48,565 bases of DNA from a virus. The stretch lies in IMG/VR virus record IMGVR_UViG_3300005731_000021, positions 1-48,565 of that record, one strand, 5' to 3'. Each line of letters begins with the position of its first letter. Positions within the stretch are counted from its first letter, which is position 1. Of the stretch, positions 1 to 48,565 are shown one piece after another. Under the pieces are notes generated by a model. That model searched no databases, was not told the origin of the DNA, and worked only from the letters and a program-made list of their open reading frames with translations. The position numbers were made by a program, and so were the translations under genes.

Positions 1-50
1 TTGGCCGGTCCTGTAAGAAGTGGGCAGATTACCTAGGTATGACAGAAACA
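1..50. repeat. Terminal direct repeat, left copy (contig closure overlap)
   Basis: The first 50 bases are identical to bases 48516-48565. A gene reads in frame through the join, so this is best read as the overlap of a circular assembly. The unit genome is then about 48,515 bp. A true 50-bp terminal repeat in the virion cannot be excluded from sequence alone. Confidence 0.95.
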
Positions 51-323
51 GAAGTCGTCCAAACGCTATCGAAGGTGCAAATCAAGGTGTATCCAATGCG
101 AGACACATTCCAATGTGGGTTCGTCTGGAACGCCATCGGCTGCATCTCGCCCGATAATTCCACGGTACCGAAAACCTACCATACCTTCATCTCACAGAAT
201 AGAAGTAGGCATGAGCGGATTCTAACCACGTACCACGAAGTAGGTCACATTTTACTGTACCAGCTTGGACATAATAAGGTGGTGCATCATCCAATCATAG
301 AAGATGCCGAGAAGGGATTTTAA
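1..323 (+). CDS. HExxH lipoprotein metallopeptidase, C-terminal part (gene starts at 48362)
   Basis: This is the 3' part of a gene that begins with GTG at 48362 and crosses the contig join; the full product is 158 aa. Seen: no stop interrupts the frame from the lipobox segment through base 323. The C-terminal part contains TYHEVGHILLYQLGH, a HExxH zinc-metallopeptidase motif (His130, Glu131, His134 of the full protein) with a further His after a Gly. Four cysteines after the lipobox suggest disulfides. Known: HExxH in a hydrophobic helix is the signature of many zinc peptidases. Inference: an envelope-anchored peptidase acting on an envelope or peptidoglycan-associated substrate. Its stop overlaps the next ATG (TAATG), so the two are coupled. 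An ATG at 39 could be taken for the start, but it would discard the signal peptide. Confidence 0.8.
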   Translation, partial: GRSCKKWADYLGMTETEVVQTLSKVQIKVYPMRDTFQCGFVWNAIGCISPDNSTVPKTYHTFISQNRSRHERILTTYHEVGHILLYQLGHNKVVHHPIIEDAEKGF

Positions 324-679
324 TGGACGCGACAGATGTATTTATTCTGATTCTGATGGGGCTGGCTCTTGCCGTAGTTTTCTACTACCGCAAGACCTTA
401 GGTGACGTCTGGACGCTGGTGCTCGCTGCACTGGCGGGTGTTGCTGCTGGTTCTGCGGTATTACTTCGGAAGCGTAACGACGACCGGGCAGCGACCATGG
501 TCGAAGCGACGCTGACACAGAACGAGAAGCAGGTGCGCAGCACCGTCAAGAAATTGAATGACTTGGTTGACAAGAAGCGAGCGATTGATGCGAAACATGA
601 AGCGGCGAAAGATTCTTCGAATCCTGATGAGCCTGACACTAACGTGGTCGACTTTCTTAAGCGTACCGGCAAGCGCTGA
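323..679 (+). CDS. Two-TM membrane protein with cytosolic or periplasmic coiled coil (holin/spanin-like)
   Basis: A 118-aa protein of unknown family. Residues about 4-22 and 27-48 are hydrophobic and could span the membrane. The rest (about 50-118) is charged and heptad-like, rich in K, E, D and A, as in a coiled coil. The start ATG overlaps the stop of the lipoprotein peptidase gene. A second reading frame encoding a signal-peptide protein begins inside its 3' end. The position after lipoproteins and the nested partner recall Rz/Rz1 spanin pairs, but a typical i-spanin has only one TM segment, so holin-like or accessory lysis roles are equally possible. No enzymatic motif is seen. Confidence 0.6.
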   Translation: MDATDVFILILMGLALAVVFYYRKTLGDVWTLVLAALAGVAAGSAVLLRKRNDDRAATMVEATLTQNEKQVRSTVKKLNDLVDKKRAIDAKHEAAKDSSNPDEPDTNVVDFLKRTGKR

Positions 680-998
680 GTGCGTAAGCGACCAAACCCA
701 GTTCTGGGTGTGCAAGGGGGATGTCGCGCCCATTACAGGGTACCTCGTTCCGAAGGAATTATTCGGAGAAACTGTGCGCCTAGCGGAATTGGGCCAGTTA
801 CTCGAATCTTACGAGCCGGTGCTCGCTGAGATTTTGACGGGACTACAAGTCGTACAAGAGAACCAACAGGTACTCCGAGAAGTGGTGGTGCCTCCCGAGC
901 CTTCCTTTGATTGGACCGCGGCCCTTGTCGGGTTTGGTGTTGGTACTGTAGTGACAACAGCAATTGTAGTCGGCTCATTTTTCGCGTTTGCCCGCTAA
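588..998 (+). CDS. Secreted protein with C-terminal TM anchor, nested start inside the previous gene
   Basis: A 136-aa protein whose N-terminus has the n-h-c pattern of a signal peptide: Met-Lys-Arg-Arg-Lys, a hydrophobic core, then VPASA|E, a good signal peptidase I site. It is not a lipobox, because Glu precedes the Cys. Two Cys just after the site could form a disulfide. A hydrophobic segment of about 20 residues ends the protein, so the mature form would be a periplasmic domain held by a C-terminal anchor. The ATG at 588 or 597 is chosen because upstream starts would spoil the signal peptide. It overlaps the preceding gene by about 90 nt in another frame, as Rz1-type genes do. The 3' end overlaps the convergent minus-strand gene by 24 bp. 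Function unknown; candidate lysis or exclusion protein. Confidence 0.6.
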   Translation: MRNMKRRKILRILMSLTLTWSTFLSVPASAECVSDQTQFWVCKGDVAPITGYLVPKELFGETVRLAELGQLLESYEPVLAEILTGLQVVQENQQVLREVVVPPEPSFDWTAALVGFGVGTVVTTAIVVGSFFAFAR

Positions 999-1166
999 CT
1001 TTCGTTGCATCAGGTAGAGCCACTGTTCTGGAGTAACCTCAGTAATCTCGTCCTCGAAGGAGATGAGCATTGTAGGCTCTTGCAGTTCTGGGGTGTTCAA
1101 TAGGTCGCGGAGGTCCTGTCGAATCTCTTCTGCAGTTGCTTTTCTGTCGACTTTACCCTTCGGCAT
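975..1166 (-). CDS. Small acidic protein coupled to the sigma factor
   Basis: A 63-aa, mostly helical, charged protein with no family I recognise. The start MPKGK is chosen because its ATG lies in the last codons of the sigma-factor gene (14-bp overlap), which suggests coupled translation. Immediate coupling to a sigma factor makes a partner or modulator conceivable, but no anti-sigma motif or membrane segment is visible. It is the last gene of the minus-strand operon, and its 3' end overlaps the end of the plus-strand late operon by 24 bp. Confidence 0.65.
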   Translation of the reverse strand: MPKGKVDRKATAEEIRQDLRDLLNTPELQEPTMLISFEDEITEVTPEQWLYLMQRKLAGKREK

Positions 1167-1722
1167 CTTTATCCTCGATTCCAAAATCTTCGATGATGCG
1201 CTTCAGCGGACCTTCTGCCCTTTTGACGTACTTGCGCGACCTATACAGCGTCGATGCAACGGTACCAATCGGTAGGCCTTCCGCCTCGACTATCTCAGTG
1301 TAGGACATCTCTTCGCCATGGTACTGGTAAAGCAGGTCGGTACCGTTCGGGGTCAACTCGCGGAGTAGCTCCTGAATCGTCTCCGAAAGGCCCGCGAACT
1401 CGATTCTGTCCATACGCCCTTGGGCGTCGTAGGTGTACTCAGAAATCACGCGAGTCTGCTCCACCAGCGTCGAGCTACGCAGCACCTCACGCTGATACTT
1501 CTGCTGTCTGAACTGGTTCATGGCGGTGTTCACGGCGATTGTAGCAAGCCATGCTCGCAGGTTGGTGCCTTCTTTGAACTTCTCTTGATTGGACAGCGCC
1601 TTGACGTAGGTATCCTGAATCAGGTCTTCCTTGTCTTGCAGCGATAGCGTAGACGAAATGCTCGTCAGCGTCTGCATCAGGTAGTCGTAGTATTCGGCGC
1701 ACCGGTCTGCGAAGTTATTCAT
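1153..1722 (-). CDS. ECF-type RNA polymerase sigma factor
   Basis: A 189-aa protein with the two-domain layout of ECF sigma-70 factors. Region 2 (about residues 8-75) carries KEDLIQDTYVKAL, the conserved segment that contacts the beta-prime coiled coil, followed by GTNLRAWLATIAVNTAMNQF, very close to the ECF region 2.2-2.4 consensus. Region 4 (about 113-168) includes an Ser-Tyr-Thr-Glu-Ile-Val helix and GTVASTLYRSRK, a helix-turn-helix that reads the -35 element. Known: such factors redirect host core polymerase to special promoters. Inference: it could switch transcription to the late plus-strand operon. It sits at the distal end of the replication operon and overlaps both neighbours. Regions 1.1 and 3 are absent, as usual for ECF factors. 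Confidence 0.9.
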   Translation of the reverse strand: MNNFADRCAEYYDYLMQTLTSISSTLSLQDKEDLIQDTYVKALSNQEKFKEGTNLRAWLATIAVNTAMNQFRQQKYQREVLRSSTLVEQTRVISEYTYDAQGRMDRIEFAGLSETIQELLRELTPNGTDLLYQYHGEEMSYTEIVEAEGLPIGTVASTLYRSRKYVKRAEGPLKRIIEDFGIEDKDAEG

Positions 1723-1930
1723 CTGAATTCCAATCTACGCCCGTGATGATTGCTGCATGTTCGACCCTTACTGGGACGCTTACGTGGTGGACAAGAGTGA
1801 CGTATTGGTCGGGATGGTTCGCCCGCTCTTGCTCCCGCCTATTGAACTCAGCGCGTAACTCTTCGTACTCTTCGTCGGTCAGGTTTTCCCAGTTTTCAAG
1901 AAGTTCGTTGTATCTATCTGGATCCATCAT
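1715..1930 (-). CDS. Small acidic hypothetical protein
   Basis: A 71-aa protein. The N-terminal half is Asp/Glu/Asn-rich and helical (NELLENWENLTDEEYEELR), the C-terminal half is beta-prone with HHVSVPVRVEHAAII. The start at 1930 (Met-Met-Asp-Pro) is chosen because it forms an ATGA overlap with the stop of the phosphoesterase gene. Its stop overlaps the start of the sigma-factor gene by 8 bp. No known family recognised; the tight coupling to the sigma gene is the only functional clue. Confidence 0.7.
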   Translation of the reverse strand: MMDPDRYNELLENWENLTDEEYEELRAEFNRREQERANHPDQYVTLVHHVSVPVRVEHAAIITGVDWNSDE

Positions 1931-3489
1931 GCTAGCACCTGTCCTGCAATTTTCGGACCTCGTGGACCGACAAAGAGTATCTGTTGCGACGGGCGGCACC
2001 CGGCACCGATAACCTCTTTAGCGTAAACATCAGACCCCGCTTTCGGGGAGCCAACACGATAGACCATAACGTTGAGGTCCTCAGCGATGCGGACTTCGGG
2101 GGAGTGTAAGTGACCCGATACAAGCAAATGATGCTCTTTGGAGCGGTCCATATTCGCGAGCAAAGTTCGCCGCCAATCTTTTGGTTGGTTGTCGCCATGG
2201 TAAAGAATCAACTCCGTGCCGTAGGCTAGTTCGGATGTGTGGATTGCATTGCCCGTGTACGGTATGTGGAACTGGCAGACATCCTTGTTGACGTCCTGAA
2301 TCCACTCGCAGCAAATCTCATGGAGCACCCGGCTAGGGTCTTCCGAGCGATGCGCACCGACGCGGTCGTGGTTGCCGTGTACGGAGTGTACGTCGACCAT
2401 CTCATCGAAGTAGTTCGCGATGGTTCGGATGGCGTGGGTCATCCACGCTTTGTAAGCTACAACCTGCTCAGCCCCTCGCCGGTTCTGCCAACGTCCCTGC
2501 TCCGGGTGCATGTTGCCCATCACGCCGTCAAGCATATCACCCGCGAGGATAATTTGTGGGCGACCCGCGCAGCGGAAATTGAACAGACTTAGTTCACTTT
2601 TGAGTTGACCGATAATTGAATCGACCGCCTCTTCGACCGCGACGTTTGCGCCAATGTGCCAATCGCTGAACATGAAGAGGGGTTGCAGCGGGCATCGGTT
2701 GTAGTTCTTTTGTTCGGGCGGGTCGAGGTCGTGGTTGATGGTGATGTTGACCGGCGGCAGGTGCTCCATGAACATCTTGATGTCGACCAGCTTACTCTTT
2801 AGCTCCATCGCCCGCTTCTTCCAATAGTCGGCGTCGCCGTTGCGCTTGGCAATTTCGACCAGCGCCTCTTCTTTCTCGCGCCACGAGTGCGCCAACTCTT
2901 CGGTCGACTCCTCCTCAAAGCGATGCGGTGCAATGGGCGTCGAGTTTTTGTCGATGCCGAGTGCCGCTAGGAAGTACTTGAAGTAATCCGCGGTCATCTC
3001 GCGCCCGTAGGTCGCAAACAAAAGGCGGCACACCTGCTTCTGTGTTTGCCCTCGGCCGGCGTACACGTACTGCTCGATAGCGTACTGCACCTGCTCGGCG
3101 GGCATGTCGAAGGTGTGGACGGATGTTTTGTGTTTGCGGGACCGCGTCAGCGCAAACGAAAAGACATACTGGTCGTCGTCGGGGCGGTAGTAGGCGTTGT
3201 GCGGCGACGGGGTATGGATGGGGATTAGTTCTGGTTCGTCCGGTTGATAATCTCCGTCATCATCTTCAGTGCTCTCCTCTCGTCCCGCTCCGCTTCCAGC
3301 GCTTTCGCCACCGCCATCAAAGAGGCTGCCGTTACGAAAATCGCGGACGAGATGAAACGCAGCACCGGGTGAAATGTCGAACCTTTCTGAGATTCGTTCG
3401 GCTGCACTTCTGATAGATTCTTTTTCGAAGCCTCCCCATTTGAATAACCAGTCGATTGCTTCTGCATAATCCTTCTCCCTTCTGCTCAT
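1927..3489 (-). CDS. Calcineurin-like metallophosphoesterase
   Basis: A 520-aa protein. The C-terminal domain (about 268-485) carries the full metallophosphoesterase signature in order: SDWHIG (Asp276, His278), GDMLD (Asp318), GNHD (Asn373, His374), YHGD (His431) and GHLH (His460, His462). These residues bind two metals, so an active phosphoesterase or nuclease is likely. The N-terminal half is different: a small helical region (1-55), an acidic linker (60-95), a region with two Arg/Lys-rich helices (about 110-185) and a coiled segment (200-245), possibly DNA-binding. It is longer than a minimal phosphoesterase. Related phage proteins are annotated as DNA repair exonucleases or phosphatases; the substrate cannot be told here. 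It overlaps the downstream gene by ATGA and abuts the upstream membrane gene. Confidence 0.88.
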   Translation of the reverse strand: MSRREKDYAEAIDWLFKWGGFEKESIRSAAERISERFDISPGAAFHLVRDFRNGSLFDGGGESAGSGAGREESTEDDDGDYQPDEPELIPIHTPSPHNAYYRPDDDQYVFSFALTRSRKHKTSVHTFDMPAEQVQYAIEQYVYAGRGQTQKQVCRLLFATYGREMTADYFKYFLAALGIDKNSTPIAPHRFEEESTEELAHSWREKEEALVEIAKRNGDADYWKKRAMELKSKLVDIKMFMEHLPPVNITINHDLDPPEQKNYNRCPLQPLFMFSDWHIGANVAVEEAVDSIIGQLKSELSLFNFRCAGRPQIILAGDMLDGVMGNMHPEQGRWQNRRGAEQVVAYKAWMTHAIRTIANYFDEMVDVHSVHGNHDRVGAHRSEDPSRVLHEICCEWIQDVNKDVCQFHIPYTGNAIHTSELAYGTELILYHGDNQPKDWRRTLLANMDRSKEHHLLVSGHLHSPEVRIAEDLNVMVYRVGSPKAGSDVYAKEVIGAGCRPSQQILFVGPRGPKIAGQVLA

Positions 3490-3851
3490 TACTCTACCTT
3501 CTTTAGGATGAACTCCAATTCACGAATGCGCTGCTCTTGGCTGTTTAGTTGGCGGCTGATGTGTTCTGCATCCTTGTCCGAAAATCGGGTCGTCTCAATA
3601 TGCGTAACACGTTTTTCGATCGAATTCAATTCGTCAAGTGCAACGCGGACCTCTTTTAGGTCTTCCGCCATGCTGGACATGTTGACCTTGATTTGAACGT
3701 TGTCGTCGTTCATCGACCACGCCCATGCCGCTGCACCGAGAATGAAGGCTGTTGCAATGCCTCCGGTGACTGTCACGAGCAGCGTAGTAACCAACGCCAC
3801 GATTTTGAACGCGTGGTCGGTTAGGAATTTCAACGCGGTACTGTCGGCCAT
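3489..3851 (-). CDS. Membrane-anchored coiled-coil protein (i-spanin-like candidate)
   Basis: A 120-aa protein with a hydrophobic stretch at about 17-46 followed by a long charged helical region (50-120) with heptad spacing (LNSIEKRVTHIETT, RQLNSQEQRIRELEFILKK). That plan, one N-terminal anchor plus an extended coiled coil, is the plan of an inner-membrane spanin. It lies directly downstream of a holin-like gene and the endolysin, with TAATG coupling, which supports a lysis role. No nested Rz1-like lipoprotein was found inside it. A membrane tether for the phosphoesterase encoded next cannot be excluded. Confidence 0.6.
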   Translation of the reverse strand: MADSTALKFLTDHAFKIVALVTTLLVTVTGGIATAFILGAAAWAWSMNDDNVQIKVNMSSMAEDLKEVRVALDELNSIEKRVTHIETTRFSDKDAEHISRQLNSQEQRIRELEFILKKVE

Positions 3852-4036
3852 TACTTCGCCCCTTTGCGTACGAATTCAACGCCTAGGAAGGTTGCAACAC
3901 CCGTACCCCACATGGCGAGAAAGGCCGTGGATTCCAAGTGGCCGGAAAGAAAGAGGCCGAAAGCAGATGCCAGCGTTAGCCAGCCAACCACCTCGGCTTT
4001 CTCATCGAAGAGTTCTTTGATTGATTTCAGTGACAT
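3851..4036 (-). CDS. Holin-like small membrane protein
   Basis: A 61-aa protein with two hydrophobic segments (about residues 16-33 and 38-56) separated by a short turn and ending in basic residues (RKGAK), the pattern of a class II holin. The ATG at 4036 is preferred, with GGGCGG five bases upstream; an in-frame GTG six bases earlier is possible. The gene lies between the endolysin (upstream, 4052-4726) and the coiled-coil membrane gene, a usual holin position. It would form inner-membrane lesions that release the endolysin. Family membership is by topology and context only. Confidence 0.65.
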   Translation of the reverse strand: MSLKSIKELFDEKAEVVGWLTLASAFGLFLSGHLESTAFLAMWGTGVATFLGVEFVRKGAK

Positions 4037-4051
4037 ATTCACCGCCCTAGG

Positions 4052-4726
4052 TTAGATTATCTTGACGAAATGTTCAAGTTTGGGGCGGTAGATTTTAGTA
4101 ACCTTACCAAAGGTCCTAGTCCTTCGTACAACACCTTCGCCGTACTCATTGTTCCCCAACTGACCATGCGCATTTCCTTCGATGGAAATCCAGTTATCAT
4201 TTGGGTACTTACCTACAAGTCCGACGCACATGGTAATGTGGTCACCATACAATTTGCGGTCGCCAACAACAACAATGTCACCGGGAAGCATCCGGCGGGA
4301 GTGGTGAATTTCTTCAAACGGGTCGAATGCTCCGTTGCCAGCTTCCCACGATTTTTCCGATGCTTGCTCCCACTTAGCCTCAGATGCCAGTCGCTCCGTC
4401 GAGGGCATCACATACTTGGCGATGGCGGGGTTTAGTGCGAGGTACACATGACCTTCATTCATCCCATCGAATATCCAACCACCTTGCAGCATTGCCCACG
4501 CTGCGGAGAAGCCGCACCACTCAGTGGTCACGCCTTTAACTGAGCGCTCTTTGTAGACACCCTCGGTATGCTCGTCCATCCAGAACTGCCACCCGCACTC
4601 GTTGATGATTTGGGTGATGCGGTGCGTCGAGACGATTTGGTCTTTGTACTCGTCGAAGATGGGTTCAAGCCACATGTCTTCGAAATTCTTGACGTTGTTC
4701 CACGCCAGTTGTTCTTCAGGTGTCAT
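4052..4726 (-). CDS. Endolysin, CHAP/NlpC-P60-like cysteine amidase or peptidase
   Basis: A 224-aa protein with a papain-like triad layout. Cys71 lies in EWCGFSAAW at the start of a helix, His163 in LYGDHITM after the typical PGDIVVVG strand, and a third polar residue in ISIEGN (Glu183/Asn185). Known: in CHAP and NlpC/P60 hydrolases this arrangement cleaves peptide or amide bonds of peptidoglycan. The start MTPEEQ is chosen because it overlaps the upstream gene by four bases; the longer upstream frame is the shadow of another gene. No signal peptide, so export would depend on the adjacent holin-like gene. No separate wall-binding domain is evident, though the N-terminal 60 residues are unassigned. 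Confidence 0.8.
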   Translation of the reverse strand: MTPEEQLAWNNVKNFEDMWLEPIFDEYKDQIVSTHRITQIINECGWQFWMDEHTEGVYKERSVKGVTTEWCGFSAAWAMLQGGWIFDGMNEGHVYLALNPAIAKYVMPSTERLASEAKWEQASEKSWEAGNGAFDPFEEIHHSRRMLPGDIVVVGDRKLYGDHITMCVGLVGKYPNDNWISIEGNAHGQLGNNEYGEGVVRRTRTFGKVTKIYRPKLEHFVKII

Positions 4727-4926
4727 TCGTCTTCCATAGTAAGTTGTAAGGTCCCGGATGCAAGACCGCTGAGATATTTGAGTGCAGGTGACATCTCGTA
4801 ATCCGGCTTCAGTATCGCTTCGATGTCGTCGGCTTCGATTGTATAGTAGTTTTCGACTTGCCACTTCTGTCCGTTAGAATCGATTATCCATATTTCTGGT
4901 TGGGGTACTTTTGCCGGTGGACTCAT
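4723..4926 (-). CDS. Hypothetical 67-aa protein
   Basis: A small soluble protein with alternating hydrophobic residues in the first half (PEIWIIDSNGQKWQVENYY) and an acidic second half. No motif or family recognised. Its TGA overlaps the endolysin ATG (ATGA), so it is translated with the lysis genes, but that alone does not prove a lysis role. Upstream lies a short non-coding stretch with a 20-bp tandem duplication. Confidence 0.65.
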   Translation of the reverse strand: MSPPAKVPQPEIWIIDSNGQKWQVENYYTIEADDIEAILKPDYEMSPALKYLSGLASGTLQLTMEDE

Positions 4927-4962
4927 TTATGCCTCTCACTTTGCTCGTGCCATCGACCTAAC

Positions 4963-5002
4963 CTAATGTCGAAATGTCGATACTAATGTCGAAATGTCGA
5001 TA
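4963..5002. repeat. Perfect 20-bp tandem duplication
   Basis: CTAATGTCGAAATGTCGATA occurs twice back to back (4963-4982 and 4983-5002). Each copy itself contains two ATGTCGA units. The flanks also match: the 3' end of the small gene at 5004 (GGTCGGCGACACGAG then AGGCACAAATGA on the minus strand) is echoed just upstream of the 4926 start (GGTCGATGGCACGAG, then AGGCATAAATGA). This looks like a local duplication of a gene end with its coupling signal, followed by decay. Confidence 0.85.
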
Positions 5003-5003
5003 G

Positions 5004-5126
5004 TCATTTGTGCCTCTCGTGTCGCCGACCTAGCAGGTAAAAGTACCCACAGATTGCGTGTCCTACCAGCACCCAAAAGCCAGTGATGGTCCAGTAAAAG
5101 ATAGTTTCAAGGGTTTCGATAGTCAT
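5004..5126 (-). CDS. Tiny single-TM membrane protein (40 aa)
   Basis: A 40-aa frame with an aromatic hydrophobic core (residues about 9-32, IFYWTITGFWVLVGHAICGY) and a basic tail ending RRHERHK. Its ATG forms an ATGA overlap with the stop of the next upstream gene, in keeping with every other junction in this operon. That overlap and the membrane-like composition are the evidence for a real gene. Function unknown. Confidence 0.6.
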   Translation of the reverse strand: MTIETLETIFYWTITGFWVLVGHAICGYFYLLGRRHERHK

Positions 5127-5305
5127 GGCTTCTTTATGAATAGGTCACACCCAGTGGGCATTGATGATTGCGTCCGCACATACTCCGCATTGATTATACG
5201 GAATTGTCGAAGACCTGCAAGTGCTTCATCTGCGTTGTTGGCCTCTACGGCTACGTACCGACCATCCTTGGCCAAGAATATCCACCAGTCACTTACCTCC
5301 ACCAT
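5123..5305 (-). CDS. Hypothetical 60-aa protein
   Basis: A small protein with the pattern WIFLAKDGRYVAVEANNADEALAGL, a beta hairpin followed by a helix. This resembles the many small phage proteins that fold as a minimal alpha/beta unit, but no function can be named. It overlaps the 27-aa frame upstream and the 40-aa frame downstream by a few bases, consistent with coupled translation. Confidence 0.65.
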   Translation of the reverse strand: MVEVSDWWIFLAKDGRYVAVEANNADEALAGLRQFRIINAEYVRTQSSMPTGCDLFIKKP

Positions 5306-5376
5306 ATGAACCTCCCCACCAAATATAGTTGAAGCCCAAGTACGATGCCGAGTATGAATTGCTCTTCTGAAATCAT
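5293..5376 (-). CDS. Tiny membrane peptide (27 aa)
   Basis: A 27-aa frame with the core FILGIVLGLQLYLVG, ending in WWR. Its ATG overlaps the stop of the upstream membrane gene (ATGA), and its end overlaps the start of the downstream gene. Apart from spacing and hydrophobicity there is no further support, so this is a probable rather than certain gene. It belongs to a run of small membrane proteins at 5004-5693. Confidence 0.5.
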   Translation of the reverse strand: MISEEQFILGIVLGLQLYLVGRFIWWR

Positions 5377-5693
5377 GCTCTATGCTCCAACAACCTGTCG
5401 TAGTGTTCTTCGGGAGATATCAGATGTTTGTGGAGATCTCTACGGCTGAGATTAAGATGGTTTTCAATTCCGGGCACGACCTCGAAATATACAAGCTTCA
5501 AGTCATTGGAATCCTTTACCTTCAGTACAGGGAAGGTTTTCCCTTCCCACTTCAAATAGGCTTTTGGCTGCTCGTACGCCTCCAAGATGTGCATGTACGG
5601 CTCGACTTCCTTCGCGATATTGTAGCACCCCCAGCCATACCCAACCATAATCAGCGCGAGCGAGATTGCAAAATATGTCAGAAACGTCACCAT
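5373..5693 (-). CDS. N-terminally anchored membrane protein (106 aa)
   Basis: Residues 4-24 (FLTYFAISLALIMVGYGWGCY) form one transmembrane segment; the remaining 80 residues are soluble and mixed alpha/beta. No lipobox, no catalytic motif, no family recognised. It overlaps the exonuclease gene upstream by 7 bp and the tiny membrane peptide downstream by ATGA. It is the largest of the membrane proteins clustered here. Confidence 0.7.
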   Translation of the reverse strand: MVTFLTYFAISLALIMVGYGWGCYNIAKEVEPYMHILEAYEQPKAYLKWEGKTFPVLKVKDSNDLKLVYFEVVPGIENHLNLSRRDLHKHLISPEEHYDRLLEHRA

Positions 5694-6346
5694 GCCATCA
5701 CCTCGATAAGCTGTTTGGTAGCGTCCCCGCCATGTACCAGTGCTTGGTGTGCCAGTGCCGGAGCCTCCATCGTCAACAACTTCTCTTTCGACCGCTGCTG
5801 CATCATTGCCTCCGCAATTGCATCGTGTTGCGCGATGTGCTTGGTCAGCGGTTCGGTGTTGAAGATTTCCTCTTCAACGGCCCGCCAATCCGGCAGGAAG
5901 GCATCCAGCAGCGTGCGAGTGTCGCGGACCTTCCAGAACTTGATGGGTCCCCGCTCACCAAACAAGTCCATCAAAATGGTTGCATCGAAGTGTGGTCCAC
6001 GGCAGAACCAGTTCGCGTCTCTCAGTTTGTTCGCCTCTATCCACCCATCGATGCGGTTTTTAGCCTCGCGGGTCGTGTAGGGGTAGCAGGCATCCTGCCA
6101 CGCAGAAACGGCGGCTGGGTGTTGGTTATCCCACCACTCGATAGTGTTGGATTGTAGGTGTCGGTCGTTCTGCTCTTGGTACTTCAATGGCAGGTTCAAC
6201 GACTGCTTCTTCAACTGCCGCGCCGTCTGCCGCTGCATCAAGTCAAACCAGACCAGCCCAATGGACAGAACAACCGCGTTCGGCTGCGTCGAGTACGTCT
6301 CAATGTCGAATGCGATACGTCGCATGTTTTCTGGTAGGTTGGTCAT
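5687..6346 (-). CDS. DEDDh 3'-5' exonuclease (Rv2179c/RNase AS-like)
   Basis: A 219-aa DnaQ-fold exonuclease. Exo I is AFDIETYS (Asp14, Glu16), the second acidic residue is in CRGPHFDATIL (Asp121), and the DEDDh end is HDAIAEA (His174, Asp175). The TIEWWDNQ segment and the Cys-Arg-Gly-Pro-His-Phe-Asp block match the subgroup related to Rv2179c-like 3'-5' exoribonucleases and T4 DexA. It should remove nucleotides from 3' ends of RNA or single-stranded DNA using two metals. It overlaps neighbours on both sides and belongs to the replication/metabolism operon. The DNA polymerase has its own exonuclease domain, so this is an additional activity. Confidence 0.85.
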   Translation of the reverse strand: MTNLPENMRRIAFDIETYSTQPNAVVLSIGLVWFDLMQRQTARQLKKQSLNLPLKYQEQNDRHLQSNTIEWWDNQHPAAVSAWQDACYPYTTREAKNRIDGWIEANKLRDANWFCRGPHFDATILMDLFGERGPIKFWKVRDTRTLLDAFLPDWRAVEEEIFNTEPLTKHIAQHDAIAEAMMQQRSKEKLLTMEAPALAHQALVHGGDATKQLIEVMAW

Positions 6347-6612
6347 TTTTGCACCACGCGTTGAAAGAAGATGGATGATTCGTAACAGTTTTCAGGGGCT
6401 TTGAAGTTGTGAACCATCTCTTCAAAGGACGTGTAATGCCCTTGTAGGACGGAGCAGTATTTGTACCTTTCGTCCGTGAAATAGTGTTTGACAGTCATGA
6501 TACACCCATCGAAGTAATGCTCAAAGGCCATGTCTAGCCTCTCTTCGAGGTTTTCTTGGCAGTGAATGTCGACTCGTGAAGCTCCTGCTGATACATAGTT
6601 TGCGTTGCTCAT
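6343..6612 (-). CDS. Hypothetical 89-aa protein
   Basis: A soluble protein with several aromatic residues (HYFDGCIMTVKHYFTDERYKYCSV reduced here to its character: alternating aromatic and charged residues) and four Cys that are not paired as zinc-binding knuckles. No family recognised. It is coupled on both sides by 4-bp overlaps, between the exonuclease and the P-loop kinase, so expression with nucleotide-metabolism genes is likely. Confidence 0.65.
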   Translation of the reverse strand: MSNANYVSAGASRVDIHCQENLEERLDMAFEHYFDGCIMTVKHYFTDERYKYCSVLQGHYTSFEEMVHNFKAPENCYESSIFFQRVVQK

Positions 6613-7100
6613 AGTTCTAATACTTCCTGAACTCGCTGGAAATCCTCCAGTAGCTCTTTGAAATCTTCGTTGTTTTGAATTAGGTTGTTGGCGGGCATCC
6701 GCTTGACTTTCTTGGCAAACTCGACCGCTTCAGCGTCTTTACGATTTTTGAATTCCGCCCACTCTCGACGCACCCCGATGGTCACAATGTAGAAACCTTC
6801 CAGCATGCAGATGCCGGTCACCATCTCGTGCGTCCCTTGGTCCTCGATGTCAGGTATGACAACTTTGTCCGATATCGAACCTTTGACCTCGCGCACGAAA
6901 GCTTTGTCGTAGAATTCGCCCATCTCGTAGCAGTGGGCAATCAACTCGCCCGCATGGTCCGATGGTCCGCCAAGTGCCTGCATCGCACGTTCAGCAGGCT
7001 CGGAGAAGCGGACAGTATCCCATCCGAACGTCTCCAAGTAGCCCGCGACCGTCATTTTGCCGCTGTCAGGCAGGCCGACTAGTAGGATAACTTTCTTCAT
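6609..7100 (-). CDS. P-loop nucleotide kinase-like protein
   Basis: A 163-aa protein beginning MKKVILLVGLPDSGKMT: a beta strand followed by a Walker A loop GLPDSGKM (residues about 9-16). Length and layout resemble deoxynucleoside monophosphate kinases and related P-loop kinases. A possible Walker B or DD segment is KVVIPDIED; the region with RREWAEFKNRKDAE could be a lid. Substrate unknown; a dNMP kinase is the most economical guess for a replication operon. The ATG at 7100 is chosen because it overlaps the upstream stop (ATGA); a longer frame to 7151 would overlap the previous gene without an evident ribosome site. Confidence 0.75.
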   Translation of the reverse strand: MKKVILLVGLPDSGKMTVAGYLETFGWDTVRFSEPAERAMQALGGPSDHAGELIAHCYEMGEFYDKAFVREVKGSISDKVVIPDIEDQGTHEMVTGICMLEGFYIVTIGVRREWAEFKNRKDAEAVEFAKKVKRMPANNLIQNNEDFKELLEDFQRVQEVLEL

Positions 7101-7312
7101 TTTTTCTCCGTTGTCGGGTAGGCTACGAAACTTTTGGCACACTCTTTGCATTGGAAATGCGCCTTACCACTCTTTGGATTCACTGAGAACCCCGTTGTGG
7201 CATTCAGCGTGTTGCACTTCGGTGACGAATAGACGACGTGCCCGCGTTCGACCGAGCGCTCGCGCTCGCGAGTATTGTGCGGGCAGCGCCCGTAAAACAG
7301 TTGAGGTTTCAT
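7097..7312 (-). CDS. Small zinc-ribbon-like protein
   Basis: A 71-aa basic protein with a Cys-Lys-Glu-Cys knuckle near the C-terminus (FQCKECAKSF) and two isolated cysteines earlier (RCPH and PKCN). Four Cys could bind one zinc, which would suggest a nucleic-acid-binding or structural role. The start overlaps the upstream gene inside the 23-bp boundary repeat. No named family recognised. Confidence 0.65.
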   Translation of the reverse strand: MKPQLFYGRCPHNTRERERSVERGHVVYSSPKCNTLNATTGFSVNPKSGKAHFQCKECAKSFVAYPTTEKK

Positions 7313-7331
7313 TTCGCGGCCTCCATGTCCT
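7309..7331. repeat. 23-bp direct repeat at a gene boundary, copy 1
   Basis: TCATTTCGCGGCCTCCATGTCCT is identical at 7309-7331 and 7509-7531, exactly 200 bp apart. On the minus strand each copy encodes the same C-terminus (Asp-Met-Glu-Ala-Ala-Lys), carries GGAGG, and ends with the ATG of the following gene. It is a duplicated stop/ribosome-site/start unit. Confidence 0.9.
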
Positions 7332-7512
7332 GCAGCCAGATTCGAATCCAGCGCATGAGTAACGTTGCTTTTTCGATGCGACCAAACTGGGCCGACCCAA
7401 CATCTTCAAAGGGTACGGGGAACAGGAGGTCAGATTTGGTTGTCTTATACCAAAGACTACCGTCTCGCGCATACATGAATTCCACGTTTTGGTCTTTCAC
7501 GTGCTCAATCAT
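7309..7512 (-). CDS. Conserved phage hypothetical protein (67 aa)
   Basis: A small protein with the pattern LWYKT, then FPVPFEDVG, then KATLLMRWIR. I have the impression that this arrangement recurs in many phage and prophage small proteins, often near DNA metabolism genes, with no known function. The start overlaps the Xre gene's stop by ATGA and is preceded by GGAGG within that gene's end. The last six residues are the same as those of the upstream Xre protein because both ends lie in the duplicated 23-bp unit. Confidence 0.7.
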   Translation of the reverse strand: MIEHVKDQNVEFMYARDGSLWYKTTKSDLLFPVPFEDVGSAQFGRIEKATLLMRWIRIWLQDMEAAK

Positions 7513-7531
7513 TTCGCGGCCTCCATGTCCT
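7509..7531. repeat. 23-bp direct repeat at a gene boundary, copy 2
   Basis: Second copy of the unit at 7309-7331. Here it forms the end of the Xre-regulator gene and the ribosome site and start of the 67-aa gene. A 200-bp spacing means that recombination between copies would delete the 67-aa gene cleanly while keeping both reading frames. Confidence 0.9.
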
Positions 7532-7799
7532 CGTAGTCGGGGAAAAGGTCGTTCGGTGTCACACCCAGTGAGCGGGCGATAACATACAGCGTGTGGACGG
7601 ACAGGTTCTTACCATTCTCCACGTTGTTGATGGTCACGCGCGTCAGGCCGGTCGCCTCCGCAAGGTCGTACTGGGTTGCCCCATGGTACTTGCGGTACTC
7701 GCGGACGTTGTTGCCGATGGCAGCTTTCAGCTCTTCAGGGTCGGCGGTCTTGTTCTTGTCGACTACGCCAGCTAGCTCTTTGATTTGTGCTTCGTCCAT
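7509..7799 (-). CDS. Xre/Cro-CI family transcriptional regulator
   Basis: A 96-aa protein. Residues about 30-84 form a classic HTH_3 domain: NVREYRKYHGATQYDLAEAT, then GLTRVTINNVENGK as the recognition helix, then HTLYVIARSLGVTPNDLF. There is no peptidase or dimerisation domain as in CI, so a Cro-like or auxiliary regulator is more likely than a lysogeny repressor. The start at 7799 lies within the 3' end of the resolvase gene and has AGAGGAC upstream. Targets are unknown; repeated TGTCA motifs and palindromes in the two long non-coding regions are candidates. Confidence 0.88.
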   Translation of the reverse strand: MDEAQIKELAGVVDKNKTADPEELKAAIGNNVREYRKYHGATQYDLAEATGLTRVTINNVENGKNLSVHTLYVIARSLGVTPNDLFPDYEDMEAAK

Positions 7800-8293
7800 T
7801 TTGTCCTCTCTTTGATTCGAAACTTCCCGATGCCAATCGCATCGTAGACATCATGCTGCACGTTTTTAGAGTAGCTGTCAATAGTCTTTTGCTGAGATTC
7901 TGTCAAAAACTCTTGGACGCGTCGTTGGGTGACCTGTTTCGGTACCGTCCCCTTCCATTCGCTCGGCAGGTAGGCATGTACCTTCGCTCCATTGGCAGCA
8001 TCCAGATAGAACAAGGTGTAGAGCGCCTGCGTAAACTGGACCAGCACCCGAATGTTTTCGTGGTTCGGTGTGTTGCGGTGGTGATGCGGCTGCTCCAAAA
8101 TGACCTCGTCGACCTTGTAGTCGCACAAGGCATCAAAGACGTCCTGCGCACGCAAAAAAGCGACTTCCGCGTCGCATGAAGCGTCGTTTCGAAAGTCGCG
8201 CGGCTTGATGAATCCGAAGTACTTCAGTTCATCGTCGACGAAGTACGCCCAACCTGTGGTACGTGTGCCGACATCAATGGAAAGGGTTCGCAT
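7772..8293 (-). CDS. RuvC-like Holliday junction resolvase
   Basis: A 173-aa protein of the RNase H fold. The first strand is MRTLSIDVGTRTTGWA (Asp7), the second acidic site is EVILEQP (Glu67), and the C-terminal acidic site is HDVYDAIGIGKF (Asp148, Asp151). This is the RuvC active-site order, and the length is that of a stand-alone resolvase. It would resolve branched replication or recombination intermediates before packaging. It is preceded closely by the 139-aa gene and followed by the Xre gene, which begins inside its last codons. Confidence 0.85.
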   Translation of the reverse strand: MRTLSIDVGTRTTGWAYFVDDELKYFGFIKPRDFRNDASCDAEVAFLRAQDVFDALCDYKVDEVILEQPHHHRNTPNHENIRVLVQFTQALYTLFYLDAANGAKVHAYLPSEWKGTVPKQVTQRRVQEFLTESQQKTIDSYSKNVQHDVYDAIGIGKFRIKERTKWTKHKSKS

Positions 8294-8294
8294 A

Positions 8295-8714
8295 TCAGTT
8301 CAAATCGTCTGGGTTAATCTTCTGAAGTATTTCTGCGAGGTTGAATTCCGTCTCTTCTGCCACCATCGTCTCGAAGGTATTGTCTTCGATGATGTCGACC
8401 AAGTTGGTCAGTAGGGTCGACATCTCAATAACCCGCATACCATTTAGGTGTGCGAACTCTCGCAGTTCGGAAATCAAGTCTGCGAAAACCTCCTTGTCTT
8501 TCGGCGTGCGTATGAATTTGGCTTCCTTGGAAGCCAACTCCAAAGCTTCGTTCGTCTGCTTCCACAACATACTGAGTGAGCGGTTATAAGCAGTTTCAAA
8601 ATCCTTGATGACGCCTCGGATGTAGATGCGCAAATCTTCCGCATCCAAAACCTCAAGGTCCGGAATCTCAATTTCGACCTGAACTTCGCCATTTTTGTTG
8701 TCTTTGTATTTCAT
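8295..8714 (-). CDS. Helical hypothetical protein (139 aa)
   Basis: A largely alpha-helical acidic protein with a short basic N-terminus (MKYKDNKNGEVQVEIEIPDL). No catalytic motif, no membrane segment, no family recognised. It lies between the DNA polymerase and the resolvase, coupled by ATGA to the polymerase gene, so a replication-accessory role is possible by position only. Confidence 0.65.
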   Translation of the reverse strand: MKYKDNKNGEVQVEIEIPDLEVLDAEDLRIYIRGVIKDFETAYNRSLSMLWKQTNEALELASKEAKFIRTPKDKEVFADLISELREFAHLNGMRVIEMSTLLTNLVDIIEDNTFETMVAEETEFNLAEILQKINPDDLN

Positions 8715-10636
8715 GTTTCGTCCTTTTGTATTGCGAGATAATCCTCGAATGGAATCAATCTACCAGACTCATCGAAGGCTGGAAAGGCTTTTTTACTCCA
8801 ACTTCGCATTAATGCCGCTTCGCAGGTGATAGGCACCTCTAGCGTGCGCTCCATACACTCAGTCATAATGCGGACTTGCTCCATTGCAGCCTCGTGCGCA
8901 ACCTCTTCGTAGTGCCCCATAATCCATTCGTCGTGCGCGAAGGTCGGCTTGGTGCTGCCGTAGAGCGGGCTGTTGGAGTCTTGTGTGGCTCGAAGCAACT
9001 CCCAACCAGCCTCTTTTGCGCCGTTGGATGCGGGTCCTTGGAAGGTGTAGTTTGCGGTTTCCGAATAGCCGCACCCGCCACGGGCACGACCACCAACCCA
9101 ATCGAGGCGAACAACGCCGTGCGTTGACGACACGTAGGATGCCCAGTCGAGTAGTTCCTTACCTTCAGGGAAGCACTCGCGCCAGATTTCGCGCTCGTGG
9201 TTGGCCTCCTCCCATGTGAAATTCACGCCGTAACCCTTCGCGGATTCAATGAGCGTGTCCACGCCCATGCCACCGGGGCAACCAAGTACGATAGGCTTTG
9301 CGCGGGTTCGGTCGTTTTTGAAGGTGTCGGATTTGCCCGCCAAGATTTTTTGGTAGGGTAGTCCGAGACTGAAGGTCAGGTGCTCAACATAGGGGTCCCA
9401 GTGCGGGTCTTCCAAGTAGCGTTCCAGCGCCGTCGAGTAACCGATGATTTCCATACAGGCACGTGCCCATGCGCGGACCTCCAGCGAATCATAGTCGACG
9501 GAGCAGAAGACCCTACCTTCGCGGGGGATGAAGCATTCCCGGACGCCGGAGACGCGCGGAAAGTTCTGGACGTTCGGCGACGACGTCGACCAACGACCCG
9601 TAATCAACAACGAGTTGACGCGATAGGTCAGCGGGTACTCAACATGGTCGCGCAGCAACGGGATGTCCTTGTTCATCGATGCCATAATCGATGCGACGCC
9701 CGCGAACTTGTTTAGAGTGGGGTGGTCGGTCGCTGCCAGTGTCTCGGCGGACGTCGATATATTACCCTTCTCGGTGGTCGGCGGGTTGCCGTCATATGCT
9801 TCTTCGACCAGTTCCTGCAACCGTTTCATCGACTTGGCATAGTCGCCATTTTTCTTTTTGCGGTAGACGCCGACCTCGATAAGCTCAGGCATCGCTGCAT
9901 CAATCTCGGACTGGTAGTAGGCTTCCAGCCGGTCGATGGCTTCCGGGTCGCGCCGAAGGCCTGTCGCGGACACTACCTGTGCATCGAACGCAGACTTGTT
10001 CTGCAGGATGAATTCCTCAAGTGAGGGGCACCACGGCTGTCCATCGGCTGCTAGCTCGTCGTCGCGGTCAGTTTGTACCTCGTAGAGACGCTCGGCGTAG
10101 TTGACATCCAACTTCGCGTAGGTCACGAAAGCCTCCGGCCACTGACTGACCGGCAGGTGTGCAACCGTGTGGTAGTTGGCGCGCGGAGCTTCGGGGTCTT
10201 TCTTCCACTGAGATATGTCGTTATTGAAATACTCGCGGACCAATTCTTCAAGTGAGAAGCGCGGTCGGATGTTGCGTACTTCGTCGAAGCGATAGCGCCC
10301 CATGGCAATTTTGTAGAGCTTCTCATCGACTTGGGTGCAGTGGCACAGACCTTTCTCGTACTTCTCGATAATCAGCGGCAGCAGGTCGGGAAACTCGTTG
10401 GCCAAGATAGCCATATCGAACGCGAGGTTGTGGTTGACGAACATGTAGGTATCGTCTTTCAACCCCTGTCGAATGTTGCGTTCGATGGATTCGCGGTCAT
10501 AGAAGAAGGAGCATACCTCCGGAGAAAACCTGCCGGTTTTGAATGCTATGGCAACCGCCCGCGGCAGTTTGTTGCCTTTGCGAAACTGGAACGTTTCGAT
10601 GTCGAAGGTGAGAGTGTTAGGTGGGCGGGTCTTCAT
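8711..10636 (-). CDS. Family A DNA polymerase with 3'-5' exonuclease
   Basis: A 641-aa replicative polymerase. Exonuclease motifs are intact: TFDIETF (Asp12, Glu14), NHNLAFD (Asp74), and YAKLD (Tyr173, Asp177). The polymerase domain shows LLITGRWSTSSPNVQNFPR, motif A SVDYDSLEVRA (Asp381), motif B RTRAKPIVLGCPGGMG (443-458) and motif C AHDE (567-570). No 5'-3' exonuclease domain is present, as in T7-like enzymes. Motif B is unusual: the Phe/Tyr and the later Tyr of the R-K-F-YG consensus are replaced by Leu and by a Pro-Gly-Gly turn; the Pro-Gly-Gly form occurs in a subset of phage PolA proteins. It overlaps both neighbours and is the core of the replication operon. Confidence 0.95.
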   Translation of the reverse strand: MKTRPPNTLTFDIETFQFRKGNKLPRAVAIAFKTGRFSPEVCSFFYDRESIERNIRQGLKDDTYMFVNHNLAFDMAILANEFPDLLPLIIEKYEKGLCHCTQVDEKLYKIAMGRYRFDEVRNIRPRFSLEELVREYFNNDISQWKKDPEAPRANYHTVAHLPVSQWPEAFVTYAKLDVNYAERLYEVQTDRDDELAADGQPWCPSLEEFILQNKSAFDAQVVSATGLRRDPEAIDRLEAYYQSEIDAAMPELIEVGVYRKKKNGDYAKSMKRLQELVEEAYDGNPPTTEKGNISTSAETLAATDHPTLNKFAGVASIMASMNKDIPLLRDHVEYPLTYRVNSLLITGRWSTSSPNVQNFPRVSGVRECFIPREGRVFCSVDYDSLEVRAWARACMEIIGYSTALERYLEDPHWDPYVEHLTFSLGLPYQKILAGKSDTFKNDRTRAKPIVLGCPGGMGVDTLIESAKGYGVNFTWEEANHEREIWRECFPEGKELLDWASYVSSTHGVVRLDWVGGRARGGCGYSETANYTFQGPASNGAKEAGWELLRATQDSNSPLYGSTKPTFAHDEWIMGHYEEVAHEAAMEQVRIMTECMERTLEVPITCEAALMRSWSKKAFPAFDESGRLIPFEDYLAIQKDET

Positions 10637-10847
10637 TGGTCAGTTCCTTGACTTCAATTTCGCGGGTAATTGTGTACGTTTTGTATCGCCTACCGCCTAA
10701 TGCCTGTACGCCCTGCTCGGGGGGATGCATCTCGGCTGCGGTCAGCGCTGCTTCGGAGTGGCTAGTTGCCCACACCCAAACCTTGTGTGTTTCGCGGTGG
10801 TCATGGATAATGACTTCGAAACGGGTCGTCAGTAATGGGTCATTCAT
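10617..10847 (-). CDS. Hypothetical 76-aa protein
   Basis: A soluble protein, beta-rich in the first half (FEVIIHDHRETHKVWVWATS) followed by a helix with EAALTAAEMHPP. This is a common phage fold pattern without a known function. Its 3' end overlaps the polymerase start by 20 bp and its start forms ATGA with the upstream gene, so it is translated together with the polymerase. Confidence 0.65.
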   Translation of the reverse strand: MNDPLLTTRFEVIIHDHRETHKVWVWATSHSEAALTAAEMHPPEQGVQALGGRRYKTYTITREIEVKELTNEDPPT

Positions 10848-11163
10848 CGAGGTACCTATATGCCCTTGATGGTGGAAAGTACTTGTTGAGTTGTTTTAGG
10901 AAGTGCTCCGCTGAGTAACTCCAATACTCCAGTGGACAACCCCACTCGTTACTCTCAAGCTCCCACGCATCTTCTTCGGCCTTCTCGTAGGCCGTCACAT
11001 AGATATGCGTGTCTTCCTGTCCGTTCTTGCTGCACTCTTCTAATTCGATGAGCACTAGACCGGGCGAGGACCACTTAGACACTATAAAATCGAAGTACCC
11101 ATCTTTACTGTTTTCAAGACAGATGGTGTGGGTTTTACGTATTTGTATACTTCCTAGTTTCAT
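10840..11163 (-). CDS. Hypothetical 107-aa protein
   Basis: A soluble acidic protein with many aromatic residues and no motif I recognise. It is the first gene after the tRNA-like element in transcription order; its ATG lies 16 bases downstream of that element and is preceded by ATGGAGAAAAT, which includes GGAG as ribosome site. No paralogue in the window. Confidence 0.65.
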   Translation of the reverse strand: MKLGSIQIRKTHTICLENSKDGYFDFIVSKWSSPGLVLIELEECSKNGQEDTHIYVTAYEKAEEDAWELESNEWGCPLEYWSYSAEHFLKQLNKYFPPSRAYRYLDE

Positions 11164-11179
11164 ATTTTCTCCATTTTAG

Positions 11180-11252
11180 GGGAAACGACAGGATTCGAAC
11201 CTGTAATCCGAGTAGCTACCTCGAACGCGTTGCCGCCACGCGCACCGTATCC
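11180..11252 (-). tRNA. tRNA-like element (fold gives anticodon AGC; identity uncertain)
   Basis: On the minus strand a 73-nt cloverleaf can be drawn. Acceptor GGATACG/CGTTTCC has six pairs and one T-T mismatch. The D stem is CGCG/CGCG with a GG-containing loop. The anticodon stem is TCGAG/CTCGG with loop GTAGCTA (U33 present). The T arm ACAGG-TTCGAAT-CCTGT is canonical. The CCA end is not encoded. The read-off anticodon AGC would be alanine, which is rare in bacteria, and position 37 is an unusual U, so the gene may be degenerate or misfolded here. It lies between protein genes in the replication operon. Confidence 0.6.
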
Positions 11253-11373
11253 CAGACGCCCGTTAGAGCGGGCTAGCCTTACGCGGCCTAATCGAGTCGA
11301 GCCTGCCGTATGAGTTCAACCAGCATCTCGACTTGCAGGTGTTATTTTCGCCACCTCCTGCTAGGCTAAACTT
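11253..11373 (-). other. Structured non-coding stretch next to the tRNA-like element
   Basis: No open frame is supported. On the minus strand there are inverted repeats, GTCGAG/CTCGAC and GCCCG/CGGGC, and a segment GGTTGAACTCATAC that looks like part of a tRNA anticodon region. I could not draw a complete cloverleaf. It may hold one or two decayed tRNAs or a processing leader. Confidence 0.4.
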
Positions 11374-11847
11374 TTACAGAAGCTCGTAGTCTTCTGCTTC
11401 CGCAGGAGAGTACACGTGCTTCAGGTACTTCTTGCCGTCGACTTTCAGGCAGTTGACGCGGACCAGAAGGCCCTCGCCATCCACCATGAACTCCTCAGAC
11501 AGTCCGTTTTTGCCGACATCCGTCAACGAGTTCAGGTATTCGTCTGCGGTAGCAGGGTCGGACAACTTGTCCAAATCTGCACCGAGGGCGACGCACATTG
11601 ACTTCGAAATCGAAGCAATCAAATCATCCCCATGCTTGGAGTTGACGACATGCGACGTGGTCCGGCCAATGATGTCCTCGCGGGTGGATGCTACCACTCG
11701 CCCTTCCAAGCACACGTACCAACCGCTGCTGCGCTCGCTGTCTGCCTGAAAGAGTTTCGTGACTTGTACGACGTGCTCCCCTTCTGGGAAATACATCGAC
11801 CGGCTTCCTTGTACTGTTGCTTTTGCGCTTCCGTCAAATCTTCCCAT
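11374..11847 (-). CDS. ssDNA-binding-like / DUF669-like replication protein
   Basis: A 157-aa protein starting MGRFDGSAKA, with GGAGAAG seven bases before the ATG. The layout (MGRFD start, YFPEGEHVVQVTKLFQADSE, then a central strand region and the ending KVDGKKYLKHVYSPAE) resembles phage proteins annotated as DUF669 or ssDNA-binding, often encoded between helicase and polymerase, exactly as here. OB-fold assignment is an inference from pattern and context. The tail ends in acidic residues (EAEDYELL), as ssDNA-binding proteins often do. A longer upstream frame exists but overlaps the helicase and lacks a ribosome site. Confidence 0.6.
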   Translation of the reverse strand: MGRFDGSAKATVQGSRSMYFPEGEHVVQVTKLFQADSERSSGWYVCLEGRVVASTREDIIGRTTSHVVNSKHGDDLIASISKSMCVALGADLDKLSDPATADEYLNSLTDVGKNGLSEEFMVDGEGLLVRVNCLKVDGKKYLKHVYSPAEAEDYELL

Positions 11848-11858
11848 TTTCTTCTCCG

Positions 11859-13514
11859 TTATTTGGGTTTGATTGTAAGTGACTTCTGATATGCAAGACA
11901 CAATTTCTGTGCCATGCCCTCAGTATCTTCGGTACGTTCTGCCCTGTCAAGGGCTTTCTTAAAGTTGTTTCGGAATATCGGCAGGTGGCTCAGATAGTAG
12001 ACTTCTACGGTGTCTTCTTCCTGTCCTTGTCGATGGATTCGACCAATGACCTGCTCCCACACCTTGTTAGATGGTGGGGGATTGATGATGAGCATTTTTT
12101 TCCATGCTTGTAGGTTTCTGCCTTCTTTGTGTACGTCTATTGAGAGGCACTGGACACCGTAGCCGTCTTCGCGGGGTTCGGTTCCTGCACCATAGACTTC
12201 GAAACCTTCCGACCATAGCATTTCTTCCATCGCACGTCCGCGGTAGAAGACCAGCCAATCGTCGCCCTTGGTGAATTCCTTGACGAACTGCACAATGTAG
12301 TCCGACATCAGCACCGATTTTCGCGGCGGGCCAATCTTCGGCCAACGGTCGCGCACCCGCACCCAGTCTTGCCACACGGGCAGGTGCGATAGGTTGTCGC
12401 GTACGTAGTCTCGGGCACGGGCGTAGGAATCCAAGTCGCGGGTTCCAATCAGGCTGTGTACAAATTTCAGCCACTCCGAACGAATCTCCATCCACTCATA
12501 GTCCGGCTCGCCCGGCCAATCAATTTCGTAGTAGTAGCCGCACGCTAGCCGCAACTCCCAGTTGACCTTGTGCATGATGTCTTCGATGTACTCGCCCGTG
12601 GGCGTCGACCACAGCGTCTCTAAGTCACTCAGTGCATCGACCACAGTCTTGGGCGTCTCTAGTCCGTCGACGGCAATCAGGTCAATTGAGGCATTGCAGG
12701 AAGCATCTTCCGAGACGGCGACGCCGGGGGTATTGCGCAGGATATGGCGGTACCCATTGCGCAGCCGCTTTTGCAGCGGTAGGGATTCATCGTCGGTCGC
12801 CAAATCCATCCACAGCGCAAAGTCTTGTGCGGTGGGTATCTTCTTCCCGGTGATGTCCAGCACCGCTGCCAGCGCGCGTTGGTCATAATATTCCAGCGGT
12901 ACCGGTGCATCCTCTCCGAGGGCCATGTAGGCGAGCGACCAGTACTCGATGACCGACTTGTCCGCCATAGTGCCCGACATTGCAGCGAAGAGGCAGTCGC
13001 CTTGTTGCTCGTTAACAACGTAGTCATAGACCCGCGATGCGCGGGCGGATGCATCCGAGCCATGTGTGTTGGCAATCTTGTGCGCCTCGTCGGCCACAAT
13101 CAGGTCGAACTGGTTGTCGGACAGGTAGTTGTAATTCTTATCTTCGGACAGCCAGTGGTAGGCAAAGAATTCGATGTCGTCGCGTATGTGCCAGTACTTC
13201 GAGTACTCTTTGGCCATCCGCTTCATTTGTGGGACCAGTGCCGAGCGGGTCAGGATTAGGGGTCGCTCGCAGTCAATAAGTGTTGGGAGCAAAAGGGCGA
13301 CCAGCGTCTTACCTGCTCCGACCGCAAGCGGCGCAAAGAGGCCCGCCTTGACGGTTGCCTGCCACAGGGCATCTGCCTGCGAGGGTTTAAGTCTGCGGGG
13401 CATCTTTGGTGGCGGGTCAGTACCCTCGATGCGCAGAAGGTCCGTAAGCTCGTCGACGGGGATAACCCGCGGACGAGGTAGAGAAAGCAGGCGTTGTACT
13501 TCTTTCTTTGACAT
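11859..13514 (-). CDS. Superfamily 2 DNA helicase (SNF2/DEAH-type)
   Basis: A 551-aa helicase. Motif I is LAVGAGKTLVA (Walker A, residues about 63-73), motif II VADEAH (141-145), motif III AMSGT, and motif VI QVIGRIHRQGQEEDTV near residue 500, typical of SF2 translocases where Arg fingers end the second RecA fold. The N-terminus has a Q-motif-like segment (RLKPSQADALW). It probably unwinds DNA or remodels replication or recombination forks. The ATG lies three bases after the tRNA-His 3' end, so any ribosome site must be within tRNA sequence, which is odd. It is followed by the ssDNA-binding-like gene. Confidence 0.9.
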   Translation of the reverse strand: MSKKEVQRLLSLPRPRVIPVDELTDLLRIEGTDPPPKMPRRLKPSQADALWQATVKAGLFAPLAVGAGKTLVALLLPTLIDCERPLILTRSALVPQMKRMAKEYSKYWHIRDDIEFFAYHWLSEDKNYNYLSDNQFDLIVADEAHKIANTHGSDASARASRVYDYVVNEQQGDCLFAAMSGTMADKSVIEYWSLAYMALGEDAPVPLEYYDQRALAAVLDITGKKIPTAQDFALWMDLATDDESLPLQKRLRNGYRHILRNTPGVAVSEDASCNASIDLIAVDGLETPKTVVDALSDLETLWSTPTGEYIEDIMHKVNWELRLACGYYYEIDWPGEPDYEWMEIRSEWLKFVHSLIGTRDLDSYARARDYVRDNLSHLPVWQDWVRVRDRWPKIGPPRKSVLMSDYIVQFVKEFTKGDDWLVFYRGRAMEEMLWSEGFEVYGAGTEPREDGYGVQCLSIDVHKEGRNLQAWKKMLIINPPPSNKVWEQVIGRIHRQGQEEDTVEVYYLSHLPIFRNNFKKALDRAERTEDTEGMAQKLCLAYQKSLTIKPK

Positions 13515-13516
13515 AG

Positions 13517-13588
13517 GGCTCTCGCACAGAATCGAACTGTATTCTCCCGGACCACAACCGAGCGCATTACCAATATGCTATCGAGGCC
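13517..13588 (-). tRNA. tRNA-His (anticodon GTG)
   Basis: A 72-nt cloverleaf on the minus strand. The D stem is GCAT/ATGC with loop ATTGGTA. The anticodon stem is CTCGG/CCGGG with loop TTGTGGT (U33, anticodon GTG). The T arm is TACAG-TTCGATT-CTGTG. The acceptor is GGC-CTCG against CGAG-A-GCC, so one A is bulged or the stem shifts by one. A C at the discriminator position and an available 5' G fit the special G-1:C73 pair of tRNA-His. CCA is not encoded. The 3' end nearly touches the helicase start codon. A hairpin GCCGG/CCGGC lies just upstream. Confidence 0.75.
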
Positions 13589-13617
13589 AAAGTGCCGGTC
13601 TTTCCCGGCTGTCCGGA

Positions 13618-15576
13618 CTACATGCCCCTGACAATCTGTATTGCATATGGGGCGAAACACTGAATCATCACGTCTGCACCGAACTCAAAGCGGTCGATGC
13701 AAATCGTCTTGCCGCCAAACTTACCAGCTTCCAGCGACTTGTTCAAAATCTCAGCAATGTACCCCTTCGACCCGCCGTAAGGGATTGACCCAACGTGGCC
13801 TTCTTCGCCGCCGGACTTCTTGTAGTGGTCGTTGATGGTCTTCATGATTTCATAGCCGTGCATGACGTCCAGACCTGTTTCGTCTTTGGTCAGTTGACAG
13901 GAAATCAACAACATCAGATGCTTCTCCAGTGAAACCGGACCGTCAGCGGCGTCTTTTTTGGCGGGTGTTTTGGACGGAGCGGGACGCGCAGGTTCAGCGC
14001 TTGGCTCCGGTGCACCGCTGACGGTTTCTTGGGGTTCCGGGGTTACGTCTGGTGGAGCATCGGTAGTAGGGCTATTAACGTTGTTGCCATCAGAAGGATT
14101 TGAATTTGTTCCATCCAAGTCGTAGCCGGCTTCCACCAGCGCCTCTTCGAGTTTCCCGATTTTTGATGGCCCCATCCCTTTCATGTCAAGGAACTCAGCC
14201 TTTCGGTCGCCATCGGTTACGACCGCCGCCACGTCGGCGAGGGTTGTACAACCCATCTCGCGCAGCGCCTCTTCCGTCTTGGTGGGAAGCGACAAAAGCT
14301 CCACACCATCTACTTCTTCGCCGTCGAGGATGTTTCCTTCGTTCGGGTGGTTCGGGCGGGCATCGGGTGGATTGATGCCGTCTTGGCTTGTATCCTCCGC
14401 GCGCCATGCAATGAACGCTTTTTTCTGCTCTTGGGTTTCTAGCAGGTCCATCCGCGACTCGCCGGTCGCTTTAAAGACCGCGATAGCTTCCTCTACAGGG
14501 TCGAAGTTGGTGGCCTGCGTGTCGGTGGCACCTTCCGTGGTGTCTTCTACAGGCTCCGCGGGAGCTTCAGGTTTTGGCGGGTTTTCTTTGTTTGCTTTCT
14601 TCGCAGCCAGTGCTGCTTTCATTCGTTCTTTTGCGTTCACAGTATTCTCCACAGTTGTGAAACTCGGTAGTGAGTTTGAAGCGTAACAGATGTCGTAATA
14701 TTCGCAACCCCCAAAATCTCTTTTACAGGGATTTTTTGTGGGTGCCATCTCAACTTCGCGCCAGTCCTCGATTTGCGCGACTTCGAGCATGTCTTCCAAT
14801 TGCAGGTACACCTTGTCCATTTCACGGTCGTTGTGCTTCGACCCGACTTCGAGTCGTACCTGCCAGCATTTGGGTGGGAGGGATTTACCCGGCTTCTGGA
14901 TGTAGTTGTAGTTCACCTTGGTCGAGTTTCCGCCGTGTACCAGTCGATTGGCCTTGACGTAAACTACAGTTTGCGGGTCCCGCGAGGCTGCATTCTCATT
15001 CATAGCCCATCGTGAGTTCGACGTGGTTTTGTGGTCTACAACGAACCGCGGCAGGAAGACGTCCGAGATGCCATCAAGTTGCACACCAACGGGCGTGTCG
15101 AATGAGAATTCATGTTCGACTTGGTCGGGACTGAGGGCTTTTTTGACGACGGGCGCGCCAGTGCCATACTTCTCCATGATTTTGTCGAGATACGGCAGTG
15201 CGGCGGCTTGATAGTTATCCATTTTCAAGAGCCACCCACAAGTGAGGGGGGTATCCTCCATGCCGCCCAGCGCCTTATTGATGTATAGCCTGTCGAATGC
15301 CTCTTTACTATCTTCTGGCCATTCACCTAAATCGCTATCTTCGCCCAGCAGGTAGTCTTCCAACAGCTGATGCGTCACCGTACCGTAGTCGAATGTCAGT
15401 TGCCGCTGTAGGTCGACGGGCGGGCGAATCTTGGCCACTTTCTGGAACCACCACTTGCGCTTGCAGCCACCTGCCTTGGCGACACTGAAAGTTTTCAGTT
15501 GTGAGGGGCTGCACCTTGTGAAGCCTTTGAAACTTGGGTGCGGGGCGATGCCGTTCGGGTTGGGTAGGTCAGTCAC
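13618..15576 (-). CDS. Cas4/AddB-like PD-(D/E)XK Fe-S nuclease with HhH and C-terminal domain
   Basis: A 652-aa multidomain protein. The nuclease core shows LDGISD (Asp168), VVDHKTT (Asp181, Lys183) and DPQTVVYVKA (Gln202, Tyr206), the RecB-family pattern. Cys38 and Cys284, Cys291, Cys297 (CKRDFGGCEYYDIC) would hold a 4Fe-4S cluster as in Cas4 and AddB. After an Ala/Glu/Pro-rich linker, residues about 425-485 form a helix-hairpin-helix-like DNA-binding module (TLADVAAVV, GMGPSKIGKLEEAL). A Pro-rich linker then leads to a distinct domain (about 545-652). Likely a ssDNA exonuclease in recombination. The start is GTG, overlapping the upstream stop (GTGA). The combination of parts is unusual. Confidence 0.85.
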   Translation of the reverse strand: MTDLPNPNGIAPHPSFKGFTRCSPSQLKTFSVAKAGGCKRKWWFQKVAKIRPPVDLQRQLTFDYGTVTHQLLEDYLLGEDSDLGEWPEDSKEAFDRLYINKALGGMEDTPLTCGWLLKMDNYQAAALPYLDKIMEKYGTGAPVVKKALSPDQVEHEFSFDTPVGVQLDGISDVFLPRFVVDHKTTSNSRWAMNENAASRDPQTVVYVKANRLVHGGNSTKVNYNYIQKPGKSLPPKCWQVRLEVGSKHNDREMDKVYLQLEDMLEVAQIEDWREVEMAPTKNPCKRDFGGCEYYDICYASNSLPSFTTVENTVNAKERMKAALAAKKANKENPPKPEAPAEPVEDTTEGATDTQATNFDPVEEAIAVFKATGESRMDLLETQEQKKAFIAWRAEDTSQDGINPPDARPNHPNEGNILDGEEVDGVELLSLPTKTEEALREMGCTTLADVAAVVTDGDRKAEFLDMKGMGPSKIGKLEEALVEAGYDLDGTNSNPSDGNNVNSPTTDAPPDVTPEPQETVSGAPEPSAEPARPAPSKTPAKKDAADGPVSLEKHLMLLISCQLTKDETGLDVMHGYEIMKTINDHYKKSGGEEGHVGSIPYGGSKGYIAEILNKSLEAGKFGGKTICIDRFEFGADVMIQCFAPYAIQIVRGM

Positions 15577-15676
15577 AGTATTTACTCTTCAGTCGTTTTG
15601 CAATTACGTAAGCCGTCCAATGTGGTTTACGGATGGTGATGTAGGTGATGGTTGCCAGTGCTTTAATGTACAGCAT
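15569..15676 (-). CDS. Small basic protein (35 aa)
   Basis: A 35-aa frame, MLYIKALATITYITIRK followed by a basic tail (AKRLKSKYCD). The ATG at 15676 overlaps the upstream stop (TAATG), preceded by GGGGGC in the 18-bp boundary repeat, and the end overlaps the nuclease start. The amphipathic first half could associate with a membrane. Support is from spacing and ribosome site only. Confidence 0.5.
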   Translation of the reverse strand: MLYIKALATITYITIRKPHWTAYVIAKRLKSKYCD

Positions 15677-15897
15677 TAGTCGCCCCCTGCCGCGTCTTCG
15701 CCGTTCCACGAAATGTATGCTTCCCCGTCCTCGGTAACGTTCACCGTGTATCGGTCCCCGCATTGCAGGCAAACGCCGTCGTCATCTTCATCTACGTAGA
15801 ACTCGAACAACTCGGGGTCGTGGTCTTGCCTTGCCTTCGTTTCGACCTCTACCGCGCCACCTGCGCAGTGGTTGCAGTCAAAATATACCTTAGTCAT
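15676..15897 (-). CDS. Zinc-ribbon-like small protein (73 aa)
   Basis: Contains two Cys pairs, CNHC near residue 8 and CLQCG near residue 43, as in a four-Cys zinc ribbon, with an acidic loop (YVDEDDDGV) between. It ends DAAGGD, encoded by an 18-bp repeat shared with the next upstream gene. Coupled to neighbours by overlaps. No specific function can be assigned. Confidence 0.65.
   Translation of the reverse strand: MTKVYFDCNHCAGGAVEVETKARQDHDPELFEFYVDEDDDGVCLQCGDRYTVNVTEDGEAYISWNGEDAAGGD
15679..15696. repeat. 18-bp direct repeat at a gene boundary, copy 1
   Basis: GTCGCCCCCTGCCGCGTC is identical at 15679-15696 and 15899-15916, 220 bp apart. On the minus strand both copies encode Asp-Ala-Ala-Gly-Gly-Asp and supply GGGGGC as ribosome site for the next gene. 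Confidence 0.88.
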
Positions 15898-16138
15898 CGT
15901 CGCCCCCTGCCGCGTCGGGGGCTACCAAGGATTTGACATAACCTTGGTTAACTACCGCAAAGGCAATGAATCTCTCATTGCTGCAAACCATCGCAACGCT
16001 TTGATCGGCAAAAATTACGACATCCCCCGCCACCCGCACTAAGCGAGCGCCGCCCATCGGCAGGTCCTTCAATGTTGCGTCTAGCGCCTCTAAAGCCTTT
16101 GGGTCTTTGCTGTGTGGTATTGCATGAATGTAACTCAT
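15890..16138 (-). CDS. Hypothetical 82-aa protein
   Basis: A small alpha/beta protein (LEALDATLKDLPMGGARLVRVAGD character, then strands IFADQSVAMV and FIAFAVV). No family recognised. Its last residues (DAAGGDDD) come from the second 18-bp boundary repeat, and its start overlaps the upstream gene by ATGA. Part of an accessory cluster between the primase and the nuclease. Confidence 0.65.
   Translation of the reverse strand: MSYIHAIPHSKDPKALEALDATLKDLPMGGARLVRVAGDVVIFADQSVAMVCSNERFIAFAVVNQGYVKSLVAPDAAGGDDD
15899..15916. repeat. 18-bp direct repeat at a gene boundary, copy 2
   Basis: Second copy of the unit at 15679-15696, again placed at the end of one frame and just before the start of the next. 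Together with the 23-bp pair at 7309/7509 this shows a recurrent boundary-duplication pattern. Confidence 0.88.
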
Positions 16139-16485
16139 TGATCTTCCTTTGCCGCGTCAAGGGCGGCTTGTATGTCCAAAGCGTATCTCTCTACCCACCG
16201 GCCGCCTTTCCCGAATCCCTCAAGCTCTTCCCATTTGACCGCCCCGCCTGACTGCAAAATAACACCTTCCCAACCTCTGTCTTCGGCGCGTTCGCAGAAC
16301 TGCGCGAATAAGCACCCCACGGTTGCGGGGTCGGTGTAGTCGGGTTCGCCAACTTCGTGAGATCCAAACCACATCACAAAACCGGCTTTCGTACACTGAA
16401 TAGCGAGTCCATCAACGGCAACCACTCGACCCTCATACTCCGTGAGCATCCCCGGCATCCACTTCCAATTCTTACTTACCTCCAT
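16135..16485 (-). CDS. Hypothetical 116-aa protein
   Basis: A soluble protein rich in Trp and Gly (KNWKWMPGMLTEYEGRVV, then WEGVILQSGGAVKW). The ATG at 16485 is chosen because AGGAG lies eight bases upstream inside the previous gene's end and the stop of that gene overlaps it. A longer frame to 16560 would start inside the upstream gene without a ribosome site. No family recognised. Confidence 0.65.
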   Translation of the reverse strand: MEVSKNWKWMPGMLTEYEGRVVAVDGLAIQCTKAGFVMWFGSHEVGEPDYTDPATVGCLFAQFCERAEDRGWEGVILQSGGAVKWEELEGFGKGGRWVERYALDIQAALDAAKEDQ

Positions 16486-16715
16486 TTGAGTTCTCCTGTG
16501 TAATCCACCCAACTTTCTGCCACCTTCTCTCGCGTCTCCATGTCGTACACGTGTGCCCAATCGTAGATATAGACAGACCTGAAGACGTTCTTTGCTTCCC
16601 TCATTGCCTCCGCTTTGGCTTCTTCTACTGTCTCGTAGAAGTTAATCAGATCCCTGATGCCTCCAGTCGGGTAGTAGTTATCGCCCGCGAATAGTGCGTA
16701 TCGTTTGTTACTCAT
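16476..16715 (-). CDS. Hypothetical 79-aa protein
   Basis: Starts MSNKRYALFAGDNYYP, then a helix rich in Glu/Ala and a beta strand (SVYIYDWAHVYD). This resembles small phage alpha/beta proteins built to about 80 residues. The ATG at 16715 has GGAGG nine bases upstream and overlaps the stop of the previous gene. No function assigned. Confidence 0.65.
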   Translation of the reverse strand: MSNKRYALFAGDNYYPTGGIRDLINFYETVEEAKAEAMREAKNVFRSVYIYDWAHVYDMETREKVAESWVDYTGELKWR

Positions 16716-17107
16716 TGTCCGCTCCCTCCACACTTACTGCACGGGTCTTCGATGGTTGTGAATCCGACGTACTTGCCTTTACCGTTACATGCTGGGCAGA
16801 CCGTCCTAAACTGCATCGTTGGTGTGCTTCGCCGTTCGCGGTTAAGTGGTAGCAAAAGGTCTGACAGGTTCTCCAAGCACACTACGTGCGACGTAAGGCA
16901 GTTTCCATAGTTTGGCCATCGCAAATCCACGGTAAGTGAATGGTCACGGCGCATGGTAATGAGTTCAAGCCGTGCCAGTTCTGTCTCATTTCCGTTCATC
17001 AGCACGTTGTAGTGCGCGCCGCGGATGTATCGCCTGCTGCCCGCCTCCCACGATGTAGCTTGGTTTGTCTGCGCATCGCGATTGACTTTCCAATCTAGGT
17101 TATTCAT
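16712..17107 (-). CDS. Protein with C-terminal DnaJ-type zinc-finger repeats
   Basis: A 131-aa protein. The C-terminus has CPACNGKGKY and CSKCGGSGQ, two CxxCxGxG knuckles like those of the DnaJ central domain, which together bind one zinc. The first 90 residues are unassigned and contain no J domain (no HPD), so this is not a co-chaperone in the normal sense. Knuckle pairs of this type occur at the ends of many small phage proteins. The GGAGG for the next gene is encoded within the last codons. Confidence 0.65.
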   Translation of the reverse strand: MNNLDWKVNRDAQTNQATSWEAGSRRYIRGAHYNVLMNGNETELARLELITMRRDHSLTVDLRWPNYGNCLTSHVVCLENLSDLLLPLNRERRSTPTMQFRTVCPACNGKGKYVGFTTIEDPCSKCGGSGQ

Positions 17108-17672
17108 CGCATCCCTCTTCGACCTTTTTGACTTCGCGGGTCAACTCATCCCCATATCGTACCTTCAAGTGCATGTCAGTGCTACGACTGGAGATTACGA
17201 AAGGTCGTCCATCGGATGTAATTCCCTTATTCTCCAATGTGTTTGTGACCGTCCATTGTCCAATTTTGAATTGGTCGCCTACTTCGAGGTCGCCCAGTGC
17301 CTGCGTAGGCGGTTCATACGGTTCAAGGTCTGCCTCCTCTGTAATCCACGGATACGCGGCTGGGTCGTCATTGTTATAGAGAATGCAGTAGCGACGGCCA
17401 TCCGGCATTGTATGGATGTCGCGAACCGTTCGGGCCGCTTTAACATCATCACCCCAAGGCAGCACCTTGTCGCCCACGTTGAACTTGGGGACATCCTCGG
17501 CCAGTTCGAAACGGTATGCTAGATAATTGACTCTTGTATTCAGCGTCACCCAATGCTTGCCAGCAATACTCTCCAGTGTGTCCAGTACTTCATACGTCTG
17601 ACCTTCTTCAAGTCCCCGAGAATTGTCCGCGTCGATGCACCGGACCTTGTCGCCTGCTTTGAACTTACTCAT
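17100..17672 (-). CDS. Protein with three SH3/KOW-like segments
   Basis: A 190-aa protein with three similar segments each opening with a beta barrel signature: FKAGDKVRCID (about residue 4), FNVGDKVLPWG (about 65) and LEVGDQFKIGQ (about 128). This suggests three tandem small SH3-like barrels. Function unknown; such barrels bind nucleic acid or protein. The start at MSKF has GGAGG upstream within the lipoprotein gene's end. The final EEGCDE and the EGGCNE of the upstream protein are alike because both ends encode the next gene's ribosome site and start. Confidence 0.65.
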   Translation of the reverse strand: MSKFKAGDKVRCIDADNSRGLEEGQTYEVLDTLESIAGKHWVTLNTRVNYLAYRFELAEDVPKFNVGDKVLPWGDDVKAARTVRDIHTMPDGRRYCILYNNDDPAAYPWITEEADLEPYEPPTQALGDLEVGDQFKIGQWTVTNTLENKGITSDGRPFVISSRSTDMHLKVRYGDELTREVKKVEEGCDE

Positions 17673-17952
17673 TGCATCCTCCTTCAACCACGCGGTCGAG
17701 TTCGCCGTCGACGCACACTACCAAGTCACCTTGGAAGCACACCTCGCCATCGGTAATACCTTTGTATCCGCGGGCGCAGTAATCTGCTGCCTCGGTCGGG
17801 TACACTTCGGTGCTTGCGCGGCCCGTTGGGTCGCCCGGCTCCATCATGCCGCAGCTGGTTAGATACAGGCCGAACATGATGAGCATGGCGGCTTGCGCGA
17901 TTGTGGACAGTACAACTTCGATTTTCGTCATTTTTGGTTCCTCGATTTTCAT
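17665..17952 (-). CDS. Small lipoprotein in the replication operon
   Basis: A 95-aa protein with a short charged n-region, a hydrophobic core (VVLSTIAQAAMLIMFGLY) and the lipobox LTSC, so the mature protein would start at Cys and carry lipid. Six further residues are Cys-containing motifs (DYCARG, EVCFQG, VVCVDG, EGGCNE), likely disulfide-bonded outside the cytoplasm. Two starts are possible, 17952 (AGGAG upstream) or 17931 (GAGGAA upstream). Early expression with replication genes would fit superinfection exclusion, as with phage-encoded lipoproteins such as T5 Llp; this is inference. Confidence 0.7.
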   Translation of the reverse strand: MKIEEPKMTKIEVVLSTIAQAAMLIMFGLYLTSCGMMEPGDPTGRASTEVYPTEAADYCARGYKGITDGEVCFQGDLVVCVDGELDRVVEGGCNE

Positions 17953-17963
17953 GGTTTCTACTC

Positions 17964-20369
17964 CTAGTATTGTTGGCTCAGTATCTTCATTTCAAAGCCG
18001 CGGGCGTCTGATGTCCGTGACCTTTTGTATCCTAGATTTGTGAGTCTACTGGTTAGTTGGCGTCTTGTCAAACTATTATTACCAGTTTCTCTACACCAGC
18101 GTTTGTATTCGCCGTGGACCTCTTTATAGCTGGCGAATCCGCCCTCGCTCTCGTCTGGTTTGGCCAAGCATTCCGACATAAATTCCAATACCGGGTCGGC
18201 GTGTTCCTTCCACTCCTCCATCACGTCGTCGCCGGGGGCATTGGGCGTCACTTGGTACTTCTGGTGTTGCAGGCGGATGTAACCTTGTACGCACCATGCC
18301 GCAAACCAACTAGGGGGTGCACCCGCTTGGATGTGCTCGAAGAAATTCGGTCGCCGGTCCTCTACAGGGACAACATTGTCGAACTTCGCAATCAGGATGC
18401 GCCGCCAGATTCCATCCTCCACGTTGTAGGTGTCGGGCAGTTGGTTGGCCGTGAACATCAGGCCCGCCTCACTCATGAATTCGAATGCCTTCCCGTACTT
18501 CTCACGGGCTTGGATTTCGCCGCCGGAGATGATGTTCTTGATGTACATCGTCGAGCGAAATGCCCATGGTGGCACCTCTTCGACCAGTGAGATTTTCTTA
18601 CCCACCAGCTTCGCGCGCAGATATTCCTTACCAAAGTGCTGCGGGCCGATGGATGTCGCCGTGTCGCCGAAGAAGTGCCGAAAGATGTTTAGTAGCTGAC
18701 TTTTGCCCGTCGCGGGTTTCCCGTACAACATCAGGCCTTTCTGAAGTTTGGTACACTGACCGAAGAGTGCCGCGCCCGCGAATTCCTGAATCATCTTGTA
18801 GGTGTTGTCGTCGCCCAAGGTGCCGCGCAACCACTCTTCGAAAAACTCGTTGCGGGCAGCGTGGTCGAAGTCGAAGTCCTTGTAGTCCAAGCAGTAATGT
18901 TCGGGCGTGTGTGATTCCAGTGCACCTTCGTCGTTCAAAAACCCGTTTCGGAAGGATACGCCCGGCGTGCGTGGTGGCATCGGGGATGCGGAGGATAGGC
19001 CTTTGTCCTCTAAGCATGCGCGAATGTTCTTGGTCATGCTGGCCGAAATCTTGATTTCCGGGTACTTCTCGTTTCCTTTTGAGTCGAAGTAGGGCTTGGC
19101 GAATGTCCCGTGGTAGGGTGCGATGAATCGGCTGTAGAATTCCCCGGTTTCCATCGGTCGCCATATACCTTTGTCGGCCTCGTAGTACCACTGCCTACCT
19201 GCGGCAAACAGGACATTAATGTCAGGGTGGTCTGCAAGAAGTTCCATAATGGCTTCGGCGATGGCAAAGTCTGCGGCTTCATCGGGTTGCACAAGTTCTG
19301 CTCCGGTTACAGGGTCTGTGGCGGCACCGGCTGTGTTGGCCGTGATGCGGCGCTGTTCTGCAAGGTATTCGATGCAGTAGTCGTCCCACTTGCTGGAGTC
19401 CCACGGGTTGCCGTCGTCCGGGGACTTTGCAAGGTGAATGATGGAATTGATTTGGACTTCGATGGTATCGCGGTCGAAGGTTTGGAATTCCTCCCACTTC
19501 GCATCGAAGGCATGTTGTTCGAAGTTGTTGGCATACTTGGACCACTCCAATGCGGCTTCGCGGGCCTCGTTGCCGTAGGTGGCGTAGAGTGCCAGCAGCA
19601 CCGTGTACCACTGATGGTATTCGGTGGCGTCGATGTGGAGTAGCATCATCTCGACGAATGGCCGTAGTGGGGGTATGGGGCGCGCGAGTGACCCCAGATT
19701 TGCGTTGGTGGATGCTACATTGGTGAAGCGTCCTGTCGGTGAAGAAATCGATTCTGGGGCATCTGGCGCGTTTGTGGTGGGTGTGCCCATATGCTGGGTA
19801 AGTATGTCGGGTGTGTTTCTGTGGTCGAGGGACCCGTCGAGTGTGGTGTCTTGTCCTCCGAAGTAGGGAAGCCACACGAAGTTGCCGTAGCCTTTGCCTT
19901 TTGCGCGGTCCTGCTTGGGAAAGAGGTCGACGCCTTGGGGTGGTTTTTTCGCATTGGGGTGCAGGATATCTCGCAGTAGGGTGCGTACGGCGTAGGCGTG
20001 GACGGGTGCCTCAAAGATAATCCAGATGTGGTAGCCCTGTAGCGAGCGTGACTGGCAGGCATAGTATTGGATGTCGCGGTCTTCGAGGCGCTGGCAGTAG
20101 TCGACTAGGGTTGCTTCAGGGTCTTCGTTGGCTACCGCGTGGTCTGGTCCACCGTCGATGTCGATAACGGCGAAAGTGGTAGCACCATCGGAATTGGGGC
20201 AGTAGGCACCACGACGCTCTTCGCCTTTCAGGTGGCGCTCGATTTGCCAGCGGCGCTCATAACCGTTGATGGCGAAGGGGTTGATGGCCCCGGAGGCGTA
20301 TTGGACGACGCATTTGTCGTGGAACTGTGTCAGGTGCGTCAGGTTGTCGAATAGGGTGTAGTTGTTCAT
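17964..20369 (-). CDS. AEP primase-SF3 helicase fusion
   Basis: An 801-aa replication initiator. The N-terminal archaeo-eukaryotic primase domain shows FAVIDIDGG (Asp70, Asp72), SLQGYHIWIIFE (His114) and GVDLFPKQ (Asp148), the three AEP motifs, followed by FVWLPY. Residues about 235-345 look like a PriCT helical linker. The C-terminal half is a superfamily 3 helicase: Walker A GKPATGKS (550-557), KISLVEEVP as Walker B (592-600), LMFTAN as motif C, and an Arg finger in IWRRILI. Start at 20369 with AGAGG upstream; the longer frame to 20609 would run over the promoter. It is the first gene of the operon and adjoins the non-coding region that probably contains the origin. Confidence 0.9.
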   Translation of the reverse strand: MNNYTLFDNLTHLTQFHDKCVVQYASGAINPFAINGYERRWQIERHLKGEERRGAYCPNSDGATTFAVIDIDGGPDHAVANEDPEATLVDYCQRLEDRDIQYYACQSRSLQGYHIWIIFEAPVHAYAVRTLLRDILHPNAKKPPQGVDLFPKQDRAKGKGYGNFVWLPYFGGQDTTLDGSLDHRNTPDILTQHMGTPTTNAPDAPESISSPTGRFTNVASTNANLGSLARPIPPLRPFVEMMLLHIDATEYHQWYTVLLALYATYGNEAREAALEWSKYANNFEQHAFDAKWEEFQTFDRDTIEVQINSIIHLAKSPDDGNPWDSSKWDDYCIEYLAEQRRITANTAGAATDPVTGAELVQPDEAADFAIAEAIMELLADHPDINVLFAAGRQWYYEADKGIWRPMETGEFYSRFIAPYHGTFAKPYFDSKGNEKYPEIKISASMTKNIRACLEDKGLSSASPMPPRTPGVSFRNGFLNDEGALESHTPEHYCLDYKDFDFDHAARNEFFEEWLRGTLGDDNTYKMIQEFAGAALFGQCTKLQKGLMLYGKPATGKSQLLNIFRHFFGDTATSIGPQHFGKEYLRAKLVGKKISLVEEVPPWAFRSTMYIKNIISGGEIQAREKYGKAFEFMSEAGLMFTANQLPDTYNVEDGIWRRILIAKFDNVVPVEDRRPNFFEHIQAGAPPSWFAAWCVQGYIRLQHQKYQVTPNAPGDDVMEEWKEHADPVLEFMSECLAKPDESEGGFASYKEVHGEYKRWCRETGNNSLTRRQLTSRLTNLGYKRSRTSDARGFEMKILSQQY

Positions 20370-20403
20370 AGATACCTCTAGAAGGTTCGTTAAAGATGTG
20401 GGC

Positions 20404-20432
20404 AGGTTACTGCGGTGGCGGGCACATGTCAA
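20404..20432 (-). promoter_or_regulatory. Sigma-70-like promoter for the primase operon
   Basis: On the minus strand TTGACA (20427-20432) is followed after exactly 17 bp by TAACCT (20404-20409). Transcription would start near 20397 and run into the primase gene at 20369, giving a short leader. The -35 box is perfect, the -10 box weaker. This is the best host-type promoter in the window and would allow early expression. Confidence 0.6.
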
Positions 20433-20653
20433 GATGTGCGGTGCATAAGAAAACAACTTGCGGCGGGGGAAAACTTCCAGTAAGGTGTTGCATGAGGGTT
20501 GGAGATGACCAAAGTGGTTGTCGCCCTCGTTGATAACAATGCCCATTGTTGAAAGGGCAACCGCCGACGAAGTGTCTTCGTTTGCGGGTAGATGGAAGAG
20601 GTACCTCACACGCGTTAAAGATAGACTCCTTCCCGAGTCGCTGATTGGAGAAG

Positions 20654-20690
20654 AACCCCGCTGGAGCAGGATGCACCGCCGGGGTTTTTC
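20654..20690 (+). terminator. Rho-independent terminator-like hairpin
   Basis: AACCCCG (20654-20660) pairs with CGGGGTT (20680-20686) and is followed by a T run, with more T at 20692-20696. It fits a terminator read on the plus strand. No plus-strand gene lies just upstream, so it may stop a short untranslated transcript, or act weakly on the opposite strand against transcripts of the 21587 gene. Confidence 0.5.
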
Positions 20691-20698
20691 ATTTTTGG

Positions 20699-20750
20699 AA
20701 ATCGAAAATCAAAATCGAAAATCAAAATCGAAAATCGAAATCGAAAATCG
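20699..20750. repeat. Short tandem A-rich repeat
   Basis: A 13-bp unit (ATCGAAAATCAAA) occurs twice in a row from 20701, followed by shorter variants to 20750. All are built from GAAAATC and AAATCG. The A tracts on one strand every 5-6 bases could bend the DNA. It lies just after the terminator-like hairpin in the candidate origin. Confidence 0.8.
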
Positions 20751-20943
20751 TTTTTGGTTTTCATCTTTCGGGATGTGGGGAGGAGCATCCGGCGAAGCGC
20801 GTTAGCAAAAATAGGTGTAGGAATGACTGACTGGAAAGGTAGGGGGGGGTGCAAAGTTCTCTAAGGGAATATTTATTTACTTTTTTTTTTACTACTAATA
20901 AATCTAATAAATCTATCTCTTTATACCTTAATAGGAGGGGGTA

Positions 20944-21037
20944 TTTGTCATTTTGTCATTAGTAAAGATAAGTATAGATAAGTATATGAAATATATAAGA
21001 AAAAAAATTATTTGGTTGAATGACAAAGTATGACAAA
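20944..21037. repeat. Inverted pair of TTTGTCAT / ATGACAAA doublets
   Basis: TTTGTCAT occurs in tandem at 20944-20951 and 20952-20959. Its reverse complement ATGACAAA occurs at 21020-21027 and 21030-21037. The two doublets flank about 60 bp of AT-rich DNA in inverted orientation. This is the layout of a protein-binding dyad, such as an origin or operator. Confidence 0.7.
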
Positions 21038-21371
21038 AAGTGGGTTTTTGGTGGGAATTGGCCGACTAAAAAATTTCTGATTTCAGAAAAAAAATAATTT
21101 TTTTGGAGGTTCGGAAAATTATTTACTCAGTAAATATTTTTTATTTGGGGGATTTTCGCGCTTTCGCGGGATGCTCCCGCCGCCCGCCGCGGCGATTTTT
21201 CCCACCAATTTCTGAGGGAATTTGGCATACCAATGCCTATACCAATAGGGAGGATATTTTTTTGGTGGGGGGCCCGGAGGGGCCTTGGAGGGTACCCTAG
21301 TCTATCATAGGTGGCTAGGCCGCGTCAAGCGGGTTTTTGGATTATTTTCGTTTTTCTCGCTTTTTTTTGTT

Positions 21372-21587
21372 CTAAATATCTGATTTGAAGTCCTCCTTAT
21401 AACTATCGTACGAAGGGACAGCATCGTGCTTTTCTAGAATCGCCCAAATTTCGTCGGCTTGCTCCATTAATTCAGTTTGTGTTTCCCATAGTGCAGGGTT
21501 TTGTTCTGGGCAATCAAACATTGCATTGATATCTGATTCCAATTTCGCGTGCTGTCTCTTAAGCTTCTGGATTTCTGTGTTAGTCAT
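21372..21587 (-). CDS. Small acidic coiled-coil-like protein (71 aa)
   Basis: Starts MTNTEIQKLKRQHAKLES, a helical segment with heptad spacing, and continues with a second acidic helix. The ATG at 21587 is preceded by AAGGATAGAG. It stands alone on the minus strand, upstream of the candidate origin, and faces away from the plus-strand small-gene block. No family recognised; a small early protein is likely. Confidence 0.6.
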   Translation of the reverse strand: MTNTEIQKLKRQHAKLESDINAMFDCPEQNPALWETQTELMEQADEIWAILEKHDAVPSYDSYKEDFKSDI

Positions 21588-21928
21588 GTTCTCTATCCTT
21601 TTGTTATGTTGAACGTGCTACTAGTCTGCCTAAGTAAAAGGTATTTGTCTAGTCTTTTTTGTGCTTTATTTGGAAACAATCTGTTTTTTGTCGTGCACAA
21701 TAAAAGACAAAAATACTAGCAAAACCCGTGCCAAGTTTTTCTGCCTATTAAAACGCGTGCGCGCACACGTAGCAAAACGCGTGCCAACTTTCGGCAATTT
21801 CCTGGAAATGTGCGAGGTCGATTGTTTCCATCAGAAAACAGAATGTTTCGAAATGAAGCACAATAAAGTATTGCCAAAACGTTTTGACTGTGTCAGACTG
21901 CAAACACTGAACGAACAAAGGACACACA
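21588..21928. other. Divergent non-coding region with AAAACGCGTGC repeats
   Basis: About 340 bp between divergent genes, so it should hold promoters for both, but I see no convincing -35/-10 pair. Three related repeats stand out: AGCAAAACCCGTGCCAA (21718-21734), AAAACGCGTGC (21750-21760) and AGCAAAACGCGTGCCAA (21771-21787). A GCCTATTAAAACG element overlaps the second. These are candidate operators. Confidence 0.55.
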
Positions 21929-22129
21929 ATGCACACACAAGACCAGACGATTCAAGACCCTACTCAACTCGACGAAAAACTCTTTGACCGCGTCGAACAA
22001 CGCCAATTCGAAATTGACTGGTCGAAAAAATACCACGCAGAATTTCTGCGACGACAACTTGAACAGGCAACAGACCCGCGCGAGTTTCTCGCAATCTCAA
22101 AACTCGCCCTTGAACTTGCAACCAAATAG
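21929..22129 (+). CDS. Small helical hypothetical protein (66 aa)
   Basis: First gene of the plus-strand small-gene block, with AAAGGA eight bases before the ATG. The protein is helical and charged (FEIDWSKKYHAEFLRRQLEQ) and ends SKLALELATK. Some phage small proteins share this pattern, but no function is known to me. Probably expressed early, given the separate transcription unit next to the candidate origin. Confidence 0.6.
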   Translation: MHTQDQTIQDPTQLDEKLFDRVEQRQFEIDWSKKYHAEFLRRQLEQATDPREFLAISKLALELATK

Positions 22130-22138
22130 GAAACTAAC

Positions 22139-22201
22139 ATGCTATCAATCGCTTTTGCAACTATCGTACTAACCGCACTAATCGCAACCATCGGAGCATA
22201 A
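22139..22201 (+). CDS. Tiny hydrophobic peptide (20 aa)
   Basis: A 20-residue frame that is almost entirely hydrophobic (MLSIAFATIVLTALIATIGA), preceded by AGGAAAC. Its last codons contain GGAG, which serves the next gene. It could be a real single-TM peptide or just a coupling leader. Support is only composition, position and ribosome site. Confidence 0.4.
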   Translation: MLSIAFATIVLTALIATIGA

Positions 22202-22205
22202 GACC

Positions 22206-22739
22206 ATGGCAAACATTCAACTTATGAAGTCAAATATTACTCGTGAATTCACCGGCGAAGTCAACGCATCACGGACAACTTTTGTTAGCATGACCGCGGC
22301 ATGCAATCGTATGCTGGACAAGTTAAATCCGCTGCGTGACCTAGGTGCACCGATTCAAGACGAAATAGACTTTGTTCTCGCATGCCGAGATGTTGTAGTA
22401 GATGCACATACGCAGGCGCGCCGACGTTTTTTAGGCGAGCTACCAGAACAGGTACAACCTACACTGGTGAAAGAAGTAACCGCTGAAAGTGTAGTGGTAG
22501 ATCTTCAGAAAATGCTGAACACACTGACATACGTTGACCTTAGTGACCTATTCGATGACGTCATCAAAGCCTTGTATAACAGCGATGATTATCGTTTAGT
22601 TGAGGCCTGCTTTGAGAACTATGGCCGTATTTTTGACGAATACGCAAAGGACCGACTTTTAGAGGAGGTATCAGACGAAATCCGAGAGGATATAGCCGAG
22701 AAGCTTCGTAAATTCGCAAACGATATTGAACAGGGTTGA
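22206..22739 (+). CDS. Helical hypothetical protein (177 aa)
   Basis: A mostly alpha-helical, acidic protein (FVLACRDVVVDAHTQARRRF, then EEVSDEIREDIAEKLRKF). No motif, no membrane segment, no family recognised. GGAG lies ten bases upstream of the ATG. It is the largest unknown in this block apart from the gp88-like protein. Confidence 0.65.
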   Translation: MANIQLMKSNITREFTGEVNASRTTFVSMTAACNRMLDKLNPLRDLGAPIQDEIDFVLACRDVVVDAHTQARRRFLGELPEQVQPTLVKEVTAESVVVDLQKMLNTLTYVDLSDLFDDVIKALYNSDDYRLVEACFENYGRIFDEYAKDRLLEEVSDEIREDIAEKLRKFANDIEQG

Positions 22740-22743
22740 TAAG

Positions 22744-22887
22744 ATGAACAGCATCAGAACACCATACGAAATTCAAACCGTCTGCGGAAAGTGGGTTAGG
22801 GTGCACGCGACTAACGTCAATCACGCGCGGGACCTAGTGCGCGCGCAAGGTTACAAAGTGACTGACAATTGGAGGGTAGCGATATGA
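22744..22887 (+). CDS. Small basic hypothetical protein (47 aa)
   Basis: A short frame with beta-prone and basic segments (YEIQTVCGKWVRVHATN, then ARDLVRAQGYKVTD). The stop overlaps the next ATG (ATGA), and GGAGG for that gene lies within its last codons. The layout, a strand pair then a helix, resembles other small phage proteins that act on nucleic acids, but this is not specific. Confidence 0.55.
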   Translation: MNSIRTPYEIQTVCGKWVRVHATNVNHARDLVRAQGYKVTDNWRVAI

Positions 22888-23153
22888 GGACAGAACACTA
22901 CTTAGGGTGCCACAGCGCCCTTTTTTGGGCGCAACCTAGCTTAGTCAAAACGGGCAAGGTAAAACCAGTCACTGCAGCATTTTATGGGAACGTCGCCATC
23001 TTTCGGCACGGTTCGAAACGCTACGCGGTACGATTCGCAGGCGTCAATAAGCAACGGCTAAGGAGTCGAGAATACTTGAATCAATTGGGCGCGGCTTGCG
23101 TGCAATCAATTGTCAGCCGAAAGGCGAAACCACTCGGACCGAAAGGAGCATAG
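22884..23153 (+). CDS. Basic hypothetical protein (89 aa)
   Basis: A strongly basic protein, with FRHGSKRYAVRFAGVNKQRLRSREYL near the middle split here as two basic segments, and a C-terminal KAKPLGPKGA. Start at 22884 with GGAGG ten bases upstream; a start at 22869 would lack one. Basic charge suggests nucleic-acid binding; no family recognised. Confidence 0.6.
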   Translation: MRTEHYLGCHSALFWAQPSLVKTGKVKPVTAAFYGNVAIFRHGSKRYAVRFAGVNKQRLRSREYLNQLGAACVQSIVSRKAKPLGPKGA

Positions 23154-23157
23154 AAAC

Positions 23158-23481
23158 ATGTTTGAGAATCACGACATATTCGAACTAGCAGAAAAACACG
23201 GTGCACAAATTGCGAGTGACATTATTGTACTTCGCGACGCTGTTAAACGTGGCATCTTTTGTCAGGGTTGCGACCGCAAAGGCATGCTCTATTTTGATAG
23301 CGCGCACCTTCTCATCATTCACCATAATGACCGTGATTCACGTTTCGTTAGGTGCTGCAAAACTTGCGCAACGGACACAATTCAAGGCCTAATCGATGAA
23401 GGATACGCGGCCAAAAAATGGACTATTGTGTCACAATCTGGCATGGTCGGAACGACCTTTCCACAATACGAAAATGAGTAG
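23158..23481 (+). CDS. Four-Cys zinc-finger-like protein (107 aa)
   Basis: Contains CQGC near residue 38 and CCKTC near residue 65, separated by about 25 residues with His, a likely zinc-binding unit. The N-terminus is helical (IFELAEKHGAQIASDIIVLR). AAAGGAG lies before the ATG at 23158. The stop overlaps the start of the gp88-like gene by eight bases. Role unknown. Confidence 0.65.
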   Translation: MFENHDIFELAEKHGAQIASDIIVLRDAVKRGIFCQGCDRKGMLYFDSAHLLIIHHNDRDSRFVRCCKTCATDTIQGLIDEGYAAKKWTIVSQSGMVGTTFPQYENE

Positions 23482-24223
23482 AACAATGACAAAATTCGAC
23501 AATATTAAGACAACGAAACTTCTTTCAATCGCTGCAGATGCTAAGACCATCAAAGGGCAGAAGAAAGGCTATCTAACCGGCATTCTGTACCTTGCGCCCG
23601 CAACGCAGGCGGGTGTGGGTGATATGTGCCCGAAACGCTCTAAGGGGTGCACTGACTCATGTCTATACACTGCAGGCCGCGCAGTTATGTTTTCGAGCAT
23701 CAACCAAGCGAGAATCCGCAAAACGCGCGAGTTTATGAATCACCGACAGGAATTCATGCAGGCGTTAGTGCGCGATATCTATCGACTCAAACGCAAGGCA
23801 AAACGCGAGGGATTAACGCCCGTTGTGCGCCTGAATGGTACGTCAGATGTATCATGGGAACGTATTAAATTCGTGCCAGAAAACGGCGTAGAAAAAACAA
23901 CGCTCGCGGAATTGTTCCCGAATATTCAATTCTATGGATACACAAAAAATCCCCTTCGATTCAAGCGCTTGCCGGACAATTGGCATCTAACATTTTCGCG
24001 TAGTGAATCTAATGATGACGCAGTCCGTCAGGTATTAGAGCAAGGCCATAACGTGGCAGTGGTTTTCAACAAACTACCTAATACATGGCAAGGAAAGCCG
24101 GTAGTCAACGGCGATGAGACAGACCTGCGCTTTCTAGACCCTAGTGGCGTAGTTGTAGGGTTGAAGGCGAAAGGGGATGCAAAGGCTGATAGTAGTGGGT
24201 TTGTAGTACAGGCGAATCTATGA
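23474..24223 (+). CDS. Phage gp88-like Cys-motif protein
   Basis: A 249-aa protein with the pattern LAPATQAGVGDMCPKRSKG, then CTDSCLYTAGRA, then NQARIRKTREFM, and later YGYTKNPLRF and LTFSRSESNDD. This resembles the conserved phage family described as Gene product 88, whose function is not established. Three Cys close together (Cys52, Cys59, Cys63) could bind a metal or Fe-S cluster. No membrane segment or known nuclease motif is seen. The start may be 23474 or the ATG at 23486. It overlaps the preceding zinc-finger gene and is followed by a 35-aa membrane peptide by ATGA. Confidence 0.7.
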   Translation: MSRTMTKFDNIKTTKLLSIAADAKTIKGQKKGYLTGILYLAPATQAGVGDMCPKRSKGCTDSCLYTAGRAVMFSSINQARIRKTREFMNHRQEFMQALVRDIYRLKRKAKREGLTPVVRLNGTSDVSWERIKFVPENGVEKTTLAELFPNIQFYGYTKNPLRFKRLPDNWHLTFSRSESNDDAVRQVLEQGHNVAVVFNKLPNTWQGKPVVNGDETDLRFLDPSGVVVGLKAKGDAKADSSGFVVQANL

Positions 24224-24327
24224 GACTGCAAGACTGGTACGACCTATTCACCGTATTCGGCAAGGTTGCACTTGCGCTCTTTATCATTTACTTCGTTGCA
24301 ATGGTTTCAAGCGCCATTAACCGCTAG
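24220..24327 (+). CDS. Tiny single-TM protein (35 aa)
   Basis: A 35-residue frame with one hydrophobic helix (residues about 12-30, FGKVALALFIIYFVAMV). Its ATG overlaps the stop of the gp88-like gene. It is the last gene of this block; a terminator follows about 85 bp later. Function unknown. Confidence 0.55.
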   Translation: MRLQDWYDLFTVFGKVALALFIIYFVAMVSSAINR

Positions 24328-24358
24328 TTAACAGCCCCGCAAGGTAGTGTGGCATAGA

Positions 24359-24431
24359 TGTCACACATGTCAGGATATGTCATCAATGTCATATTCTGGC
24401 ACCCTACCACACCCCACCGCTGTCATTGTCA
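24359..24431. repeat. Iterated TGTCA motifs
   Basis: TGTCA begins at 24359, 24368, 24378 and 24387 (spacing 9, 10, 9), and again at 24421 and 24427. Further copies in either orientation lie at about 24532, 24690, 24729 and 24791. About one would be expected by chance in this length. Spacing near one helical turn suggests binding sites on one DNA face. Confidence 0.65.
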
Positions 24432-24452
24432 TCCGACTGGTGGGTCTTTTTT
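24413..24452 (+). terminator. Rho-independent terminator after the plus-strand small-gene block
   Basis: CCCACC (24413-24418) pairs with GGTGGG (24439-24444), with a 20-nt loop, followed by TCTTTTTT. It is placed about 85 bp after the last gene of the block and on the correct strand. The loop contains two of the TGTCA motifs. Confidence 0.65.
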
Positions 24453-24696
24453 CATCCTCGGGCGGGTGCTTCTTTGTTGGTCAACCAACCAATTCGAAAT
24501 CTATTTTGGGCCTGATATAATGCCAACTTCTGACACTATAGGGTGCACGGCTGAGTAGCACACTACGCTACTTCTTTGCTGGTATGATTGAGGGTTAGGG
24601 TTAGGTGTGTACGTGGCGTGTGGGCGGCGTGTGGTGGGCGCTAGGGGGGTATCCTTGCGATTTGCCTGTTCGGTGGGTTGGAGGGCGCGTGACAGT

Positions 24697-24822
24697 CGAA
24701 AAATATATTTTTTGGGGTATTTTTACCATGTCAAAAACCTTTCCCACTATACGGGCGGCCGAAAAATATATTTTTTGAGGTATTTTTACCATGTCAAAAA
24801 CCTTTCCCACTATACGGGGCGG
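24697..24822. repeat. Two tandem copies of a 63-bp repeat
   Basis: Copies at 24697-24759 and 24760-24822 differ by one base in the T-rich part and one indel near the end. Each contains the palindrome GGTATTTTTACC, TGTCA, and CACTATACGG. On the minus strand each has TTGACA directly before the palindrome, as in a promoter with an operator between -35 and -10, but the -10 box is poor. The length is a multiple of three, so a minus-strand frame reads through both; I consider that accidental. Confidence 0.8.
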
Positions 24823-24842
24823 GGCGCAGGAAAAATTTTTTG

Positions 24843-24877
24843 GGGGGCAAAAAACCCAGTATAAGTCATTTGCCCCC
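24843..24877. terminator. GC-capped hairpin after the minus-strand cassette
   Basis: GGGGGCAAA (24843-24851) pairs perfectly with TTTGCCCCC (24869-24877), loop 17 nt. It lies just past the 3' end of the minus-strand gene at 24900. On that strand an A run then T run follows rather than a clean T tract, so it may be a weak or bidirectional terminator or an mRNA-end stabiliser. Confidence 0.45.
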
Positions 24878-24899
24878 TCATAATTTATAGAAAGTCGGC

Positions 24900-25304
24900 T
24901 TATGGTTCTAGGCGTTTAACTGGGGTGTCCCTGTTTGTATAATATACATGAGGGTCACCACCCAATCGGCAGTAGTAAGCATGCCCCTGTTTGGCATAAC
25001 CTAAAAATCTGCGGGGTGGATTTTCAAAATCTGAGTTCGAGAAAAAACAAAAAATGTCGAACTGCTTTAGTGAATCGATGGGTACCATTGCACCCTCTTC
25101 CTCGACCACACACAAAGCCTGCTTACCCATCCGAAATACTCTACCATTTTCCGTGAGATAGAAGACACCGTCGTTGGTATCCGCTGGATGTGGCTCGACA
25201 ATTTCCCAGAATTCAGGCTCAGGCTGACGCCACCAAAGTTTAAACTTGTCCCCAACTTTGAGTTGGCCTGCGAGAACTTCTTTGTAGGTTACTTTCTTAG
25301 TCAT
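24900..25304 (-). CDS. Hypothetical 134-aa protein with SH3-like N-terminus
   Basis: Begins MTKKVTYKEVLAGQLKVGDK, then KLWWRQPEPEFWEIVEP, the beta pattern seen in small SH3-like barrels, and reads YLTENGRVFRMGK further on. A similar VGDK signature occurs in the 17100-17672 protein. No function is known. It is the second gene of a two-gene minus-strand cassette lying between plus-strand blocks, consistent with a moron or independently regulated unit. Confidence 0.65.
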   Translation of the reverse strand: MTKKVTYKEVLAGQLKVGDKFKLWWRQPEPEFWEIVEPHPADTNDGVFYLTENGRVFRMGKQALCVVEEEGAMVPIDSLKQFDIFCFFSNSDFENPPRRFLGYAKQGHAYYCRLGGDPHVYYTNRDTPVKRLEP

Positions 25305-25698
25305 TTGCTTTCTCCGGTGCAGGTGGAATGGTTACGTTGAAACTGGATGCAATATCTCCTGTCCAGTCAGCTCTTGGACAGAAACCCTTCTTTGGATGCC
25401 AGTTAAATGTTGAGTCGTGCATACATTGAAGCACCCTTAGCAGATTTTGCTGCTCTTTTGTAACACGGAAGGGTAGCGCGTCTTGAATCAAATGATTCAG
25501 CACTGACAGACCTTCAAGACTACGATAGTAGTTCTCATCTGGAATCAGGCACCCCACGGCACATTTTGCTCCACCTCTTCCGCGGTAGGCACACCCATAT
25601 GTAGCGCTACGGGTCATGCTTCGCTCGCCCTGCTCATACAGGTGCGCGAAGACACTGTCGACGATTTCTTGGTTTGTGATTTCTGGTTTACCGGTCAT
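25297..25698 (-). CDS. Conserved hypothetical protein with AKCAVGCLIPDENY motif (133 aa)
   Basis: Contains GAKCAVGCLIPDENY, a pattern I recall from small phage and bacterial hypothetical proteins of unknown function, followed by a helix and a short linker. The N-terminal segment is helical (TNQEIVDSVFAHLYEQGE). AAGGAGAAAG precedes the ATG. It is the first gene of the minus-strand cassette and overlaps the next one by eight bases. Its promoter must lie in 25699-25830, shared with the divergent late operon. Confidence 0.7.
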   Translation of the reverse strand: MTGKPEITNQEIVDSVFAHLYEQGERSMTRSATYGCAYRGRGGAKCAVGCLIPDENYYRSLEGLSVLNHLIQDALPFRVTKEQQNLLRVLQCMHDSTFNWHPKKGFCPRADWTGDIASSFNVTIPPAPEKAND

Positions 25699-25830
25699 TT
25701 GCTTTCTCCTTTTTGACTAGGTGTAAGCACTTTGACATACCTCTACCCGCCCCGTCAAGGGAAAAATTTCGCCTATAAACGTGTTTGGTGTCATGCGGGT
25801 GCTCCATGCACCTGCTTGCAGGGAGCAAAT
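25699..25830. promoter_or_regulatory. Divergent control region of the late operon
   Basis: A 132-bp gap between the minus-strand cassette and the terminase genes. On the plus strand TATAAA (25774-25779) within GCCTATAAACG is a -10-like element; a perfect TTGACA lies at 25732-25737, but too far (36 bp) for a normal pair. A hairpin GCGGGTGC/GCACCTGC precedes the ribosome site AGGGAGC. A similar GCCTAT(T)AAAACG element sits upstream of the other plus-strand block. An ECF-type late promoter could be here. Confidence 0.4.
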
Positions 25831-26328
25831 ATGACGAAGAAACTACCCACGGGTCGGTTTACGGACATGTTGATGTCGCGTAAAGACGAGCTTTTTGTTG
25901 GCTACGCCCACCTTGAAGAGCCGCCCTATGACCTAGCCGACCGATTTACCGAACTCATTAAGCGGGGCTTACGCCTTCACAGGGCCGCAGCGCGCTTGGG
26001 CGTGTCGCAGGGGACGCTTGAGAAATGGTTCAACAACGCGCTGGATGGCAACGCGCAATGCGCGCAGTTCTTTCAGCGGTTGGTCGAAGCCGAGATTGAC
26101 TTGGAGAGCGAGCTAATTGACTTCCACCTGCACGGGTCCCGCCAGACCAGCACAGCAGCAAAGACTATCTTGACGCGACGCTTCCCAGAAGAGTGGGGGC
26201 AGGAGGACGACGAAGGCGAGCAGAAAGGTAAGGGGCAGCAGGCCGTGGTGAACAACTCGGTTATCTACATGCCCGAACAAAAGCCCCTGCCCGTGGCAGT
26301 CACGGCCATTGACTTGGACGACGAATGA
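25831..26328 (+). CDS. terS: Terminase small subunit
   Basis: A 165-aa protein directly upstream of, and overlapping by ATGA, the large terminase gene. The central part is a helix-turn-helix (HRAAARLGVSQGTLEKWFNNA), which binds the packaging site. The C-terminal part has Asp/Glu-rich stretches and the segment AAKTILTRRFPEEWG, common in small terminase subunits. The start MTKKLPTG is chosen because AGGGAGC precedes it; the longer frame has a Cys-rich N-terminus without a ribosome site. First gene of the late operon. Confidence 0.8.
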   Translation: MTKKLPTGRFTDMLMSRKDELFVGYAHLEEPPYDLADRFTELIKRGLRLHRAAARLGVSQGTLEKWFNNALDGNAQCAQFFQRLVEAEIDLESELIDFHLHGSRQTSTAAKTILTRRFPEEWGQEDDEGEQKGKGQQAVVNNSVIYMPEQKPLPVAVTAIDLDDE

Positions 26329-27710
26329 GCGAACCTATCCGACCCCAACCCGGCCCGCAGACGGAATTTTTGTCCTCGCCCGCCGACATTGTTGTGTACG
26401 GGGGTGCTGCCGGTGGCGGAAAATCCTTCGGCCTGCTGCTGGACATGGCCCGCCATGTGAACAATCCGCAGTACCGCGCGGTTATTTTCCGCCGGTCCTA
26501 TCCGCAGATTGCAGCGGGTGGCGGTCTTTGGGATGAGTCGATGAAGCTCTACCCACTTTTGGGGGCCAAGCCGCAGACAAAGGACTTCCGCTGGGTGTTC
26601 CCATCCGGTGCGGAAATCAAGCTGACGCACATGCAGCACGAAAAGTCGAAGCTGGAGCACCAAGGGGCACAGTACGCGCGCATCGGATGGGACGAATTGA
26701 CGCACTTCGAGGAGAGCCAGTTCTGGTACCTGATGTCGCGTAACCGCTCGACCGCCGGGGTGCGGCCACAGGTGAGGTGCACCACCAACCCAGACGGGAA
26801 AAGTTGGGTGAAAAAGTTCATTGCGCCGTGGGTGGATTCGAGTTTCAGGCGGATGAATCCCCTTGCGGCGGAATCCGGCGAGATTCGCTACATGCTGCGG
26901 ACCGGCGACCACTTGGAGTGGATGACGCCCGCCTATTATGCGGAGTGGAAGGAGCGTAATCCGTCCCGCAACCTGAAGTCGGTCACGTTCATCTCCAGCC
27001 GATTGTCGGACAACAAGATTCTGATGGAGCTAAACCCCGAGTACCTAGAAAACCTCGAATCCATGGCACTTGTTGACAGGGAAAGACTGCTGCACGGGAA
27101 TTGGGACATTTCCGACGATGATTTGCTGCTGAACAAGGACTGGTTCAAGATTGTCGACGAATCGGAGATACCTTTCGCCAATTTGACGCAGTTTTGTCGC
27201 TACTGGGACCTCGCTGCGACCGAAAAAGAGACGGATAGGCGAGCCTGTTTTACCTGCGGGGCGCTGCTTGCGAAGGATAAAATCACCGGAAATATCTACA
27301 TTTTGGACGTGATTCGGAAGCAATACAACCCCGTCGCGGTGCGAAATTTGGTGTTTGACACCATCGAGTATGACCTAAACCACTGGAGTGGACAGTGCAA
27401 CTCCAGTACCTACAAGGTTCGGATGGAGCAAGAGCCGGGTGCAACCGGGAAAATCGTCATCGATGACTTCGCACGCGAGATTGTTGGCGTGAATTTTGAT
27501 GGGGACCGGCCGACCGGCGACAAGTTCACGCGAGCCACACCACTAGCGCAGAAAGCCGAGCAAGGGCGCATGTTTGTACGCAAGGCTCCCTTCAACAAAG
27601 AGTTGATGAATGAAATTGAAACGTACCCTGCGGGGTTGAAAGACCAGATTGATGCCGTTTCGGGTGCGCTGCCATTCATTGCACGTACCGGCGGCTTTGC
27701 TTTTGCGTGA
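26325..27710 (+). CDS. terL: Terminase large subunit
   Basis: A 461-aa packaging ATPase-nuclease. Walker A is VYGGAAGGGKSFG (about 24-36), Walker B ARIGWDEL (about 117-124), the coupling motif lies in CTTNPDGKSWV, and the nuclease domain has CRYWDLAATEK with an Asp, then DKITGNIYILDVI, and the closing acidic DQIDAVSGA. Layout and length fit the Terminase_6/HK97-like class. It drives DNA into the prohead and cuts the concatemer. Because no cos-like site was searched successfully, the packaging mode (cos or headful) stays open. Confidence 0.93.
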   Translation: MSEPIRPQPGPQTEFLSSPADIVVYGGAAGGGKSFGLLLDMARHVNNPQYRAVIFRRSYPQIAAGGGLWDESMKLYPLLGAKPQTKDFRWVFPSGAEIKLTHMQHEKSKLEHQGAQYARIGWDELTHFEESQFWYLMSRNRSTAGVRPQVRCTTNPDGKSWVKKFIAPWVDSSFRRMNPLAAESGEIRYMLRTGDHLEWMTPAYYAEWKERNPSRNLKSVTFISSRLSDNKILMELNPEYLENLESMALVDRERLLHGNWDISDDDLLLNKDWFKIVDESEIPFANLTQFCRYWDLAATEKETDRRACFTCGALLAKDKITGNIYILDVIRKQYNPVAVRNLVFDTIEYDLNHWSGQCNSSTYKVRMEQEPGATGKIVIDDFAREIVGVNFDGDRPTGDKFTRATPLAQKAEQGRMFVRKAPFNKELMNEIETYPAGLKDQIDAVSGALPFIARTGGFAFA

Positions 27711-29050
27711 CTATGTGGAATTGGTTTAGAAAGGCCTTTGCGGGCGTCAGCGGGCGTATCAGGCGTGTCCTCGAATCGAGTTCGACGTCGTACAACTACC
27801 GGCGGCGCGAATACGAAGAGCTTCTTATCGCCGTGGACCAGAATCCGTGGCTATCTGCCGTGGTGCGTCGCACCTGCGAAGAGGCCGCGAACCTGACTTG
27901 GATGGCATATGCCCCGGAGAGGCGCAAACGTGCCCGCCGAGCATGGAAATTAGGCAAATCTAACCAGCGCCAGAAGGCCATCGAAGCCCTTTTGGATGCC
28001 AAAGAAATCGTTGAAATCGACCACGAAGTCCTCGCGCTGCTCGAAAGTCCGAACCCAACCATGGACAAAATGCAGTTCATGTACGTCACATTGGCCATTT
28101 TGCTGGTCACTGGTGAGGTATTTTGGGTCGTAGAGCGCTCCGAAAGTGGCAAAATCGCTGAACTTTGGCCGGTCCCGCCACATTGGGTGCTACAGACGCC
28201 CAGCGTGCGCGAACCCTTCTATCGACTGCATCAGGTGGAGAACATTGCTGAACAAGTGCCAGAAAGTGACGTCTTCCATATCAAGACTCCCTCTTTGCAC
28301 CAGCCCTACGGGCGCGGTGTCGGTGTCGGACAGGCGCTATCGCATGAAATCGACATCGACGAGGAAGCCTCGCGACATATGTTAAGCTTCTTCCACAACG
28401 GGGCGCGCCCCGACTTGCTTATTGGCGTGCAGGATGCGTCACAGGAAGAGGTAGAGAGAGCTAAGGCCACATGGCACAATAGCACACGGGGAGCGGACCG
28501 TGCTCATGCTACCCATTTTTATTCTGGCGACCTGAACATTCACCACCTAACCTCGTCGTTCAACGACTTGGAGATGGTCGAGTTGCGCAAGACGCAGCGG
28601 AATAACGTCATTCAAGCAATCGGATTTCCCCCGGAGATGCTCGGCATCGTCGAAAACTCCAATCGTACCACCATCGAAGCCAGCGAATACTTCTTTGAGA
28701 AGCACCAAGTGGTGCCGCTGATTCGGAAGATTTGGTACGTACTGCAATTCAAGGTTGTCCCGGATTTTGTTAACCATGGCGCGCGGGACGTCATCCTTGA
28801 CCACGAAAACCCCGTCCCTGAAGACAAAGAGTTCCACGTCAAGGTGCTGAAAGTGGCACCGGAGACGCGGACCATCAACGAGTACAGGCAGTTGCAGAAC
28901 CTGCCCCCAATTGAGGGCGGCGACGAATTGTACTCCCCATCAGCGAATATCGGTACCAATGACCCCGGCAACAGCGAGCGCGACGATAGTGAGCGCGAGG
29001 ATGATGCGGAGGCAGCACAGGATAAGACATGGCGGATTGGCATTCAGTAA
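27707..29050 (+). CDS. Portal protein, HK97 family
   Basis: A 447-aa protein with the HK97 portal pattern: NPWLSAVVRRTCEEAANL, a KMQFMYVTLAILLVTGEVFW segment, PHWVLQTP, then QPYGRGVGVGQALSH, IGFPPEMLGI and TTIEASEYFFEKH. It forms the dodecameric ring for DNA entry and tail attachment. The start is GTG overlapping the terminase stop (GTGA); ATG at 27713 is possible. The C-terminus is acidic (NSERDDSEREDDAEAAQD) as in many portals. The protease gene begins within its last codons. Confidence 0.9.
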   Translation: MTMWNWFRKAFAGVSGRIRRVLESSSTSYNYRRREYEELLIAVDQNPWLSAVVRRTCEEAANLTWMAYAPERRKRARRAWKLGKSNQRQKAIEALLDAKEIVEIDHEVLALLESPNPTMDKMQFMYVTLAILLVTGEVFWVVERSESGKIAELWPVPPHWVLQTPSVREPFYRLHQVENIAEQVPESDVFHIKTPSLHQPYGRGVGVGQALSHEIDIDEEASRHMLSFFHNGARPDLLIGVQDASQEEVERAKATWHNSTRGADRAHATHFYSGDLNIHHLTSSFNDLEMVELRKTQRNNVIQAIGFPPEMLGIVENSNRTTIEASEYFFEKHQVVPLIRKIWYVLQFKVVPDFVNHGARDVILDHENPVPEDKEFHVKVLKVAPETRTINEYRQLQNLPPIEGGDELYSPSANIGTNDPGNSERDDSEREDDAEAAQDKTWRIGIQ

Positions 29051-29853
29051 AACACGCGGCCCCGCAAATCCTAGACGAGCAGGCAAAATCCCTTCAGGGA
29101 CTCGAAAGCGAGTACAACTTTGCGTCGTTCGTGATTTCGGATGGTTCGGTGGACCGCCACAACGATATTGTGTCGCCGGATGGCATGAATAAGTCGCACT
29201 ACAACGGTGTGGTCCTATTCAACCACCAGCACGAGATGCCGCCGGTCGGAAAAGCTGTCAAAGTTTGGCAGCATGATGGTCAGGTGAAGGCGGTGCAGCA
29301 ATTCGTACCCCGCGACGTCTACGAGTTCGCCGGATTGGTCTACGACCTCTACAAAGGCGGGTTCATGACCGACACTTCGATTGGTTTCGACGTCATCGAC
29401 GCCGAGATTAACGAGAAGCGGACCGAAAAGAGCGGAATGTGGTCCTTCGACATCAAGCAGTGGGAGCTTTTGGAGTTCTCAAATGTCACCATCGGTGCAA
29501 ACCGAAATGCACGGGTCATCGATGTGAAGGCGTTCGAAATGGCAAAAGCGGCAGGAATCGACGTCGAAGAAGCGTCGAAGTGGGCCGACGAGTTGCTTCA
29601 GAAGGACTTGGTATCAAACGATAAACTTCGCCTGCAGTACATCGATATGTACAGGCGATGTAAGAAATACAGTGAACTTTTCATTGTACCGAAACTTGAC
29701 GAAAAGGAAAAAAATTCGGCCTCTACCGAAATAAAGTCCGGCTGTCAAGTGTCAAAAACGACGTTACCGGCACCTGACAGTGCCCAACTTTTTACCGAAA
29801 CCGAACTTGCAAATCTGCAAGCAAGGATGAAGAAGGAATTATCTGATGGCTGA
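29029..29853 (+). CDS. Prohead protease, HK97 S78 family
   Basis: A 274-aa protease. The N-terminal fold has DRHNDIVSPDGM and LFNHQHEMPPVGKA with the catalytic His (NHQH), then GFMTDTSIGFDV with the catalytic Ser, and LLEFSNVTIGANRNA as in U35/S78 prohead proteases. It should cleave the capsid delta domain encoded by the next gene. The C-terminal third is unrelated and probably a linker or scaffold segment. AGGA lies upstream of the ATG, and the stop overlaps the capsid gene start. Confidence 0.9.
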   Translation: MADWHSVKHAAPQILDEQAKSLQGLESEYNFASFVISDGSVDRHNDIVSPDGMNKSHYNGVVLFNHQHEMPPVGKAVKVWQHDGQVKAVQQFVPRDVYEFAGLVYDLYKGGFMTDTSIGFDVIDAEINEKRTEKSGMWSFDIKQWELLEFSNVTIGANRNARVIDVKAFEMAKAAGIDVEEASKWADELLQKDLVSNDKLRLQYIDMYRRCKKYSELFIVPKLDEKEKNSASTEIKSGCQVSKTTLPAPDSAQLFTETELANLQARMKKELSDG

Positions 29854-31189
29854 GAAAGCTAAGGTTATTAACGAGGACGGGACTGAAAGCGTTGTCAACA
29901 TCCCCGAAAAGGTGGACAAGTCGGCAGTTGACCAAGCGCTGAAGACGCTGACCCCTCTGTTGCGTGAACATGGAACGGCTATTGGCGAGGCTTTCGCTGA
30001 TACTGTCGAGAAGTCCATGGAGAAGGTCGCGAAGGCCATCGAAGAAGGTCGCGCACTCAACGAAGACGCTTATCTTGAGCAGGCAAATCGCAAAAACACG
30101 ACCGGACATGCGGTTGTGGACGGCGAGATTCTCAGCCCTCAAGACCGAAAGCAGCTTACCGAGCAGTACCTCGAAGCCGTCATGAAAGGCGGACGCGAGA
30201 ACGCGCACGGTAAAGAGAAGGCGCTCGCCATTGCGAAGAATCTCGGGCAAGCCCGGCGACTCGAAAAGTCGCTCCTTGCATCCGACTTCGGCTCGCTTGG
30301 TGTGACGATCCCCGATGAAATCTTCAACGGGCTGAAGGAACTCAAAGACGACGCGGTCGTGATTCGACAGGTCGCCGGACGGAACCTTACCTTGCGCTCG
30401 GGCGCTACCAGCATCCCGAAAGAGATCGCGAATGCAACCGCATTCTACATGGATGAGGCCGAAGACCTTACCATCACCGATTTCGAGATGGGTGAAGACC
30501 GAATTGAGCCGAAAAAGCTCACCGGTCTGTTGGTTGCATCGAATGAACTTATCAACGACGGTGTCAACGTCGGCGGATTGATGGCGGACCAGCTTCGCCG
30601 AGCATACGCGCTCAAAGAGAACGCGACGCTTATCCGCGGAACGGGTACCGCGAAGCAGCCCATGGGTCTTCGCTACCAAATCAACACCGACCACGTCAAT
30701 GACCGGAAGCAAGCTGGTTCGACCTCGACGGTACAGGAAATCCGCGCCGACTTGATTGATGCAGTCATGCAGCCGCAGATTGACAATCACTCGGGTGAAG
30801 GCGCTTGGATTCTCAATGCGGCTATCAAGTCGGGTCTGATGAAGATTCTGACCACTGATTTGACGATGGCTCCATTCTTCGCTGAGATTCAGGCTGGACG
30901 CCTCTTCGGTGCTCCAGTGTTCGTCACCAACGCAATCCCAGACAATCTGGGTGCGGGCGATGAAGGCGAAGTTTACTACGTCCATCGCAACGAGTTGATG
31001 ATTGTTGACTCTCAAGGCATGACGCTGGATACGTCTCGTGACGCATCCTACAAAAATGCCTCGGGCACCTTGGTGTCGGCCTTCTCGCGTGACCAATACG
31101 TCATGCGAATCATCGGTCGAAGCACCATTCACTTGATGTACCCAGAAGCCGCTTCGGTAATTACCGCAGTGGATTGGAACAACCTGTAA
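29846..31189 (+). CDS. Major capsid protein, HK97 fold
   Basis: A 447-aa protein. The first about 150 residues are charged and helical (delta/scaffolding domain) and would be removed by the protease, then LASDFGSLGVTIPDE starts the mature shell. Typical HK97 elements follow: SGATSIPKE, TGLLVASNELIND, TLIRGTGTAKQPMG, APVFVTNAIPDN and RDQYVMRIIGR. No separate scaffold gene is seen between portal and capsid, consistent with an internal delta domain. AAGGAA precedes the ATG. Confidence 0.93.
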   Translation: MAEKAKVINEDGTESVVNIPEKVDKSAVDQALKTLTPLLREHGTAIGEAFADTVEKSMEKVAKAIEEGRALNEDAYLEQANRKNTTGHAVVDGEILSPQDRKQLTEQYLEAVMKGGRENAHGKEKALAIAKNLGQARRLEKSLLASDFGSLGVTIPDEIFNGLKELKDDAVVIRQVAGRNLTLRSGATSIPKEIANATAFYMDEAEDLTITDFEMGEDRIEPKKLTGLLVASNELINDGVNVGGLMADQLRRAYALKENATLIRGTGTAKQPMGLRYQINTDHVNDRKQAGSTSTVQEIRADLIDAVMQPQIDNHSGEGAWILNAAIKSGLMKILTTDLTMAPFFAEIQAGRLFGAPVFVTNAIPDNLGAGDEGEVYYVHRNELMIVDSQGMTLDTSRDASYKNASGTLVSAFSRDQYVMRIIGRSTIHLMYPEAASVITAVDWNNL

Positions 31190-31228
31190 GGTTGATTGAC
31201 TAGGGATTAACCCTACAAGGATAGAATC

Positions 31229-31756
31229 ATGGCTAACGGATACGCAGGACGGTACGACGCAGCTTCTCAAAGCGCCGCACTGCTTTGCTTCTCAAATGCG
31301 AGCATCGCAACCGCTAAGACGGGCGCAGAACTCGACCGCAACGACTTCAAGCCGCATAACCTGCAGCATGTGGAGTTGGTGGTTACGGGTGTGGCGGCTC
31401 TTACGGGTGGTGCAGCAAACGACGAAATCGACCTCACGCTGACGATTACGGATTCCGACACTGCGGGTAGTGGTCACGCTACCTTCAAGACGAAGGAATT
31501 CAACATCGTCGTGGACGACAACTCCTCGGCTGAGTTTGTGGCGGTGTTGCCTGTGAAGTTGAATGCGGCTGACCGCTACGTCAACTGCTCGGTGACGTGC
31601 GTGGCTGGAACGGGCGCACCTACGGTGTCCTCGGTTGTTGCTTCGGCAACGTGGCGCGTACACCCCAACTCGGTTCCTGTCAAGGCAGGCGAGATGGGTA
31701 CTGGCTCGGTGGCGTACGACAAAGACGGTTACGTCGATCCTACGCTTACTGCTTAA
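31229..31756 (+). CDS. Probable head decoration protein
   Basis: A 175-aa, Ser/Thr/Ala-rich, beta-strand-dominated protein (HVELVVTGVAALTGG, TLTITDSDTAGSG, FVAVLPVKLNA) with no enzyme motif. Directly after the major capsid gene, with AAGGA at the ribosome site, it has the position and style of a capsid decoration or head fibre protein. Not assigned to a family by motif. Confidence 0.6.
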   Translation: MANGYAGRYDAASQSAALLCFSNASIATAKTGAELDRNDFKPHNLQHVELVVTGVAALTGGAANDEIDLTLTITDSDTAGSGHATFKTKEFNIVVDDNSSAEFVAVLPVKLNAADRYVNCSVTCVAGTGAPTVSSVVASATWRVHPNSVPVKAGEMGTGSVAYDKDGYVDPTLTA

Positions 31757-31778
31757 TCGACCCTAGGGAGGGGTTACG

Positions 31779-32129
31779 ATGCCCAAGCGACCTACAAAGC
31801 GCGTTTATTTTAATCGCAGCTATCAAAAATATATGCGTGGCGACCTTGCTACGCTCGAAGCCAATTTTGCGGACATGCTTGTCCGTCGAGGCTTCGCAGT
31901 TTTACGCCCTCTTGAATCTGAAGATACGTTCGGGGCGGACGGTAAGGCAGACAAGGACTCGGAGGCGGATTTTGAAACCCCACCTCCGGCCTTGCCTGCT
32001 GAGATTGGCGAGCCTGAAACGCTCGATAATCTGCGAGAAAAAGCCAAGGATGCAGGTATCCGCGGCTACCACCTGATGAAAGAGGAAACTCTTCTCGAAC
32101 GCCTCGCGAGTGCCGACGAAGAAGAGTAA
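31779..32129 (+). CDS. Head protein with HeH/SAP-like C-terminal domain
   Basis: A 116-aa protein. The basic N-terminus (KRPTKRVYFNRSYQKYMRGD) leads to an acidic linker and a C-terminal helix-extended-loop-helix (ETLDNLREKAKDAGIRGYH, then MKEETLLERL), similar to HeH/LEM or SAP-like DNA-binding modules found in some phage head proteins. Lies between the decoration and connector genes. GGGAGGGG precedes the ATG. Confidence 0.6.
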   Translation: MPKRPTKRVYFNRSYQKYMRGDLATLEANFADMLVRRGFAVLRPLESEDTFGADGKADKDSEADFETPPPALPAEIGEPETLDNLREKAKDAGIRGYHLMKEETLLERLASADEEE

Positions 32130-32144
32130 CCCCCGAGGTTACCG

Positions 32145-32786
32145 ATGGCACTGACCGAACAAGAGTACTGCACCTTAGCCGATGTCAAGGCCGAACTCGG
32201 GATTTCCGGGTCCGGCGATGACGACTATCTTGAACGGCTTATCAAAGCAGCATCCCGTTACATCGACAACTACTGCAACCGCACGTTCTGGTATCAGTCG
32301 GCCGCGACGTACAAGTTTGCCTTCAAAGGGGAAGTGCGGCAACACCTGCCGCTGACGCCCGTCAAAGAGTTGACTTCAATTGTCGACAGCGAGGGTCAGT
32401 ACACACTGACTTTGAACACGGACTACCTGCTCGAAGACGCGGAATCAGGTGCGGTCTACTTCGAAGATGTCGGCGGGGACATGGCTTGGCGGCGTCGCGG
32501 GGTGACCGGTGACCTGAGGCAGGACGGCTACAAAAAACGATACACCTGCACCTACGCGGGTGGGTATGAGACGCCGGAGCAGTCCGCAACGGGCGCGGCA
32601 ACGCTGCCCGCCGACCTACAACACGCCTGCATCATGTTGACGACGGACTACTATCGCAACAAGGGCGCGAATCCACGAATCAAACGCCAACACTTGCTTG
32701 AGGCAGCTATCTGGTTCGAGAACAACTACGGCGAAGAGAACTTGGCACGATTCTTGAAAAAGTATAAGCGGGTGGTGCAGTCGTAA
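32145..32786 (+). CDS. Head-tail connector, gp6-like
   Basis: A 213-aa protein of the DNA-packaging/connector family: YCTLADVKAELGIS, DDDYLERLIKAASRYIDNYC, then a beta region and the C-terminal helices HACIMLTTDYYRNKGAN. This matches HK97 gp6-type adaptor proteins which sit below the portal. Overlaps the next gene start (TAATG). Position directly after the head genes supports the call. Confidence 0.8.
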   Translation: MALTEQEYCTLADVKAELGISGSGDDDYLERLIKAASRYIDNYCNRTFWYQSAATYKFAFKGEVRQHLPLTPVKELTSIVDSEGQYTLTLNTDYLLEDAESGAVYFEDVGGDMAWRRRGVTGDLRQDGYKKRYTCTYAGGYETPEQSATGAATLPADLQHACIMLTTDYYRNKGANPRIKRQHLLEAAIWFENNYGEENLARFLKKYKRVVQS

Positions 32787-33115
32787 TGGGTCTTTGGGAT
32801 AACATGATGAAGGAGTCCGTCTATCTGGCGGACCTGACCGGGAAAAACAACAGTGGTGACCCAACTTACGGTGCGGCTAGGCAAGTTATCGCTCGAATTG
32901 AACGTGACGTTTGGAACAAAACCTTCTTCGACGGACAACAACGCGACCTATTCACCAAAGTCGCAATCAACGAAGAACTCGCCCCAAACTGGGAAGGTAT
33001 CGTCTGGCTCCCAGAAGACGACGAATCCGACGCGTCCGAAGGGCGCAATGTTTACATCTGCCGACCTGTTAAAGACGTCAACGGCGTTTTTTCGCATACC
33101 ATCTTGGAGTTCTAG
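32786..33115 (+). CDS. Head closure / stopper protein
   Basis: A 109-aa, beta-rich protein with the pattern YGAARQVIARIERDVW, typical of head-tail stopper or joining proteins that follow the gp6-like gene in HK97-type phages. No strong motif, so the call is mostly from order and length. It is coupled to neighbours at both ends (TAATG upstream, TAGTG downstream). Confidence 0.65.
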   Translation: MGLWDNMMKESVYLADLTGKNNSGDPTYGAARQVIARIERDVWNKTFFDGQQRDLFTKVAINEELAPNWEGIVWLPEDDESDASEGRNVYICRPVKDVNGVFSHTILEF

Positions 33116-33516
33116 TGGGCCTTGGACGCGCACAAAATAAGTTGGCCCGGCTTTTCAACAAGCTTGAAGACCAGTTACTCGACTCAGTCGATGAGGCTAC
33201 CAAGGATCTAATTGCCAAGGTTGCACAGGACGCGGTGCGTCGTGCGCCAGTAGATACAGGAGCACTGCGCAACAGTGTGTTCTACGAAGCTCCGCGAAAG
33301 GCAAAGAGTGGGAAAGCTCCGTACACCATCGGCTTTTCAGTCAACTACGCAATGGCAGTCCACGAACGCGAGGATGTCTACCATCCCACCGGTGAAGCAA
33401 AGTACCTGTGGAATGCGATGGTTGCTCATGCCCCGGATTGGACCGCACATATTTCGAAACGCGCGCAGCGCCAAGCCCGTCTGAAAATCGGGCGCAATGG
33501 GATGATTGATGTCTAG
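33115..33516 (+). CDS. HK97 gp10-like neck/tail-completion protein
   Basis: A 133-aa protein with the family signature VAQDAVRRAPVDTGALRNSV followed by IGFSVNYAMAVHE. This is the HK97 gp10 family, found between head closure and tail terminator genes. The start is GTG overlapping the upstream stop. C-terminal region is basic (SKRAQRQARLKIGR). Confidence 0.85.
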   Translation: MGLGRAQNKLARLFNKLEDQLLDSVDEATKDLIAKVAQDAVRRAPVDTGALRNSVFYEAPRKAKSGKAPYTIGFSVNYAMAVHEREDVYHPTGEAKYLWNAMVAHAPDWTAHISKRAQRQARLKIGRNGMIDV

Positions 33517-33934
33517 TGTATCTACAGACTTTGCGACGCACCTAGCCTCGCAGATGGGGTCGCTGACACTGGGCACCAACTTATTCACCGGCCCGGTGCG
33601 TATGGTGGGCGACTATATCCCCACCAACTGCGTCTTTGCGTACCTGTCAAGCGGCTTTTTGCCACGCCCTTACATGGGGCAGAATGAGCAGTTTCGTCAA
33701 GCTTTCATCGAAGTACGTGTCCGCTACGAGCGAGATAATTTTGCATCTGGCGCGGATTTTGCTCACGAAATTTACGATACGATGGATTTGAGCGAATTTT
33801 TAATCACTGATTCGGGTTCAAGGTTTGTCTGGTGTAAGCCGCTAACGGCGGCACCCACATATATTTCAACGTCTAAAGATGACTTCCACATGTGGTCGTT
33901 CACCTTTGAGGTTGGCTACGAGAAGGAATTGTAA
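33509..33934 (+). CDS. Tail terminator-like protein
   Basis: A 141-aa protein in the position of the tail terminator (gpU-like), just before the tail tube genes. It contains QAFIEVRVRYERDNF and FHMWSFTFEVGYEKE, strands typical of such ring proteins, but no unique motif. Start ATG at 33509 overlaps the previous gene by eight bases. Confidence 0.65.
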   Translation: MSSVSTDFATHLASQMGSLTLGTNLFTGPVRMVGDYIPTNCVFAYLSSGFLPRPYMGQNEQFRQAFIEVRVRYERDNFASGADFAHEIYDTMDLSEFLITDSGSRFVWCKPLTAAPTYISTSKDDFHMWSFTFEVGYEKEL

Positions 33935-34392
33935 TGGCTGCACAAGCAGGACATGAGGTAAAAGTATACGCGTATTTCGCCGCAGACACGGACAGTGCCC
34001 CTGCGTCAAACGAGATTTCGTCGTATACTGAGATTGGTGGAATCGACTCCATTTCGTTCAACGAAGAGCGCATGTCGCTCGACAAGACCGACTTCAAATC
34101 GACTTCGGGTGCCATGGAGTACTTCCTTGGTCTGAAGAACGGTACGGTCGGCCTTTCGGGCTTCTATGACTCTTCGGACAGCGGGCAAGACGAACTGCGA
34201 AGTGCCTTCGATGGCAGCTCGGCTGCGGTTTGCTGGATTTGCGTCGCTTGGACGGGGACGATTTCGGACGGTACGACGCAGGTTAAGACCGTCGTCACAA
34301 ACTTCAATCGCGAGATTGGCGTCCAAGAGCGCGTCAACCTTTCGGTCGACTGCCAGTTCAACGGCGCACCAGCGGCTGGTCCAACTAGCTAA
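33934..34392 (+). CDS. Tail tube-like protein 1
   Basis: A 152-aa protein starting MAAQAGHEVKVYAYFA. The start, a beta-rich body and the ending with TNFNREIGVQERVNLSVDC resemble major tail tube proteins. The next gene encodes a second protein with the same opening. One may form the tube, the other a tail cap or a variant ring. Strong ribosome coupling (TAATG) to the terminator gene. Confidence 0.7.
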   Translation: MAAQAGHEVKVYAYFAADTDSAPASNEISSYTEIGGIDSISFNEERMSLDKTDFKSTSGAMEYFLGLKNGTVGLSGFYDSSDSGQDELRSAFDGSSAAVCWICVAWTGTISDGTTQVKTVVTNFNREIGVQERVNLSVDCQFNGAPAAGPTS

Positions 34393-34404
34393 TAGGAGGC
34401 CAGC

Positions 34405-35064
34405 ATGGCGGCAATTGCCGGACATAAGGCCCGCGTCGAGCTTACTGGAACCTCCACGGCTATGACGACTGAGGCCACTACGGACCTCGGAAGCGACGTC
34501 TATCAGATTACTAACGCCGTGAAGCGTGTCATCGACCCCGCAAATTCTGTGTCGGTCTTTGATGGCGGCTCGCCCGTTAGTGCATCGAACTTCACTGTCG
34601 ACTACCTGTTTGGCCGTATCATCTTCTCATCCGCGCCATCAGGTGCGGTGACGGTGACGGCTAACTACCTTCCACGGATTGAATTCTCGTGCGCGCGGTC
34701 GGCATCCATCAATCTTGAACGTGCCCCACTCGACCGAACATGTTTCCAGCCTGATGCATCGGATGGTGAGGCAACGTTTCGATACCTGATGGGTCTGTAC
34801 ACTGCATCGGGCGACATCGGACACTTGGAGGCGGGCAACGAAGTTACTTTCGGGTCTGAATCCCTCCGTGAAGAGCTTTTTGAGAACGCGACCGCGAACC
34901 AATACTGGGTGTTGTCCGTCGAACTTGGCGACGACACCACGTTCCGTGCGTTTGTACAATTCACCAATGGTGGCAAGGAAATCAGTGTCCAAGAACTGAC
35001 GGACGGGTCACTCACATGGCAACTGCACCCCGTAGAGGGCGCAGGATATTTTAGCGAAATGTAA
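34405..35064 (+). CDS. Tail tube-like protein 2
   Basis: A 219-aa protein beginning MAAIAGHKARVELTG, similar in its first residues to tail tube-like protein 1, and later with AFVQFTNGGKEISVQE and WQLHPVEG. It also contains an extra segment (DLGSDVYQITNAVKRVIDP, FTVDYLFGRIIFSSAPSG) that resembles an Ig-like insertion near the N-terminus. It is probably the larger tube protein or a second tube component. AGGAGG precedes the ATG. Confidence 0.7.
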   Translation: MAAIAGHKARVELTGTSTAMTTEATTDLGSDVYQITNAVKRVIDPANSVSVFDGGSPVSASNFTVDYLFGRIIFSSAPSGAVTVTANYLPRIEFSCARSASINLERAPLDRTCFQPDASDGEATFRYLMGLYTASGDIGHLEAGNEVTFGSESLREELFENATANQYWVLSVELGDDTTFRAFVQFTNGGKEISVQELTDGSLTWQLHPVEGAGYFSEM

Positions 35065-35087
35065 CCATCCATTCTTAGGGAGATATC

Positions 35088-35492
35088 ATGGATACCGCTA
35101 GTTTGAAAGCAGCATTGCTTGCTGCACCCCCTGTTGTAAATCGCAAAGACTACGTCATCGAACTCGACAACGGCGAGAATGTACCGGTGCGCGTCGAATC
35201 CCCTACCATGAAGGTGTGGGGTCAGATTGCCAACCGCTCGCTTGGTGAGGACGGCGAAATGGATGCCATGAAGATGGCTATCTGGGGCGTGATTCTGCTT
35301 TGCAAAAACCCCGATAATGGGGAAGCAATCTTCAACGTGACGGACTACCCGGCACTCGAAAACATGCCATTTGCTGGCTGGTTTGCGGAGTTGTCGAAGC
35401 ACGTCTCGGAGATTTTCAACGCTGAAGAAGCTGATCGGGAAGTGGGAAACGAATCCGAAACGACTCCAGCTTCCGAGCAACCTTCCACGTAG
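35088..35492 (+). CDS. Tail assembly chaperone, short product (G-like)
   Basis: A 134-aa protein between the tail tube and tape measure genes, the usual place for lambda gpG-like chaperones. It has VNRKDYVIELDNGENVPVRV and WGQIANRSLG, and an acidic, low-complexity C-terminus. The gene carries a -1 slippery heptamer GGGAAAC at 35444-35450 in the correct phase, so ribosomes that slip produce a longer protein. Confidence 0.85.
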   Translation: MDTASLKAALLAAPPVVNRKDYVIELDNGENVPVRVESPTMKVWGQIANRSLGEDGEMDAMKMAIWGVILLCKNPDNGEAIFNVTDYPALENMPFAGWFAELSKHVSEIFNAEEADREVGNESETTPASEQPST

Positions 35493-35692
35493 GAAAGACC
35501 CTCGGAATGCCAATCTCGCGTATCTCTTGTGTTGACGACATGCCAGTCGAAGAGTTTCTAGGCTGGATACACTTCCTGAACTGGGAAGTAGAACAAGAAG
35601 AGAAGGCGCATAAGAAAGCCGCCGCGAATGTTAAAGGGAAAGGAACGTCCTCGGGTATGGCTCCCCGGAAGACAAACTACCACGGCAAGTAG
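35088..35692 (+). CDS. Tail assembly chaperone, -1 frameshift product (GT-like)
   Basis: Slippage at GGGAAAC (35444-35450) joins the first 121 codons of the short frame to a second frame that continues to 35692, giving about 201 aa. The second frame is open from 35435 and then reads FHVGKTLGMPISRI and VEEFLGWIHFLNWEVEQEE, which looks like the T part of gpGT. There is an ATG at 35507, but a separate start there is less likely. Known: in lambda GGGAAAG serves the same purpose, and the long product loads the tape measure. Confidence 0.75.
35444..35450 (+). promoter_or_regulatory. -1 ribosomal frameshift slippery site
   Basis: GGGAAAC matches X XXY YYZ in the zero frame (G GGA AAC), allowing tandem slippage to GGG AAA. 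It lies about 40 bases before the stop of the short frame, and the -1 frame is open at this point. No stem-loop was folded downstream. Confidence 0.8.
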
Positions 35693-38419
35693 ATGGCATC
35701 GACAGTAGGCGGCGTAAATCTTAAACTGGGACTGAAGGTTGGCAGCTTCATGCGCAATATGCGCTTGGCTACCAAGGAAATGTCCTTCGGCGTACGTAAC
35801 GCCGGTCGCCTCCAAGAAAAGGTTCAGAAGGTTGGGGTAACGTTCGGCACCATGGCGCGTGGTGCACACGTGGCTACTGCGGCCCTCCAAGCCATTGGTA
35901 TGGCAATCGTTGCGGCGACCGCAGCCCTTGCGGCCTTTGCCGTGGCTTCGTCGCGAACCTTTGCCGAGTTTGAGCATGAAATGGCGCGCGCCATCTCGGT
36001 GACCAATGGTGGAGTAGACCGCCAAGCTTCAATGTACAAGAAAGCCAGCGATATGGCGAAGAAGTATGGTGTGCAGCACAAAGATGTTGCGAAAGCCATG
36101 GCATTCGTCGGTATGGCAGGCAACGATGTCAATGAAGTCCTCACCATGACGGATGATATCATGGCAATGGCGACCATCGGGCAGATGGATTACGCCGCTG
36201 CTGGGGATATCATGACCAACATCATGACCGGCTTTGGGCTTGAAGCGGGAGAAGTAACCAAGACTTTAAATACCCTCGTCGGTACGATGACGAACTCAAA
36301 TACCAACCTGCGAATGCTCGGGGATGGTATGAAGTATGTGTCGATGTACGCGCGTGAATTGAAACTCAGTCTGACGCAAACTTCCGCTGCGCTTGGTTTC
36401 CTCGCAGATGCCGGTATCCAAGGTGAGATGGGCGGTACCGCACTGCGAAACGTCTTGTCAAATTTCCAGCAGGCGAATAAATCGAAGCGCAAGATTCTGG
36501 TTACTGCTGGCATGGACATCTACGATGCCAAAGGCAACCTGAAGAAAGATTTGGCGGGCATCCTAGAAGATATTGAAAGGACTCAGATTTCTGGCATCGA
36601 CCTTGGATACGTCCTTGGTAAACGCGGTATGCAGGGTTTGCTTCCGTTGCTGGGTGCGGGATCGAAAGCTCTTCGGGACTATACCGAATACCTCGAAAAC
36701 TACACCGATGCACACAAACTTGCAGACCAGATGCTGCAATCATTTACGTCGAAGCTGAATATCTTCAAGGCGACGATTGCAGATATCCTGATGGGTCCGG
36801 GGCTACTATTCAAGAATCTGTTTGTTGAAATAGGTAAGTCTTTTGGCCTAGCTGGAGATGAAGTCAACCAGTTGAAGTACGACTTGATCATCTTTACTGC
36901 GGATGCCGTCGAAGGATTCCTTGGTTTTGTGCTCGCAATAACCGACGTCATTGCAGTCTTCGAGATTTTCGGTAAGACCGTTTGGGCGATTATGAAGTTC
37001 GTCGGGCGCATCATCTCAATTCCGGTCACCATGTTCATCGGCCTGTGGACCGCTGCTGCTCAGGGTGTGGTTGGCATCTTCAAAGGCATGATGAAGGAGA
37101 TTGCTGACTGGATTGTAAGGAATACTCCTGTAGCTGCGATGAAGGCTCAGGGGCTGGATAAGTTGGTTAGCGGCATCTATGGTGGCGTGGAAGTACTAGA
37201 GGACTTCCAAAAAGGGCTGGATTCCACGGGTGCGGCAGCAGTCAAATTTGCTGCAAGCTCCATGCACGCCCTGAAAAACGAGAAATTTGATAATAGCGCA
37301 TCCAAGGGAGTTGAAAAATATAGGGGAAGTATTGAATACCTTCGCGACAGCATGCAACGGCTGAAAAAAGATACTCTCGAAGCCGTGAAAGCAGCGGACG
37401 AATTTAAAGACGTTAAGCCGCCCTTCACGAAAAAGAAGGTTTGGGACGGCGAACAACCTTCGATATACCTTAAAGATAAGGCCAAAAGTATAGCTGAAGA
37501 GTTGAAGGCAGAGAAGGAGAACTTCAAGGAACTCGGAGACATTCTTGAATGGTCGTGGAAAAATGCATATGACGACATCGAAGCGGTAATGGACCTCGAA
37601 GAGGCCCTCGCGAAGATGAAAAAAGAGAACCTAGACATAGAATTGGCCCGTCAGAAAGAAATCGCGGAGATTCGTCTTCGGTCAATCAAGCAGATGCTCA
37701 ACGGCATCGACTCCAGCGGCTTCGATGCGTCCGCTGTGGGCGACGAGGTGCAACGGAAGAACTTCGACCTAGCCTACCAGTACATGTCCATGGAAGAAAA
37801 ACGGGTTGCGCTTGCCGAGCGACACAACGCGCAGTTGGAACGGCAACTGGAAGCCATGAAAGCGCTGACCGACGTTGGCCGCGACATGGGTAATTCCGTC
37901 ATCGACTACAACAAGGCGATGGCAGATGCAAAAGGTCCAGCAGATGAGGCAATCGCGCGCGGGCAACTTGCTTTGGATGTTGTCGGTGCGATGGGTCAGA
38001 CGGCCATGCAGGCTGCGAAAATGTTCGGTGCCTCTCGTCGACAAATGGCGATAGCGCAGTTTGCGTTGAACAGCGTTTTGCTTATTGGAGCAATCTTAAC
38101 TCCGGGCATGCAGGCTGCTGCAATCAAGGCGGGTACGCTGATGGCCGGTTCCTTAGCAACAATGTTGATTTCAGGGAATGCGAAGTCTACGTTTAGTGCG
38201 CCCACAGGAACAGAGGGTAGTTCACGTGCGGAGGCTGAGAAGGCCCGCACGCAGGAAGCCATCGAGGCAGCACTTAAAGCCGCCGGATTGTGGCAGAATG
38301 AGGCACGGAGTCAGGTGTATAACTACTACGGTGGCGACCCGCTAGAGTATCGAAACCGCGATAGGGATGCTGCTCGTACACAGTATATGGGTCGTGGCTC
38401 GCGTCGGGGAGGATTCTAA
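35693..38419 (+). CDS. Tape measure protein
   Basis: A 908-aa protein immediately after the tail chaperone. It has the PhageMin_Tail pattern (ASRTFAEFEHEMARA, AMAFVGMAGNDVNEVLTM, LGFLADAGIQG, GTALRNVLSNFQ), several hydrophobic helices (about 65-85, 400-470, 790-830) and long charged helices. Its length sets the tail length; at about 0.15 nm per residue this would be near 135 nm. Starts one base after the chaperone stop. No lysozyme or peptidase domain was seen in it. Confidence 0.9.
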   Translation: MASTVGGVNLKLGLKVGSFMRNMRLATKEMSFGVRNAGRLQEKVQKVGVTFGTMARGAHVATAALQAIGMAIVAATAALAAFAVASSRTFAEFEHEMARAISVTNGGVDRQASMYKKASDMAKKYGVQHKDVAKAMAFVGMAGNDVNEVLTMTDDIMAMATIGQMDYAAAGDIMTNIMTGFGLEAGEVTKTLNTLVGTMTNSNTNLRMLGDGMKYVSMYARELKLSLTQTSAALGFLADAGIQGEMGGTALRNVLSNFQQANKSKRKILVTAGMDIYDAKGNLKKDLAGILEDIERTQISGIDLGYVLGKRGMQGLLPLLGAGSKALRDYTEYLENYTDAHKLADQMLQSFTSKLNIFKATIADILMGPGLLFKNLFVEIGKSFGLAGDEVNQLKYDLIIFTADAVEGFLGFVLAITDVIAVFEIFGKTVWAIMKFVGRIISIPVTMFIGLWTAAAQGVVGIFKGMMKEIADWIVRNTPVAAMKAQGLDKLVSGIYGGVEVLEDFQKGLDSTGAAAVKFAASSMHALKNEKFDNSASKGVEKYRGSIEYLRDSMQRLKKDTLEAVKAADEFKDVKPPFTKKKVWDGEQPSIYLKDKAKSIAEELKAEKENFKELGDILEWSWKNAYDDIEAVMDLEEALAKMKKENLDIELARQKEIAEIRLRSIKQMLNGIDSSGFDASAVGDEVQRKNFDLAYQYMSMEEKRVALAERHNAQLERQLEAMKALTDVGRDMGNSVIDYNKAMADAKGPADEAIARGQLALDVVGAMGQTAMQAAKMFGASRRQMAIAQFALNSVLLIGAILTPGMQAAAIKAGTLMAGSLATMLISGNAKSTFSAPTGTEGSSRAEAEKARTQEAIEAALKAAGLWQNEARSQVYNYYGGDPLEYRNRDRDAARTQYMGRGSRRGGF

Positions 38420-39336
38420 TGACTGATGTACCTGCACTTTTCTGGGAGTTGAATACCGAGGGGATGGGATTCACCTTGGAGTATGACAACGGAGGAGGTT
38501 GGACATCCGCAGGGCAAATCCTGCTGTCGACCGGCACAACCCGCAACATGCTTTCGGGTGTACCGAATGCCTCACTACCAGTATTTTTCTACAGCGGCAT
38601 CAATACAGCGATTAACGGAATCCTCGGCGGCGGAACCGTAGACTTTGAGATTACTGAGATTGATGCGGTCGACGACGCCGTCGGAGGTTTGCGTGCCCGC
38701 CGATTCAAATTGGTGGACAACAACGCTGCGGGCGTCGAGGTGCGGTGGAGCGATGCGATCGCGGGGTCAATTACCGTCGCGGGTGCAGGAGCCTACCTAG
38801 GTGGTGGAGGTACGGAGAATACAACGAGCGGTGAGTACACGTTCCCAAGGTTCTACGACGGCTGCTTCATGCTGCCAGACCGAATGGCTCACGACTGGCG
38901 AAGCTATCAAAAGGTATCCGCCGGTATCACGGTTTCTCAAAGCACGGTTGTTGCTCCACGGGTGCGAAAGAAAATCCCATGCAGGAACTTCAAGTGGATT
39001 GTTGCCCCTGCTGCATTCGTGCGCAAAGAGGCGGCGAACGATAGTAACTTCCGCACGCGGGCGGGCCTTGCATCCGCTTCGGATACCAACAATACTTTCG
39101 AACATTTCTGGGACGAAGTGATTCTCGATGGGGATGATTTCTATTTCGCGACCATAGACCCAGATGATTGGTCTTCGACCAATACGGCGTACGACACAAT
39201 GGTGGTCAGTGATGTCGGTCATATTACCGATTTTGAATCCATGATTTCGTCTCGTTTGATGGACATGGGTTGGGACGATTGGGACATTGAATTTAGAGCA
39301 ATCATCAAATCCTCTTCAACCGTGGACACAACCTAA
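38419..39336 (+). CDS. Distal tail protein-like
   Basis: A 305-aa, beta-rich protein after the tape measure. Position fits a distal tail protein or Dit analogue. Contains GYSV-free, low-motif sequence, with segments such as YTFPRFYDGCFMLPDRM and WVAPAAFVRKEA-type patches typical of tail-tip proteins in unusual phages. No firm motif, so this rests on order and size. TAATG coupling at both ends. Confidence 0.6.
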   Translation: MTDVPALFWELNTEGMGFTLEYDNGGGWTSAGQILLSTGTTRNMLSGVPNASLPVFFYSGINTAINGILGGGTVDFEITEIDAVDDAVGGLRARRFKLVDNNAAGVEVRWSDAIAGSITVAGAGAYLGGGGTENTTSGEYTFPRFYDGCFMLPDRMAHDWRSYQKVSAGITVSQSTVVAPRVRKKIPCRNFKWIVAPAAFVRKEAANDSNFRTRAGLASASDTNNTFEHFWDEVILDGDDFYFATIDPDDWSSTNTAYDTMVVSDVGHITDFESMISSRLMDMGWDDWDIEFRAIIKSSSTVDTT

Positions 39337-41738
39337 TGTCTTCAATTTACTACGGAATCGTACTAATTGGCATTGGGGACTCCACCTACCCTACGACCCC
39401 AGCTTGTATTTATGCAGGGGACGCAACCGTTTCCGGCGCAAACGCATACCTGAACTTCCTCGGACTTGCGGACAGTTCAGATTCACTATCAACCCAAATT
39501 AATCCAATCACCGGGCAGGTGCAGCGAGGGTCGACATCGTTCGTCATGGCCGCGCCGCTGGCGGGATTGGATGGGCCGACCGGCGAAACGTTGGACGTTG
39601 TCAGCCTTTTCGGCTCGCGGGTCATCGAAGCTCAGGGGCTATTGGCTGACAGCCTATCATCGGCTACATCGGGCGCTAGTGGTAGCATTGTGTTGTTTTC
39701 TAGGGACGGGGCGGCATTTTCAGCCGGAGACATCGTCTACATCGAAGACGAAACTATCATCCTAGATTCGCTGTCCTCAAGTTCTGCCCCTAACAAAACT
39801 CAGACTTTTGCTTGCACGCGTGGCGCATTCGGCTCTAGGGCACGAGCGCACAGTGCAACACCCGGCACAGGTGCCCCTCCCTCACCTGTGTCGGGTTATG
39901 ATAATCGCGTGTACACCAAACCACGCATGGTCGGCAGGGAGTGCCAGATTGTCGAGTTCAATGGCGATAGTGTCGTGGTGCGGCAGTATGGCATTTTCGA
40001 AGCCCGTCCCGAGCAGGTCAACCTTGGTAGTGGACTCAAGGTCACTATCCGCGACGTGTGGTCACTGTTCAACGAGCGCAAACTCAATAAGCGCCCGCTC
40101 GGTGCGGATGGGCAGGGGCGCTATTTGAATTTTCAGCCAGCTTGGCGAGGCTTCCAAGGTTCGCTGACCGCCGACGATTTTTCTGTCGAGTGGGGGCCGA
40201 TTGTACAGGAGGCATCGCCCGTCAACGAAGTCGTCATGCAGATTGGCAATGCGCCGGTCCCATGTACCTATGTTGTCTCTACCGCCAATGATGCTGCTGA
40301 GTACGTCTTCAACGCCATCGACCTGACGTCTTCGGGGTACGCGCAGTCCGCGATTATTTCAAATGCGCCGGTCCCCGACCTAGAGTCTAATTACGATGTC
40401 CGCGAGCGCGGCAACCTAACCACGCAGGATTTCTACTACGAATTGTTGGCGCTTGGTGAAAGCATCGTTGACGGCTCAGGTACCTATGTCGGTGCTGCTA
40501 CTGATTTGCACCCTATTACGGCATGGGAGCACCACCTAATGTCGACCGGGCTGGGTACTAATACTCACTCGTCCTTCACCAGCTACGACGATTGGGCTTA
40601 CCCGCACGGCTTGGGTATCCCATCGCAGTGGGTGGATCGACAGGGTTTGAAGGATATCCGGGACGACTACCCGGATTCGATGTCCATCGACATGTTGTTT
40701 TTCGGCTGGGGCGGTAAAGATTATTCTGCCAGTGAATTCCGTGATAAGGTCCTGCGCCCATTTTGGCTCTATCCGCACCATAATGCAACCGGCCAAATCT
40801 CCGCGTCAGTCTTTGAGCCTATCCTGCCCGATGACCCATCGCTGATTACCATCTCCAGCGACCGCATTGTTGCACTGTCGGAGGACCAAGACTTCGGCTG
40901 GGACGACGTCATCAACTCAGTCAAGGTCGAGTACGGGCAACCTTGGTGGGATAAGAAAGGTGAGATTGTCGCGCGGGACCGGCCAAGGTCGACATCATGG
41001 TGGGACCCCGAACCTGTCGACCCCGATATCACATTTGATGTGACCGCACTGAATGGCGGGGCTGGGACTGACTTCGGCCCGCGGCAGATTTTTGCAAAGG
41101 CACTACTAGACTGGAAGGCGCGGCCGATTTCGCGCTACCAAGCGGTCATCCAAGGGGGTTCGCCCGCGCTTGATTTGTATGCGGGGGCAAAGGTCTTCTT
41201 CGATGTGAACCCGTCAGAATATGACATGGATGGGTACTATATTAGCCGCGATGGCGAGGTTGCAACCACATTAGAAGTCTATGGAATCATCGACGAGATT
41301 TCGAGAAATTTCGAGGACCACACGGTTAATGTGTCAATCCTTGGCATCAATGAAACGTTGGTCAAAAACCCGAAGCGCATTGCGCCAGCTTATGAAGTCA
41401 AGCAGGCATTGTCTGGAACTGAGATTGCTTTTCTGAAGGATTTCAACGGCGCGGACATGTTCGCAGATTTCACCAGTGGATTGACGACGTTGACACATTT
41501 CACGCGAGCCGGAGGGCGACAATCGACGCACACTGTAGATACTGTCGCATCAATTGACTCCACTTCATTCAAGATTACGTTTGATGCCACGGTATCACCT
41601 TCCCCTGTCGAGGGCGACTACTTCCGCCTTGCACCGCGTACGGATAGTGAAGGCGAGACATACAACGACACCTACGCCTACGTGGCCGACCAGTTCGAAG
41701 TTTTCGACGACGGTGACGATGGCGACATCTACGTATAG
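39336..41738 (+). CDS. Tail tip / baseplate hub-like protein
   Basis: An 800-aa protein following the distal tail candidate, in the place of the central tail-tip hub (Tal/gpJ-like). The N-terminal half has an Ig-like and beta-rich composition, a middle region contains DFGWDDVINSVKVEYGQPWW, and the C-terminal end has an Asp-rich tail (DTYAYVADQFEVFDDGDDGD). No peptidase motif was seen. It probably forms the tip through which DNA exits. Confidence 0.6.
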   Translation: MSSIYYGIVLIGIGDSTYPTTPACIYAGDATVSGANAYLNFLGLADSSDSLSTQINPITGQVQRGSTSFVMAAPLAGLDGPTGETLDVVSLFGSRVIEAQGLLADSLSSATSGASGSIVLFSRDGAAFSAGDIVYIEDETIILDSLSSSSAPNKTQTFACTRGAFGSRARAHSATPGTGAPPSPVSGYDNRVYTKPRMVGRECQIVEFNGDSVVVRQYGIFEARPEQVNLGSGLKVTIRDVWSLFNERKLNKRPLGADGQGRYLNFQPAWRGFQGSLTADDFSVEWGPIVQEASPVNEVVMQIGNAPVPCTYVVSTANDAAEYVFNAIDLTSSGYAQSAIISNAPVPDLESNYDVRERGNLTTQDFYYELLALGESIVDGSGTYVGAATDLHPITAWEHHLMSTGLGTNTHSSFTSYDDWAYPHGLGIPSQWVDRQGLKDIRDDYPDSMSIDMLFFGWGGKDYSASEFRDKVLRPFWLYPHHNATGQISASVFEPILPDDPSLITISSDRIVALSEDQDFGWDDVINSVKVEYGQPWWDKKGEIVARDRPRSTSWWDPEPVDPDITFDVTALNGGAGTDFGPRQIFAKALLDWKARPISRYQAVIQGGSPALDLYAGAKVFFDVNPSEYDMDGYYISRDGEVATTLEVYGIIDEISRNFEDHTVNVSILGINETLVKNPKRIAPAYEVKQALSGTEIAFLKDFNGADMFADFTSGLTTLTHFTRAGGRQSTHTVDTVASIDSTSFKITFDATVSPSPVEGDYFRLAPRTDSEGETYNDTYAYVADQFEVFDDGDDGDIYV

Positions 41739-41747
41739 GGAGACTAG

Positions 41748-43397
41748 ATGGCAGATTTTGAGAGCTTCGACGACGATTTTTTCGACGCGGACGAACCATA
41801 CGACACACTGGTCTTGGACATTGTTCAGGAGCAGCAGCGGGCGATTTGGGACGAGCTAGAGAACTCTTTCTCCATCTCGCTGCCAGTTGTGACCAGCGGG
41901 TCGGATACGACCGGGGACCGGGGACACAAATACGCGACGCCGGGGGACTGGCACTGTATTGCGGCGGTCCCTTTCATCCAAGAGCCGGGCGACACACAAA
42001 TCAAAGTCCACCTGAACTGCCGCGCCTACTCGGAGCAAGGGACGGCGGACATGAAGGTATGTGCTGGGTTTGGGCTGAATCCCGCGCCGCAGGGGGACTA
42101 CAATCAAGTTGTCGCGACAGTTACGGGGTCCTCTACATTCGGCTGGGAGACGGTTACGTTGGACCTGCAGCCTGTGTCGACGCGCTACTTCGGCGCACTG
42201 CAAATCTGGGTGTGCTCCGAGTTGGACGGCTACCTTCCAAGTCAACTAGACGCGTTCACGGATGATGACCAACCCGCGATTCCCATTCTCACCGACAACG
42301 AGGTAGCCACCCTCGATTGGGTGAAGGATGCTGCGGAGAAGTGGACCACCCTAGCACCCTACACCCAAGACCTCGATAGCAACATGTTCGTCGGGTATGA
42401 TGCCTCGGATGATACGACTATCTTTCGAAATGTTGTTGCCTACGAGGACAAGGTTTTTAGTGGTACGGGCAACAGAGCTTTCGGAGTATTCCCGCCACTC
42501 GGCGTCTTTGATTCGGACAGCCTAGCTGACCGTTGGGGCATCCAAGAATTTCCGTTCCTAGAAGTACGTGCAATCACCTGCCAACTGGTCAAGGAGTCCT
42601 CATCTGCTCCCAGCAGGCTTTCGAGTGCTCCGGACGACATCATACGTGCAGGGCGGGCAACAAAGTCTTCCACGGCCCTCCAGCAGACTGTGGCGGACGA
42701 TATTTTGTTCCGACGCCGCCGAATTTTGTTCGCTGGTTTCCCAAGGTCGACAGATAACTACACGGCAGCAGACCAGCGGCACGACGTTTTCGGCATCGCG
42801 AGTTACGATGTGACGAATGGGTATGCGACAACCGACAATGTCGACCCCTTCGAAACTTATGTGCCTATTCAAGCACACCTGAAGCATCGGAAGGTGGTTG
42901 CATACATGTTTGTCGCAGGTTTGAGCAACGATATAACATCCGGCCTACGCGGGCCGAAGCGTGTCATCTCAGATGGTCTTGAAACCATTTCTATGGATTT
43001 TGAGCTTGAGCTAATGGAGATAGATTCTGGAGGTGACCCAGCATCCCTAAGCCCTAAAAGGGAGGCGGTGGCAGAAAACTTCTCCATCAAATCAATGGTG
43101 CCAAATAGCGACAGTTTTCTGAACTTCTTCAGGGAGCAGACATTGGGTGGGCTCGGTCGAGTCAAGGTGCTGACTTCGGGAGACATCAGGCAGTTGATGG
43201 GGGGTATCAGTTTGGTGCGCGTCGAACTGCCCGAACTCGACGAAAGCGCTGTATACAGTAGCGATACCGACCGCCAACCTCACTTGTTGCGAATCAAAGC
43301 ATCCTTTTCCGCGGAGTCCGACACCTACAACCCAGCAGCCCCGCAAGGTAATTTTACGGCGGTAATCTGCGGCATGTCAGTGGTCACGGAGTACTAA
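41748..43397 (+). CDS. Tail protein (549 aa), unassigned
   Basis: A beta-rich structural protein with an acidic N-terminus (FESFDDDFFDADEPYD), then a region containing GDWHCIAAVPFIQEPGDTQIKV that looks like a jelly-roll, and DIRQLMGGISLVRVELPELDE near the end. Preceded by AGGGAGA. Between the hub and the LamG receptor protein, so it is likely part of the tail tip or a tail fibre base. Confidence 0.6.
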   Translation: MADFESFDDDFFDADEPYDTLVLDIVQEQQRAIWDELENSFSISLPVVTSGSDTTGDRGHKYATPGDWHCIAAVPFIQEPGDTQIKVHLNCRAYSEQGTADMKVCAGFGLNPAPQGDYNQVVATVTGSSTFGWETVTLDLQPVSTRYFGALQIWVCSELDGYLPSQLDAFTDDDQPAIPILTDNEVATLDWVKDAAEKWTTLAPYTQDLDSNMFVGYDASDDTTIFRNVVAYEDKVFSGTGNRAFGVFPPLGVFDSDSLADRWGIQEFPFLEVRAITCQLVKESSSAPSRLSSAPDDIIRAGRATKSSTALQQTVADDILFRRRRILFAGFPRSTDNYTAADQRHDVFGIASYDVTNGYATTDNVDPFETYVPIQAHLKHRKVVAYMFVAGLSNDITSGLRGPKRVISDGLETISMDFELELMEIDSGGDPASLSPKREAVAENFSIKSMVPNSDSFLNFFREQTLGGLGRVKVLTSGDIRQLMGGISLVRVELPELDESAVYSSDTDRQPHLLRIKASFSAESDTYNPAAPQGNFTAVICGMSVVTEY

Positions 43398-43399
43398 GA

Positions 43400-43966
43400 A
43401 TGGCAATCGATAGAGACAATCCGCTTTCGCGCGATGCACTGAAGCGCATCCAAGAGGAGATGCTCCGGAACTACCGCATCCGCAACACGCACCAGAAAAG
43501 TCTGGCGCACAATACCCAATGGATGTACGCGGAGATGGTTAACTGCTCGGTAGGCTTCTGCTACCTCGGGGATACTGCGGGCGACTACTTCCAGCCCGCG
43601 AATGCGTCGTACACACAGGATAATTTTGTTACGTCATCGCTCGACCTCGACACCGTCATGGATTGTATGGTGCCGGTCAAAAAAGATGATAGTGGTGAGT
43701 ATGTTGCTATCCTACATGCGTTTGGCAAAAACGTCACTTTACGTGCCCGGTGCCACTCTAGAACATGGGCCATTACCGCGGACTGCGGAGATGATGACAC
43801 GTATCGGTGGGCGCATGGGATGACATCCGTTGCCGTGGGTTCGCAGCAGCCCGTGGAATGGTTTTACGACGCTAAAGCAGAGCAGGCCAACGCGGAAGAT
43901 GGAACTGACCGGCTAATTGCAGCAATGATTACAGAATGGCGGCTCCCCACGGCGAATATGCCATAA
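43400..43966 (+). CDS. Tail-associated hypothetical protein (188 aa)
   Basis: Begins MAIDRDNPLSRDALKRIQEE with a charged helix, then a globular domain with Cys and aromatic residues (CYLGDTAGDYFQPANASY, WAITADCGDDDTYRW). No family recognised. Its place between tail-tip and receptor-binding genes suggests a virion component. Starts two bases after the previous stop. Confidence 0.6.
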   Translation: MAIDRDNPLSRDALKRIQEEMLRNYRIRNTHQKSLAHNTQWMYAEMVNCSVGFCYLGDTAGDYFQPANASYTQDNFVTSSLDLDTVMDCMVPVKKDDSGEYVAILHAFGKNVTLRARCHSRTWAITADCGDDDTYRWAHGMTSVAVGSQQPVEWFYDAKAEQANAEDGTDRLIAAMITEWRLPTANMP

Positions 43967-44026
43967 GGGTTTTGCGTTACATGGACGGATTGGGGATATC
44001 CCAGTACCTTGCAAGGATTAGAAACT

Positions 44027-44344
44027 ATGGCAGCACGTGACAGTGTATTACATCTAGGCTCGGAAGCAATTTCCGGGGCAACCCCACAAGCCCTTTCACC
44101 GGGCAGCAACAAGGGCAGCACAACTGCGCCGAATGTTGACATTGTTGTCTACAACTCCGGCAGCGTTGATGTGGTGCTTCAGTCCGTTGACGAAACTGAT
44201 GATGATGCTGGGTACCGGTGCGCTGCTGGCGCTCAGACGGTTATTCCATACTGCGCCGCTGGTGACAGTGTTTGGCAGTTGAACTCAGTTGATGGGACGA
44301 CGGCGGTTGCAGCTACGGTGGCGTACTTCGGCCCACCAGCTTAA
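44027..44344 (+). CDS. Small beta-rich virion protein (105 aa)
   Basis: A 105-aa protein with Ser/Gly/Asp-rich beta strands (VDIVVYNSGSVDVVLQSV, QTVIPYCAAGDSVWQL). AAGGATT lies eight bases before ATG 44027, which is chosen over an upstream in-frame TTG. Resembles small decoration or tail-tip proteins. No firm assignment. It precedes the large LamG-type protein. Confidence 0.6.
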   Translation: MAARDSVLHLGSEAISGATPQALSPGSNKGSTTAPNVDIVVYNSGSVDVVLQSVDETDDDAGYRCAAGAQTVIPYCAAGDSVWQLNSVDGTTAVAATVAYFGPPA

Positions 44345-44356
44345 TAGGGGGCGCGG

Positions 44357-46936
44357 ATGAGACGCGACATCAATCGAATTATTGAGGGGCGGTACCGAAA
44401 CCGTGGAAAGCGGAGTTCGTCCGGCGGCGGCGGCGGCCTGCTCGAATACCTGCGCGACACCTATGCGCCGCTGATTCTGTTGGGGTTTGACGTTGACGGC
44501 AGCGATAGCAGCGGCAACGAGCACGATTTTACCATCGAAAACAACGCAGCGGTACAGGCTGGGACGCTAGATTTGCTGAGTGGGTGGGGGCCAAATGTCC
44601 TAGACGTACCCGCCGACAACGGCAGTTTTGACGCAGCGTCAATTAGCCCATACCCTGCAAGCGGTCCAAGTCACACATTCATCATTCCATTCAAGCGTGA
44701 CGGCGGAACGTCTACCGGATTCATGCTATCGGTGGGCACCAACCTGCCGACGATAAATTACTCATCGAACCTGATTGGTTACACATACAGCGCCAGCAGC
44801 GGCCGTACCGCGCGCTCAATTTCTGACGGGTCCGAAGCGTTGCACATTGTGGTAGTCCGCAATTCGGACAACGAGGTCGATTTTTACGAAAATGGCGTTC
44901 TGTATTCGACGAAATCCATCACGGCCACGAACACGACAAGCGGAAGTTCTGACGGGGCCTTGAGTCACATAAGTACAGGAGCCGCTGGCAGTTATGCCCC
45001 CGGCGAATATGCGGGTTTTGTACATGTTGATAGTGTCCTGACTGCTGCTGAGGTCTACGACATTGCACAACAGGGAGGCGGAGTTGTACCCAGCACGGGC
45101 CACTACTACAAAGAGGTCATCGAGGCGAACGGACTGGACACCAGCTGCGTGTTTCACGCGCCATTGTGGGATACGGCAGGAGCGCAGGCGATTGACGTTA
45201 GTGGCAACGAGAACCACGGCACATATACCGGCGGGCCGACGTTGATGCAGACGGCTAACAACTCGATGGCGGTGTACAGCGTCGAGGGTAACGGGACCAC
45301 TCAATACATTGTTGCAGATGACGCGATTGTTGATTACAGCACGGATGATGTAACAATCGCAGTTTCCTACAACGCTCAGGCAGCATCAGGACTTGATGGC
45401 ATTTTCGCTCTTTCATCATCGTCGACGCATTATATCGCGACATTCACCAACGGAACCGACCTGCTTGTTCGCGTGTATGACGGAACCGTACTCAAGACGC
45501 ACACCATCGCCAATGCTGGCAACGGTACTGGGTGGCATAATCTTGTTGTCAGGTGGGATGCGTCAGCGCTTACGTTGGATGTGTGGGTTGATGGTGTTCA
45601 AGAAACTACTTTGACGGCGACGGGCCTCAGCCCCACAACGCCGACAGCCTTGCAGTTTATGCGTGCCCCTAACGTTATCGGCGTAGGCACACTCGACGGG
45701 CTAATCGAATTGCCGACTGTGTTCAACACCGCGCTTAGTGAGGCCGGTGTTGCCGTACTAAACGGCACATCGTTCACACCGTGGTATCAGACCATACTCA
45801 GCAACTACGGTACCAATCTGGTGGCAACCTATGATTTTGCGGAGGACCCATCGGGCGGCACGCTGACCGACCGCAGCGGCAACGATTTTGACGCCACTTG
45901 GTCAGGCTCGCCGGTGCAAATCAGTGGCAGTGACCAGTCTATCACGGCGGTTAATCTGCCCAACGCGGCAGACCATGCGCAGACGCCGAGCGACGTGTAC
46001 GGCGTCAACCTGTCCACTGATTCGTTCACGTGGCATGTGCGGTTTCGTACCGACAGCACGGCAGGGTCACTCGTTGGGTTTTTTGCGTACCACCGCGCAT
46101 CCAGCGAGTATGCACTGCTCAGTCTGCAAAATGGACAGGCGCGGTTCCAACTGTCCAGCGCTGATACTGCGCAGGGTTCTACGGACCTGCGTGATGGTGA
46201 GTGGCACGATATCGTGTGCAAGTACGACCAGTCCGAGGATGCAATCCGGTTGTGGGTTGATGGCGCTTACATCGATGAGGATACATCCATCAGCACGTCA
46301 TTCACCGATGCCACAGCCACGCTAGAGGGCGAGCTAGGGCGCGTAGCAATTTTCGGGGTGTCTGACTACATCGGCGATTTCGATGCATTTGACGTGTGGG
46401 ATGCTGCATTGAGTGACCTTGATTGTCACACAGTCGCCAATCAGGGCGTGGCCCCACGTGCGACGACTGTTGCGGACCTAACGGCCAGCGAAAATACAAT
46501 TGAGGCGTTCAACTCTCCGACCGATGATTATTACATCATCTACCCATACTGCAACGCCGACGGCACGGCACTGACTGACTACACGGGCGCGACGGATTTT
46601 GAGTATTATCAACTCTATATCTATGCCGACCGTGCGGTGCCGGGCACGTACACGCCAGCCACCGCTTTTTCGGCGGGTGTTACGGTGGTGCAGTTTGAAT
46701 CCGGCTACCACAACGACGATGACACGTTTGCAAGTGGCGACTACGCGCTACTTTTTGAAACCGGCACGGTGGAAATCGTCAGCACGCCAGACCCCGCCGG
46801 ACTGGGTTCGTTTGAGGTTGTGTTTCACGATTGCGTTTTCCAAAAATATGACTACGCAACGGAAACCACGCCGCTCGGTGAGTTCGTTGTCCTAGACGGG
46901 ACATACACAGGCAGCATTGCCACGGATAACCGATGA
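44357..46936 (+). CDS. Receptor-binding tail protein with LamG/concanavalin-like domains
   Basis: An 859-aa protein. After a basic, Gly-rich N-terminus (RNRGKRSSSGGGGG) there are at least three similar LamG-like beta sandwiches (about 40-235, 265-455, 490-690) marked by recurrent patterns such as GWHNLVVRWDASALTLDVWV and GEWHDIVCKYDQSEDAIRLW, each with the typical DGxW-like turn. A further beta domain ends the protein. Such domains bind sugars or surface proteins, so this is the likely host-recognition fibre. Ribosome site GGGGG. It overlaps the following lipoprotein gene by four bases. Confidence 0.75.
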   Translation: MRRDINRIIEGRYRNRGKRSSSGGGGGLLEYLRDTYAPLILLGFDVDGSDSSGNEHDFTIENNAAVQAGTLDLLSGWGPNVLDVPADNGSFDAASISPYPASGPSHTFIIPFKRDGGTSTGFMLSVGTNLPTINYSSNLIGYTYSASSGRTARSISDGSEALHIVVVRNSDNEVDFYENGVLYSTKSITATNTTSGSSDGALSHISTGAAGSYAPGEYAGFVHVDSVLTAAEVYDIAQQGGGVVPSTGHYYKEVIEANGLDTSCVFHAPLWDTAGAQAIDVSGNENHGTYTGGPTLMQTANNSMAVYSVEGNGTTQYIVADDAIVDYSTDDVTIAVSYNAQAASGLDGIFALSSSSTHYIATFTNGTDLLVRVYDGTVLKTHTIANAGNGTGWHNLVVRWDASALTLDVWVDGVQETTLTATGLSPTTPTALQFMRAPNVIGVGTLDGLIELPTVFNTALSEAGVAVLNGTSFTPWYQTILSNYGTNLVATYDFAEDPSGGTLTDRSGNDFDATWSGSPVQISGSDQSITAVNLPNAADHAQTPSDVYGVNLSTDSFTWHVRFRTDSTAGSLVGFFAYHRASSEYALLSLQNGQARFQLSSADTAQGSTDLRDGEWHDIVCKYDQSEDAIRLWVDGAYIDEDTSISTSFTDATATLEGELGRVAIFGVSDYIGDFDAFDVWDAALSDLDCHTVANQGVAPRATTVADLTASENTIEAFNSPTDDYYIIYPYCNADGTALTDYTGATDFEYYQLYIYADRAVPGTYTPATAFSAGVTVVQFESGYHNDDDTFASGDYALLFETGTVEIVSTPDPAGLGSFEVVFHDCVFQKYDYATETTPLGEFVVLDGTYTGSIATDNR

Positions 46937-48105
46937 CACGCACTATCTGGAGACATCCAATGCGATACATGATTTTTGTGTTTCTGTTCTTGACTGGCTG
47001 TGGCTGGATCGAGTTTGACCCGACGCGGACCTATGCGAGCGCACAGGGTGCGTCTGGCGACATGGGCAGTGATGCCGATATGTCCACACCGCCAACACCG
47101 GCGGAGGCGTTCGAGGCTGCATGTAACGACACCAGCGACCCTGACCGGTGGCAACTGGTGGTCGAGGTCACGGAGGACTTGTACCCAACTGCACCGATTG
47201 AGTGCACGCGACCAGTCATCATCCGAGGCAATGGGCACACTATCCACGGCCACGGGTTGGAGTTCCTGCAACAGTCGGCTAACTGGAGCACCATCGAAAA
47301 CCTTCGCCTTATCGGCCCCACCCACTACAGCGGGTTAGAAGAGGAGATTGACCCCACGACGGCCACTAGTGTCGGATTGCGCATCGAGAACCACGGTGTG
47401 CGCATGAAGAACGTGTATGTCACCCGCTGGGATGTTGGCATCATGGTATGGGGGACTTATGGCCGTGGCACGAATGCCAACAACGCCATTCTCAACATCG
47501 GGCAGGTGTACAACAATAACATCGGCATCTGGATTGAGGGTGGGGACAGCAACGCTGGGTATTTCGCGAACCTTGAGACGCGCAACAACGTCGTTCACAC
47601 GTGGGACAGCTCATTCCTTGGGAACATCCACCTTGGTGGCGTGCAGGATGGTCACGGCGTGTACCGGCGTCACGATAGCCAAGCGGCCTACTCCACACTG
47701 CTGGGCGTCTACATTGAGGGCGACCCTCCTGCTACGGATGCATTTGAGATGGTTGGGCGCAATCTTGTGGTTGGCGGGTCGCTGAGTATTTGGTCCACGT
47801 GGATTGAACGCAGCATGCAACCAACGGTCAGTCCGCATGGCTACAGTATGCTTGGATTCTCGTCGCACAATCGAGACATGCGAGTCCAGATCCCAGCGCA
47901 TGATGATGCTGCATTCAGCTACGCCCATCGTGACGAGGAATTCTATGCATGGCACGCCTTCAGAAAAGGCCCGTCTGACCAGTGGTGGCTGACTGCGTAC
48001 TTAAACAGCGGCTATCACTACCCCCTTTGGTGGAAAGGTAAGCACACCAACGGCTACGTCGGTGAGCCCGTTATCCGCGATTGGGAGAACGACGGGCTGC
48101 AGTAA
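46933..48105 (+). CDS. Beta-helix lipoprotein
   Basis: A 390-aa protein with a lipobox signal: basic start, hydrophobic core (MIFVFLFLTG) and LTGC. After it comes a linker with DMGSDADMSTPPTP. The body shows parallel beta-helix features: repeated strands (PVIIRGNGHTIHG, NLRLIG, GLRIENHGVRMKNVYV, VGIMVWG, NNIGIWIEGG) as in pectate-lyase-like proteins. Such folds bind or cleave polysaccharides. Start at 46933 is chosen because it overlaps the fibre gene (ATGA) and gives a signal peptide of normal length; ATG 46960 has a better ribosome site but a very short signal. Presence on the outer membrane of the infected cell is inferred. Confidence 0.7.
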   Translation: MTRTIWRHPMRYMIFVFLFLTGCGWIEFDPTRTYASAQGASGDMGSDADMSTPPTPAEAFEAACNDTSDPDRWQLVVEVTEDLYPTAPIECTRPVIIRGNGHTIHGHGLEFLQQSANWSTIENLRLIGPTHYSGLEEEIDPTTATSVGLRIENHGVRMKNVYVTRWDVGIMVWGTYGRGTNANNAILNIGQVYNNNIGIWIEGGDSNAGYFANLETRNNVVHTWDSSFLGNIHLGGVQDGHGVYRRHDSQAAYSTLLGVYIEGDPPATDAFEMVGRNLVVGGSLSIWSTWIERSMQPTVSPHGYSMLGFSSHNRDMRVQIPAHDDAAFSYAHRDEEFYAWHAFRKGPSDQWWLTAYLNSGYHYPLWWKGKHTNGYVGEPVIRDWENDGLQ

Positions 48106-48156
48106 GGATTACATCTTGCCTTCCAGCCGTTACAATAGTAACAGGCCGGAGGCACC

Positions 48157-48369
48157 ATGCGACCAGAATACCTTATCCTACTTGCACTTACACTAACCTC
48201 GTGCATCTATGAGGTCGAGCATTCGTGGTCAGGTGACCCGCCAGTCATACAAATCGAAGCCGATGTCAACCTTGATGTGGTACACGAGGTGACGGGCGAC
48301 ATTGCGGTAGATGCGGCGCACGAGGTAACCACCAAGGCAATTACGATTCTGGGGGTAGGCGGTGGCTAA
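48157..48369 (+). CDS. Small lipoprotein (70 aa)
   Basis: Has a short hydrophobic signal ending LTSC, the lipobox, and a mature part of about 55 residues with a repeated pattern (DVVHEVTGDIAVDAAHEVT). GGAGG lies upstream of the ATG. It overlaps the next lipoprotein gene. Candidate o-spanin or exclusion lipoprotein by size and position; no established family recognised. Confidence 0.65.
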   Translation: MRPEYLILLALTLTSCIYEVEHSWSGDPPVIQIEADVNLDVVHEVTGDIAVDAAHEVTTKAITILGVGGG

Positions 48370-48565
48370 GGTACTTCCATTTGTGGCGCTACTGACCGCC
48401 GTCGTTAATTGTGGGGGCGTCCAAACGACGCAAACGCAACCTCCGAAACCGCCGCCCGCGTGCATCGACCTGTTCCAGAACATCGGGTCCGTTGACGGCA
48501 TCACGGCCCGTGCATTTGGCCGGTCCTGTAAGAAGTGGGCAGATTACCTAGGTATGACAGAAACA
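48362..48565 (+). CDS. HExxH lipoprotein metallopeptidase, N-terminal part (continues at 1-323)
   Basis: GTG start within the end of the previous lipoprotein gene. The signal has a basic start, a hydrophobic core (VLPFVALLTAVV) and a lipobox-like VVNC followed by Gly-Gly, then a Thr/Gln/Pro-rich linker (TTQTQPPKPPP). The frame continues across the contig join, where it gains the HExxH motif. Together 158 aa. See the entry at 1-323. Confidence 0.8.
   Translation, partial: MAKVLPFVALLTAVVNCGGVQTTQTQPPKPPPACIDLFQNIGSVDGITARAFGRSCKKWADYLGMTET
48516..48565. repeat. Terminal direct repeat, right copy (contig closure overlap)
   Basis: Identical to bases 1-50. It lies inside the lipoprotein peptidase gene, and that gene reads through without interruption when the ends are merged, which supports circular closure. 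Confidence 0.95.

Follow-up and report, generated by a model that had tools for sequence, protein, structure and literature searches.

Does the gene at positions 1153-1722 (minus strand) of this phage encode an ECF-type sigma factor, and could such a factor direct the transcription of the late genes? The window, i.e. the whole stretch of 48,565 nucleotides that was analysed, corresponds to the virus record IMGVR_UViG_3300005731_000021 and belongs to a bacterial virus. The 50 bases at its start recur unchanged at its end, which indicates a circular or circularly permuted genome whose unit measures 48,515 bp. Two gene clusters converge at positions 975-998. The leftward replication cluster encodes, in this order, an AEP-type primase-helicase (17964-20609), a PD-(D/E)XK nuclease, a helicase, a family A DNA polymerase, a RuvC-like resolvase, a dNMP-kinase-like protein, an exonuclease, a protein with a weak endolysin match, a metallophosphoesterase, a 71-aa protein, the sigma factor and a 63-aa protein. 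The rightward cluster starts with the terminase small subunit TerS (25831-26328, plus strand; phrog_4102, 8.1e-12) and also encodes the terminase large subunit TerL (26325-27710, plus strand; phrog_979, 1.6e-128), the portal, the capsid, a head-tail adaptor, the major tail protein, a tail chaperone and the tape measure protein. The tail genes are of the siphovirus type and, in agreement with a siphovirus, the scanned proteins included no sheath protein. Gene spacing suggests that the leftward 20 kb forms a single operon, in which the sigma gene is the penultimate one, as it had been placed in an earlier sequence-only reading of this DNA; only the 63-aa gene follows. The gap 4865-5122 was discarded as an intergenic region, as small genes were seen in its reading frames.

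The sigma gene starts with ATG and its frame is intact. Its codon usage is phage-like and matches that of the long genes of the phage (0.228 per codon), and the antisense and alternative-frame ORFs overlapping it have codon scores below zero. The 189-aa product was analysed by searches in Pfam, PHROG, NCBIfam and PDB, and with Foldseek. Two domains were found above the Pfam cut-offs, namely Sigma70_r2 at residues 25-75 (4.5e-11; 42.8 bits, cut-off 24) and Sigma70_r4_2 at residues 114-164 (6e-7; 29.4 bits, cut-off 25.7), while no match to sigma3 was obtained in Pfam. Sigma2 thus spans approximately residues 1-80 and sigma4 approximately residues 114-170. The sigma70-ECF model of NCBIfam (TIGR02937) was matched with 62.3 bits (cut-off 42.9), and PHROG_1740, annotated as 'RNA polymerase sigma factor', with an E-value of 1.3e-19. 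With regions 2 and 4, no region 1.1 or region 3 domain and a length of about 190 aa, the protein displays the features of ECF (group 4) sigma factors. The conserved columns of both sigma2 and sigma4 are retained, and the alignment shows that the recognition-helix pattern of SigH, PIGTVxSxLxRxR, is retained too. The ECF assignment with both regions in 189 aa, initially read from the sequence alone, was therefore upheld by the profile searches in all three family collections.

Structural comparison gave a consistent picture. Among the 24 PDB sequences matching the protein at an E-value of up to 1, SigH of Mycobacterium tuberculosis was the best (1.2e-15), and SigH initiation complexes ranked first when the model was submitted to Foldseek. 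AlphaFold2, for which an alignment of window and locus proteins was used as input, produced confident models of sigma2 (pLDDT blocks of 81-94, residues 1-70) and sigma4 (pLDDT 78-93, residues 121-160), separated by a poorly modelled linker. As it is uncertain how the two domains are positioned towards each other (pTM 0.46), full-model TM-scores against PDB were low (0.3-0.4). Taken by itself, sigma4 aligned at 2.1 A to region 4 of E. coli sigmaE bound to -35 DNA (2h27). All these data confirmed that positions 1153-1722 (minus strand) encode a complete two-domain ECF sigma factor.

Two small genes overlap the sigma gene by a few bases each. The 63-aa gene (975-1166, minus strand), an ORF with phage-like codon usage, overlaps its end and closes the leftward cluster. 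Directly upstream, an acidic protein of 71 aa is encoded at 1715-1930 (minus strand), defined from the second Met pair of a GTG ORF covering 1715-1999. Neither protein gave a meaningful family match in Pfam or PHROG, and direct inspection of both sequences revealed no HxxxCxxC zinc anti-sigma motif. No signature of a cognate anti-sigma factor was detected beside the sigma gene in Pfam or PHROG. The modulating role initially suggested for the two small genes was not supported.

The relatives of the protein were further investigated. The best cellular matches were SigH-type proteins of Corynebacterium (36% identity), followed by proteins of Flavobacteriales and Acidobacteriota. On the viral side, three phage-like contigs of IMG/VR reached up to 34% identity, and the ECF proteins of Bacteroides, Rhizobium and crAss-like phages 25-31%. 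The latter (DAC19, phiM9, RHph_Y68 and cr55_1) are likewise phage-encoded and of the PHROG_1740 type, but they come from larger genomes (~90-180 kb) and no supported clade joins them with the window protein. Clear similarity to one ECF group, as claimed initially, was not supported. Actinobacterial SigH/SigR (TIGR02947, SigH_actino) was the best NCBIfam subgroup, but with 79.9 bits it remained far under the cut-off of 251.55. Placement in an ECF tree failed as well: among 44 sequences, the window protein appeared as a long-branch orphan (branch length 2.68) outside all supported clades, including the SigH clade (support 97/97), and such a long branch makes its placement unsure. It also differs from SigH/SigR by the lack of an adjacent zinc-type anti-sigma gene. 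Phage ECF factors showed about eight label changes across the tree, at least two of which are forced by well-supported branches, and they appear to have several origins. No close relative was found with the sigma protein among genome contigs, nor with the metallophosphoesterase or the primase among viral contigs. Furthermore, Sigma70_r2 was absent from 34 records of TerL relatives (35 searched in all), many of which are fragments, which suggests that the sigma gene was acquired separately by this lineage. A broad alignment of phage ECF factors was dropped as search profile, as it was too diverse. Record MT835748.1, labelled 'Bacteriophage sp.', was rejected as the nearest phage relative, its SigH-like gene lying amid genes resembling those of an actinobacterial chromosome; the record is probably mislabelled. 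That such a factor would be uncommon in a siphovirus was overstated: in the viral structure library, uncultured siphoviruses (ctxc31, ctqSm5, ct3gT1 and ctYh54) are represented by similar proteins with annotations as RNA polymerase or sigma subunits, and a siphovirus sigma factor is thus unremarkable in itself.

Members of PHROG_1740 include two phage proteins of proven function, gp47 of Salmonella phage 7-11 and gp36 of Escherichia phage phiEco32 (phi32_gp36). Both direct late transcription by the host RNA polymerase, and phi32_gp36 also middle transcription (PMC8948821); sigma factors of this type were classified as ECF (PMC7881722). Plain BLAST did not reveal any similarity of the window protein to gp47 or gp36. 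A profile built from the protein and its relatives, however, matched gp47 over 158 columns (E-value 7e-10); no full-length profile match to phiEco32 gp36 was obtained. With 185 aa, a sigma2 domain and a recognisable sigma4 domain, gp47 resembles the window protein, while in gp36 region 4 is not recognisable and the promoter used consists of a single element, tAATGTAtA (PMC8948821). The three phages share the same layout, with the sigma gene deep in a leftward functional cluster and the structural cluster running rightward. In 7-11, the sigma gene sits deep within a long leftward transcript (PMC8948821; layout also in PMC4331800), by genes for an exonuclease, a phosphoesterase and a dNMP kinase. 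Differences were noted as well. Phage 7-11 is an elongated podovirus of 90 kb with eight known late promoters of the bipartite type GTAAtg-(16)-aCTA (PMC8948821), against the single one proposed here, and phiEco32 possesses gp79, a sigma-70 inhibitor with no homologue known in the present phage. The late consensus of 7-11 was rejected as a motif for the present genome, where it occurs below chance level (6 matches, 11.7 expected).

In the leftward control region, consensus and weight-matrix scans identified a sigma-70-like promoter, TTGACG-18-TAGACT (21299-21328, minus strand), upstream of the replication cluster, which is a candidate start for a transcript that would extend to the sigma gene. 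Sigma-70 scores above 10 were obtained in this region and in the gap at 24.2-24.9 kb. On the plus strand, an extended -10-like site, TGATATAAT, was found at 24494-24521 and TTAACT-16-TATAAT at 24916-24943. Directly before TerS, the best sigma-70 score was an unremarkable 6.7; pieces drawn at random from the genome have their 90th percentile above this value. A search for a motif shared by three upstream regions, including that of TerS, had been suggested initially as a check, but no single motif is common to all three. A 36-bp element is indeed common to the regions upstream of the genes at 21587 (21653-21688, minus strand) and 21929 (21833-21868, plus strand), with 31 of 36 positions identical, but it is missing before TerS at 25831. 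The two copies stand in mirror orientation before two divergent early gene groups, and weaker similarity extends towards the start codons. This element is probably a duplicated and inverted early control element and not a site for the sigma factor. Tandem repeats were also observed in these regions. A 13-nt unit, AAATCGAAAATC(A/G), is repeated at 20699-20749 on the downstream side of the leftward control region; it is iteron-like and possibly marks an origin. A 59-nt unit is repeated with 98% identity in the non-coding gap at 24697-24818, each copy carrying TTGACA-16-AAAAAT on the minus strand; it has no obvious downstream gene and is possibly a small RNA, a promoter or an origin.

In sense-oriented intergenic DNA, a scan for SigH-type sites revealed a candidate late promoter, GGAAA-N18-GTT, preceded by G (GGGAAA-N18-GTT), at 25760-25785 (plus strand), 46 nt before TerS. 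A second, weaker match with a spacer of N19 lies at 21776-21802 (minus strand). SigH of C. glutamicum tolerates GGAAN as -35 and GTT as -10 element with a spacer of N17-19 (PMC10012870). The probability of finding the TerS site by chance in its 132-bp region was 0.004-0.024 with simple shuffles and 0.010-0.040 with dinucleotide shuffles, and across all intergenic DNA it was 0.1-0.2; these values are somewhat flattering, as the site was first spotted by eye. Only one of the 27 rightward gene starts, that of TerS, is preceded by a SigH-type site at 20-150 nt (0.5% for random positions). The classic ECF motifs GGAAY-N-CGTC and GGAAC-N-YGTY were absent from intergenic DNA, and no repeated motif was found among the late upstream regions. 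Since the protein falls outside the SigH clade, the SigH consensus may not apply to it. Met170 of C. glutamicum SigH was modelled as contacting positions -31/-30; in the phage protein, alignments read by eye show apparently an alanine at this position, and a different base at -31 would agree with this.

Given the precedent of 7-11 and phiEco32, the common PHROG_1740 family and the same layout, it is likely that the ECF factor acts as a switch for middle or late transcription. Host sigma-70 polymerase would start in the control region at 20.6-21.9 kb and read leftward; with about 20 kb to cover before the sigma gene is reached, the factor would be made late. The sigma factor would then bind the host core RNA polymerase, sigma4 reading a GGAA-type -35 and sigma2 a short GTT-type -10 element, and the resulting holoenzyme would start shortly ahead of TerS (candidate site 25760-25785) and transcribe the rightward cluster of packaging, head, tail and lysis genes. 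In this scheme, gene order and not an anti-sigma factor would account for the delay. The sole SigH-type site on the late side precedes TerS, a gene without a good sigma-70 promoter in its immediate upstream region, and this argues for such a switch. The delayed late switch proposed initially hence remains plausible, with a proven precedent and one candidate site. That single site, with its chance level over intergenic DNA, contrasts with the eight late promoters of 7-11 and counts against the switch. The narrower proposal, a siphovirus late switch acquired separately from the phiEco32 group and acting through one host-like SigH-type promoter (GGAAN-N18-GTT) before the packaging genes, is tentative.

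The strong sigma-70-like sites at 24494 and 24916 (plus strand) also count against the switch, as they could feed TerS via read-through. Late transcripts would then be made by host sigma-70 polymerase, either from these sites or through read-through or antitermination, while the main task of the ECF factor would be to redirect host genes, e.g. a stress regulon, in favour of infection. This agrees with the cellular SigH-type stress factors being the closest matches of the protein, and phage sigma factors acting on host programmes exist, as for phage Eldridge and sporulation (PMC9429907). It is nevertheless unlikely, as transcription from these sites must pass two opposite-strand genes (24900-25698) to reach TerS and the layout is that of phages with sigma-driven late genes. 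The factor could also drive late or middle genes from promoters of a non-SigH-like type which the scans do not recognise. The orphan position of the protein, the lack of classic ECF motifs and the low count of the 7-11 motif point in this direction, as does the history of 7-11, where bioinformatic searches failed as well before primer extension was used (PMC8948821). As the recognition helix retains the SigH pattern and TerS is the one rightward gene with a SigH-type site 20-150 nt ahead of it, this variant of the late switch, partly covered by the likelihood given to the switch as a whole, is considered possible but doubtful. Finally, a recently picked-up sigma gene without a role, decaying or non-functional, would agree with its long branch and its absence from the TerL-relative records. 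This is highly improbable, as the frame is intact, the codon usage is that of the phage, the conserved columns of sigma2 and sigma4 are kept and the neighbours are tightly packed.

As the strategy of an ECF-driven late switch is already proven in other phages, the phage studied here most likely adds a well-placed new member to a known kind of system. With it, ECF factors become good late-switch candidates in a wider range of phages, and a single, specific promoter is predicted. ECF factors are used as orthogonal regulators in synthetic biology, and a phage-encoded one that lacks an evident anti-sigma partner would extend this set in compact form.

Some additional features of the genome were observed. 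In the primase-helicase (17964-20609, minus strand), the archaeo-eukaryotic primase domain is of the type found in TOTE conflict systems (AEP-TOTE, 6.4e-21) and is accompanied by PriCT-2 and D5-like helicase parts. The protein encoded at 16712-17107 (minus strand) displays a DnaJ-like CXXCXGXG zinc region with a score under the cut-off. In the rightward early group, a protein of the GP88 family is encoded at 23396-24223 (plus strand; Pfam 1.9e-43, phrog_1617 3.2e-76). Two tRNA genes were detected, tRNA-His at 13516-13588 and tRNA-Ala at 11179-11252 (minus strand), the latter with the anticodon AGC, which is unusual for bacteria and their phages.
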